Source: an uncultured Bacilli bacterium (GTDB lineage: Bacteria; Bacillota_I; Bacilli_A; RF39; UBA660). Taken from it: a DNA stretch of 44,723 nt. Of this stretch, positions 1 to 44,723 are shown one piece after another. A program made the position numbers and the translations under genes. The DNA lies in contig CALVRX010000008.1 of the NCBI GenBank assembly GCA_944358815.1, positions 1 to 44,723 on the forward strand. Reading direction: 5' to 3'. Numbering within the stretch: position 1 is the stretch's first letter; each line of letters begins with the position of its first letter. The notes below the pieces were generated by a model. That model was not told where the DNA came from. It made no database searches and saw only the letters and a list, made by a program, of their open reading frames with translations.

Positions 1-38
1 TTACAAGTCAGTTGCTCTACCAGTTGAGCTATTCCGGC
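1..38 (-). tRNA. tRNA-Thr(UGU), partial
   Basis: The reverse strand begins GCCGGAATAGCTCAACTGG, a normal acceptor and D-arm, and runs into an anticodon loop CTTGTAA, which gives anticodon TGT (Thr). The 3' half lies outside the window. It sits 8 bases downstream of the tRNA-Val gene on the same strand, so the two are likely cotranscribed. Confidence 0.88.
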
Positions 39-46
39 AAAAAAAA

Positions 47-123
47 TGGTGGGCGCTATAGGACTCGAACCTATGACCCCCTGCTTGTAAGGCAGGTGCT
101 CTAACCAACTGAGCTAAGCGCCC
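47..123 (-). tRNA. tRNA-Val(UAC)
   Basis: The reverse strand folds as a full cloverleaf. The acceptor stem GGGCGC pairs with GCGCCC, the anticodon stem is CCTGC/GCAGG around loop CTTACAA (anticodon TAC, Val), and the T-arm contains GGTTCGAGTCC. The 3' CCA is encoded in the DNA (positions 47-49 on the plus strand read tgg). It lies just upstream of tRNA-Thr in a tRNA cluster. Confidence 0.95.
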
Positions 124-164
124 GAATAACTCCTTAGACATCTATGATTATATTATTTATATGA

Positions 165-542
165 TTATTTGTCAATACTATTTGCAGCATTTTTTGTTTT
201 TTTTATTTGTTGGTCAATCCAAAATGGCAATTTTTGCTTTAAAGTGTGAAATCCATGAGGTGTTTCAATGATTTTTCTTCTTTTGGGTTTGCCATTAATT
301 TTATAATTGATATTCTTAATACTTAATTTAAGGTGTGCTTCTTCTTCATCAACATCTAAAATTTCTACATAAATATGGTCACCAACATTTACAAAATCGT
401 GAATGTCTTTGACAAATCCTTTTGATATTTCAGATATATGAATTAAACCTGTATAATATTCATCAAATGACATAAATGCGCCATATGGTTCTATGCAGGT
501 TACTGTGCCTTGAACTATTTTTCCTTTCGTATATTTTGTCAT
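165..542 (-). CDS. yugI: S1-domain RNA-binding protein, GSP13/CvfD-like
   Basis: A 125-residue protein with one S1 RNA-binding domain at about residues 5-75 (VQGTVTCIEPYGAFMSF, GLIHISEISKGFVKD, VGDHIYVEILDVDEE), followed by a basic tail. Length and motifs fit the YugI/general stress protein 13 family, which binds RNA or ribosomes and acts as a post-transcriptional regulator. The ATG at 542 is chosen because GAGGTG lies 6 bases upstream; the in-frame GTG at 551 overlaps that ribosome binding site. It is a single gene, followed by the tRNA pair on the same strand. Confidence 0.85.
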   Translation of the reverse strand: MTKYTKGKIVQGTVTCIEPYGAFMSFDEYYTGLIHISEISKGFVKDIHDFVNVGDHIYVEILDVDEEEAHLKLSIKNINYKINGKPKRRKIIETPHGFHTLKQKLPFWIDQQIKKTKNAANSIDK

Positions 543-636
543 GAATAACACCTCTTTTTTTATTATAACACATTTTTATATAAAGAAAAAGTTTACCTTT
601 TAATTTATTTGATATATAATTATTTTGGTGATTTAA

Positions 637-864
637 ATGGACGATGAAGAAAAAATTAGGGATATTATTAATAAACTCAGACCTTTTTTAATTGGTGATG
701 GTGGAGATATAGAATTTGTTAAATACGAAGATAATATTGTATATATAAAAATGCTTGGGGCTTGTGCGGGATGTTCTTTAATCGATTATACTTTAAAAGA
801 TGGTATAGAACAAGCAATAAAAGATGAAGTTCCAGAGGTAAAAGAAGTTAGAAATATATCATAG
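637..864 (+). CDS. NifU-like iron-sulfur scaffold protein
   Basis: A 75-residue protein consisting only of the NifU C-terminal domain, with RPFLIGDGGDIEFVK and the cluster-binding CxxC (Cys43 and Cys46 in GACAGCS). Such small Nfu proteins carry and hand over Fe-S clusters in the cytoplasm. It ends directly against the convergent YutH-like gene with no spacer. In B. subtilis the equivalent yutI also lies near yutH, so the neighbourhood is conserved. The start is ATG with a GGTGA-like ribosome site about 6 bases upstream. Confidence 0.9.
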   Translation: MDDEEKIRDIINKLRPFLIGDGGDIEFVKYEDNIVYIKMLGACAGCSLIDYTLKDGIEQAIKDEVPEVKEVRNIS

Positions 865-1752
865 TTATTCAAGCCAATCTATCGTTTCGATAGGAATAAA
901 GGTTTTATAATAATGATATATTTTTTTTAATAGTTGTTCATATTCTTCAGTTTTAGTGATGATTTTTTTTATTTCTTGTTCATTTTTACGATTTGTAATT
1001 ATTTCTTCATATAAGTCAAAATAATAGGTAGGATATATTAATCTAGCAAGTAATAGTAAATATTCTGAGATGCTTAATTTTGCATTATTTAAATAATAGA
1101 TTAATTCTGGTTCTATGTTTTCATTGTTAAAAAATTTATTTTTTAAATATTCAGCAATATCTCTCACTTGAAAATCAATGGTTAAATTTAAAGGATTATA
1201 TAGATCAAATTGTTTGTCTGTTTTTTTTAATCTTTTATGAGCATATATAAGTGGCAAATTAGATGTATTAATTGTATTTACTAGTTGAATAGCAGTCTCT
1301 CCTAAACCTATATAATAGCTAAAACTTTCTCTTAATAGTGGATGATTTTGACCTAACATACTAATTTGATATTCCAAATAATCGTTTTTTTCTGACCATA
1401 ATATACCCCAATTGGGTGTTTGCTTATAATCTAGGGCTATTGTGCTTGAAAAGTAGATAATATCATTTAAATTGATTTTATTTTGATAGTATATTGTTAT
1501 CATTAGAATATATGGTTCATTATTAATATAGGTAATAATTTGATTTTGATTATTTAAAACAATAGGATGAACATAAAGGTGCTTATTTAAAAGCTGAATT
1601 GTTATATTATATATTTTGGCAGCATCTTTGGGATTATCTAAATATTTTACTATAAAATATCTAGTGGTATTTATGAAAAAATAATATCCTTTATCGGTTT
1701 GGTGGATGTTATCAGGATACAAATTGTAGTAATAATTAATGGCATTTTTCAT
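865..1752 (-). CDS. YutH/CotS-like spore coat-associated kinase-fold protein
   Basis: A 295-residue soluble protein without a signal peptide. It resembles the CotS/YutH branch of the aminoglycoside phosphotransferase fold: a small N-lobe-like region (TRYFIVKYL), then NPLNLTIDFQVRDIAEYLKN, and the C-terminal block LSISEYLLLLARLIYPTYYF typical of coat kinases. Catalytic HxDxxxxN residues are not evident, so it may be a pseudokinase. The start at 1752 has GAGGTG 6 bases upstream. It is divergent from a CotY-like gene, which supports a role in the spore coat. The family assignment rests on pattern memory. Confidence 0.6.
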   Translation of the reverse strand: MKNAINYYYNLYPDNIHQTDKGYYFFINTTRYFIVKYLDNPKDAAKIYNITIQLLNKHLYVHPIVLNNQNQIITYINNEPYILMITIYYQNKINLNDIIYFSSTIALDYKQTPNWGILWSEKNDYLEYQISMLGQNHPLLRESFSYYIGLGETAIQLVNTINTSNLPLIYAHKRLKKTDKQFDLYNPLNLTIDFQVRDIAEYLKNKFFNNENIEPELIYYLNNAKLSISEYLLLLARLIYPTYYFDLYEEIITNRKNEQEIKKIITKTEEYEQLLKKIYHYYKTFIPIETIDWLE

Positions 1753-1877
1753 AAGCTACACCTCATTTAAGTTTATGATATTATTTTTTAGACAATTACT
1801 GTTATTTGGGTTTTTGCTATGTACTTACTTTAGTGTTTTGAATATGTTATATTGAGACTAAAGAAGGGGTGGATTAT

Positions 1878-2315
1878 ATGTGTAATAATTCAAATGATAG
1901 TTCATGTATTGCAGAAATACTTACCGTTATTAATATTTTACAGCAAAATGCCGAATGTTCTGATACTTGTTTGGATACTTGTGATCGTGGTTTCTTAGGA
2001 AATACTGTTTCTACTTTTAGACTTAATACCAGACCAGTTATGCTTTATACATGCTCTGGTAATGGTACTCCATGGAGCATGCCTACAACTAAAGAAAATA
2101 TTGATTGTTCAGCTGTAGGAGCTACATGTTCTAATGTGTTTAGAGTGGAAAAAGTAGATGGGGAGTGTGCAACATTCAGAGTTTTAGCAACTAATACTGA
2201 TCCAACGACGTCAGCAACTATTCCTTATGTAGCTACTAATTCATTTTTTACAATGAATTTAGACTGTGTATGTGCTTTAAAATGTTTAAACGATACAACT
2301 GTCGAAGGAGTTTAA
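1878..2315 (+). CDS. CotY/CotZ-like cysteine-rich spore coat (crust/exosporium) protein
   Basis: A 145-residue protein with 12 cysteines. The C-terminal half matches the CotY/CotZ pattern: NVFRVEKVDGECATFRVL followed by MNLDCVCALKCL. The N-terminal half has the spaced Cys cluster (Cys27, 31, 35). These proteins self-assemble into disulfide-linked outer layers of spores. The ATG at 1878 is chosen because AAGGGG lies 8 bases upstream; an in-frame GTG at 1869 overlaps that site. The region upstream (ATATGTTAT near 1842) only loosely resembles a sporulation sigma -10 box. A terminator follows at once. Confidence 0.75.
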   Translation: MCNNSNDSSCIAEILTVINILQQNAECSDTCLDTCDRGFLGNTVSTFRLNTRPVMLYTCSGNGTPWSMPTTKENIDCSAVGATCSNVFRVEKVDGECATFRVLATNTDPTTSATIPYVATNSFFTMNLDCVCALKCLNDTTVEGV

Positions 2316-2339
2316 GAAAGCTTAGGCTTTCTTTTTTTA
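2314..2339 (+). terminator. Intrinsic terminator of the CotY-like gene
   Basis: A perfect 8-bp stem AAGAAAGC / GCTTTCTT with loop TTAG is followed by a T tract. It overlaps the stop codon of the coat gene. Confidence 0.85.
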
Positions 2340-2478
2340 TAGTGTTACACTTATTATGATAATTTATCTATAAAATAATAAAATGAATTTTGTTATTTTA
2401 ATGTAAGATGGTTCCCTTACTTTATAAAAATCTAATATTGATCAAATTATACAGCCTATTTATATAAAATTGGGGATA

Positions 2479-2503
2479 CAAAAAACACTCTAGAAGAGTG
2501 TTA
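2479..2503 (-). terminator. Intrinsic terminator of trpS
   Basis: On the minus strand the stem AACACTC / GAGTGTT (loop of 5) is followed by a run of six T. It begins inside the trpS stop codon. Confidence 0.85.
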
Positions 2504-3511
2504 GTTAAAGTAATTTATTTTCATACTTTGTTTAACTTCTTTAATGGTTTGACTGGCTACTTGTCTAGCTTTATTAGTACCATCTTTTAAAATTTGATCA
2601 ACAATTTCTGGATGTTTTTCATAGTATTTTCTTTTTTCACTAATTGGTTTTAAAAATTCTATCATTTTAGTAATTAATTCTTTTTTGCAAGCAACACAAC
2701 CTCTTTTGCCAGCTTTACATTCTGAACATACTGTTTTGATATTATCATTACCAATTAATTTATGATAATAATAAACCATGCAAATGTCTGGATTAGCAGG
2801 ATCATCTATTTTAATTTTTTCTGGATCAGTAACGGCACCCATAATTTTCTTTTTTATGGTTGCTTCATCATCTGCTAGAAAAATAGCATTACCTAAACTT
2901 TTACCCATTTTTTCGTTACCATCTAAGCCTTTAATTCTTGATGAATTGCTTAAATAGGCTTCTGGTTCAATTAGAGTTTTTCCATAAATATTATTAAATT
3001 TATGGACGATTTCACGACATTGTTCTAAAAGTGGTAATTGGTCTTCTCCAACTGGAACTAATTTACCTTTAAATGCTGTTATATCAGCTGCTTGAGATAC
3101 AGGATAGCCTAAAAAACCATAAGTAATGCTTTCACCAGATTCACCAAATAATTCCTTTTTTTGTTTGATTTCTGTTTTAACAGTTGGATTTCTTTCTAAT
3201 CTAGCAATTGTGACTAAATTGGAATAGAAAACTGTTAATTCAGCAATTTCTGGAATCATTGATTGAATAAAGAGTGTGGCTTTGTTTGGATCAATACCAA
3301 TGGACAATAAATCAATAGCAAGAGCTTTAACACTGTTCCTGACTTTCTCAGGATTATTAAAATTATCTGTTAGAGCTTGGACATCGGCAATTTCAATATA
3401 AGTATCAAATTTTTCTTGTAGTTTAATCCAATTTTGGCAAGCTCCAAAATAATGTCCGAGATGTAAATGACCTGTTGGTCTTATACCAGTTAAAATTGTT
3501 TGTTTTTGCAT
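2501..3511 (-). CDS. trpS: Tryptophanyl-tRNA synthetase
   Basis: A class I aminoacyl-tRNA synthetase of 336 residues that charges tRNA-Trp. Residues 8-20 carry TGIRPTGHLHLGH with the HIGH-type signature HLGH, and the KMSKS loop reads NEKMGKSLGN near residue 200. A CxxC-x6-CxxC segment (VCSECKAGKRGCVACK) could bind zinc, as in a subset of bacterial TrpS. The ATG at 3511 has AGGTG 8 bases upstream; the upstream GTG at 3520 lies within that site and was rejected. No T-box leader is visible in the short upstream gap, which instead holds the terminator of the preceding gene. Confidence 0.96.
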   Translation of the reverse strand: MQKQTILTGIRPTGHLHLGHYFGACQNWIKLQEKFDTYIEIADVQALTDNFNNPEKVRNSVKALAIDLLSIGIDPNKATLFIQSMIPEIAELTVFYSNLVTIARLERNPTVKTEIKQKKELFGESGESITYGFLGYPVSQAADITAFKGKLVPVGEDQLPLLEQCREIVHKFNNIYGKTLIEPEAYLSNSSRIKGLDGNEKMGKSLGNAIFLADDEATIKKKIMGAVTDPEKIKIDDPANPDICMVYYYHKLIGNDNIKTVCSECKAGKRGCVACKKELITKMIEFLKPISEKRKYYEKHPEIVDQILKDGTNKARQVASQTIKEVKQSMKINYFN

Positions 3512-3554
3512 TTTTATCACCTGTGATTATTATACTATATTCTATTTTTTTTGT

Positions 3555-3590
3555 AAAAACCTCGTTTCAATTTTATTTAAGAAACGGGGC
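3555..3590 (-). terminator. Intrinsic terminator of the PepSY gene
   Basis: On the minus strand the stem CCCCGTTTC / GAAACGAGG (one mismatch) is followed by TTTTT at 3559-3555. It separates the PepSY gene from trpS. Confidence 0.85.
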
Positions 3591-3611
3591 TCATATCAAT
3601 TTTACTTAATT

Positions 3612-4187
3612 TTAATGATGGTCTTGATCATAACTGAGAATTTCACCAGATTTAGCATCTATTTCATAATTGTATTCTATATGATTATAAATAAATTCAA
3701 TATCATATATAAGGCGTCCATTATCGTGGTCTTGTTTAGCTTCAATAAAGTTAACATTATTTGTATTTATGTTAGCATTTTGTAAAGCTATTTCTTTAGC
3801 CTTATCAATTGTAATTGTTTGGGTGTTTTGATTGTTATTTTGATTATTGGTTTGGTTATTTGTATTAGTATTTTGATTATTTGAATTATTATTTTGAACA
3901 GTGTTTAATTTAAAATTATTATAGATTACTCGTCCATTTTTAGCGTCAATTTTATATTCATATTCGATATTATTATAATAAAATTCTACTTCATAAGTGT
4001 TTTTTTCGGTTTCTAAATCAATATTTTCAAAATAAATATCTCGACTATTAACACCGGTGTCATCGATTATGATTTGTTTTATTTCATCTTGGCTTAAGTA
4101 AGTAACTTTTATATAGATAAAAATGCCAAGAATTATTAATAAAATTATACCAATAACGCTTGCTATAATTATAATTGGTTTTTTCAT
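3612..4187 (-). CDS. Membrane-anchored protein with two PepSY domains
   Basis: A 191-residue protein with one N-terminal membrane segment (residues 4-28) and two extracellular PepSY-like units. The first (about 33-95) ends in EYEYKIDAKNGRVI and the second (about 125-190) in EYNYEIDAKSGEIL. They are joined by a linker built almost wholly of Asn, Gln and Thr. PepSY domains often inhibit or chaperone peptidases, but no partner peptidase lies nearby, so the target is unknown. The ATG follows TAGGAGGG by 6 bases. The duplicated final motifs suggest an internal tandem duplication. Confidence 0.8.
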   Translation of the reverse strand: MKKPIIIIASVIGIILLIILGIFIYIKVTYLSQDEIKQIIIDDTGVNSRDIYFENIDLETEKNTYEVEFYYNNIEYEYKIDAKNGRVIYNNFKLNTVQNNNSNNQNTNTNNQTNNQNNNQNTQTITIDKAKEIALQNANINTNNVNFIEAKQDHDNGRLIYDIEFIYNHIEYNYEIDAKSGEILSYDQDHH

Positions 4188-4227
4188 TATATCCCTCCTA
4201 TTTTATTTTAACATAATTTGATAAAGT

Positions 4228-5478
4228 TTAATAGGTTATTTGTGGCCTTTTTATGGTATTAATGTATAATGCGACTAAAAATTCATTAGTAAAAGGTAAA
4301 ATATATTTATAGGATATTTTGTCTTCAGTAATTTGATTATAAAAGTATTTAACAATTTTTCTTTTGTCTAAAATGTTATTAATATTTTGGGTTTTAATTT
4401 TATGTGCAATTTTATCTAGTTCAATTGTTTCGGTATTAGACAATGCGTTTAAAAGTCCTCTATTATAACTTTTAATATTATAGATATTTGATTCATCAAA
4501 ATGGAAGATTTTACCGGCTTGTTCAACAATATTATTAAAATTATTATATAATATTTTACTATTTAATATATCTTTAAAAATTTCTGATTTAAAAATTTGG
4601 TTTAAAATTTTACTATTGCTTTTAAATAAATTATTTAATTTTGTTTCATAATTATTAATATATTTATTATAGTTTTTAATTAAATCATATTTCCTAAAGG
4701 TAAAAATATTTCCTTCTAATTTACCAAAGGTTTTCATAGTGTCGTTATAACCTAGCTTTATGGATTTTTTAGCTTGGTTTTTATCAAAGACTAAAAATGA
4801 ACCAATTTTATTACGTGGTGTGATATAGATAATATCTACTGATTTATCTTTAATTGTTTTTTTACGTCCAATAGCTCTTAAATCTACTGCAATTATTTCA
4901 GTGGCTCCCATGTCGATAGCAAGATTAATTGGAAGGTTGTCATAATATCCACCATCAATATATAATTCATTATCGATTAAATATGGTTTAAAGGCAGGGA
5001 AACAAGAAGCAGAAGCTAAAACATAATTTTTAATATTATGTGGTGTAAGTTCTTTTTTTGTTTTAATTACTGGTTTGTTTTTACTAATATTGTATGTAAT
5101 TAAGCCATAATCTATAGATGATGAAAAAAATTTTGTGGGTTTAAAATAATCATCAAACATATTTTGCATTTTATAGATATCTAGTCCACCTTCATTAATG
5201 AAGTTTTTGGCATATTCAATATAAATTTTATGTAGTTTATCATTTTCTAAAGCGGTAAATTCATCTTCATCATAAATTGTTTGGAAGCTAATATGTTTCC
5301 ACAGTTTTAATGCGCCTTTTAAGTCTTTTTGAGTGATAAACATACCATTAATAGCGCCTATAGATGTTCCTGTAACAATATCGGGTTTTTTATTTAGTTT
5401 TTTTAAGGCTTTATACACACCTATTTCATAAGCGCCTTTGGCTCCGCCACCTGAAAGTACTAGTCCTAATTTTTCCAC
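4228..5478 (-). CDS. Patatin-like phospholipase (RssA-type)
   Basis: A 416-residue protein with a patatin domain in the N-terminal 200 residues. The oxyanion loop is LSGGGAKGAYEIG, the nucleophile is Ser39 in GTSIG and the dyad aspartate is Asp175 in YIDGGYYDN, so the Ser-Asp dyad is intact. The 200-residue C-terminal extension is Asn/Lys/Ile-rich and unassigned. The family hydrolyses acyl esters of phospholipids; the real substrate is unknown. It starts with GTG, 7 bases after a clear GGAGGAG. Confidence 0.88.
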   Translation of the reverse strand: MEKLGLVLSGGGAKGAYEIGVYKALKKLNKKPDIVTGTSIGAINGMFITQKDLKGALKLWKHISFQTIYDEDEFTALENDKLHKIYIEYAKNFINEGGLDIYKMQNMFDDYFKPTKFFSSSIDYGLITYNISKNKPVIKTKKELTPHNIKNYVLASASCFPAFKPYLIDNELYIDGGYYDNLPINLAIDMGATEIIAVDLRAIGRKKTIKDKSVDIIYITPRNKIGSFLVFDKNQAKKSIKLGYNDTMKTFGKLEGNIFTFRKYDLIKNYNKYINNYETKLNNLFKSNSKILNQIFKSEIFKDILNSKILYNNFNNIVEQAGKIFHFDESNIYNIKSYNRGLLNALSNTETIELDKIAHKIKTQNINNILDKRKIVKYFYNQITEDKISYKYILPFTNEFLVALYINTIKRPQITY

Positions 5479-5586
5479 AATATCTCCTCCGATTTTATTA
5501 TACTATAAAGTTGACAGTTTGACTAATTGATGCCCTCTAGACTTTAAATTATAAATAAGGTAAAATATTAGTTAAAGGAGTTTGTT

Positions 5587-6249
5587 ATGTCAGAAGTTAT
5601 TTATCGCTTTATTGTATTATGTGCATTATTTTTAATCTATTCTTTTATTGGATGGTTAATAGAGGTTATATATACTTTTATTACTGAAAAAAAATTTATT
5701 AATCGTGGTTTCTTAATTGGTCCTTTAGTACCTATTTGGGGTACTGGTGCGATATTAATTACATTGATTTTAAAACCTGATGACAGTTTATTTAATACTG
5801 CTATTTCTTCAGCTTTTATCGGAACTTTTTTAGAATATGTAGTGAATTATGTGATGGAAAAGTTATTTAAAGTAAGATGGTGGGATTATTCACAACTTCC
5901 TTTTAATATAAATGGAAGGGTTTGGCTTGGTTCTTCGTGTTTTTTCGGATTAGGTGGTATTTTAATTGTTCAAATAATTAATCCAATATTTTTTAATATT
6001 TTTACGATGTTTGATAGATATGTATTTTGTGTTATTATTATTCTTTTACTTTTACTAGCTTTAATTGATTTTTGTATTTCCTTCAATATTATCAATAAAC
6101 TTAAAATATCGGTTGATTCAGTGCGTAAAGATTATACAGAAGAGATTTCTAAGAAAGTTAAATCAGTACTTATGAGTAAATCTGTATGGTTTAGCAGATT
6201 ATTAAAAGCCTTTCCAAATATTAAAATATCCTTTAAAGTTAAAAAGTAG
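5587..6249 (+). CDS. CmpB-type putative ABC transporter permease family membrane protein (PF06541-like)
   Basis: A 220-residue protein with about five hydrophobic segments. It carries the hallmark N-terminus of the family (FLIYSFIGWLIEVIYTFI, KFINRGFLIGPLVPIWGTGA) and the WWDYSQLPFNINGRVWLGSS block. The family is named after a putative transporter subunit, but biochemical function is not established and no ATPase gene is adjacent. The start at 5587 has AAAGGAG 6 bases upstream. It ends in a perfect palindromic terminator shared with the convergent gene. Confidence 0.8.
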   Translation: MSEVIYRFIVLCALFLIYSFIGWLIEVIYTFITEKKFINRGFLIGPLVPIWGTGAILITLILKPDDSLFNTAISSAFIGTFLEYVVNYVMEKLFKVRWWDYSQLPFNINGRVWLGSSCFFGLGGILIVQIINPIFFNIFTMFDRYVFCVIIILLLLLALIDFCISFNIINKLKISVDSVRKDYTEEISKKVKSVLMSKSVWFSRLLKAFPNIKISFKVKK

Positions 6250-6270
6250 GATTTATATGTCCTACTTTTT
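6241..6270. terminator. Bidirectional terminator between convergent genes
   Basis: A perfect 11-bp inverted repeat AAAAAGTAGGA / TCCTACTTTTT separated by 8 bases spans both stop codons and has T tracts in both directions. Confidence 0.92.
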
Positions 6271-7473
6271 ATATACACCAAAAGATATATCATCATTAAA
6301 TTCGAGTTCAGTATTGGTAATTATTTTTCTACTACCATAATTGTTATAATAATAGAAAGTATTACCATTTTGATAATAAATTGTATCATCCAAATAAATA
6401 ATGCTATTTAAATTAGTTGTTGCAAACAAGTATGTAGTTAATTTTTTATTTTTGGTATCAGCGCGATATACATTATAATGATCATTTTCTAAACGATAAA
6501 GATAGTAATAGTTACCTACTTTATCTACTTTCTCATAACCCGTTACATCATTTGTGTAATAATTATTAAACATTTTTCCATTAATTGCATCCATCAGGCT
6601 CATGCTTTCCCATTTACCATTATATGTTTGAAGATGGTCTTTATCATGGAATTCATCGACGCTTTCATCTTCTATACTAATTTTATATTGTTTACTGTTT
6701 TCTCTATCAAATAGATAAATATCGGTTCCAATTGCACCTTCAATATAAGAGTCAAAAGAAATATCATCATAACTTCTAATATCTATTTGTTTACCATTTA
6801 TAATATTGATAACATGGAATATTTTAAAGTTATAAGTTTGTGTGTAATCAGCAACAATATAGTATTTGTCGGTGAAAAAACTGATCGGTTTTTTATAAAC
6901 ATCAGTGTCAAATATTTTTACATTGCTTTCGTTGCCATTGAAGATATTTAATCCTTTATAGTTTTCCATGGCAATATAGTGATTTTCTAAAAAGTTATCT
7001 TTATATATTGTTTGGGTATTAGAAACTTTTATAGGTGATGCTGTATCTTTATAGTTGTTTCTATCATATCCGTATTTTTTTAGGGTATTTAAAAATTTAT
7101 TTATTTTGTTATTTTTTAAATCATGGGCATATATGATATTATTATTTTGAAGACACATAACATCAGTTAAAATAGAGTTATTTTTGAAGATTGGTAAAAT
7201 ACATTGATAACCATCAATTTCCTTATATTCAATTTTATTAATAATTTTTTCGGCTTTATTATAATTTTGGTTTATTTGGAAATTTATTTTAAAGTTTTCA
7301 TGACTTAAAGAGAAGTAATAATTATTATTATCTTTAGTATTTAATATTTCTTTTATTTTAAAATTACCAACATTATAAGTGATATTATGTCCAGTATCAA
7401 ATAAGAAAAGCAAAAATTTTAAAATTAAAAAAAGAGCTGTAAAAAATATAAGGGTTTTTAATAGGTACTTCAT
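6262..7473 (-). CDS. Membrane-anchored extracellular protein of unknown function
   Basis: A 403-residue protein with a single N-terminal membrane segment (residues 4-27) and a long extracellular part. That part is rich in Tyr, Asn, Asp and Ile and has repeating short beta-strand patterns (e.g. DKYYIVADYTQTY, GNYYYLYRLENDHYNVY, DDTIYYQNGNTFYYYNNY) that could form a propeller-like fold. I do not recognise a family. It has its own ribosome site (AGGAGG before the ATG at 7473) and is separated from the neighbouring genes by terminators, so it is probably monocistronic. Confidence 0.65.
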   Translation of the reverse strand: MKYLLKTLIFFTALFLILKFLLFLFDTGHNITYNVGNFKIKEILNTKDNNNYYFSLSHENFKINFQINQNYNKAEKIINKIEYKEIDGYQCILPIFKNNSILTDVMCLQNNNIIYAHDLKNNKINKFLNTLKKYGYDRNNYKDTASPIKVSNTQTIYKDNFLENHYIAMENYKGLNIFNGNESNVKIFDTDVYKKPISFFTDKYYIVADYTQTYNFKIFHVINIINGKQIDIRSYDDISFDSYIEGAIGTDIYLFDRENSKQYKISIEDESVDEFHDKDHLQTYNGKWESMSLMDAINGKMFNNYYTNDVTGYEKVDKVGNYYYLYRLENDHYNVYRADTKNKKLTTYLFATTNLNSIIYLDDTIYYQNGNTFYYYNNYGSRKIITNTELEFNDDISFGVYKK

Positions 7474-7524
7474 ACGGCTTTTCCTCCTATTTACAATTAT
7501 AAAACATTGATAGTATTTTGTCTA

Positions 7525-7556
7525 TAAAAAAACGGAGGTTCTAATTTTCTCCGTTT
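7525..7556 (-). terminator. Intrinsic terminator of the YokE-like gene
   Basis: On the minus strand the stem AAACGGAG / CTCCGTTT with an 11-base loop is followed by T7. It overlaps the end of the coding sequence. Confidence 0.85.
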
Positions 7557-8041
7557 TTGGATATATCTTTTAATTCTTCTTTCAGTTTATGATGCTCCTC
7601 GTCAGTTAATTCACTTTCATACTGTCTTTTTTCTTGCATCATATATTTAGATAATACAGTTTCTATTTCTCTCAAAGCTGATTTAGAAATGAAGGTTAAG
7701 TTGACTGTTTCTTTAACTGTGTCAATGACTACTCTACCCCAAAATAGTCCCATTTTAATGGTTAAATCGTTAAACATATCTGGTGTGATGGTATAATAAA
7801 AGTAACCAAATAGCAAGCGTTTTTGAGCTAGTAAAATACGTTTATCAGTAACGACAATGGCATAAGTAGAAGTTATATTAAAAACACTTGGAAGTTTTTG
7901 AGCAGCAAAAGCATATAATACTTCTTCATCGTCATTGATATGTTCAGCAGCTACTTTACAGTGAGCTTTGAGTCTCCAAGCTATTGTGGTTGGAAACCGT
8001 TTTTTAAAGTCTTTTACTTTTTTATAGATAGTATCAGTCAT
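7541..8041 (-). CDS. YokE-like bacterial PH-domain protein
   Basis: A 166-residue soluble protein. A bacterial pleckstrin-homology domain covers about residues 25-135 (EEVLYAFAAQKLPSVF, TYAIVVTDKRILLAQKRLLFGYFYYTIT, VNLTFISKSALREIETVLSKYM), followed by a charged helical tail. The ITxKRI/VTDKRIL strand is characteristic of YokE/YezG-type PH proteins. Function is unknown. It follows the DUF1653 gene by 17 bases on the same strand, so the two likely form one transcript from the promoter at 8327-8355. Confidence 0.75.
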   Translation of the reverse strand: MTDTIYKKVKDFKKRFPTTIAWRLKAHCKVAAEHINDDEEVLYAFAAQKLPSVFNITSTYAIVVTDKRILLAQKRLLFGYFYYTITPDMFNDLTIKMGLFWGRVVIDTVKETVNLTFISKSALREIETVLSKYMMQEKRQYESELTDEEHHKLKEELKDISKNGEN

Positions 8042-8058
8042 ATTTATTACACTCTTTT

Positions 8059-8304
8059 CTATTTTTTTACACTGTCAATTGTAACTTGTTCAAAACGATA
8101 TTTTTGTTTAATATCAGGATATTTCTGATGATCGACCTCACTTAAAAACATATTTAAAGGTCTTATCCATAGTTCATTATTACCGTATAAAGCTCTATAA
8201 ACGACATACTCTTCTTTTGTTTCAGATGATTTAGCAATATCTAATACTAAATAATAATCACCTTTAAAGTGTTTATATATGGAGTTTTTGATTATTTTTC
8301 TCAT
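8059..8304 (-). CDS. DUF1653 family protein
   Basis: An 81-residue protein matching the DUF1653 pattern: YKHFKGDYYLVLDIAKSSET, EEYVVYRALYGNNELWIRPLNMFLSEVD and KYRFEQV. The family is small, soluble and uncharacterised, and is often a stand-alone domain. The ATG at 8304 is preferred because AAAAGG lies 9 bases upstream; two earlier in-frame ATGs (8328 and 8322) precede that site and lack their own. It is the first gene of a two-gene unit with the YokE-like gene. Confidence 0.85.
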   Translation of the reverse strand: MRKIIKNSIYKHFKGDYYLVLDIAKSSETKEEYVVYRALYGNNELWIRPLNMFLSEVDHQKYPDIKQKYRFEQVTIDSVKK

Positions 8305-8545
8305 AAATATCATCCTTTTCATTTTCATTATACAATAAATATTATTATTTTACAATTGGATTTTGTTGTATAAAAAATATTCACATAATAATGTACTACT
8401 TTTATTTACAATATTATATGTTTATGCTTAAATATACAGTTAAGTAGCTTTTTATATTTATAGTATTAATAATGTTATAAATATTATTATTTGATAACTA
8501 ACTTTTATAATACTATTACCTTTATAAAGTAAATTTCTAGCATAT
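8305..8545. other. AT-rich non-coding stretch upstream of the DUF1653 gene
   Basis: Together with the secA terminator at 8546-8614 this forms a 385-base gap without a gene. Apart from the promoter at 8327-8355 I see only low-complexity A/T sequence. The promoter would give a leader of only about 20 bases, so the remainder has no evident role. Confidence 0.6.
8327..8355 (-). promoter_or_regulatory. Predicted promoter of the DUF1653/YokE-like unit
   Basis: On the minus strand a -35 TTGTAA (8355-8350) and a perfect -10 TATAAT (8332-8327) are spaced by 17 bases, just upstream of the ribosome site of the DUF1653 gene. Confidence 0.7.
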
Positions 8546-8614
8546 AAAAAAGTCCACATTAGAATGTGAGCCTTTTATTTTTACAATTTGGCTATGTACT
8601 AAAATTATGTGGAC
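8546..8614 (-). terminator. Large structured terminator downstream of secA
   Basis: On the minus strand GTCCACAT (8614-8607) pairs perfectly with ATGTGGAC (8559-8552), which is followed by T6. Inside lies a second small stem AGCC/GGCT. A competing short hairpin CACAT/ATGTG uses the same 3' arm. It starts 76 bases after the secA stop. Confidence 0.7.
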
Positions 8615-8689
8615 AAATTCAATTATTTGGTATTTCTTTTACATTTTTTAATTTAGTTTATTCTTTTGAAAACTTTATTTTATAATGCT

Positions 8690-11188
8690 TTACGCATTTT
8701 TTCCATGACAGTTTTTATATTTTTTTCCAGATCCACATGGACAAGGTTCATTGCGTCCTACTTTTTTTACTCTAATTGGTGTTTGTTTTTTTACTTTTCC
8801 TTTATCTTCGTTTGGAGTTCCTTTAATTACTTGCTCTCTTTCAGTATTTTGTCTAATTTCAGCATTTAATAAATATCTACTAACATTCATATCTATGGTA
8901 GCAAGTAAATTGTCAAACATTGCGTATCCTTCAGCAGTATATGCTTGAAGTGGATTTTCCTGAGCATATTGTCTTAAATAAATTCCTTCACGAAGTAAAC
9001 TCATAGAATTAATGTGTTCCATCCAATGAGTATCAATGACTCTCAAAGTAATTGCCTTTTCAAATTCATTTTTAAGTTCATCTGGAAAATCTTTAATTTT
9101 TTCTTCGTATTCTTCACAAACGTGTTCATAAATTGTTTCAATTAAACTATCTGGATCTAACTGTTCTAAATCGTCTACTGATAAATCATGTTTTAGCAAG
9201 TTTTCATTAACTGTTTCTAATATTTCTGTTACATCCAAACCTGTTAATTTATTACTATCAATTAAATGACTATTCACTATATTTTTAATATGATTTTTGA
9301 AGTGTTCTAGGGTAATGTTATGAATTGAGTCACTATCTAGTATTTGATTACGTTTGCCATAAATTATCATTCTTTGATTATTGATGACATCATCATATTC
9401 TAACAAATGTTTACGGGTATCATAGTTATTTCCTTCAACTCTTTTTTGTGCTGATTCAATTGATTTTGAAAGTGCTTTACTTCTAATAGATAATTCTCCA
9501 TCAAAACCAACTCTTTGAAGTAATGCTTTAGCTCTATCAGTACCAAATCTGACCATTAAGTCATCTTCAAATGATACACAAAACTGAGTCATACCTGGGT
9601 CTCCTTGACGACCAGAACGACCTCTTAATTGGTTATCAATACGTCTTGATTCGTGTCTTTCGGTACCAAGTACACATAAACCGCCTAATTCTTTAACGCC
9701 TTTACCTAATTTGATATCGGTTCCACGACCAGCCATATTAGTAGCTATAGTTACGGCGCCTTTTTCACCAGCTTTAGCAATTATTTCTGCTTCACGAGCG
9801 TTATTTTTAGCATTTAATACTTCATGTGGAATGCCTTCTTTTTTTAGCATTTTACTTAATTTTTCACTATTTTCAACGGCTACAGTACCAACTAAAACTG
9901 GCTGTCCTTTAGCATGTCTTTCTTTAATTTCTTTAACAATAGCTTTATATTTACCTTCAGCTGTAGCAAAAATTAAATCACTATAATCTTGACGAATGAT
10001 AGGCTTATTGGTTGGAATTTGAATAACATACATGTTATAAATTTCTCTAAATTCTTCTTCTTCTGTTTTGGCAGTACCAGTCATACCTGAGATTTTTTTA
10101 TACATTCTAAATAGGTTTTGGAAAGTAATTGTAGCTAATGTTTTTGTTTCTTCATTGATTTGAACACCTTCTTTAGCTTCAATAGCTTGGTGAAGACCTT
10201 CTGAGAAATTTCTACCAGGCATTAAACGTCCAGTAAATTGATCAACTATAACGATTTTGCCATCTTGAATAACATAATCAAAATCTTTTTTCATACTATA
10301 GTTAGCGTGCAGAGCCTGATTGATAAAATGTACTAATGTAGCATGTTCAATATCATATAAATTTTTTACTCCAAAGTATTTTTCAGCTTTTTTAATTCCT
10401 TCTTCATCTAATGATGTAGCTTTTGTTTTTTCATCATAAATATAACCTTCGTTTTCTTTTAAGGTTTTAACAAATTTATCAGCTTGGACATATAGATTAG
10501 CAGATTGCATTCTACCACCAGATATAATTAATGGAGTTCTAGCTTCATCGATTAATACTGAGTCAACTTCATCGATAATAACAAAGTTTAGTGGTCTTTG
10601 AACTCGATCTTCGGCACGAACTACCATGTTATCTCTTAAATAATCAAAACCAATTTCATTATTAGTAGAATACATAATATCACAGTTATAGGCTTCTCTT
10701 TTTTGAGCTTGATTATATTCTCTGTAGTTAATACCTACTGTTAATCCTAAAAATTCATAGATTTTTCCCATCCATACAGCATCACGACCAGCTAAGTATT
10801 CATTGACAGTAATGATATGAACACCATCGCCAGTTAAAGCATTCAGATAGGCTGGAAGAATAGAAGTTAGGGTTTTTCCTTCACCAGTTTTCATTTCAGC
10901 AATGTTACCATAATGAATAGCTAGTCCACCTAGTAATTGTACATAATATGGTTTTTCGCCAATAACACGGTAAGCAGCTTCTCTGGCTACAGCAAATGCT
11001 TCAACTTTAATATCTTCTAATGTTTCACCATTTTTTAATCTTTCTTTAAATTCATTGGTCTTAGCTTTCAATTGTTTGTCAGTTAATTTTGACATTTCTT
11101 CATCTAGACTATCAATTTCATCAGCTATTTTTTTAAATCTTTCTAATTCTTTATATTCATGGTCAAATACTTTTTTTAGAAATTTCAT
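8690..11188 (-). CDS. secA: SecA preprotein translocase ATPase
   Basis: An 832-residue motor that drives unfolded preproteins through SecYEG. Visible motifs are [17 protein letters not shown] (Walker A), [22 protein letters not shown] (Walker B/DEAD), [13 protein letters not shown] and [21 protein letters not shown] (motifs V-VI). The C-terminal metal site [20 protein letters not shown] is complete, which is the zinc site that contacts SecB or ribosomes. The ATG at 11188 has GAAAGG 9 bases upstream; the more distal in-frame starts lie before that site. The gene follows hpf, a common order, but prfB is not downstream here. The leader contains two notable hairpins. Confidence 0.97.
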
Positions 11189-11214
11189 AATGTTCATCCT
11201 TTCGTCTATATAGT

Positions 11215-11292
11215 ATTTTACCAAAAAAAAGGTAAAATTCATAGAAAAACAGGGTAAAAAGTCGAAATTAATTGAATTTTATACCCTGTTTT
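11215..11292 (-). promoter_or_regulatory. secA leader: terminator-like hairpin plus second palindrome
   Basis: On the minus strand AAAACAGGGTA (11292-11282) pairs with TACCCTGTTTT (11256-11246), which ends in T5: a terminator-like hairpin 58 bases before the secA ATG. Directly downstream is a perfect palindrome ATTTTACC-T8-GGTAAAAT (11238-11215). The GGTAAAA arm can also pair with the TTTTACC of the first hairpin, so the two are potentially exclusive. It may be a second hpf terminator or a secA attenuator. Confidence 0.5.
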
Positions 11293-11314
11293 ATTTGTTA
11301 TTGGTGATAATACA

Positions 11315-11340
11315 TGAGAAAAATCGCTTTTAGCGATTAT
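11315..11340 (-). terminator. Intrinsic terminator of hpf
   Basis: On the minus strand AATCGCT / AGCGATT with loop AAAA is followed by TTTTTC. It overlaps the hpf stop codon. Confidence 0.8.
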
Positions 11341-11869
11341 TTCTCTTTGATTAAACCGTAGTTTCCATCTTCTCTTTTATATATAACTTCAATATCTCCA
11401 GTTTTTGAATTTCTGAAAATAAAGAATGTATGATCAATTAAATTCATTTGTAAAATGGCTTCGTCTTCACTCATAGGTTTAAGTTCAACACTTTTACGTT
11501 TTACGATTTTACTTTTATCGTCTTCTGTTTTTTCAACCTTGAAATCAGTAACAAAACCATTAAATTTGTCTTTGATAACTTTTTTACTCATTCTCGTTTT
11601 GTTTTTTCTAATTTGTCTTTCTAATTTGTCGATGATTAAATCAATAGCAGCGAAAGGGTCTTTGTGACTTTCTTCTGCTCTTAAAATGATTTTTTTAACA
11701 GGTATAGTTACTTCGACTTTATAGTTTGGTTCTACCGTTCTAATAACGACGGTCGCAGTAAAGTCTTCTCCCTCATTAAAGTATTTATCGAGCTTTGAAA
11801 GCTTTTTTCTGTATGTTCTTTGAGGTCATCTGTGACTTTTACTTTTTTGCCACGAATTATATATTTCAT
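11337..11869 (-). pseudogene. hpf: Long-form ribosome hibernation promoting factor, frameshifted as sequenced
   Basis: Long HPF dimerises 70S ribosomes in stationary phase. The N-terminal domain starts at the ATG at 11869 (MKYIIRGKKVKVTDDLKEHT) but changes frame in a run of six A (plus strand T6 at 11803-11808). With one extra A the frame continues as EKKLSKLDKYFNEGEDFTA through DPFAAIDLIIDKLERQIRK into the C-terminal domain (PMSEDEAILQMNLIDHTFFIFRN, EVIYKREDGNYGLI), giving 177 residues, the normal length. All the rest is intact. The shift is probably a homopolymer sequencing error, or else a recent mutation or slippage site. GGTGATG precedes the start. Confidence 0.88.
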
Positions 11870-11951
11870 ATCATCACCTTCCACTTACATTATATCATAA
11901 TTTTGATGGGATTTATATGATATTGTATGGGAAATTATGTGTTTTAGGCAG

Positions 11952-11976
11952 AAAAAAACTACACTAGTGCAGTTTT
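11952..11976 (-). terminator. Intrinsic terminator of the cold-shock gene
   Basis: On the minus strand AAACTGCAC / GTGTAGTTT (one mismatch) around TA is followed by T-rich sequence. It overlaps the end of the coding region. Confidence 0.7.
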
Positions 11977-12171
11977 TATTTCAACAACGTTTTTTGCTTG
12001 CAAGCCTTTGTCTGTTCTGACTAAATCGAATTCAACATACTGACCTTCAACTAATGTCTTATAGCCAGGTGTAAGAATTGCTGAATAGTGGACGAATATA
12101 TCTTCTTTATCGTTGTATTCTATAAAGCCAAAACCTTTTTCATTGTTGAACCATTTTACTTTGCCTTTCAC
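11959..12171 (-). CDS. Cold-shock protein (CspA family)
   Basis: A 70-residue cold-shock domain protein, an RNA chaperone. RNP1 is KGFGFI (residues 12-17), RNP2 is DIFVHYS, and the N-terminal [11 protein letters not shown] is typical. Compared with the usual AIQ after VHYS it has [21 protein letters not shown], a slightly longer loop. The ATG is preceded by AGAAGGGAG. The AT-rich sequence upstream (12172-12300) is probably its 5' leader. Confidence 0.95.
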
Positions 12172-12511
12172 ATTTACATCTCCCTTCTAGTAAATCTCTT
12201 ACAATACCAGTATAAAGTAAATTTAATATCTTTGCAATTAAAACTGTATTGCTTTTTCCGACAAAATTTTTACTACATAAACTTATAAAATAATGTGCAC
12301 AAGTACTACATCGACGATTTTAATTTTACACAAATTTGAGTTGCATTTTTAGAAATATGTTTGAATGAAGGTAAATTTTGACTGAATGCTAACAAGTGTC
12401 ATTAGTAAAATACTTTTTTATCAAAATTGTAATATTATTTATCATTAAAACAAATTTACTATTTTTCGAAAAATTTTGCGGTATTATTTTTATTGTAAAG
12501 AGGAGCAGTAT
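12172..12511. other. Divergent intergenic region between the cold-shock gene and agrB
   Basis: This 340-base gap holds the leader of the cold-shock gene (roughly 12172-12300, minus strand) and the agrB control region with the direct repeats at 12362-12388. I see no further open frame with a ribosome site. Confidence 0.6.
12362..12388 (+). promoter_or_regulatory. Direct repeats upstream of agrB, candidate AgrA (LytTR) operator
   Basis: TGAATG occurs at 12362-12367 and again at 12383-12388, exactly 21 bases apart, each followed by a loosely similar A-rich extension (AAGGTAA, CTAACAA). LytTR regulators such as AgrA typically bind two direct half-sites about 21 bases apart, on one face of the DNA, next to a poor -35. 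A TAAAAT box follows at about 12405. The link to the response regulator at 14674-15375 is inferred. Confidence 0.45.
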
Positions 12512-13111
12512 ATGAAAGAAGTTTTTATTAATAGTTCTATGAATATTATTAAAAAATATTATCCTGATTATTCTGATATAAAACTGGCAGAATTGAAATA
12601 TGGATTATTAGGATTATATTTATTAATAACTAAGTCTATTATTATTTTTGGAATTGCTTTTTTCTTAGGAATTTTTAAAGAACTACTGATCTTTACAATT
12701 ATTTATAATATTTTAAGGGCAGTATCGTTTGGAATACATGCACCAAAGAGTTGGATATGTTTGGTATCTTCTGCATTGATATTTCTTGTATCCACTTATT
12801 TAAGTACTTTTATTGTAATGCCTATTAATGTGAAAATAATTTTAGGAATAATTGGTATTATGATAATATGCAAATATAGTCCAGCTGATACGGCAAAAAG
12901 GCCTATTGTTAGTCCAAAAAGAAGATTATTTTATAAAATAGCATCTACTATTATTGCATTTGTATTTTTGATTTGTTCTATTATTATAAATAATAATTTT
13001 TTAGCTAATACGTTTATTTTATCAATTTTAATACAATGTATTATGATTAGTCCTGTAACTTATAAGCTGGCAGGTGAATCATACGATAACTATAAAAGTT
13101 ATCAACCATAA
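12512..13111 (+). CDS. agrB: AgrB, membrane cysteine protease that processes the autoinducer peptide
   Basis: A 199-residue integral membrane protein with five to six hydrophobic segments. The catalytic pair is His76 in SFGIHAPKS and Cys83 in WICL, the same seven-residue spacing as His77/Cys84 of S. aureus AgrB. A cytoplasmic basic loop KYSPADTAKRPIVSPKRR also fits the family. AgrB removes the AgrD tail and forms the (thio)lactone ring. The ATG at 12512 has GAGGAG 7 bases upstream; an earlier in-frame ATG at 12476 lacks a site. agrD follows 55 bases downstream on the same strand. Confidence 0.93.
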   Translation: MKEVFINSSMNIIKKYYPDYSDIKLAELKYGLLGLYLLITKSIIIFGIAFFLGIFKELLIFTIIYNILRAVSFGIHAPKSWICLVSSALIFLVSTYLSTFIVMPINVKIILGIIGIMIICKYSPADTAKRPIVSPKRRLFYKIASTIIAFVFLICSIIINNNFLANTFILSILIQCIMISPVTYKLAGESYDNYKSYQP

Positions 13112-13166
13112 TTGATGGTTTAAATTTTTATAATTTAAACATAGATAAAAAGAAAGGGGTATGTTT

Positions 13167-13286
13167 ATGAATTTTGTTGCATCATTATTATCTGCACTAG
13201 GCAATATGTTTGCTGGTTCTGCTAGCAATGCTTGTATTGGCTGGTGGATTGATGAACCTGAATGTCCAAAAAGTTTAATTAAATAA
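13167..13286 (+). CDS. agrD: AgrD-type cyclic autoinducer propeptide (39 residues)
   Basis: This short gene encodes the quorum-sensing signal precursor. The N-terminal amphipathic part is MNFVASLLSALGNMFAGSAS, the signal core is NACIGWWI with ring cysteine Cys23, and the recognition tail is DEPECPKSLIK, matching the DExExPKSL-type AgrD tail. By alignment with known AgrD the ring would be CIGWW or CIGWWI with a short exocyclic tail. The ATG at 13167 has AAAGGGG 7 bases upstream; an in-frame ATG at 13161 is too close. The tail has an extra Cys33. It ends 15 bases before a shared terminator. Confidence 0.9.
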   Translation: MNFVASLLSALGNMFAGSASNACIGWWIDEPECPKSLIK

Positions 13287-13300
13287 AACCAAAAACAATA

Positions 13301-13329
13301 AAAACGTCATTTTATATAAGTGGCGTTTT
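13301..13329. terminator. Bidirectional terminator between agrBD and the convergent agrCA-like genes
   Basis: Stem AAAACGTCA / TGGCGTTTT (one G-U pair) with an 11-base loop. T8 follows on the plus strand and TTTTT on the minus strand. Confidence 0.85.
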
Positions 13330-13343
13330 TTTTTGATAAAATT

Positions 13344-14672
13344 TTAAATTTTTATTTTAAGAGTTTGTGTAAATGTATCATTAGTTATGCTTTTTTCATT
13401 TATAAGTTTATTAGGTTCTTCATTTAAAATATTATTAACTAATGTTAATCCATAGCCATGACCTTTGCCTTTGGTTGTATATTTAATATTTGTAATTTTA
13501 TCAATATCTAAATTGCCTTTAAAATTATTTGTTATATTGATACATAAATATTTATTCAAAATATATAGTTCTATTACAATTTCTCTTTTTCTTAATTTTC
13601 TGACTGCATCAATAGCATTATCTAAAAATACACCTAATATTTTACAGATTTTTAAAACTAAATCTTCATCTAAATTAATTAAATCAGTAGTTCTAACATC
13701 TCTTGAAATAATAAGATTATGTTTGATTTTTAATTTATCCATTAAACATAATTTAGAATATATGGTAGCCCTTAATCCGCCTTCCGGTATTTTAGATGTT
13801 TGTTTCATGATTTTATCATTATCTTTTATTTTATTGTCTACTAATGTATCTATATATTTAATAACATTTTCTTTATTATTTTTGTCTTTAAGCATATTTC
13901 TAATAGTCAAAAATTCATTTTTATTTTCGTGGGTATCTACTCTAAATTTGTCAATCATAACTTCATATTCTTTTAAACTAGATATACTATTTTCATATTT
14001 ATTATTAATTTTTTCTAATTCTCCTTGTTTTATAATGTATCTTGTTACTGTAAAGATAAACAAACATATAACAATCATATTTATGATTAAGACATATATT
14101 GGATTCCATCTTAAGTAACTAGAGCATGTAGAGAAAATAGCTAATAATATAAAGAAAATTGAGTAAATTGTTATCCATTTATTTTTGGATTTATTTGAAT
14201 ATTTAATCAATAAACGAGACCGCGAAAATATTTTAACTACATTAAATATGATAAATGCAATAACTGCAATAATAATGTTTATTGTTATACCATTATATAC
14301 TGTTGTATACAAAACTGTATTATCTTTTGTTATAAGTGCAGAGTATAACAGTGCAAATATTAATTCAGAAACAATTAAAACCACACTAGAAATCATTACA
14401 CTTGTAATAGAAAGTTTTATAGATTTACTTAACAAAAAATAGTTTATACAAATTAACCCTATTACATTAATAATTAATCTTAATGATTCAAATGGTATAA
14501 ATTGCTTTAATGGTAAAAATAGTGCAATGGATAAAATAATTATAGCAATCTTGCATTTATTTTCTTTTAAATTCATATTTATATTTATTAATTTTATCCA
14601 AGCATATGTGTAAAAGCTTCCAACAAATAAACTTCCTATAAAATAATTTAAGAAAGTATAAAATGTTGTCAT
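13344..14672 (-). CDS. agrC: AgrC-like receptor histidine kinase (GHKL/HPK10 type)
   Basis: A 442-residue protein. About six membrane segments fill residues 1-212 and would form the peptide sensor. The cytoplasmic part has the phospho-acceptor His248 in THENKNEFLTIRNML, the N-box FLDNAIDA (Asn352) and the G-box GKGHGYGL (402-409), all typical of AgrC. It starts one base after the response regulator stop, so the two are translationally coupled. The order RR then HK on the opposite strand to agrBD differs from staphylococcal agrBDCA. Activation by the local AgrD product is inferred from context. Confidence 0.9.
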   Translation of the reverse strand: MTTFYTFLNYFIGSLFVGSFYTYAWIKLININMNLKENKCKIAIIILSIALFLPLKQFIPFESLRLIINVIGLICINYFLLSKSIKLSITSVMISSVVLIVSELIFALLYSALITKDNTVLYTTVYNGITINIIIAVIAFIIFNVVKIFSRSRLLIKYSNKSKNKWITIYSIFFILLAIFSTCSSYLRWNPIYVLIINMIVICLFIFTVTRYIIKQGELEKINNKYENSISSLKEYEVMIDKFRVDTHENKNEFLTIRNMLKDKNNKENVIKYIDTLVDNKIKDNDKIMKQTSKIPEGGLRATIYSKLCLMDKLKIKHNLIISRDVRTTDLINLDEDLVLKICKILGVFLDNAIDAVRKLRKREIVIELYILNKYLCINITNNFKGNLDIDKITNIKYTTKGKGHGYGLTLVNNILNEEPNKLINEKSITNDTFTQTLKIKI

Positions 14673-14673
14673 C

Positions 14674-15375
14674 TTAAATCAACTCCTTATCAAATCTGGT
14701 AGAAATTAAGTCAGATGTCATTCCATTATCAAAAACAACTCTTTTTTGCGATTTGCTAAAACTAAGGATGCGTTTAGTATTCATAATACACGCACGATGA
14801 GTTTTGACAAAGTTATCATTAAGCATAGCTTTTAATTCATTTAAGGTTTTTCCTACTTTAAATTCATTATAATCAGTAACAATAATACATTTCCTATCAA
14901 CGCTATCTCTGGTTATATATAAAATATCATCTTGTGGTATCGTATATACTACACCATTATCTTTAAATCTTACGATACTTTTGATTTTAAACATTTTTAA
15001 TGCTTTATCTATAGAATTGAATAATCTTTTTTCACAATTATCAAATTTATTGATATACGATAAAAATAGGAAGTCATTTTTTATAACAACATGTCCTAAT
15101 TCTTGATGACCTGTTAAAAATATTAAAACACTATCTACATCTTTCATTCTAATAATTCTAGCAATATCAATACCTGATTTACTAGGTGTTTCTATGTCTA
15201 AAATATATACTTTAAATGGCAGTTTAGATTCCACTATTTGCATAAATTGTTTATTATAATCTTCAAATATATGAATTTTATATTCTAGTTTATTTTTCAT
15301 CATATATGTGTCGATAACTTTTTCAACCATTTCACGATATTTTTTTGCATCATCACATACAATAAAATTTATCAT
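14674..15375 (-). CDS. agrA: AgrA-like LytTR response regulator
   Basis: A 233-residue regulator. The receiver domain (1-125) has acidic Asp8/Asp9, phospho-acceptor Asp60 in VYILDIETP, Thr88 in FLTGH and Lys110. The LytTR DNA-binding domain occupies about 135-230 (DILYITRDSVDRKCIIV, FVKTHRACIMNTKRI). The ATG at 15375 is chosen because AAGG lies 8 bases upstream; the ATG at 15396 has no ribosome site. It heads a two-gene transcript with the kinase. The candidate target is the direct repeat pair before agrB. Confidence 0.9.
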   Translation of the reverse strand: MINFIVCDDAKKYREMVEKVIDTYMMKNKLEYKIHIFEDYNKQFMQIVESKLPFKVYILDIETPSKSGIDIARIIRMKDVDSVLIFLTGHQELGHVVIKNDFLFLSYINKFDNCEKRLFNSIDKALKMFKIKSIVRFKDNGVVYTIPQDDILYITRDSVDRKCIIVTDYNEFKVGKTLNELKAMLNDNFVKTHRACIMNTKRILSFSKSQKRVVFDNGMTSDLISTRFDKELI

Positions 15376-15460
15376 AAATATTACCTTGCCTCTCATAATA
15401 TAACGTTTTTTGTTATTATTTCCTATGTAAATATATCACATTTTTTAGAATTATACAATA

Positions 15461-15494
15461 AAAAAAGGTAACTTTTTTACAAGTTACTTTTTTT
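15461..15494. terminator. Terminator between the lipoprotein gene and agrA
   Basis: GTAACTT / AAGTTAC with a 6-base loop, flanked by A6 and T7, works in both directions. It separates the ATPase/lipoprotein transcript from the agr regulator pair. Confidence 0.88.
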
Positions 15495-15503
15495 ATGTTT
15501 TTT

Positions 15504-16070
15504 TTATTTTGTATTACGCTTAGATTGAATTTCATCCCATAATTCGGAGCCTTTTTCTTTTAAGGTGTCAAGGGAATCTAAACCTTTGGCTGCAGTATCT
15601 GTAAACCATTCTTTAAAGCGGTTTTTATAATCTGGAACTAATTCATTAATGGTATTATCTAAAGAAGTTAAAGCGTTTTTAGCATTTTGTTTTCCTTCAT
15701 CGCTTAGTTCACTGAATGTTACGCCATCTATTTCGGCGCCATTAAAGATAAAATCACTTAATACTTGAAAATTATCCATAGCTTTACCTAATTCATTTTG
15801 AACTTCTTCACTATTAGCAGCTTCGGTAGCACTATTTTTTAATTTGTCAGCGCCATCTAACATAATGCTAATAGCAGATTCAGCAACAGTGTCTTTTTCT
15901 CGTTGAGATTGTAAATATTCATCTATTTTATCAGTGGAATCATTATTTTGAGTAATTTCAGTATTGTTATTTTCTGGTACTTTATCTGCTTGACAGCCAA
16001 TTAGGCTAGTAGCAATAGCAAAGCCAAAAATAGCAGTTAATCCTTTCATACGATATAATTTATTTTTCAT
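15504..16070 (-). CDS. Putative lipoprotein, unknown function
   Basis: A 188-residue protein with a signal peptide ending in the lipobox LIGC (Cys26), so it should be lipid-anchored on the outer face of the membrane. The mature part is acidic and helical (e.g. EEVQNELGKAMDNFQVLSDF, LDSLDTLKEKGSELWDEIQ). I recognise no domain. The ATG at 16070 follows AAGAAG by 8 bases. It starts 52 bases after the P-type ATPase on the same strand, with no terminator between, and ends in a terminator. A shared transcript with the ATPase is likely but a functional link is unproven. Confidence 0.75.
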   Translation of the reverse strand: MKNKLYRMKGLTAIFGFAIATSLIGCQADKVPENNNTEITQNNDSTDKIDEYLQSQREKDTVAESAISIMLDGADKLKNSATEAANSEEVQNELGKAMDNFQVLSDFIFNGAEIDGVTFSELSDEGKQNAKNALTSLDNTINELVPDYKNRFKEWFTDTAAKGLDSLDTLKEKGSELWDEIQSKRNTK

Positions 16071-16121
16071 TGGTATCACTTCTTTCGCTTATATTATAGC
16101 AAATACATAGAAAAAAGCAAA

Positions 16122-18704
16122 TTAAACACCACCTTTTTCGCCTTTTTTCCGAAGATAAATTTTTCTTAACCAATCGACTGGAACGACTGTTAGTGAAAGC
16201 AGTAACATTATTTCAAATTCGGTAGGATTTAATCCATAGGCTCTAAAAAGATTTCCACCATAATATATTAAATATATTTGAACTATTAAAATAAATAATA
16301 TGATGATGAGAAAGACTTTGTTTTTAGATAAGTGAGCAAAAAGATTTAGTCTATGCGTTCTAGCATTAAAGGCATTAAAAATTCCCATGAAGATGAAAAG
16401 ACCGAAAAAGGCTGTCATTAGATAGCGGTTATCTGCACTATCTCTAAATATATTATGAATAAAAGGCAATTTTAAGAAAAAGACACACATTAAGGCAGAA
16501 TAAGCTCCTGTAAAGATTATTTCATCTTTCATATACCGATTAATAATATTTTCATTTTTATTTTTGGGTTTTTCTTCCATATATTCTTTAAGTGGAGGTT
16601 CAAATGAGAAGGCTATTCCGGCTAAGGTATCCATAACCATATTAATCCACAGCATTTGAATAACGGTGACTGGAACATCTACTCCAATAAATGGTCCTAT
16701 AATGGAAATACTGACAGCACAGATATTCATAGTTAGCTGAAATATAATAAATTTTCTAATACTTTTAAAGATTGTACGACCATATAAAACGGCATTAGAT
16801 ATGGAAAGAAGGTTATCATCAAGAATAACTATGTCACTGGCTTCTTTGGCAACTTCGGTACCAGAACCCATAGCAAAACCGACATCGGCTTTTTTTAAGG
16901 CGGGAGCATCATTAACACCATCACCGGTCATACCTACTACTAGTCCAGCTGATTGGGCTATTTTTACTAACCGGCTTTTATCTTGAGGAAGTGATCTAGC
17001 TAATATTTTTAGGCGGGGCAATATTTGAATAATTTCGTTATCTGTTTTTTGGTTAAATTGCTTACTTGTTAAAACAATATCCTGGGAATTGGTAATGAGT
17101 CCAACTTCTTTGCCAATGGCGGTAGCTGTATCAATATTATCACCGGTAATCATTACGGTATTAATATGCGCTTTTTTAATTAATTTTAAACCTTCAATGG
17201 CTTCTGGTCTAACTTCGTCTTTGATATATACTAAGCCAATTAAAGTGATGCGTTCAATATTATTTTTATTTGCGACTGTTCCAAAAGCTAAAACTCTAAT
17301 TCCTTGGTCAGTAGCTTTTTTTATTCGATGATATATTTTATTTTTATCTATTAACAAGCGCTTTTGTTCATTTTTATAATAATGCGTACATTTAGCTATT
17401 AATATTTCTGGAGCGCCTTTTATAAAATTAACGGTTTGATTTTGATAATTGATTTGAGTTAAGGAATATTTTTTTTCGCTATCAAAGGGAATTTTGTCAA
17501 TAATTTTATAGTTAAATTCCGATTGTTTAAAAAATTTTAAAAGAGCTCTATCAGTAATATTACCACCTACAGGTTTACTATTTTCATCGTAAGTACTTTC
17601 GTTATTAGCAATTAAAGATAGATTAACTCTAGTATAATAAGATTTATTTTGTTGTAATTCCTCTTTAGTTTTATAAATTTGACCTTCTGGGTCGACAATA
17701 GCTATAACATTTAGTTTTCCTTTTGTAATGGTACCTGTTTTATCAGTAAATAGCATATTAATATTACCAGCTGTTTCGATGCCCATTAATTTTCTGACTA
17801 AAACATTACTTTTCAACATTCTTTTCATATTTGAAGAGAGCACTAAGGTGACCATTAAGGGAAGTCCTTCAGGAACGGCAACAACAATGATGGTTACTGA
17901 TAAGGTTAAAGCCTTTAGTATGTGTCCAAACATTAAAGGAAAATTAGTGATGGTATTTAGTACGGAATTTAGTTCAAAATTGTTTTCGATAATGGTTACA
18001 GAAAATAGATAAGAAAAACTGACTAAAATAGCTCCAATATAACCTATTTTACTGATTATATCGGCTAATTTAACTAATCTTAGTTTTAAAGGGCTAGTGG
18101 GAGATTTTTCGGCGACTTCTTGGGCGAGCTTACCATAGAAAGTCTGATTTCCTACTTTAGATACTTTCATAGTGGCAATTCCTTGATAAACAACAGATGA
18201 GCGAAATACTTCACTACCTTCTTTTTTTTGTTTTTCTTTCATTTCGCCATTTAAACTAGATTCATTTACTGATATAGATCCTTTAATTAATTTTCCATCT
18301 GCAGGAATTTTATCACCCGGATTTAATAAAACAATGTCGCCAACTACGATGTCATCAATGTTTATTTCTTTAATTTGTTTATTACGCATAACTTTAATTT
18401 TTATTTTAGAAGCATCTTTTTGTAATTGTTCAAAGGCTTTTTCACTACCATATTCTGAGATAGTAGAAATAAAGGAAGCTAAAAAAATGGCAATAACTAT
18501 TCCAACTGTTTCATACCAGTCAAAATTGTGGAATAAAAATAGTGTTTTTACAGCTAAAGCTATAATAAGTATTCTTATGATAGGATCGCCAAGAGTAGCA
18601 ATTAGTTTGTGGATGAAACTTTCTTTTTTGGATGCTTGAATTTCATTACTACCATGTTTTTTACGACTTTTTATCACTTCTTCATCAGTTAAACCAGTGT
18701 ACAT
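16122..18704 (-). CDS. P2-type Ca2+-transporting ATPase
   Basis: An 860-residue cation pump. The phosphorylated aspartate lies in DKTGTITKG, the transmembrane ion-site segment reads VAVPEGLPLMVTLVLSSNM (the VPEGLPL form of Ca2+ pumps), the hinge MVTGDGVNDAPALKKADVG is intact, and a C-terminal group of membrane segments follows WINMVMDTLAGIAFSFEPP. The actuator loop is SSLNGEMKEK rather than the usual SSLTGES, but the essential Glu is kept. Length and motifs suit calcium efflux. The start at 18704 has AGGAGG upstream. It heads a transcript with the lipoprotein gene. Confidence 0.93.
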   Translation of the reverse strand: MYTGLTDEEVIKSRKKHGSNEIQASKKESFIHKLIATLGDPIIRILIIALAVKTLFLFHNFDWYETVGIVIAIFLASFISTISEYGSEKAFEQLQKDASKIKIKVMRNKQIKEINIDDIVVGDIVLLNPGDKIPADGKLIKGSISVNESSLNGEMKEKQKKEGSEVFRSSVVYQGIATMKVSKVGNQTFYGKLAQEVAEKSPTSPLKLRLVKLADIISKIGYIGAILVSFSYLFSVTIIENNFELNSVLNTITNFPLMFGHILKALTLSVTIIVVAVPEGLPLMVTLVLSSNMKRMLKSNVLVRKLMGIETAGNINMLFTDKTGTITKGKLNVIAIVDPEGQIYKTKEELQQNKSYYTRVNLSLIANNESTYDENSKPVGGNITDRALLKFFKQSEFNYKIIDKIPFDSEKKYSLTQINYQNQTVNFIKGAPEILIAKCTHYYKNEQKRLLIDKNKIYHRIKKATDQGIRVLAFGTVANKNNIERITLIGLVYIKDEVRPEAIEGLKLIKKAHINTVMITGDNIDTATAIGKEVGLITNSQDIVLTSKQFNQKTDNEIIQILPRLKILARSLPQDKSRLVKIAQSAGLVVGMTGDGVNDAPALKKADVGFAMGSGTEVAKEASDIVILDDNLLSISNAVLYGRTIFKSIRKFIIFQLTMNICAVSISIIGPFIGVDVPVTVIQMLWINMVMDTLAGIAFSFEPPLKEYMEEKPKNKNENIINRYMKDEIIFTGAYSALMCVFFLKLPFIHNIFRDSADNRYLMTAFFGLFIFMGIFNAFNARTHRLNLFAHLSKNKVFLIIILFILIVQIYLIYYGGNLFRAYGLNPTEFEIMLLLSLTVVPVDWLRKIYLRKKGEKGGV

Positions 18705-18768
18705 GTTTTAGCACCTCCTATCAAAAGATATTAGGTGACATGTAAGTTTATGTAAAATATGATTCGAC

Positions 18769-18795
18769 AAAAAAACTACCTTTATTTGGTAGTTT
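18769..18795 (-). terminator. Intrinsic terminator of the HTH gene
   Basis: On the minus strand AACTACC / GGTAGTT with a 7-base loop is followed by T7. It overlaps the stop codon. Confidence 0.85.
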
Positions 18796-19120
18796 TAAGC
18801 AATCCTTCTTCTTTTAAAAGATTATATATACAAGAGTAACTACGACGATTGTAAAATTTACAAAATTTACGGATACTAACATTACTTTTTTTATATAAGT
18901 TAATAATTTTTTTTCTTTCTTCTTCACTCATTATATTTGATGGCACTCTATTTTTATTACCATGTACAAAGCTTACGGTTCCATTAATAACTTCTTTCTT
19001 TAATTTTAAAATATATTTGGGATGGTAACCGGTAATGGCAGCTATTTCTTTATAAGTGAGAAATGTTTTCTTGTTTAATTTTTCTTTAATAAGTTTGACT
19101 GCTTCTTCTTTTTTTGTCAT
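18782..19120 (-). CDS. Orphan helix-turn-helix protein resembling the N-terminus of an IS transposase
   Basis: A 112-residue basic protein with two predicted helix-turn-helix units: TYKEIAAITGYHPKYILKLKKEV (about 22-45) and SNVSIRKFCKFYNRRSYSCIYNLLK (about 80-104). The bridge VSFVHGNKNRVPSN resembles the HGNxxRxPSN linker in DDE transposases of the ISNCY/IS481 kind. No catalytic domain follows, and there is a proper terminator, promoter-like sequence and ribosome site (AAGGAG), so it is either a domesticated DNA-binding regulator or a neat transposase remnant. Inverted repeats just upstream may be its operator. Confidence 0.65.
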   Translation of the reverse strand: MTKKEEAVKLIKEKLNKKTFLTYKEIAAITGYHPKYILKLKKEVINGTVSFVHGNKNRVPSNIMSEEERKKIINLYKKSNVSIRKFCKFYNRRSYSCIYNLLKEEGLLKTTK

Positions 19121-19136
19121 GTATTACTCTCCTTGC

Positions 19137-19173
19137 TATGGCAATGGTAAGATTTTCGCTTAATAGTGCCATA
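19137..19173. repeat. Outer inverted repeat upstream of the HTH gene
   Basis: TATGGCA (19137-19143) and TGCCATA (19167-19173) form a 7-bp inverted repeat 23 bases apart, between the HTH start codon and the inner palindrome. Confidence 0.5.
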
Positions 19174-19194
19174 TACATTGTTTTGACAATGTAT
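19173..19194. repeat. Palindrome upstream of the HTH gene, possible operator
   Basis: ATACATTGT-TTTG-ACAATGTAT is a perfect 9-bp inverted repeat 53-74 bases upstream of the HTH start. On the minus strand it overlaps a TTGTCA -35-like box that is 18 bases from TATTAA, so binding there could block transcription of the HTH gene. Confidence 0.5.
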
Positions 19195-19302
19195 GATTTG
19201 CTTTAAATCGTTCCTATTATATCATAGATTAGAGAGTTTCGAACAAAATTTGTCCGAAAAAATAACTGGTAAAATATGACAATTTTTTTATTTAGATTAT
19301 TT

Positions 19303-20748
19303 TTATTTAGAAAGGTCAATTATTTTAATATATTTAGACGATTGTTTTAATAGTTCATCAACAAAAAGTGATGGCTTTTGTTTATTAACTAATAGGATAA
19401 CTTGATTTTGGGTTCTAGTTAAGGCGACATAAAATAGTCTTCTTTCTTCGTTATAATTATTTTCTTGATTTGATATTACATACTTTAAATACTCACTATT
19501 TTTTATTTTACTAGGAAAACCAGTTACTGAATTTTCAAGGTTAATAATAATTACTTGGTTGGCTTCTAGACCTTTGGATTTATGAGCAGTCATATAGTAC
19601 ATGTTTTGATTTAGATATGGTAATTTTTGAATATCTTTTTTATTTCTACCTAAAACTAAAGTGGGGTGATTTGTTTTTTTAGCAATGGTATCCCATATAT
19701 CATGAATATTATTATAGTAATAAATATAAACTGGAAATTTAATTTTCTTTTTAGAGTGGATGGTTTTATTAATTTGATCGTTATTTTGCATAATGAATTT
19801 TTTAGCAACTGTTTGAAGTTGCTGGCTATTTCTGTAGGCTTGTTTTAATTTAATTATTTTAGCTTTAGGAAAGTATTTTTTAAAATTAGTAAAGATTTCT
19901 ATATTACTACCAGTGAATCTATATATTGATTGCCAGTCATCCCCTACCGCCATAATATTAGCATTAGTTTTAGATTGAATTGTTTGAATTAGTTGACATT
20001 TGTTTAATGATGAGTCTTGATATTCATCAATAATAATATATTTGTAAGGTTTGATTCCTTCTTTTTGGACTATTTCAGTAGCTTTATTAAGCATATCGTG
20101 AAAATCGATTTGTTTGGTTTCTTTTAGATGATTTTCATATATTAAATAAAGTTTTTGAGTTAGTTTTAAAAAAGTATGATGTTTGTTTTGTGTTTTATAA
20201 AAGTTTTCTTTTCTATTTATTTGATGAAATTTAAAAAAAGCAGTTTCAGGATAATTATTAGCTTTAAAAAGGTTAATGAAGGTTTTAATAGTATCTTTTA
20301 AATAATATATATAATCAGTATTTTGTAGTATATTATTTTGAAGTTGTTGACAGTTGCCATTACCAAATTCGATAAATGGGGCATTAATTAAGGTGGTTAA
20401 TTTTGAATAATGTTTTAAATATTTTAAAATAATATTATCTAAAGTATTTTCTTTAACTACTGTACAATAAAAAGAGTTTTTAATGATTTCTAGTCCTAAA
20501 CTATGGAAAGTTTTGACATTTAAAGGAATATTTTCTTTTAAAAGTTTTTTCTCTAAGTTTTGAGCGGCGGCTTTAGTAAATGTAATACATAATATTTCAT
20601 TTGGATGAATTTTATTTTTTATTAATTGTTTTATTTTGTAGACAATGGTCAAAGTTTTTCCAGAGCCTGCACCAGCAATAACTAATAGATTTTTAGATTT
20701 ATTTTTGACTACTTTGTTTTGATATTTATCTAAGGTTATTTTTTCCAC
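19303..20748 (-). CDS. Short UvrD/AddA-like superfamily 1 DNA helicase
   Basis: A 481-residue SF1A helicase, much shorter than UvrD or PcrA (about 720). Motifs are Walker A VIAGAGSGKT, motif Ia CITFTKAAAQNLEKK, motif II YIIIDEYQDSS, motif III VGDDWQSIYRFTGS, motif IV QAYRNSQQL, motif V MTAHKSKGLEANQVIIINL and motif VI EERRLFYVALTRTQ. All ATPase motifs are present; the 1B/2B subdomains are reduced. Its role in repair or replication is inferred from family. It starts with GTG, and its GAGGTG ribosome site lies inside a hairpin at 20754-20783. Confidence 0.88.
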   Translation of the reverse strand: MEKITLDKYQNKVVKNKSKNLLVIAGAGSGKTLTIVYKIKQLIKNKIHPNEILCITFTKAAAQNLEKKLLKENIPLNVKTFHSLGLEIIKNSFYCTVVKENTLDNIILKYLKHYSKLTTLINAPFIEFGNGNCQQLQNNILQNTDYIYYLKDTIKTFINLFKANNYPETAFFKFHQINRKENFYKTQNKHHTFLKLTQKLYLIYENHLKETKQIDFHDMLNKATEIVQKEGIKPYKYIIIDEYQDSSLNKCQLIQTIQSKTNANIMAVGDDWQSIYRFTGSNIEIFTNFKKYFPKAKIIKLKQAYRNSQQLQTVAKKFIMQNNDQINKTIHSKKKIKFPVYIYYYNNIHDIWDTIAKKTNHPTLVLGRNKKDIQKLPYLNQNMYYMTAHKSKGLEANQVIIINLENSVTGFPSKIKNSEYLKYVISNQENNYNEERRLFYVALTRTQNQVILLVNKQKPSLFVDELLKQSSKYIKIIDLSK

Positions 20749-20751
20749 AAT

Positions 20752-20785
20752 AAAACACCTCTATATATAACATACGAGGTGTTTT
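20752..20785 (-). promoter_or_regulatory. Hairpin that overlaps the helicase ribosome binding site
   Basis: On the minus strand AACACCTC (20783-20776) pairs with GAGGTGTT (20761-20754). The second arm contains the GAGGTG ribosome site of the helicase GTG at 20748. Only four T follow, so it may act as a weak murE-side terminator, as a translation-blocking hairpin, or both. Confidence 0.6.
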
Positions 20786-20804
20786 GAACATTTCCTTTTT
20801 TAGG

Positions 20805-22133
20805 TTATTTTATCATTTTGATCACTTCATCGCGGTCTTTAAAAGAAAATTCATCACTACCAATTATTTGATATTGTTCGTGTCCTTTACCAAGTATTAA
20901 TAGTATATCTTGATTTTCTAGCATGTTTATGCCTTTTTTGATTGCTTCTTTACGATTAGAAATTTTAATATAGTTATCATTTTGAATATTAGATGTTATA
21001 TCATCAATAATATCATCTGGATTTTCTTGTCTAGGATTATCACTAGTGAAAATAGCAAAATCACTATTATTAGATACTAAATTTCCTATTAATGGTCTTT
21101 GCGCTTGGCGTCTTTCACCACCACAACCAATGAGTGTGATAATTTTGCCTTGAACTAATGTTCTGGCTTCAGAAAGCACTCTATTGATAGTATTTAAATC
21201 ATAAGCATAATCAATTATAATTAAATTATCTTTATATTTGATTTTTTCAAAACGACCATCGACTTGATGTAGTGATAGGGTGGCGGAGATAATGCTTTCT
21301 TCATCGTTACCTAATGTTTTAGCAATGATATAAGCAGGAATATAATCATAAGCATTAGTTTCACCAATTAAAGGAATTTTGATAGTATTTAAGTTAATAG
21401 ATAATTCTGTATAATCGTAATTGGCATTTAATATTTTAACTGGATAATTACTATTATCAGGTCCATATAAAATATTAGTGTTTTGTGGTAGGACAAAATA
21501 TTCATAGTTAGGGTCGGTTTGATTTATAATAGCATATCCAGTTTTTTTAACCATTTTAAATGGTTCTATTTTACTATTAAGATATGATTCTTGATTAGTT
21601 TCATTGAAAACTAAATTGGTAAAAATAATAAAGTCAAACCTTAGTCCTTCAATATGTCTTTGGATTATAGCGGAAGAAGAAATTTCCATAACAAGTACTT
21701 CACATCCGTTCGATACGGCTTCATTTATTAATTCATATAATTCATAAATATCAGGTGTTGTTGAAGATGTTTCAGTGATTTTGCCATTTAAGTAAAAACC
21801 GTTAGTACCAATGTAAGCAGTTTTTATATTTAGATTATTTAGTAACTGAGTTATTAAATCTCCTGTAACAGTTTTACCATAACTTCCAACGATACCAATA
21901 ATTTTGATTTTTTCTAGTTTATCTAAATTAAGTTCTTTTAAATAGTTAGAAAGATAAGTTCTAGTATCTTCGGTTATAATGGTTTTGACTGGATATTCTC
22001 CATGTGTCGCAATAATACAAGCTGCCCCTTTTTCAATAGCTTCATTAATAAAGTTATGACCATCGGTGTATGTTCCTGGAAGTGCAAGAAAAGTATCACC
22101 TGGTTTTACTTTTTTTGAGTTTACTCTTAGCAT
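20805..22133 (-). CDS. Divergent MurE-like Mur ligase
   Basis: A 442-residue Mur ligase that lacks about 40 residues at the N-terminus relative to MurE and begins at VNSKKVKPGDTFLALPGT. Kept features: SSTTPD (123-128), the carbamylated-lysine equivalent Lys188, VDGRFE, DNPRQENP (DNPR at 365-368, the meso-diaminopimelate signature) and GKGHEQYQ. Altered features: the P-loop is GSYGKT instead of GTNGKT, SSHAL became SSSAI, the DHLDYH block became FNETNQE, and DYAHTP became DYAYDL. It could be a fast-evolving MurE or a specialised paralogue. GGGGGT precedes the ATG, which overlaps the upstream membrane-protein gene by 38 bases. Confidence 0.82.
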   Translation of the reverse strand: MLRVNSKKVKPGDTFLALPGTYTDGHNFINEAIEKGAACIIATHGEYPVKTIITEDTRTYLSNYLKELNLDKLEKIKIIGIVGSYGKTVTGDLITQLLNNLNIKTAYIGTNGFYLNGKITETSSTTPDIYELYELINEAVSNGCEVLVMEISSSAIIQRHIEGLRFDFIIFTNLVFNETNQESYLNSKIEPFKMVKKTGYAIINQTDPNYEYFVLPQNTNILYGPDNSNYPVKILNANYDYTELSINLNTIKIPLIGETNAYDYIPAYIIAKTLGNDEESIISATLSLHQVDGRFEKIKYKDNLIIIDYAYDLNTINRVLSEARTLVQGKIITLIGCGGERRQAQRPLIGNLVSNNSDFAIFTSDNPRQENPDDIIDDITSNIQNDNYIKISNRKEAIKKGINMLENQDILLILGKGHEQYQIIGSDEFSFKDRDEVIKMIK

Positions 22134-22647
22134 TTTTACCCCCTATATATTTGACAAGTTTATCAAATGGGATAGCAATGGCATTGACTACCCATATAAT
22201 AATATATGAGAAATAACTGATAGCTACTAAAATAATATAATAGAATGCGGTATTATCGAAGACAATATCAGCATAGTGATAACTAATATAATCGATAATA
22301 AACCATAAATTTAAGATAGCATAAAGAATAATAAGGATAATAAGTCTGGTGATGAATTTGGAGTTTACTTTGATTTTATTTTTCTTTTTATAGTTCAGTA
22401 AAAAGAAGATTGTATAAAAAATGACTGTACTAACACCGATTACTTTTAAATCAAAATTAACGGTTATAATAATTAAAATTATCGATAAAAGTTCTTTATT
22501 GATAAAGATGTCCTTAGCATTACTGGCTATCCAATGTCCGTACGATTTTAAATTATATTTATTTTTTTGCAGGATGGAAAAGATTTTTTTATATTTGATG
22601 ATATTAAAACATATATAAGTTGATAAAGAAATATAGAAAAATATCAT
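22096..22647 (-). CDS. Polytopic membrane protein between asnB and the MurE-like gene
   Basis: A 183-residue protein with about five membrane segments and a basic C-terminal tail (GGKNAKSKLKKSKTR). Its ATG overlaps the asnB stop in the ATGA form, and its own end overlaps the MurE-like start by 38 bases, with a strong GGAGG 6 bases before the ATG. Certain clostridial MurF-like proteins carry an N-terminal membrane region of this kind before a GSYGKT P-loop, so it may be a detached membrane anchor for the ligase. I do not recognise a named family. Confidence 0.75.
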   Translation of the reverse strand: MIFFYISLSTYICFNIIKYKKIFSILQKNKYNLKSYGHWIASNAKDIFINKELLSIILIIITVNFDLKVIGVSTVIFYTIFFLLNYKKKNKIKVNSKFITRLIILIILYAILNLWFIIDYISYHYADIVFDNTAFYYIILVAISYFSYIIIWVVNAIAIPFDKLVKYIGGKNAKSKLKKSKTR

Positions 22648-24467
22648 TTATTACCTCCAAAGAAAATTTCATACCATAGTAAGAAGACATATATAGTCCA
22701 TATTTTTCGGCTATTATCAGCTTTTCCTTTACAATGGTCATCTAATAATTTTACAATTTTCTTAGTATTAAAGAATTTATGATCTTTAGTAAATAAGGTT
22801 TTTATTTGTTTATAAATATCTTCATCTTTCATCCATTCACGAATTGGAACTGGAAAGCCTAATTTCTTTTTGTTAGATACTTTATCTTCTAAGACTTCAC
22901 TGGCAATATCTCTAAAGATTTTTTTAGTTTGAAATTTATCGGTTTTAAATTCGGTTGGAAGTCCTAGGGCATAGTCTATTAGTGGTCTATCCAAAAATGG
23001 GACTCTAACTTCTAGGGAGTTTGCCATACTCATTTTATCAGCTTTTAAAAGGATGTCACCGATTAACCAAAAATTAAAGTCAATGTACTGCATTTTAGTA
23101 ATATCGTCTTTATCTTTGACTTTATCATAATATGGTTTAGTAAGGTCTTGAAAGCCTTTTGTCTGTCTTTTTTGTTTTAATATTTTAGTTACTTCTTTAT
23201 TATTAAATATAAAAGCATTTCCAACAAAACGATCTTCTAGTTTGGTTCCACGCCTGATTAAAAAATTAATACCTCTTTTATGTGGAAATATACTGGCAAT
23301 TTTGCCAATAGTAAAACGAATAGGATAAGGTATTTTATAGTACCAGCTATCTGTTAGGGGTTCTTGATAAATATTATAACCACCAAAAATTTCATCAGCA
23401 CCTTCACCAGATAAGGATACTTTGACATTTTCGCTAGCTAATTTAGTAACAAAGTATAAAGCAATGGCAGATGGATCGGCTAATGGTTCATCCATATAAT
23501 ATAAAATATTAGGTAAATTTTTAAAGTATTCTTCTTTGGTGATAATTTTATTGATGTTTTTGGTTTTGATTTTACTTGATAAATCTTTAGCGTAATCGAT
23601 TTCACTATACTTTTTATTGTCAAAACCAACGGTAAATGTTTTATCAACATCACTACTAGCTGATATAAATGATGAATCTACACCACTTGAGAGGAATGAA
23701 CCAACTTCTACATCACTAATTTTATGGGCTTTTATAGAGTCTTGAAGATGATTTTTAATTCCTTCTTTCCATTCTTCATAGGTTTTTGTTTTATCTTCTT
23801 TAAATTTTATCTCATAGTATTTTTTTATTTCTAACTTACCATTTTTATATTTCATATAGTGTCCTGGCATTAGTTTATAGACATTTTTAAAAAATGTTTC
23901 TTCACCAACGCTATATTGGAATGTTAGATAATATTCAAGCATTTTAGTGTTTAATTCTTTTTTAAAGTGAGGATGGATTAAAAAACTTTTTATTTCTGAA
24001 CCAAAAATTAAAGTATTACCCATTTTGGCATAGTAAAATGGTTTGATGCCATAGAAATCTCTAGCGGCAAACATTTCGCCTGTTTTAATATCGTAGATAA
24101 CAAAGGCAAACATACCTCTTAGCTTATCTAATAGTTTTTCATTCCACTGTTCATAACCGTGTAAGAGAACTTCGGTGTCAGTTTTAGTAGTAAATTTATG
24201 TCCTTTTTTGATTAGTTCTTCTCTTAATGATTCAAAGTTATATATTTCACCATTAAAAATTATGACTTTAGTTTTATCTTCATTATAAATAGGCTGCGAA
24301 CCGCTTTTTAAATCTATGATACTTAGTCGTCTAAAGCCTAAGGCAATATTTTTATCACAGTAGTATCCTTCTGAATCTGGTCCTCTATGAGCAATTAAGT
24401 CTGCCATTTTTTTTATATTTTTTGTTTTATCTTTTTCTTTATTAATATATCCAACAAAGCCGCACAT
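22644..24467 (-). CDS. asnB: Glutamine-dependent amidotransferase AsnB (asparagine synthetase type)
   Basis: A 607-residue enzyme. The glutaminase half has catalytic Cys2 (MCGFVGYI), HRGPDSEGY and FNGEIYN; the synthetase half has the ATP loop FLSSGVDSSF and SLSGEGADEIFGGYN, and ends DHCKGKADNSRKIWT. It is close in pattern to B. subtilis AsnB, which amidates meso-diaminopimelate in peptidoglycan rather than serving asparagine supply. The DNPR-bearing MurE-like ligase in the same operon supports that role here. The start has AAAGGAGG upstream, and it is the first gene of the overlapping three-gene unit. Confidence 0.93.
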   Translation of the reverse strand: MCGFVGYINKEKDKTKNIKKMADLIAHRGPDSEGYYCDKNIALGFRRLSIIDLKSGSQPIYNEDKTKVIIFNGEIYNFESLREELIKKGHKFTTKTDTEVLLHGYEQWNEKLLDKLRGMFAFVIYDIKTGEMFAARDFYGIKPFYYAKMGNTLIFGSEIKSFLIHPHFKKELNTKMLEYYLTFQYSVGEETFFKNVYKLMPGHYMKYKNGKLEIKKYYEIKFKEDKTKTYEEWKEGIKNHLQDSIKAHKISDVEVGSFLSSGVDSSFISASSDVDKTFTVGFDNKKYSEIDYAKDLSSKIKTKNINKIITKEEYFKNLPNILYYMDEPLADPSAIALYFVTKLASENVKVSLSGEGADEIFGGYNIYQEPLTDSWYYKIPYPIRFTIGKIASIFPHKRGINFLIRRGTKLEDRFVGNAFIFNNKEVTKILKQKRQTKGFQDLTKPYYDKVKDKDDITKMQYIDFNFWLIGDILLKADKMSMANSLEVRVPFLDRPLIDYALGLPTEFKTDKFQTKKIFRDIASEVLEDKVSNKKKLGFPVPIREWMKDEDIYKQIKTLFTKDHKFFNTKKIVKLLDDHCKGKADNSRKIWTIYVFLLWYEIFFGGNK

Positions 24468-24529
24468 ATTACTGCCTCCTTTTAGTATAGGTCATAACCA
24501 TTTTATCATATATTTGTTTATTTTTAAAG

Positions 24530-24556
24530 AAAAAGGTCAAAGATTCACTTTGACCT
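24530..24556 (-). terminator. Intrinsic terminator of the RDD gene
   Basis: On the minus strand the perfect 9-bp stem AGGTCAAAG / CTTTGACCT is followed by TTTTC. It overlaps the RDD stop codon. Confidence 0.88.
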
Positions 24557-25523
24557 ATCTTTCAACTACTATTGTTCTGGTTAATATATCTTTAATGGTT
24601 TGTTTTTTAGGGGTGACACAAGCGGCAAGACCACCTAGGGCAAATATATCTATTACTAATAAAAACTGACGAATAAATGATCTAATAAATCCTTGAATTT
24701 CACCATTATATTTGATAATTTTAATGTGCATAGCGCCTTTACCAAAAGTTGCTCCTGTTCGGCATTCAGAAAATGGAAAATAGAAAAATATAACAACTAA
24801 ACATAAAATATATCTAGCGTTGCTTAAAATATCAGTGGTAAGTGTAGCTAAATTAAATGAATTGATTAAGCCGCCAGTGGCTAAAAGACCATAACAAATT
24901 AAACCTATGATTAGAGTGTCAATAGCAAAAGCTACAAATCTTTTAACTGGGCTGGCATAAATTAATGTTGTTTCCTCAGTCATTATTAATTTATTTATCA
25001 CATAGGTATTAGCAATTTTATCGTTCAATGCTTGTTTTTTAGGTGGTACTGCTGATAAGATAAAGCCAATACCAAAGGTTAAAACGTTTAAAAGTTTAGC
25101 AATATTTCTTTTTAGGGAGACTGGAAAAGTAATAGGATTTTCATATTCATCAACTACTTGGATATTTAATATTAATTTTCCAATGCTACCACACCATGCG
25201 GTTCTTTCACAAATAGAGTTATACAATATATAAATTAGAATAAAAATGATAATAGGTATATACAAATTTTGAGCTGTAATTGGTATTAAAAATTTATCAA
25301 TTACAATTAAAATTAAGTAAGTAAAAATGGCGGTGAAGAAAATATCAAATAAACCGGCTACTAGTCTTTTGATAAATCCCGCATATTTTTCATTTTCTAA
25401 ATAATTTTCATCAGATACTTTTTGAAAAAATTTATTGATGTCATTGAAATTATAATTGCAGTATGGACAACTAGTAACATTAGAATCAACCATTCTACCA
25501 CAGTTTGGACATCCTTTTTGCAT
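24555..25523 (-). CDS. Zinc-ribbon protein with two RDD membrane domains
   Basis: A 322-residue protein. An N-terminal zinc ribbon (CPNCGRMV, SCPYCNYNF) is followed by two RDD units. The first contains YAGFIKRLVAGLFDIFFTAI and the second SPVKRFVAFAIDTLIIGL, each with a later GSIGKLILNIQVVD or ATFGKGAMHIKIIK motif. RDD proteins are small membrane proteins with several proposed roles (some are Na+/H+ antiporters); the function here is unknown. The ATG at 25523 has GGGGAG 8 bases upstream; the GTG at 25532 overlaps that site. It is monocistronic between terminators. Confidence 0.85.
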   Translation of the reverse strand: MQKGCPNCGRMVDSNVTSCPYCNYNFNDINKFFQKVSDENYLENEKYAGFIKRLVAGLFDIFFTAIFTYLILIVIDKFLIPITAQNLYIPIIIFILIYILYNSICERTAWCGSIGKLILNIQVVDEYENPITFPVSLKRNIAKLLNVLTFGIGFILSAVPPKKQALNDKIANTYVINKLIMTEETTLIYASPVKRFVAFAIDTLIIGLICYGLLATGGLINSFNLATLTTDILSNARYILCLVVIFFYFPFSECRTGATFGKGAMHIKIIKYNGEIQGFIRSFIRQFLLVIDIFALGGLAACVTPKKQTIKDILTRTIVVER

Positions 25524-25571
25524 ACATGTCACTCCCCTTTATTATGATTATATCATAGTAAGGATAAAAAG

Positions 25572-25591
25572 AAAAACACCTTTTGGTGTTT
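25572..25591 (-). terminator. Intrinsic terminator of the first lysozyme-like gene
   Basis: On the minus strand AAACACC / GGTGTTT with loop AAAA is followed by TTC and T5. It overlaps the stop codon. Confidence 0.8.
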
Positions 25592-26291
25592 AAGCAGCTT
25601 TTATTTTACTTATATAGTGATTTACTTTAGTAGCCCAGCTAGTACTAGCGGCATACTTTTTATTCATTTTTTCAGGAGTATTTAAACCTTGATCATAGTA
25701 ATTTTCTTTTAAATTAATCATAAAGGCATAAATTCCTTCATCTAGAGAATTAAATCGTTTATAAGATGTGCCATTACAACTTGGACCACCTTTCATGCCA
25801 CCAACATTGTAACATTCTCTGACTTGTTTACTACAAGTTCCATTGCAACCAGTTTCGTGAAGGACAATAGCGACAGCTAAATAAGGGTCAATGCCCATTT
25901 CAACAGCATATTTGGCAAAACTTTTGCCAGTGCCAGCTAATGTCGAATGCAATGAACGATCAAGTTTGGCAGTTAATTCAGTTAAAGTTAATCCATCGAA
26001 AACTACTGGTTCAGCAGGTTGTTCCTGAACGACTGGTTCAGCAGGAGCAGGCGCTGGTGCTGGTTTTGGAGTTTCTACTGGTGCTGGTGGAGTTACTTGA
26101 ACTGGCGTTCCTGATTCATCTGGTTCTGGAGTGGCAATGGCAACTTCATTTTTAGAAATGTTAGATTCTGTTTTTGTGGTTGTTTCAGTTTCAAGTTTTT
26201 TAGTCTGTTCAGTAGTTGTTAAACGTGGTATAGCAATAGACATTAATACACCAAATATTACTACAAAAGTTACTTTTAATGTCGAATTCAT
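25590..26291 (-). CDS. Secreted or membrane-tethered lysozyme/glucosaminidase-like protein 1
   Basis: A 233-residue exported protein with an N-terminal hydrophobic segment (residues 5-22), a long Pro/Ala/Glu/Thr-rich stalk (about 25-98) and a C-terminal domain (100-233). That domain has DPYLAVAIVLHETGC, YNVGGMKG, FNSLDEGIYAFMINL and KYAASTSWATKV, typical of glucosaminidase or lytic-transglycosylase-like folds; Glu146 is the likely catalytic acid. Four cysteines (149, 153, 160, 172) surround the active site. It is paralogous to the gene at 26419-27225 and has a matching promoter. The start has TAGGAGAG upstream. Confidence 0.85.
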   Translation of the reverse strand: MNSTLKVTFVVIFGVLMSIAIPRLTTTEQTKKLETETTTKTESNISKNEVAIATPEPDESGTPVQVTPPAPVETPKPAPAPAPAEPVVQEQPAEPVVFDGLTLTELTAKLDRSLHSTLAGTGKSFAKYAVEMGIDPYLAVAIVLHETGCNGTCSKQVRECYNVGGMKGGPSCNGTSYKRFNSLDEGIYAFMINLKENYYDQGLNTPEKMNKKYAASTSWATKVNHYISKIKAA

Positions 26292-26319
26292 TTACATCTC
26301 TCCTACTATTCTATTGTTT

Positions 26320-26348
26320 ATTTTATCATAATAAATTTTTAGCGTCAA
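26320..26348 (-). promoter_or_regulatory. Promoter of lysozyme-like gene 1
   Basis: On the minus strand -35 TTGACG (26348-26343) and -10 TAAAAT (26325-26320) are 17 bases apart. The upstream block CGACA-N11-ATTTGACGC is nearly repeated at the second gene. Confidence 0.75.
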
Positions 26349-26397
26349 ATTTGTGTACAATTGTCGTTTTCTTTGTAATTAAAGGTTGACTTGGTCA

Positions 26398-26431
26398 AAA
26401 ATAAAAGAAGCAAAAAAATTAATTTGCTTCT
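26398..26431 (-). terminator. Intrinsic terminator of lysozyme-like gene 2
   Basis: On the minus strand AGAAGCAAA / TTTGCTTCT with an 8-base loop is followed by TTTATTTTT. It overlaps the 3' end of the gene. Confidence 0.82.
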
Positions 26432-27225
26432 ATTTCATTCATGTAGGTACGAATTTTAGATGGCCAGGTAGTACTAGCGGCATATTTTGGTCCAATAGTT
26501 TCTGGTGTAGTTAATCCTTGAGCATAATAATTTTTATATAAATTATTCATGAATGCTCTGATACCTTCATCTAAACTAGAAAAGGATTTATAAGAGCCAC
26601 CATTACATCCTGGAGATCCTTTCATTCCACCAACATTATTACATTGTTTTAGAAGAGTTGAACAGTTCCATTTACAACCTGTTTCATGTAGTACTATAGC
26701 AACAGCTAAATAAGGATCAATGCCTAATTCTACTGAATATTTAGCAAAACTTGCTCCTTGACCTGATAAGGTCGAATTTAGTGAACGATTTAATTTAGCT
26801 ACTAACTCATCATAAGTTATACTGGTTCCTGACTTCGCAGTGACTTGTTTAGCTGCTTCATCTGCTTTAAGTTTAGCTTCAGCTTGTCTACGTTCCTCTT
26901 CTTTTTGTTTTTCTAATTCTAATGCTCTTTTTCGAGCTAGTTTTATTTGTCTTAATTCTTCGACATCAATTTCAATTTTTAGCGAATCTACGTCTTTGGT
27001 TAATTCACTATTAATTGGTTTTATTTCTAACTTGTTTAAATTCAAAGGTGTTTTTGTACGTTCATTCATGTTTAATTTATCTTGCATAAGTGTATTGGTC
27101 ATGAATGATTCGCGGATTTGCTTAAGGCTTTGAGCCCTAGCAACAGTAGGATGCCATAGGGCAGATACTACTGTTAAAATGATTATGGCCATAATATTGG
27201 CCTTAATCGATTGGTTTGTTTCCAT
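26419..27225 (-). CDS. Secreted lysozyme/glucosaminidase-like protein 2
   Basis: A 268-residue protein with a signal peptide likely cleaved after VARA (residue 31). A charged coiled-coil-like segment follows (LRQIKLARKRALELEKQKEE), then the same C-terminal catalytic domain as its neighbour: DPYLAVAIVLHETGC, NNVGGMKG, FSSLDEGIRAFMNNL and KYAASTTWPSKI. The four cysteines keep the same spacing. The linker differs wholly from paralogue 1, so the catalytic domain was duplicated and given a different carrier. The ATG at 27225 follows AGGAGAGGG; a GTG at 27231 is the alternative. Confidence 0.85.
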   Translation of the reverse strand: METNQSIKANIMAIIILTVVSALWHPTVARAQSLKQIRESFMTNTLMQDKLNMNERTKTPLNLNKLEIKPINSELTKDVDSLKIEIDVEELRQIKLARKRALELEKQKEEERRQAEAKLKADEAAKQVTAKSGTSITYDELVAKLNRSLNSTLSGQGASFAKYSVELGIDPYLAVAIVLHETGCKWNCSTLLKQCNNVGGMKGSPGCNGGSYKSFSSLDEGIRAFMNNLYKNYYAQGLTTPETIGPKYAASTTWPSKIRTYMNEIEAN

Positions 27226-27268
27226 TTTCACCCTCTCCTGTTAATTGCAAAATCAGAAAACGGACTTT

Positions 27269-27297
27269 ATTCTAGCATATTTTATTATTTGCGTCAA
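27269..27297 (-). promoter_or_regulatory. Promoter of lysozyme-like gene 2
   Basis: On the minus strand -35 TTGACG (27297-27292) and -10 TAGAAT (27274-27269) are 17 bases apart. The upstream block CGACA-N12-ATTTGACGC mirrors that of gene 1. Confidence 0.75.
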
Positions 27298-27328
27298 ATT
27301 CAGCCAAAATATGTCGAACTATATTAAT

Positions 27329-27365
27329 GAGGTTTGCCCTTATTTTATAAGGATATAGTCCCCTC
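27329..27365. repeat. Nested hairpin between lysozyme-like gene 2 and tRNA-Pro
   Basis: GAGG (27329-27332) pairs with CCTC (27362-27365), and inside lies CCTTA-TTTTA-TAAGG. It sits upstream of the gene 2 promoter and downstream of the tRNA terminator; its function is unknown. Confidence 0.35.
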
Positions 27366-27401
27366 ACTATTATTATATGGTTATGATTGAAATTTTTATT
27401 C

Positions 27402-27430
27402 AAAAAAAAACTATAATTTTTGATTATAGT
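27402..27430 (-). terminator. Intrinsic terminator of tRNA-Pro
   Basis: On the minus strand ACTATAAT / ATTATAGT (8 bp, 5-base loop) is followed by T8-9, 11 bases after the tRNA CCA end. Confidence 0.85.
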
Positions 27431-27440
27431 GATTTTCTTA

Positions 27441-27517
27441 TGGTCGGGAAGACAAGATTTGAACTTGCGGTCTCTACGTCCCGAACGTAGCGCTTTACCA
27501 AGCTAAGCTACTTCCCG
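27441..27517 (-). tRNA. tRNA-Pro(CGG)
   Basis: The reverse strand starts CGGGAAGTAGCTTAGCTTGG and ends CTTCCCGACCA with encoded CCA. The anticodon stem CTACG/CGTAG encloses loop TTCGGGA, giving anticodon CGG (Pro, codon CCG). It lies 11 bases downstream of the sortase gene on the same strand and ends in its own terminator, so it may be cotranscribed with the sortase. Confidence 0.93.
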
Positions 27518-27528
27518 AGAAAGGAAGG

Positions 27529-28161
27529 TTATTTAATACTTTGAAGATAGGCTATATAGATTGTTTGTTTGGTATTATCATTTTTAGTACAAGTAATCAT
27601 AGTTAAGGTTTGCCTATTAGTATCGCGGTAAATAGTAACGCTTCCATCTTTAGTTTCATTATAAATATTGTCAATTTTATAAGTATATAAATGTCCTTTA
27701 TATTCAATTTTGGCAATATCACCTTTACTCAATTTATAAAGATTTTTAAAATAAGCTATATGTGTAGTTCCTGAGTGAGCAACCAATATAACATTTCCAT
27801 TTTTTTCATCTGGATAGTTTGATGGTGATAAGAAGGTTAAGTTTTTACTGACATTATTGTCTTTATAGTTTTTATCATAAAATCCTTGTTGCAGGTTAAT
27901 TTTATCAATAGTTAAAATGCCTAAATATCCGTTTGGATTAGGTGTAGGGACATATTCTTCTTGCGGAGTTTCTGGTGCTTCGATGTTTTGTGGGGTATTA
28001 TCTTGTTTTTGATTGTCAATTTCACTATAAAGGGATATACTAACTTTTTGATAGGCTTTTTCTTTTTTTCCTTTTAAATAATCGGCTGAGATTAGTAACA
28101 ATCCACCTATAATAGCTATAAAGGCAATAATAACAATGGTTCTATTACTTAATTTAGACAT
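27529..28161 (-). CDS. Sortase family transpeptidase with atypical active site
   Basis: A 210-residue protein with an N-terminal membrane anchor (residues 8-28), a Gln/Pro/Glu linker and a sortase barrel from about residue 75. The catalytic His129 is in VAHSGT and Cys191 in TMITCTKND. The arginine normally found after the cysteine on the next strand (EKRKIFVA in SrtA) is replaced by Gln199 in TKQTIYIA. Sortases attach proteins to the cell wall or polymerise pili; no LPxTG-type substrate is encoded in this window. Ribosome site AAAGGA precedes the ATG. Confidence 0.88.
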   Translation of the reverse strand: MSKLSNRTIVIIAFIAIIGGLLLISADYLKGKKEKAYQKVSISLYSEIDNQKQDNTPQNIEAPETPQEEYVPTPNPNGYLGILTIDKINLQQGFYDKNYKDNNVSKNLTFLSPSNYPDEKNGNVILVAHSGTTHIAYFKNLYKLSKGDIAKIEYKGHLYTYKIDNIYNETKDGSVTIYRDTNRQTLTMITCTKNDNTKQTIYIAYLQSIK

Positions 28162-28242
28162 AATATATTCCTTTCTGGTTTTTGACTAATAAAAGTATAA
28201 CATGGTTATACATAAAAGTAAAATAGACTTTTTTAGAGGATT

Positions 28243-29313
28243 TTATTTTAAAAAGTTTTTATATATTTTTTTGTTTTTAAGATAACTATTATCGTTTGGC
28301 ATTATTTTACCTGCCTTTTCATTAGTGTCAAATGCTTTTTGATATTCTTTCAAGTAGTAGTAGCATACACCTAAATCTAAATATGTTAGATATTTTTCAT
28401 ATTCTGGGTTATTAGAATCATCTTTGGTATGAGCAGCAAGTTCTAACCAATAAACTCCTTGTTGATATTTATTTTGTCTTCGAAAAAAATCACCTATTTT
28501 ATAAAGGCATGTAACTGTTGGCATTTGATTTTTTAAGATTAAAAATAAGGTATCTAATTCTTTAGAATCATTATTCAGAGCTTTATAACATTCCGATAGT
28601 TTTATTAAAGCCATATATAGATAGTGCTGATTCATTGTATAATTTTCAATTGTTTTTTTGACGAATTGTTCAAATTTATCAACTGCTTCTGAATATCTTT
28701 TCATATGATGCAGTTCACTAGCATAACAATATTCTTCTCTTAATGAAAATTTATGACCATTTTTAACCATTTGTTCAAAAATACGTATATTTCTATCTGG
28801 TTCATTTATAGTTATTTTATTATGAATAATCGTAATATCCGTTTGCACTATTTTACCCGTTGGCTGAATAAACTCATGGATTGGACTTTCCCATTTATAT
28901 TTATTGGCTCTTTTTAAAAGTCGATAATTTCTTTGAATATATGTAGGTTTACCATTACTATCACGACTATAGATATATATCATAGTATACATATCTACAG
29001 TTCCATCCAATGATTCTTTTAGCTTTTTAAATTTATTATGTTCTTCTTTTGGTAAATAGTCATCAGCATCTAACCACATAATATAATCTTTTGTAGCTTT
29101 AGAAAAAGAGAAATTTCTGGCTTTAGAAAAATCATCAACCCATTTAAAATCATAGATTTTATTTGTGTATTTTTTAGCTATTTCTTTAGTTTTATCAGTA
29201 GAACCAGTATCTACAATAATTATTTCATCAACTAGGTTTTTGATGCTATTTAGGCAAGTGTCTAAGGTTTTTTCTTCATTTTTAACTATCATGCAGAGGG
29301 AAATTGTTTTCAT
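28243..29313 (-). CDS. Family 2 glycosyltransferase with TPR-like C-terminus
   Basis: A 356-residue protein. The N-terminal GT-A domain (1-220) shows SLCMIVKNEEKTLDTCLNSI, DEIIIVDTGSTDKT and the metal-binding MWLDADD; the C-terminal part (about 225-356) consists of helical TPR-like repeats (YLDLGVCYYYLKEYQKAFDT). This architecture occurs in enzymes that glycosylate proteins or peptides or build surface polymers. The acceptor is unknown. The ribosome site is GGTGA, 5 bases before the ATG. It is divergent from clpB. Confidence 0.88.
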   Translation of the reverse strand: MKTISLCMIVKNEEKTLDTCLNSIKNLVDEIIIVDTGSTDKTKEIAKKYTNKIYDFKWVDDFSKARNFSFSKATKDYIMWLDADDYLPKEEHNKFKKLKESLDGTVDMYTMIYIYSRDSNGKPTYIQRNYRLLKRANKYKWESPIHEFIQPTGKIVQTDITIIHNKITINEPDRNIRIFEQMVKNGHKFSLREEYCYASELHHMKRYSEAVDKFEQFVKKTIENYTMNQHYLYMALIKLSECYKALNNDSKELDTLFLILKNQMPTVTCLYKIGDFFRRQNKYQQGVYWLELAAHTKDDSNNPEYEKYLTYLDLGVCYYYLKEYQKAFDTNEKAGKIMPNDNSYLKNKKIYKNFLK

Positions 29314-29374
29314 TTATATCACCGCTTTTATTTTAACAGTTTATATGTTGTTTGACAATATATTTTTAAAAAAA

Positions 29375-29401
29375 TTAGCACTCTCTATTGACAAGTGCTA
29401 A
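29375..29401 (+). promoter_or_regulatory. CIRCE operator (HrcA site) before clpB
   Basis: TTAGCACTC-N9-AAGTGCTAA differs from the consensus CIRCE (TTAGCACTC-N9-GAGTGCTAA) at one base of the right arm. The -35 box TTGACA lies inside it, so HrcA binding should block RNA polymerase. Confidence 0.92.
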
Positions 29402-29416
29402 TGGCAGTGATATAGT
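29388..29416 (+). promoter_or_regulatory. clpB promoter
   Basis: A perfect -35 TTGACA (29388-29393) and -10 TATAGT (29411-29416) are spaced by 17 bases, giving a leader of about 45 bases before the clpB ATG. Confidence 0.85.
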
Positions 29417-29468
29417 TATAATGTAGCCTTGTAAAAGGTTAAAATTTAAATGAAAAGGAGGCACGAAC

Positions 29469-31580
29469 ATGAACGAACAACAAGCCTATCAAGAAGGTTT
29501 ACAAAATGTTTTAGAAAAATATGGTCGTGATATTACGGCGGCTGTTAAAGACGGTAAAGTCGATCCAGTTATTGGTCGTGATGATGAGATTCGTAGTATT
29601 ACCCGTATTTTGTCACGTAAAACTAAAAATAATCCGGTTTTAATCGGAGAACCTGGTGTTGGTAAAACAGCGATTGTTGAAGGTTTAGCCCAACGTATTG
29701 TTAAAGGTGATGTTCCAAATAGTTTAAGAGATAAACGTATTTGGGAACTTGATATGGGGTCTTTGATCGCTGGTGCGAAGTATCGTGGTGAGTTTGAAGA
29801 TAGATTAAAAGCAGTTTTAAAAGAAGTGAAGGACTCTGACGGTGAGATTATTATGTTTATCGATGAGATACATATGATAGTTGGTGCTGGTGCTTTAGAG
29901 GGAGCAATGGATGCCGGAAATATGCTTAAGCCAATGCTTGCACGAGGTGAGATACACTGTATTGGAGCAACCACTTTAAATGAGTACCGTAAATATATTG
30001 AAAAAGATGGAGCGCTTGAAAGACGTTTTCAAAAAGTGTTAGTATCTGAACCTACAGTACTAGATACGATTACAATTCTACGTGGTTTAAAGTCACGTTT
30101 TGAGGTATATCACGGTGTTACAATTAAAGATAGAGCTTTAGTTGCAGCAGCTACTTTATCTGACAGATATATTACTGACAGATTTTTACCGGATAAGGCA
30201 ATTGATTTGGTTGATGAAGCGTGTGCAACTATTAAAGTGCAGCTTGAGTCAGTTCCAACTTCACTTGATACATTAACCCGTAAGATTATGCAGCTTGAGG
30301 TAGAAAAACAGGCACTCAAAAAAGAAAAAGATGAATTTTCTAAAAATCGAATTAAAGAAATTGATGAAAAATTAACTGGTTTAAAAGCTAAAGAAAAGGA
30401 TTTAAGAGAGGCATGGGAACATGAAAAAGAAATTAATGCTTCAATAAATCGTAAAAAAGAGGAAATTGAAAAGGCTAACCATGATTTGGAATATGCCGAG
30501 TCTAAGTATGATTTAGAATCAGCGGCTAGACTTCGTCATGGGGTTATTCCAGCTTTAGAAAAAGAACTTGCTGAACTTAAGAAAAATAATAAAAATTCGA
30601 TTTTAAGTGATGTAGTTGATGATGAATCAATTGCGGCGATTATTTCTAAGTGGACTAATATTCCAATTAGTAAGCTAGTTGGTACAGAACGAGATAAGTT
30701 ACTTCATTTGGAAGATAATTTAAAGAAAAGAGTTAAAGGTCAAGATAAAGCATTACATTTAGTGAGTGAGGCGATTATTAGAGCACGAGCCGGTATTAAA
30801 GATCCAAATAGACCTATTGGTTCATTTATCTTTTTAGGTCCAACTGGTGTTGGTAAGACTGAGGTAGCTAAGGCACTAGCGTATGAGCTTTTTGACGATG
30901 AAAGACATATGGTTCGAATTGATATGAGTGAGTATATGGAGCCACATTCAGTTGCAAGACTAATTGGTTCACCTCCAGGATATGTCGGATATGATGATGG
31001 CGGACAGCTTACCGAGGCAGTTAGAAGGAATCCATATAGTATTGTACTATTTGATGAAATTGAGAAAGCGCACAAGGATGTATTTAATATTTTACTTCAA
31101 ATATTAGATGATGGTAGAATTACTGATTCTCAAGGTAGAACAGTTGATTTTAAAAATACTATAATTATTATGACTTCTAATTTGGGTAGTGATTATATAT
31201 TAGAGGGTCATAAAGATAGTGAGGATATGGTTATGGCTGAGCTTAGAAGAACATTTAAACCTGAGTTTATTAACCGTATCGATGAAATTATTGTATTTAA
31301 TTCACTTTCTAAAGAAGTAGTTCATGAGATTTTAGATAAAATTATTGGTGAAATTGAATATAGATTACGCGATAAAAAATTAACACTTAATGTAACAAAT
31401 AAGGCTAAAGAATTCATTATTGATAATTCTTATGATGAAAAATATGGAGCACGACCTATTAAAAGATATGTAAGCAGAAATATTGAGACTTTGATTGCCA
31501 GAGCTATTATTAATGAAGAGGTTAAATTTAATTCTGTAGTAACAATAGATGTGAAAGATGGAAAATTCATAATAAAATAA
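29469..31580 (+). CDS. clpB: ClpB-type AAA+ disaggregase lacking the N-domain
   Basis: A 703-residue Hsp100 ATPase. It opens directly at the segment before the first ATPase ring ([25 protein letters not shown]), so the roughly 150-residue N-domain of ClpB/ClpC is absent. Walker A1 is GEPGVGKT (60-67) and A2 is GPTGVGKT near residue 460. A complete ClpB-type coiled-coil middle domain ([19 protein letters not shown] to [11 protein letters not shown]) is present and no ClpP-binding loop is seen, which supports a DnaK-partnered disaggregase rather than a protease subunit. AAGGAGG lies 7 bases before the ATG. The CIRCE site indicates HrcA heat-shock control. Confidence 0.94.
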
Positions 31581-31611
31581 GGAAGCGAAAAATCGTTTCC
31601 TTATTTTTTAT
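31576..31611. terminator. Bidirectional terminator after clpB
   Basis: AATAAGGAAGCGA / TCGTTTCCTTATT (one G-U) with loop AAAA is flanked by T-rich sequence on the plus strand and overlaps the stop of the convergent gene. Confidence 0.9.
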
Positions 31612-32458
31612 ATCTTTGTGATAATACTTGTTTTTTAGCTAATACCCAATCATAGTTTTTACTGATAATTACTGAATCACAGTATGGACATTTTGATGAG
31701 TTGACGTTTTCAAGTGGTGCACCACAGTTTGGACATTTATTTTGTTTTTGACTAATTCCTTTGTTGAATGTCATGGCATAGTTATATATAACTTTTTTCT
31801 TATTTGTGCCTCTTACTACTTTATTTGTTTTATCTGTTATATAGTCATAACATTCTATTTGCATAATTACAGTTAAAGAGACAATATCTTTTTGAATGTC
31901 CATGCCAACTATATTGAAACCAAGTAAGTTAAAGTCTTTCATAATATTGGTTTGTTTTTTGACTTTTAATGTGGTTAACTGTGATTTATACATGTTAAAC
32001 ATTTCGTCAGTAACACATTTACGCATGCTTTCATAGTCAAAGTTCATCCAAGCAATTTGAATTTTTTGGTATATATCAAAGGCTTGATCTTTAAATTTAT
32101 TTTCATCAAAGTCTGGTAATAATTGTTTTAGTTTTACCGGGTCATATGGAGGAATATTACTTAGGTTAGTCTTTGGAAAATTATTGATGTTTTGCTTTTT
32201 GGCATTCATGATGATAATAGCAGTAATAATTAAAACAAAGGCTAGAGAAATTAAGGCACTTACAGGATCTACTGGTCCTGTAGATATGTATGTACCGCCA
32301 TAAGAGGAACCTCCACTCCAACTTGAGCCTGATGAAAAGCCTCCGCCGCCAGAATAGCTACCGTCAAAACCGGAATCAGCTTCTGGATGATAGATTGGTA
32401 TAAGTAAAATGAGGGCAGTTAAAAACATTAAAAATATTGTTTTGACCTTTTTATTCAT
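31601..32458 (-). CDS. Membrane protein with Tim44-like domain and C-terminal zinc ribbon
   Basis: A 285-residue protein with an N-terminal signal or anchor segment, a short Gly/Ser-rich stretch (SGGGGFSSGSSWSGGSSYGG), a second membrane segment (SALISLAFVLIITAIIIM), then a Tim44-like domain (FKDQAFDIYQKIQIAWMNFDYESMRKCVTDEMFNMY) and a zinc ribbon (CPNCGAPL, CPYCDSVI). The ATG at 32458 has AAGGAG 7 bases upstream and lies 10 bases after the preceding gene. Third gene of the SPFH cluster. B. subtilis ydjGHI has a similar mix of zinc-ribbon and SPFH proteins in an envelope-stress operon. Confidence 0.8.
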   Translation of the reverse strand: MNKKVKTIFLMFLTALILLIPIYHPEADSGFDGSYSGGGGFSSGSSWSGGSSYGGTYISTGPVDPVSALISLAFVLIITAIIIMNAKKQNINNFPKTNLSNIPPYDPVKLKQLLPDFDENKFKDQAFDIYQKIQIAWMNFDYESMRKCVTDEMFNMYKSQLTTLKVKKQTNIMKDFNLLGFNIVGMDIQKDIVSLTVIMQIECYDYITDKTNKVVRGTNKKKVIYNYAMTFNKGISQKQNKCPNCGAPLENVNSSKCPYCDSVIISKNYDWVLAKKQVLSQRYKK

Positions 32459-32468
32459 ATTTGTCTCC

Positions 32469-33002
32469 TTATCTAGTTTCAATAGAAGTTAATAGCCAAT
32501 CAGTATCTTTTAAATTGTAAATAGTTCCACAATATGGGCATTTTCCATTAGCGTTGACGTCGATAGATGCACCACACCCCGGGCACTTTCTAACTGAACC
32601 AGTTTCTTTATAATTGATTTTTTTGGTGAATGTCAAATAGTTATTTTTTTCACTTCTGACATCAGTATCACCACTTATATAATTAGCATCTTCATCCATC
32701 AAATAATCTAAGTAACGTGATAGGATATGTACCTGAATCACCATATCCGTATTTGTTACACTATAGTTTAATATATCAGTTTGTGCGACGTTTATTTCGT
32801 CATACATTTGAATGAGATGTTTATTATTTAAATCATCTATTTTTTGCTTATATTGATTATAGACTTCATCTGACAAAAAATGTTTAACGTTATCTAGTTC
32901 TTTAGTAACAATTGCCATATGAAGTTGAATGAAAACATTATCGACATAGGTTTTAAATTTACTTTCAGAAAATTCTGGATCGTATTTTAGTATTTCATTC
33001 AT
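32469..33002 (-). CDS. Soluble Tim44-like/zinc-ribbon protein
   Basis: A 177-residue protein without a membrane segment. It is paralogous to the downstream gene: a Tim44-like domain (SKFKTYVDNVFIQLHMAIVTKELDNVKHFLSDEVYNQY) and a C-terminal zinc ribbon (CPGCGASI, CPYCGTIY, DWLLTSIETR). Its ATG overlaps the SPFH stop by one base (TAATG), so translation is coupled. It probably works with the SPFH protein at the membrane; the exact role is unknown. Confidence 0.8.
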   Translation of the reverse strand: MNEILKYDPEFSESKFKTYVDNVFIQLHMAIVTKELDNVKHFLSDEVYNQYKQKIDDLNNKHLIQMYDEINVAQTDILNYSVTNTDMVIQVHILSRYLDYLMDEDANYISGDTDVRSEKNNYLTFTKKINYKETGSVRKCPGCGASIDVNANGKCPYCGTIYNLKDTDWLLTSIETR

Positions 33003-34150
33003 TATTTTGCTTCCTTACCACAGTTACTACAGAATTTTCCGGTTAATTTAGCACCACAATTACTACAGAATTTAGGTGTATTTGTGGTTTGGGCAGCACC
33101 AGCAACAGCTTGTGGGGCTTGAGTGTTTTGTGCTTGTTGGATATTTTGCTGTTGATTATTTAAGTTTTGATTTACAGCATTAATCATATTAGCACCGGCT
33201 TGGTTAGCAAGTCCCATACCCATGAATCCCATCATAGAACCAGATTCATTAGAGGCAGCACTTTCCATGGCTTTAGCAGATGAGCTAGCCATTAAGCCAG
33301 ATTGTAAAGTTGGGTCTGAAAAGATTTTTGCGTCATCGATACGTGAAACTCTTTCCATTGATTCTTCAGTTAAGTTAATGTCACCCATAGCAACGTCAGT
33401 GACCATAAGTCCATATTGCTTTTTCCATGAGTCATCTAGGCATTTATTCATTTCATCAGAAATTTCACTACCATATAGTCCCATGTCACCGAATGATACT
33501 TTTTTATTTCGCATAACATTTGAAATAGCTAAGGTTACTTTTTCGATGAATTTAGTTTTTAATTGACTTCCGACTACTTCATCAAAGGTGATAGTATCTT
33601 TTGGATTAGTACCGATTACACTGGCAATTAATATAGCTGGGTCCACTACTCTAACAGCATATTCACCGAAGAAGGTTACTTCTAGGGTACCATATTTTTC
33701 ATCGGTTATTTTTTTAGGCTGCGGACTACCAAATTTATTACCTAAAATATTTTTGGTATTAACGTAATATACTCTTTGGTCGTGAGCTGGCTGTCCACCA
33801 TAAGTAATACGTCTACCAATATTTTTTATTGTTTCTTTTACACCTTTAAAGAAACCACCATCAAAGACTGTAGGTTCAGTGCTTTGTTCATAGGTATAAA
33901 TACCTGGTTCTGCTGAAAAGTCAGCAATGGCTCCATTATCAATAATCATCATTGCCATTCCTTCTGGTACAACAATTTGACTACCTTTAGTGATGATGCC
34001 TTCTTCAGGATTTTTATTTCCTTCTCCATGGTGCAAAATCCCTCTTTGAATTAATACATTATTTGGAACGCTTGGGCATTCGATAAATTCTTTAAATTGA
34101 TCACCTAATCCAGATGATACTGAACTAGTTGCGGCTTTTATTAAACCCAT
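33002..34150 (-). CDS. SPFH-domain protein with C-terminal zinc ribbons (YdjI/virion-core type)
   Basis: A 382-residue protein. The N-terminal SPFH-like part has SQIVVPEGMAMMIIDNGAIADFSAEPGIYTY and GTLEVTFFGEYAVRVVDP. A Gln/Asn/Ala-rich linker (NNQQQNIQQAQ) precedes a double zinc knuckle (FCSNCGAKL, FCSNCGKEAK). The pattern matches the YdjI family, recruited to membranes during envelope stress. The PspA partner that accompanies ydjI in B. subtilis is absent here. It is the first gene of the three-gene unit; GGAGAG precedes the ATG at 34150. Confidence 0.85.
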   Translation of the reverse strand: MGLIKAATSSVSSGLGDQFKEFIECPSVPNNVLIQRGILHHGEGNKNPEEGIITKGSQIVVPEGMAMMIIDNGAIADFSAEPGIYTYEQSTEPTVFDGGFFKGVKETIKNIGRRITYGGQPAHDQRVYYVNTKNILGNKFGSPQPKKITDEKYGTLEVTFFGEYAVRVVDPAILIASVIGTNPKDTITFDEVVGSQLKTKFIEKVTLAISNVMRNKKVSFGDMGLYGSEISDEMNKCLDDSWKKQYGLMVTDVAMGDINLTEESMERVSRIDDAKIFSDPTLQSGLMASSSAKAMESAASNESGSMMGFMGMGLANQAGANMINAVNQNLNNQQQNIQQAQNTQAPQAVAGAAQTTNTPKFCSNCGAKLTGKFCSNCGKEAK

Positions 34151-34320
34151 TATTATTCACTCTCCTTTTATTTTAATTATATACTAGTTAATATTTTATA
34201 GCAAGAAAAAAGCAACTTTTAATTGATTGTTTCAAACATTTTTGATTTATATTAGTTTTGCAAAACAAAATGCCAAGTTAATATATGTAAAAATGCACAA
34301 AATTGTTATTTTATAACATA

Positions 34321-34360
34321 AAATCATAGGTAAGAGAAATATAGCCTATGATTTTTTTTA
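34321..34360. terminator. Perfect inverted repeat after the DUF1003 gene
   Basis: AAATCATAGG / CCTATGATTT (10 bp, 14-base loop). On the minus strand, where the upstream gene lies, the T tract is weak (TTTATG); on the plus strand T7 follows. Confidence 0.65.
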
Positions 34361-34363
34361 TAA

Positions 34364-34906
34364 TTAATTGGTAGATTTATTTTGATTAGGTTTTTCTTCT
34401 TCAGTAATTGCTTTATCTAAGATATTTAGAAGTCTATTTTGGTTATTGATTAGGGTTTCAACTTTATGATGAAGATCTTCTAGAAGTAATTCACTTTTTA
34501 AATCAATTTTGTAATCATTTTGGTTTCTTAGACTGTCTTTTTTGGAAGCACGGTTTTGACTCATCATGATAATTGGCGCTTGCAAAGCGGAAATACATGA
34601 TAGCAAGAGGTTTAACAAGATGAAAGGATATGGATCAATTTCTTTATCAGTTAATATTATGGTATTTAAAATAACCCAGCCTATTAGGAAAAATAAGAAT
34701 AGAAATATGAATGGCCAACTACCAGCAATTTCGGATATTTTATCAGCCATTTTTTCACCAAAAGTAAGATTTCTTTCTTCTTCTTTATCGACATCGACGG
34801 CTATTGAAGAATTAGCTAAAAGATCAATAATATCTTCTTTATCTTGTTTTTCTAGATTCTGATGAAGGATCATTTGGACAATTTTTCGTTTATCTTTTTT
34901 TGACAT
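34364..34906 (-). CDS. DUF1003 family membrane protein
   Basis: A 180-residue protein with a charged N-terminus and two membrane segments (SWPFIFLFLFFLIGWVILNT and PFILLNLLLSCISALQAPII), ending in a helical tail. The TFGEKMADKISEIAGSWPFI and LQAPIIMMSQNRASKKDSLR motifs are the DUF1003 signature. The family is uncharacterised. The ATG at 34906 has AAGGAG 8 bases upstream; an earlier in-frame ATG at 34939 lies before that site. Monocistronic. Confidence 0.85.
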   Translation of the reverse strand: MSKKDKRKIVQMILHQNLEKQDKEDIIDLLANSSIAVDVDKEEERNLTFGEKMADKISEIAGSWPFIFLFLFFLIGWVILNTIILTDKEIDPYPFILLNLLLSCISALQAPIIMMSQNRASKKDSLRNQNDYKIDLKSELLLEDLHHKVETLINNQNRLLNILDKAITEEEKPNQNKSTN

Positions 34907-34959
34907 GTTATCACTCCTTGTACTATTTAAATATAACATTATGTTTTTATTTAAGCAAG

Positions 34960-34988
34960 AAAAAAGCCTAATTATGACTTAATTAGAC
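34960..34988 (-). terminator. Intrinsic terminator of addA
   Basis: On the minus strand GTCTAATTA / TAATTAGGC (one mismatch) with a 5-base loop is followed by T6. It overlaps the addA stop. Confidence 0.82.
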
Positions 34989-37900
34989 ATTTATTTGAAT
35001 AAGTTTTTCATCTAATATGGAGTAAAGATATGTTTCAGTTGGTTGATTGGTTATCTGTTCGATATATGTTTTATAACCTTTGATTTGTTTTAAGTAGGCT
35101 TCATCTTCAGTATGTTTTAATTTATAATCAATTATGATATTATGATTTTCTTTAACCAAAAGTAAATCTATTATACCATGATATTCTTCGTTGTTTTCCT
35201 CATAAATAAATTCATATTCTTTGTATATTTGTTTTGCATTTTTTAATATACCAGTATTTATAAATGAAGTAATTTTGTTTTTTTCAAATTGGGTTAAGTT
35301 AGTGAAATTAGGATGTTTAAAATTGATGTTTTCAAGTATATTGTGCATTTTTATTCCAAGATCAATATTTTGTTTTTCTTCTTTAGTGTATAAAGTATGC
35401 GAAGTTTTAGAAAAATGAGATTGTGTTATTTCTTCTTTTTGAATATTTAATTCTTGGACTGTAAATTTAGGTTTAGGCTGTTCTGATGCTTGGAATACTG
35501 TTTTTTTGGACAAATTATAATCTTTTGTTAGGTTTATTTTGGACAGGTCAATAGTGGTTAAATATTTTTCTAATGAAGGATAAATAGAATTTAAAATATT
35601 TTGAAATGACAAGTATTTTAATCTAATACTATCATCGATAACGCCATTATCTTTAATAACAATATCTTCCTTCATTTTAGTAATTAAAATCATTTTTTCT
35701 CTAGCTCTAGTTAAAGCGACATAAAACAAGCGAATTCTTTCTGAAATTTCTTCTTTCATATAATCGTGTTTCATTAAAGTTTTTAAGATGGTACTTTTTG
35801 GAGTATCATCAAAATAAGGAATAATAAAGCCATATTTATCAGAAAAATAGAAAATGTTTTTTAAATCGTCAATATTGAATTTTTTACTTAGGCCACTAAA
35901 ATAACAAATGGGAAATTCTAGTCCTTTAGAAGCATGGATAGTCATTATTTTTACGGAGTTAGAGTCGTCTTTATTTAACGCAAGAGTAATATCTAATCCT
36001 TCTTCTAAGACTTCATTTAAATATTCTAAGAAATCTTTTATTTGATAACCTAGTTTATCACAGTTTTGGGCAACTTTTATGAGGGAGTCGATAATAGTAA
36101 TTCTTTGTTTAATATTACCTATAGTGATTAGTTTTTTATAAATATCAAAGGTGTCTATAATTTTTCGCATTAATGTTTCATTAGTAATTTCATTTAAATT
36201 TTGTTTTAAAGTTACACATTTTTCCCAGATTGTAGTTTGTTTGAAGTCATTGTTTTGCAGGTGAGTTAAGATTTCATTATCTGACATATTGAATAAATAA
36301 CTACGGGCTAAAGAAGTGAAGGAATATTTAAAGTTGACATCTATATTATTGGATAAGATTAAGTTATAGATATGTTTAAAGATAACTATTTCATCTGAGT
36401 TACTAATAGCTTTATCACGATAAATAGTAATGGGAATATTTAGGTATTCAAATATTTTTTTATAGAGTTCAAATTTGGATGATCTATCAATTAAGATGGC
36501 ACAATCTTTATATTCTAGTTCTTTGGGTTGATTGGTTTCTTTATCCATGATTTGAAAGTGATTGTTAATTTTATTTTGGAGGTCATTAGCAATAGTAAAT
36601 ATTTCAATTTCCTCATCAGTATAAGATTTATCTGGCAGGCTTTCATATGTCAAAATGTCCATGTTATAGTTTTCTTTTTTTATGGCATTATAAGCTGTGT
36701 TACCAAAGATCATTTGGTGGCTTTCAATATAATCTGCACCGCCAATATTTGAATCCATAATTTGATTAAACATTTCATTAATATTATTTAAGACTTCTTC
36801 TCTAGAACGGAAGTTTTTATTTAAATCAATTTTGATACCATTTATTTTTTTACTATAGTTTTCATATTTAGTTTTGAATAAATCAGGGTTAGTATGTCTA
36901 AAACGGTAGATGGATTGTTTAATATCGCCGACCATATAGACATTGTTTTTTTCGATGTAGGAAATAAATGTTTCTTGAATATCATTAGTATCTTGGTATT
37001 CATCGATGAGAATTTCACTATATTTTTGTTTTAAGTTTTCTCTAATAGTGGGATTGTTTTTTAAAAGGTTAATTGCCATTCTAGCTATGTCGATAAATTC
37101 ATAAACATTTTTAGATTGTTTAAACTGATGTAATTGGACATCTAGTTTTAATATTATTTCGATTATTATTTCGGTATAGTCTTTAGTTTGATAAATAGTA
37201 TTTTTTATATAGTTTAAATCTGGATATTTAGTAAGTTCTTTTAATTCTTTGATTATATTGTTTATTTCTTGTTTGTTTTTTTTGGCTTCATCTTCGCTTC
37301 CTTTTGGGAGGTTTGGTAATCTTTCTGGAAATGACAGTTTGATTTTATCATAGTCTTCATATAGTAGTAAGTTAGATAGTGAGGTGTTTAGTTTTTCAAT
37401 ATATGTACCATCTACGTAAAAACTTAAACTGTGGATTGTATTTTTTAGGCTTTTTTGTTTATCATGGATTAAGTTTAAATATTCATTTAAGTACTGCTTT
37501 ATTTTAGATGGTTGAAAATAATTTTCGATGTAGTTATTTAAAAATTCATCTTTATTATACAAGTTATCAAGACTATCATTTAGTTTTAAAATATATTTAA
37601 TGATTTTTTTATCATCTTTTAAGGTGAAGTCACCGATGAGTTTTAAAAATTTAGGGTTTTTAGTTTGATAATAGTTATCAAAGATATGTTGAATAATATG
37701 TTTTTTTTCTAAAGACATGATACTAGAATCCACAATAGATAAATCTGGTGATATGTTTAGATAATGGCTATATTTTTTGACTAATGATAGGGCATAAGCA
37801 TCAAAGGTGGTAATATCAGCGGTATCTACTTTGGCTAATTCATCGTTAAGGTTGGATTCGATGATTTTTTTTCTGATACGGTCTTTCATTTCAGCAGCGG

Positions 37901-38075
37901 CGGCATTAGTAAAGGTTAGGATTAAGAGATTATCTAAACTAATTCCTTGTTTTAATTTAGTTAAGACTCTTTCTGATAATACGGCTGTTTTCCCTGATCC
38001 AGCTCCAGCAGATACAATGATATTAGTACCACTTTGATGAATGGCTTCTTCTTGTTCTTTAGTCCATTTCGGCAT
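34983..38075 (-). CDS. addA: AddA subunit of the AddAB (RexAB-type) helicase-nuclease
   Basis: A 1030-residue UvrD-type helicase and nuclease that processes double-strand breaks for recombination. Motifs: VSAGAGSGKTAVLSERV (Walker A), LTFTNAAAAEMKDRIR, ILIDEYQDTND, GDIKQSIYRFRHTNPDLF, MTIHASKGLEFPICYFSGL, RIRLFYVALTRARE. The RecB-type nuclease is at the C-terminus (YHGIIDLLLVKENHNIIIDYKLKHTED). It is shorter than B. subtilis AddA (about 1230). The ATG at 38075 has GGAG 9 bases upstream and overlaps the end of addB by 17 bases, so the two are coupled. Confidence 0.94.
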   Translation of the reverse strand: MPKWTKEQEEAIHQSGTNIIVSAGAGSGKTAVLSERVLTKLKQGISLDNLLILTFTNAAAAEMKDRIRKKIIESNLNDELAKVDTADITTFDAYALSLVKKYSHYLNISPDLSIVDSSIMSLEKKHIIQHIFDNYYQTKNPKFLKLIGDFTLKDDKKIIKYILKLNDSLDNLYNKDEFLNNYIENYFQPSKIKQYLNEYLNLIHDKQKSLKNTIHSLSFYVDGTYIEKLNTSLSNLLLYEDYDKIKLSFPERLPNLPKGSEDEAKKNKQEINNIIKELKELTKYPDLNYIKNTIYQTKDYTEIIIEIILKLDVQLHQFKQSKNVYEFIDIARMAINLLKNNPTIRENLKQKYSEILIDEYQDTNDIQETFISYIEKNNVYMVGDIKQSIYRFRHTNPDLFKTKYENYSKKINGIKIDLNKNFRSREEVLNNINEMFNQIMDSNIGGADYIESHQMIFGNTAYNAIKKENYNMDILTYESLPDKSYTDEEIEIFTIANDLQNKINNHFQIMDKETNQPKELEYKDCAILIDRSSKFELYKKIFEYLNIPITIYRDKAISNSDEIVIFKHIYNLILSNNIDVNFKYSFTSLARSYLFNMSDNEILTHLQNNDFKQTTIWEKCVTLKQNLNEITNETLMRKIIDTFDIYKKLITIGNIKQRITIIDSLIKVAQNCDKLGYQIKDFLEYLNEVLEEGLDITLALNKDDSNSVKIMTIHASKGLEFPICYFSGLSKKFNIDDLKNIFYFSDKYGFIIPYFDDTPKSTILKTLMKHDYMKEEISERIRLFYVALTRAREKMILITKMKEDIVIKDNGVIDDSIRLKYLSFQNILNSIYPSLEKYLTTIDLSKINLTKDYNLSKKTVFQASEQPKPKFTVQELNIQKEEITQSHFSKTSHTLYTKEEKQNIDLGIKMHNILENINFKHPNFTNLTQFEKNKITSFINTGILKNAKQIYKEYEFIYEENNEEYHGIIDLLLVKENHNIIIDYKLKHTEDEAYLKQIKGYKTYIEQITNQPTETYLYSILDEKLIQINV

Positions 38076-40374
38076 TGTTATCATCTCCTATTATGTCTTT
38101 AAATTTTACTTCTTTTAAGTCTTGAATGTCTTTTTCTTGAACAAAACATATATCTTTAAATTTACAATATTTACAACTTAGATTTTCATTCTTAATACGT
38201 TTAGGTTTGATTTCAAATTGTCCGTTTAATATTTTATTGATTAGGTTATTGATATGATTGTCAGTTAATTCAACTAGTTTATTGATATTTTGACGATTTA
38301 ATATTTTGGCATGGACATAAAAGCCATTTTTTGTTGTTTTCATACTTTTGATGATTTCGCTATTTTGATAGGTATCATCAATTTGACTGATGATATTTTC
38401 TATATTAATGGTATAGCCAGTGAGTTTAAGGTTTTGTTTTATATCTTTTTCGGTATCATCACTATCTAGTGTTTGCTCAGAGAGTATTTTTTGGAGGTAA
38501 AAACCATTGACTTGATAGTTATTAAGACCTTTTTGGACTAGATAAATATAAGTAGGTAACTGCATATTTAAACCATAGTTGATATTATCTAAGGTGGATG
38601 AAACATTACCGGTTTTATAGTCAATGATAATGGCATTTATATGTTCATTTTCTTCGTGGTAGTTTATTTTATCAATGATGCCTTTAAAGGTTATTTTGAT
38701 GTTTTTTGATTTATCAATTTCCACTGGAAGTTCAGTAAGATGGTGTTGATACTGGCTATGTTTTTCTTGCCATTTAATTATATCAATGTCTTGTTTTAGG
38801 ATAGTATATAGTTTATCTATATAGAAAGTTTCTTTTGGAGTAAGTTCTTTATCTTTTAAATATCCATAGTATTCTTTTTCTAAATCAAAATTGTCATCAT
38901 AAAGGTGTGAAAGTGTACTGTGAAAAAGGTTACCTATTAATAAAGGAAATGTTTCTTCAAACGGTTCTAGTTTTAATATGTGTTTTATATAGAATTTAAA
39001 TGGGCATAAAGCATAGTTATTAAGACTTGTATAAGATAGGGTTAATCCTTTTTTTAAATAGTTTATTAACAGGTTATTATCAACAGGGTGATACTGATTT
39101 GTGTAAGTACTAAAGTTTAAATTAGGGTATTGATTATATAATAAATTTAAATTTGGATCTTTTTCATTATAATTATAATAATTATCTAACATAATACCTA
39201 ATTTTAGCTGATTGAAGTCGTTTGAGTATGCAAAGGACATTGGATGATGTTTTTGAATTTCTAGATTTAATTCACTAATGATAAATGAAGGAAAGAAGGT
39301 ACTAAAGGTATCTTTTAGTTTATAAGATATAGTTAAGTTAGGAAATGTTTTGATTAGGTATTTAATATGATTTTTAGCAATTTCGTTTTTTTGAATAGAT
39401 GTAAGCATACCTAATTTTGTTTTTTCATTATCAGCAATAATATCATCATCTTTATATATATGAGGAATAATTCCTTGGTTTAAGCCTAAAATATAGTAAT
39501 GTTTAGTTTGGTCAGTAATTTGATTTATATCAATTATTTTAATGGCATTTTTGGTTTCTTTGGATTGAAGTGATATGGTTTGCATTTGGGCTGTAATGAT
39601 TTGTATTGATATGCTATCAATTTGAGGAAATGATAACGTATTAATTACATCAATAATTTGATTTTTTAAATCAGAATTAGGGATATTATCTAAGGCTTGA
39701 TTTAAGTCATGAGTTTGATTTAATTTGTTCAGGAATGTTTGGGTTATTTTGGAGCTATAAAGAGAAGATGTTTTAGAAAATACAAAGGGAATATGAAATA
39801 AGTTAAATATTCTGATGAATTCACTTTTATAATCATTATTAATACCAGCTATAAAGATATTATTAATATCAATCTTTTGATTTATTATTTTATCCAAGAT
39901 ACTTTCAGCAGTATAGATTATTTCTTCGGTTTGGGAAGCAAATTCATGGACTGGTTTATTTTCATTACCAATTTGGGTATCAATGATTTTTAAGTTATAT
40001 TTATTTAATTCATTTAAAATATATGGGTCAATATCATCATATCCAATAATGGTAATATTATTTAAATTTTCCTTAAACAATGGATTTTCATTTAAAAGGT
40101 TTTCTTGTTTTAGTGTTTCATAATATGGTTTAATTGTTTTACTGTTTACAAAAATATGATCTAGGTATGTTTTGGCAGTAAGATAATTTAAGTTAAATTT
40201 TTTCATGATAAAATAAAGAGCTTCTTTTTTATAAGTTCCATAATAATTTTGTAAAAATTCTTCTTTAGTCATTATTTTGATGTTGATTAGTGTGTTGGTT
40301 TTCGAGATGTTTTTTAAGATTTCTTTTTTTAGATGATTTGGAGCAATTACGATTCCTTCTAATTTGTTTAACAT
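38059..40374 (-). CDS. addB: AddB/RexB subunit of the helicase-nuclease
   Basis: A 771-residue partner of AddA. The C-terminal nuclease shows KGIIDKINY and NAIIIDYKTGNVSS, and the iron-sulfur staple is one Cys in SLNNYALCPFKFYIKHIL plus CKYCKFKDIC near the end (four cysteines). No Walker A motif is seen at the N-terminus (VIAPNHLKKEILKNISK), as in RexB, and it is shorter than B. subtilis AddB (about 1160). The ATG at 40374 is preferred because AGGAAAG lies upstream; an ATG at 40398 has no site. First gene of addBA. Confidence 0.9.
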   Translation of the reverse strand: MLNKLEGIVIAPNHLKKEILKNISKTNTLINIKIMTKEEFLQNYYGTYKKEALYFIMKKFNLNYLTAKTYLDHIFVNSKTIKPYYETLKQENLLNENPLFKENLNNITIIGYDDIDPYILNELNKYNLKIIDTQIGNENKPVHEFASQTEEIIYTAESILDKIINQKIDINNIFIAGINNDYKSEFIRIFNLFHIPFVFSKTSSLYSSKITQTFLNKLNQTHDLNQALDNIPNSDLKNQIIDVINTLSFPQIDSISIQIITAQMQTISLQSKETKNAIKIIDINQITDQTKHYYILGLNQGIIPHIYKDDDIIADNEKTKLGMLTSIQKNEIAKNHIKYLIKTFPNLTISYKLKDTFSTFFPSFIISELNLEIQKHHPMSFAYSNDFNQLKLGIMLDNYYNYNEKDPNLNLLYNQYPNLNFSTYTNQYHPVDNNLLINYLKKGLTLSYTSLNNYALCPFKFYIKHILKLEPFEETFPLLIGNLFHSTLSHLYDDNFDLEKEYYGYLKDKELTPKETFYIDKLYTILKQDIDIIKWQEKHSQYQHHLTELPVEIDKSKNIKITFKGIIDKINYHEENEHINAIIIDYKTGNVSSTLDNINYGLNMQLPTYIYLVQKGLNNYQVNGFYLQKILSEQTLDSDDTEKDIKQNLKLTGYTINIENIISQIDDTYQNSEIIKSMKTTKNGFYVHAKILNRQNINKLVELTDNHINNLINKILNGQFEIKPKRIKNENLSCKYCKFKDICFVQEKDIQDLKEVKFKDIIGDDNNAEMD

Positions 40375-40450
40375 TTTATCACTACTTTCCTTTTTCATTA
40401 TAACATGAGTTTTTTTATTTGGGACTTTTATGGAATTTTTTTTAAAAATA

Positions 40451-40471
40451 AAAGCAGATTTTTTTCTGCTT
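40451..40471 (-). terminator. Terminator of the unknown gene upstream of addB
   Basis: On the minus strand AAGCAGA / TCTGCTT around A6 is followed by TTATTTTT. It overlaps the stop codon. Confidence 0.75.
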
Positions 40472-41291
40472 AAAGATTATGATATTTATGATTTACAGCT
40501 GTTAGAATTTTTTCACGTTCGCCTTGATATTTATTTAAAATTTGTTTTATAGTTTTGGTCGGATGTTTACTTAGTGAACTATTTTCTAAAAATAAACCTT
40601 CTTGGCATATACGTTCTAAGTCATTCATAATATCATATTTATGAAAATCATTATATAGATTAGTGGAAAGGTTATAATTTCGCTGTTTTGCTTCTATAAT
40701 ATCTTTTATTAATAATGGATTGGTTTGAATACTTTTGCGGCGCATTTTGTTTAGTAGTTTTACTACGTCAAAAGAAGATATTCTTACATAAGATGAAAAA
40801 TAAGTTAAATCATTAAATAAATCTAACCATGGTCCAGTAATGCCATAACCACCACCATAAACTTTTCTATCTACTCTTTCAATTCCACTTTCAAATGTTT
40901 TAGCATAATTATTAATACAGTTTTCTTTGATTAAAGCATAATAAACTGGATCACATATAAGTGATATACTATTTAGATTTTTTATTTTGTCGGAATTAAA
41001 AACGATATTTTTTATATGTTTAAAACTGGAGGGGGTATCTAATTGTTTTCTAGTTATTTGATAGTTTGAATCTTTTAATACAATTGTATTAATTAATTGT
41101 TTTATCCGTTTTATAGTAAAATAATAATGATGATTTTTGGAATTAGAAAAATAAACATAATGGTCAGTAGTATTATTGAAACGGTTATTTCTAATATCAA
41201 AGTACTCAAAACTTTTGTGTCCTTGGAATCGGTAAAATTCTTTAGCGCCATCATTTAATAAATTGTTTGTTATTTCGTTATATGTCGTCAT
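40470..41291 (-). CDS. Hypothetical protein of unknown function
   Basis: A 273-residue soluble protein without signal peptide or membrane segment, rich in Asn, Lys, Tyr and Ile. Notable stretches are FYRFQGHKSFEYFDIRNNRF, HHYYFTIKRIKQLINTIVL, RVDRKVYGGGYGITGPWLDL and a basic segment LLNKMRRKSIQTNPLLIKDI. I recognise no family or catalytic motif. The ATG at 41291 has GAAAG 8 bases upstream; a GTG at 41300 overlaps it. It lies downstream of a candidate structured RNA with its own promoter and terminator, so it might be controlled by it, and next to an IS copy. Confidence 0.7.
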   Translation of the reverse strand: MTTYNEITNNLLNDGAKEFYRFQGHKSFEYFDIRNNRFNNTTDHYVYFSNSKNHHYYFTIKRIKQLINTIVLKDSNYQITRKQLDTPSSFKHIKNIVFNSDKIKNLNSISLICDPVYYALIKENCINNYAKTFESGIERVDRKVYGGGYGITGPWLDLFNDLTYFSSYVRISSFDVVKLLNKMRRKSIQTNPLLIKDIIEAKQRNYNLSTNLYNDFHKYDIMNDLERICQEGLFLENSSLSKHPTKTIKQILNKYQGEREKILTAVNHKYHNL

Positions 41292-41406
41292 TTGTATCAC
41301 TTTCTTTTGTTGATATATTACATGTTTTATTCATGTAGGTCAAATTATTTGTTTTGAATTGAAATTTTTTGATGTATAAATATTTTTAAAATTTTATTTA
41401 GTCTGA

Positions 41407-41436
41407 AAATAATAAAAAGAGGATTAACTCCTCTCA
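41407..41436 (-). terminator. Terminator of the candidate RNA
   Basis: On the minus strand AGAGGA / TCCTCT with loop GTTAA is followed by TTTTATTATTTT. Confidence 0.8.
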
Positions 41437-41560
41437 ATATATTAGAAATTTTACATTTTTTGATTTTTGTAAAATTTATTTGAAATTTTGAAAAGAACTC
41501 TTTTATCCTAAGAGAGAAACAGTACCAAAAGAACAATGTCTTTTGGTTTTTTCTTTTATG
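41407..41560 (-). ncRNA. Candidate structured small RNA or attenuator leader
   Basis: On the minus strand, a start expected near 41559 is followed by four hairpins. ACCAAAAGA/TCTTTTGGT (41547-41524), CTCTT/AAGAG (41514-41498), a perfect 10-bp AAATTTTACA/TGTAAAATTT (41477-41446), and the terminator AGAGGA/TCCTCT (41434-41418) ending in TTTTATTATTTT. The CTCTC near 41516-41512 can also pair with GAGAG of the terminator region, so an antiterminator is possible. The unknown gene starts 115 bases further on. I do not recognise an Rfam family. Confidence 0.5.
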
Positions 41561-41565
41561 AGTTA

Positions 41566-41594
41566 ATTATACAACAGTTTATATAAAATGTCTA
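41566..41594 (-). promoter_or_regulatory. Promoter of the candidate RNA
   Basis: On the minus strand -35 TAGACA (41594-41589) and a perfect -10 TATAAT (41571-41566) are 17 bases apart. The nearest gene start in that direction is 275 bases away (41291), so the transcript has a long leader or is a small RNA. Confidence 0.7.
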
Positions 41595-41721
41595 CCTTTT
41601 TGTGCAAATTTCAGAGAAAAAGAGTAAAAGTTCTTCGCAATCATTAAACTATAAATACTACATACAAAAAAAATTATATTTGTTAAAATATGATTATAAG
41701 AATAAAGGTGGTTATGTAGTA

Positions 41722-42915
41722 ATGAATAGAAAACAAAGACGAGAACTAAAAAAAGATAAAAATTTACTTAATGAATTATATTCTATAATAAAAAAATATT
41801 TACCAGAATTATTAGATAGATTTAATAACTTAACGGACATGAGAAATCAAAGTTATATTAAATATTCTATGAAAGTAATATGTGTAACTAGACTATTTCC
41901 TTTACTTTGTGGAATAACTACTATGACAGATATTTCTTCTGATTATTTTAATACTGATAATTGTATTAATAACTTATCAAATATATGTAATGAACAATTA
42001 AAAGAACTACCTTATTGGGAAACTATCCAAGATGTATTTGAAAATATTAATATTGATGAATTAAGGGATATTCAAAAATATATTATTAAAGCTTTAATAC
42101 GCTCAAAGATGTTCGATAAATACAAATATAATGGTTATTTTCAACTCGTAATGGACGGGTCTGGTTTATCTAGTCATAGTTATAACTTAAATAACAATTG
42201 TATCAAGAAGAAATATAAAGATGGACATATTGCTTACTGTAAATACATTTTAGAATGTAAATTAATTGCAGGTAATTTAGTTTTAAGTTTAGACAGTGAA
42301 TGGATAGAAAACGAAGAAAATTTATCCGATAAACAAAAACAAGATTGTGAAATTAAAGCTTTTAAAAGAATGGCAACAAGAGTAAAACAAAATTATCAAA
42401 AATATAAATTTATCATAACTGCTGATGCACTATATTGTACTAGTCCCATAATGGATATTTGTAATAAAATGAACTGGAAATTTATTTTTAATTTTAACGA
42501 AAGATTAAAAACTGTATGGAAAGATTTTAATGATTATATCAAATACTTTAATGACTGTAATCTTAATAACTATTATCTCGACAAAAATTACAAGTATAAA
42601 AATCAAGTCTTTAATATTATCAAATTTACTTTAAATAAAAAAGGAAAAGTCACTAACTTCCATTACATAACTAATTTGGAGACTAAAGATAATAATATCA
42701 AAGATATTGTATGTTTAGGAAGAAATCGTTGGAAAATAGAAAATCAAGGTTTTTATACACAAAAACATAGAACTTTTAATATTACTCATTTAAATAGTAG
42801 AAATGATATTGCCATGAAAAATCATTATTTATTTATACAAATTGCTCATACTATTAGGCAACTATTGGAACAAGGTAATATTTTAGTTAAATCTTTAAAT
42901 ATCAAAATAAAATAA
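41722..42915 (+). CDS. DDE transposase (IS4-like clan), copy 1, C-terminally truncated
   Basis: A 397-residue DDE transposase. The catalytic acids are likely in LVMDGSGLSS, FIITADALYC and NRWKIENQGFYTQKHR, the last being the RWKIENxGFxTQK signature of a common IS4-related group. KQKQDCEIKAFKRMA is also conserved. Compared with copy 2 it has a 5-bp tandem duplication (about 42907-42916) that creates an early stop and removes the last 30 residues, including the family-like end FQLRFDT; activity is therefore uncertain. The ATG at 41722 follows AAAGGTGG. The exact ISfinder family was not determined. Confidence 0.88.
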   Translation: MNRKQRRELKKDKNLLNELYSIIKKYLPELLDRFNNLTDMRNQSYIKYSMKVICVTRLFPLLCGITTMTDISSDYFNTDNCINNLSNICNEQLKELPYWETIQDVFENINIDELRDIQKYIIKALIRSKMFDKYKYNGYFQLVMDGSGLSSHSYNLNNNCIKKKYKDGHIAYCKYILECKLIAGNLVLSLDSEWIENEENLSDKQKQDCEIKAFKRMATRVKQNYQKYKFIITADALYCTSPIMDICNKMNWKFIFNFNERLKTVWKDFNDYIKYFNDCNLNNYYLDKNYKYKNQVFNIIKFTLNKKGKVTNFHYITNLETKDNNIKDIVCLGRNRWKIENQGFYTQKHRTFNITHLNSRNDIAMKNHYLFIQIAHTIRQLLEQGNILVKSLNIKIK

Positions 42916-42916
42916 A
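42907..42916 (+). repeat. 5-bp tandem duplication that truncates transposase copy 1
   Basis: Copy 1 reads AAAATAAAATAAAAGAAG where copy 2 reads AAAATAAAAGAAG. The extra unit brings a TAA into frame and ends the protein 30 codons early. Confidence 0.8.
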
Positions 42917-42944
42917 AGAAGTAAGTCGGTTACTTCTAACCTCA

Positions 42945-43041
42945 CTTACTTCAACCACATCAGATCTTAATCATTTACAAACCAATTTTCAATTAAGATT
43001 TGATACTTAAATTATACTATATTTGTTCTTTGAAATCACTA
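42945..43041 (+). repeat. 97-bp right end of IS copy 1, identical to copy 2
   Basis: This segment is the exact reverse complement of 43417-43513, with no difference in 97 bases, although the transposase genes differ at roughly one base in ten in compared stretches. It contains the inverted repeat CAGATCTTAAT / ATTAAGATTTG. Confidence 0.85.
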
Positions 43042-43111
43042 CTTTTTTTGATTTTTTTAACATAATTATCATGTTTTTTTATCGTGTCTTAATTTTCTAT
43101 GTTTTGCGAAG

Positions 43112-43168
43112 AAAAAATTAGATAATTCTTATTTACAGTTTTTTATATGTTATTTTATCTAATTTTTT
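43112..43168. repeat. Perfect 14-bp inverted repeat in the spacer
   Basis: AAAAAATTAGATAA at 43112-43125 and its reverse complement at 43155-43168, loop of 29 bases. Confidence 0.7.
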
Positions 43169-43180
43169 TATTTTAATTTA

Positions 43181-43286
43181 TTTACTCTTTTTTACTGTTC
43201 TTTTTTAATCAAAAATTAATAGCCATTTAAATCTATTGGTTTTCACTAATATTTTTTAAATAATTTGTTCAGTGAAAAAGAGTAAA
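43181..43286. repeat. 17-bp inverted repeat, possible MITE or IS-end remnant
   Basis: TTTACTCTTTTTTACTG (43181-43197) and CAGTGAAAAAGAGTAAA (43270-43286) match with one mismatch and bound a 106-base unit. A similar motif (CAGAGAAAAAGAGTAAA) lies near 41611 at IS copy 1. Confidence 0.5.
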
Positions 43287-43416
43287 TTTAATTAAATAAT
43301 AGAAAAGTGAAAAAATCTTGAGTAAAATAAATTTAATGAATTTTTTCTTCTCAAAGTATAAAAAACAAGCATGAGAAAAAAAACACTGTGTAAAGTGCGA
43401 AAAAAATAAAGCAAAA

Positions 43417-44723
43417 TAGTGATTTCAAAGAACAAATATAGTATAATTTAAGTATCAAATCTTAATTGAAAATTGGTTTGTAAATGATTAAGATCTGATG
43501 TGGTTGAAGTAAGCGAGGCTAGAAGAAACCTGCTTACTTCTTTTATTTTGAGATTTAAAGATTTTACTAAAATATTTCCTTGTTCTAATAGTTGCCTAAT
43601 AGTATGAGCGATTTGTATAAATAAATAATGATTTTTCATGGCAGTATCATTTCTACTATTTAAATGAGTAATATTAAAAGTTCTATGCTTTTGCGTATAA
43701 AAGCCATGATTTTCTATTTTCCAACGATTTCTTCCTAAATATACAATATCTTTGATATTGTTATCCTTAGTTTCCAAATTAGTTATGTAATGAAAACTAG
43801 TGAGTTTTTGTTTTTTATTTAAGGTAAATTTAATAATATTAAAAACATGTTTTTTATATTTATAATTTTTATCTAGATAATAGTTATTAAGATTACAGTC
43901 ATTAAAATATTCGATATAATCATTAAAATCCTTCCATACTGTTTTTAGTCTTTCATTAAAATTAAAAATAAATTTCCAGTTCATTTTATTACAAATATCT
44001 ATTATGGGACTAGTACAATATAGAGCATCGGCAGTTATGATGAATTTATACTTTGGATAATTGTGTTTTATTCTGGTTGCCATTCTTTTAAAAGCTTTAA
44101 TTTCACAGTCTTGTTTTTGTTTATCAGATAAATTTTCTTCATTTTCTATCCATTCACTATCTAAACTTAAAACTAAGTTACCCACTATTAATTTACACTC
44201 TAAAATATATTTGCAATAAGCAACATTGCCATCTTTATATTTTTTCTTTATACAGTTATTATTTAGATTATAACTATGACTGGATAAGCCCGAACCATCT
44301 ATTACCAACTGAAAATAGCCACTATATTTATATTTATCAAACATTTTTGAACGTATTAAAGTCTTAATAATATATTTTTGAATATCTCTTAATTCATCAG
44401 TATTAATATTTTGAAATACGTCTTGAATAGTTTCCCAATAAGGAAGTTCTTTTAAATTTTCATTACATATATTAGCCAAATTATTAATACAATTATCAGT
44501 ATTAAAATAATCAGAAGAAATATCTGTCATAGTAGTTATTCCGCATAGCAATGGAAATAGTCTAGTTACACATATTGCCTTCATGGAATATTTAATATAG
44601 CTTTGGTTTCTAATGTCAGTTAAGTTATTAAATTTATCTAATAATTCTGGTAAGTATTTTTTTATTATGGAATATAATTCGTTAATTAAATTTTTATCTT
44701 TTCTTAATTCTCTTCTTTGTTTT
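43417..44723 (-). mobile_element. Insertion sequence, copy 2, inverted and cut by the window end
   Basis: An inverted copy of the element at 41600-43041. Its right end is at 43417 and it reaches the window edge within the first codons of the transposase. The two copies lie tail to tail, making a large imperfect palindrome of about 3 kb. Confidence 0.85.
43448..44723 (-). CDS. DDE transposase (IS4-like clan), copy 2, start outside the window
   Basis: The frame is open from the window edge (KQRRELRKDKNLINELYS) to the stop at 43448, so only about the first three codons are missing. The catalytic regions match copy 1 (LVIDGSGLSS, FIITADALYC, NRWKIENHGFYTQKHR), with scattered substitutions. Unlike copy 1 it keeps the 30-residue C-terminus EVSRFLLASL...QTNFQLRFDT, so it is probably the full-length and potentially active form. 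Confidence 0.88.
   Translation of the reverse strand, partial: KQRRELRKDKNLINELYSIIKKYLPELLDKFNNLTDIRNQSYIKYSMKAICVTRLFPLLCGITTMTDISSDYFNTDNCINNLANICNENLKELPYWETIQDVFQNINTDELRDIQKYIIKTLIRSKMFDKYKYSGYFQLVIDGSGLSSHSYNLNNNCIKKKYKDGNVAYCKYILECKLIVGNLVLSLDSEWIENEENLSDKQKQDCEIKAFKRMATRIKHNYPKYKFIITADALYCTSPIIDICNKMNWKFIFNFNERLKTVWKDFNDYIEYFNDCNLNNYYLDKNYKYKKHVFNIIKFTLNKKQKLTSFHYITNLETKDNNIKDIVYLGRNRWKIENHGFYTQKHRTFNITHLNSRNDTAMKNHYLFIQIAHTIRQLLEQGNILVKSLNLKIKEVSRFLLASLTSTTSDLNHLQTNFQLRFDT

Follow-up and report, generated by a model that had tools for sequence, protein, structure and literature searches.

The agr locus

The window, that is the whole stretch of 44,723 nucleotides which was analysed, belongs to an assembly of about 1.05 Mb in 50 contigs which is 63% complete. 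A preliminary description of this DNA had claimed a complete, convergent Agr module, with agrB and agrD facing agrC and agrA; the four protein families were identified, each gene lies at the coordinates first given (Table 1), and the layout is kept family-wide. Judged from its genes the locus is a genuine and complete Agr-type system, ordinary in its protein families and presumed chemistry, with a layout which is a new variant.

Table 1. Positions of genes and sequence elements (window coordinates unless another locus is named)
Feature	Position	Strand	Remarks
Predicted AgrA/LytTR-type double site, 5' of agrB	12355..12388	+	ATATGTTTGAATG-8 bp-TTTTGACTGAATG, repeat period 21 bp
Candidate -10 element, agrBD promoter	12409..12414	+	AATACT, 20 bp past the double site
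agrB	12512-13111	+	199 aa membrane peptidase; PF04647 (Pfam AgrB) 105 bits, cut-off 23
agrD	13167-13286	+	39 aa: MNFVASLLSALGNMFAGSASNA-CIGWWI-DEPECPKSLIK
Macrocycle codons C-I-G-W-W-I, predicted six-residue	13233..13250	+	C + 5 before D/E-E
Intrinsic terminator past agrD	13300..13330	+	RNA fold z -4.62 on +, -0.58 on -
agrC	13344-14672	-	442 aa receptor kinase; GHKL PF14501 45 bits
AgrC kinase, residues ~221-442	13347-14012	-	breakpoint near residue 220
AgrC sensor, residues 1 to ~220	14013-14672	-	breakpoint near residue 220
agrA	14674-15375	-	233 aa response regulator; LytTR 50.7 bits, above cut-off
Extended -10 of the agrAC promoter	15430..15438	-	TGATATATT
Terminator, upstream lipoprotein gene/agrA	15461..15494	-	fold of 15455-15503 z -4.52; aligned in genus
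Separate AgrB-like gene, L117	4481-5716	-	
Separate AgrB-like gene, L118	4168-5424	-	
Separate AgrB-like gene, L119	2499-3770	-	
Separate AgrB-like gene, L120	3713-4945	+	

The His76/Cys83 pair noted earlier for AgrB stands at exactly these positions and is invariant in all 94 of 94 related AgrB proteins. A PDB relative of AgrB was sought by sequence and none was found. The search against family models which had been recommended placed both sender proteins above the cut-offs, AgrB with 105 bits (PF04647) and AgrD with 33.5 bits for NCBIfam TIGR04223 (cut-off 19); the Pfam model of staphylococcal AgrD gave 21.1 bits, slightly under its cut-off of 22.7. The ATG which gives AgrD its 39 codons has a good ribosome-binding site, while a start at the in-frame ATG at 13161 would make it 41 amino acids long. 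The 39 codons and the DExExPKSL-type tail had been correctly described, the actual tail being DEPECPKSLIK, and AgrD has what is expected of a precursor: an amphipathic leader, a Cys/Ser core, an acidic-Pro tail and an adjoining agrB. A second agrD, which could have been the true partner, was not found in a search of the 63% complete assembly, and in the profile search of the same assembly this AgrB was the only one. With part of the genome missing, a further AgrD or another receptor may be encoded elsewhere.

AgrC consists of six hydrophobic segments followed by a GHKL kinase half, with the His read from the sequence in the motif DTHENKNE. The S. aureus AgrC model covers residues 28-436 (E 1e-10), and the sole PDB match is the kinase domain of S. 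aureus AgrC (4bxi). AgrA matches its own model with E 1.5e-12 and has ComE (4cbv) as best PDB match; its Response_reg score of 29.6 bits is slightly below the cut-off of 30.2, and the Asp is read in YILDIE. Both receiver proteins fall far under the Staphylococcus equivalog cut-offs (AgrC 41 against 500 bits, AgrA 48 against 400 bits), as expected because they are distant relatives.

The window also contains a Mur-ligase-like gene, a sortase gene and a CotZ-like spore-coat gene, a set which would fit the description of the order RF39 by Field et al. (PMC10868615). The CotZ-like gene (1869-2315, +) hints at sporulation in a lineage with small genomes. Two neighbouring, alike secreted proteins with a C-terminal part which by its sequence is glucosaminidase-like are encoded at 25590-27231 (-), and two near-alike transposase-like genes close to the window's end point in opposite directions (41602-42915, +, and 43448-44584, -).

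Conservation of the convergent arrangement

AgrB is present in 42 of the 44 genomes of the genus and in 107 of 148 genera sampled across the family. When agrC lies at most 2.5 kb downstream of agrB the two genes are scored as adjacent, and this was the case in 37 loci of the genus and 45 of other genera of the family. All 82 have agrB and agrD convergent with agrA and agrC. Within the genus the order secA, csp, agrB, agrD, agrC, agrA, lipoprotein gene, Ca-ATPase gene is also kept. Among loci with enough room on the contig two depart from the rule: G187 has its receiver pair displaced, and G118 carries a further agr copy, a distant one. This distribution indicates that the convergent arrangement is old and fixed in the family.

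Fifteen loci from outside the family could be scored, and in these agrC or agrA is co-directional with agrB. The sample is small, comes largely from other families of Bacilli with a single Clostridium, and barely covers clostridia; a phylum-level search for further outside loci gained no clostridia. In a literature search of partial coverage we found no report of a convergent agr layout or of agr in RF39-like Bacilli.

Five loci of the genus and family (G016, G043, G087, G107 and G123) have a tandem pair of agrC genes beside a single agrD. The two copies are near-identical in G087 and very unlike in G043 (32% sensor identity), and such copies are possibly receptors for peptides of other strains.

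Weak AgrB hits of 411-424 amino acids were considered as AgrB-kinase fusions from which AgrC could have arisen. This was rejected, the hits being a separate AgrB-like membrane family of the same bacterial family. Its members carry the H-x6-C dyad in their AgrB region and have a long membrane part at the N terminus, and by eye their C-terminal end is helix-turn-helix-like; a split form occurs in L121, L122 and L123. In G176 such a gene lies between agrC and agrA; at other loci its neighbour is a gene for an AgrC-like kinase, an agrA-like gene or one of the wecA/tagO type.

Promoters and terminators

LytTR regulators such as AgrA bind sites known to have the form of direct repeats about two helical turns apart. 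The alignment of the DNA 5' of agrB contains two copies of TTTTGTCTGAATG, exactly 21 bp from start to start, which we predict to be an AgrA-type site that AgrA would bind. The double site of the window has a motif score of 32.7, a value which is optimistic since the motif was optimised on these very sequences. A score above 14 was found at the same place in 33 of 40 genomes of the genus (the maximum in shuffled sequences was 6.1), and the spacing was 21 in all 33 even though 20, 21 or 22 was permitted. Motif optimisation should matter less for where the repeats lie, how they are spaced and how agrB contrasts with agrA, and a motif-free count of self-similarity 5' of agrB also peaks at lag 21. 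Some members of the genus, e.g. G002, G005, G015, G025 and G043, have a weak site or none. The aligned position of the candidate -10 element downstream of the double site is kept, by eye, over much of the genus as (T/A)ATACT.

The double site is the sole strong site in the 44.7-kb window and the sole one-mismatch match in the source genome. Most genomes of the genus likewise have their only good match at agrB, with few extra sites, and a large AgrA regulon was therefore rejected. The relative G008 has further clear AgrA-type sites, one of them adjoining a gene for a large secreted RHS/DUF6531 protein. In this genome pairs of double sites face each other at two places, L217 2677-2778 (contig C14) and, 5' of agrB, L062 2519-2620, with an identical offset of 68 bp; one of the pairs is the one beside the RHS/DUF6531 gene. 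Three other genomes have a second csp gene and a second AgrA-type site next to agrB (L053 in G022, L081 in G010 and L082 in G001), apparently by tandem duplication of the csp-promoter region.

The receiver operon looks different. An extended -10 element, TGnTATAWT, is found 5' of agrA in 26 of 31 genus loci against 3 of 41 5' of agrB, and in about 5% of shuffled sequences, while a good 21-bp AgrA-type repeat was absent 5' of agrA in 31 of 32 genus loci. The hairpin between agrA and the lipoprotein gene probably acts as a terminator which insulates agrAC from the gene upstream. Between the two operons the preliminary description had seen one shared terminator. It is strong for agrBD but weak here on the other strand (z -4.6 against -0.6), although a hairpin with a T-run in the agrAC direction occurs in 27 of 37 genus loci. 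An RNAIII-like RNA was looked for with Rfam, and the scan of the window gave two tRNAs and nothing else; a small RNA of another kind may still exist.

In place of a co-directional agrBDCA operon of the staphylococcal type the locus has agrBD and agrAC, convergent and with a terminator between them. That sender and receiver, unlike in staphylococci, form separate units was proposed from the start and agrees with the distinct promoter elements predicted for the two operons. Taken together, these elements suggest that the sender is autoinduced and the receiver pair constitutive.

The peptide signal

The AgrD proteins of the genus have a conserved leader and, at the other end, an invariant E..PKSL.K tail, with a hypervariable core between the two. 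In all 38 that were extracted the core is a Cys (once a Ser) and five further residues, followed by D/E-E and the fixed PKSL.K end. Because this spacing is constant throughout the genus the ring of the autoinducing peptide (AIP) is most likely the six-residue CIGWWI. The choice between CIGWW and CIGWWI had been left open, and it is now the longer form which is favoured; cores of five or seven residues occur solely outside the genus, within the family, where six is the commonest length (30 AgrDs, against 2 with five and 5 with seven). Thiolactones of the form [CIGWWI], A[CIGWWI], NA[CIGWWI] and SNA[CIGWWI] would have [M+H]+ values of 759.365, 830.402, 944.445 and 1031.477.

In these 38 genomes there are 37 distinct cores. 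It follows that a core without match to a known autoinducer, as had been pointed out for this one, is the rule, nearly every species of the genus having its own. Ser replaces the core Cys in two AgrDs, with SWIFWW in L069 (G004) and SFLWFF in L158 (G213), and these are predicted to form a lactone in place of a thiolactone.

Co-variation of signal and receptor

Within the genus the mean identity is 29% for the AgrC sensor, 65% for the AgrC kinase, 68% for AgrA and 61% for AgrB. The distance between AIP cores correlates with the distance between sensors after correction for AgrA (partial r 0.34, p 0.0005); with the same correction the value is 0.25 for AgrB and 0.04 for the kinase, and that for AgrA corrected for the kinase is 0.04. 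The source organism itself is an example. Its nearest relative by sensor, G014, is 52% identical in this part and has the core CAGWWI against CIGWWI, while its nearest relative by kinase, G020, has the core CDWWWY and a sensor which is only 31% identical. In 29 genomes the nearest neighbour by sensor shares 2.76 of 5 core residues and the nearest neighbour by kinase 2.00 of 5 (17 wins, 3 losses, p 0.005). The relationships of the AgrC sensor thus appear to track the AIP core and not phylogeny, which supports AgrD and AgrC as a cognate pair.

In pairs with alike kinases and unlike sensors the identity steps sharply at residue 220; the pairs were picked for this contrast, and it is the sharpness and the position of the step alone which are informative. 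The sensor tree and the kinase+AgrA tree reject each other (AU p below 1e-6). The sensor appears to have been replaced as a module with a break near residue 220, and the simplest reading is that sensor modules which match the AIP core are exchanged. Owing to the inverted orientation of agrC, about 670 bp of conserved sequence encoding its kinase half separate agrD from the sensor segment, and one short exchange cannot bring both parts of the specificity. We found no account of co-variation across a conserved kinase segment in the literature, which was searched with partial coverage.

Alternative explanations

The co-variation could also arise in a real Agr circuit whose sensor evolves fast under selection, the conflict between the trees then reflecting saturation and long branches. 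The low overall identity of the sensor (29%) and some very long branches in its tree are in line with this. Such divergence does not readily account for species pairs which have about 86-91% identical kinases and yet only 23-34% identical sensors when other pairs with alike cores reach 50-68% in the sensor, nor for the sharp break near residue 220, and well-supported sensor clades, e.g. G017+G033 and G004+G006, cut across the kinase+AgrA tree. We consider rapid divergence with saturation the weaker rival to an exchange of sensor modules, and rather unlikely.

The same co-variation bears on the possibility that agrBD makes a secreted cyclic peptide while the neighbouring AgrC and AgrA sense something else and are neighbours by chance or history. 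There are clostridia with agrBD but without agrCA (PMC12312760), and the loci G187 and G118b lack an adjacent agrC despite having room for it. Against these stand the adjacency of agrC and agrB in 82 loci, an AIP core which co-varies with the AgrC sensor and not with the kinase or AgrA, and the AgrA-type site in the agrB promoter; an unrelated receptor is very improbable. Finally, in an incomplete assembly (50 contigs, 63% complete) the convergent layout might have arisen by local inversion or through misassembly of a single metagenome bin. Here the loci of the genus, which come from separate assemblies, share order and flanks (secA, csp, Ca-ATPase), and the identical arrangement recurs in 45 loci of other genera. 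The 82 conserved loci out of 82 refute this explanation and leave it virtually no probability.

A model for the circuit

The genes, their arrangement and conservation, the double site and the co-variation are present in the sequences, and from them we infer the processing, secretion, binding, phosphotransfer and feedback logic of the model. AgrB would cut AgrD ahead of D/E-E and the core Cys would be joined to the residue preceding the cut. The product would be the hexapeptide ring CIGWWI, extended at its N terminus by a tail; the thiolactone chemistry is assumed by analogy with the family. The released peptide would bind the six-helix sensor of AgrC, which would phosphorylate AgrA, and AgrA-P on the 21-bp-spaced double site would increase transcription of agrBD. 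The receiver operon agrAC would have its own, AgrA-independent promoter, so the positive feedback would act on the sender alone. Specificities of sender and receiver would co-diversify among species despite the kinase half between agrD and the sensor.

We give a probability of about 0.85 to an Agr-type AIP quorum-sensing circuit with feedback on the sender only and co-diversifying specificities. The more detailed proposal, that the sensor is swapped at about residue 220 and agrD changes separately, so that matched pairs are held together by selection and not by a linked cassette, with feedback limited to the sender, has in our opinion an even chance of being correct.

Significance

Staphylococci, listeriae and clostridia are the bacteria from which Agr is chiefly known. 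The present family of Bacilli is large and uncultured, with genomes of about 1 Mb; Agr is common in it and near-constant in one genus, in which nearly every species has its own predicted hexapeptide. The family is a natural setting in which to test how receptor and signal stay matched, since a linked exchange is possible in S. aureus whereas here the kinase segment intervenes. The separated control of sender and receiver makes feedback on the signal alone open to study, and the predicted peptides could be made and tried on receptors in laboratory strains without culturing the source organisms. Of most interest are the convergent layout kept throughout the family, the divided control of sender and receiver and a co-variation which reaches across a conserved segment.

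Comparison with known agr systems

The S. aureus system has the same AgrB, AgrD, AgrC and AgrA families, the H/C dyad of AgrB and a D-E..P tail past the AIP, and there too AgrD, AgrB and the AgrC sensor are the parts in which specificity varies. Its sender promoter is controlled by a LytTR regulator at direct repeats about 21 bp apart, as predicted here. It differs in being a single agrBDCA operon, where we find two convergent operons and the receiver order agrA-agrC, and in having RNAIII, for which Rfam gave no match in the window. The AIP ring of S. aureus has five residues (PMC12312760), against six predicted here. The variable region of S. aureus runs from the last part of agrB through agrD into the first part of agrC as one contiguous block (PMC3673130), which here is split by the conserved kinase segment.

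Clostridium acetobutylicum resembles the present system in having separate agrBD and agrCA operons and a six-residue ring (PMC12312760, PMC10301443). Its agrBD and agrCA operons are followed by CA_C0082, whereas the present agrBD and agrAC units are convergent, with agrA ahead of agrC in the receiver and with genes for a lipoprotein-like protein and a Ca-ATPase next to them. The agr2 system of Clostridioides difficile is a single agrACDB locus (PMC3754575) which likewise has agrA ahead of agrC but does not form two convergent units. Split operons and six-residue rings were thus already known, while the family-wide convergent layout and the co-variation across the kinase segment appear, as far as we could find, to be new.
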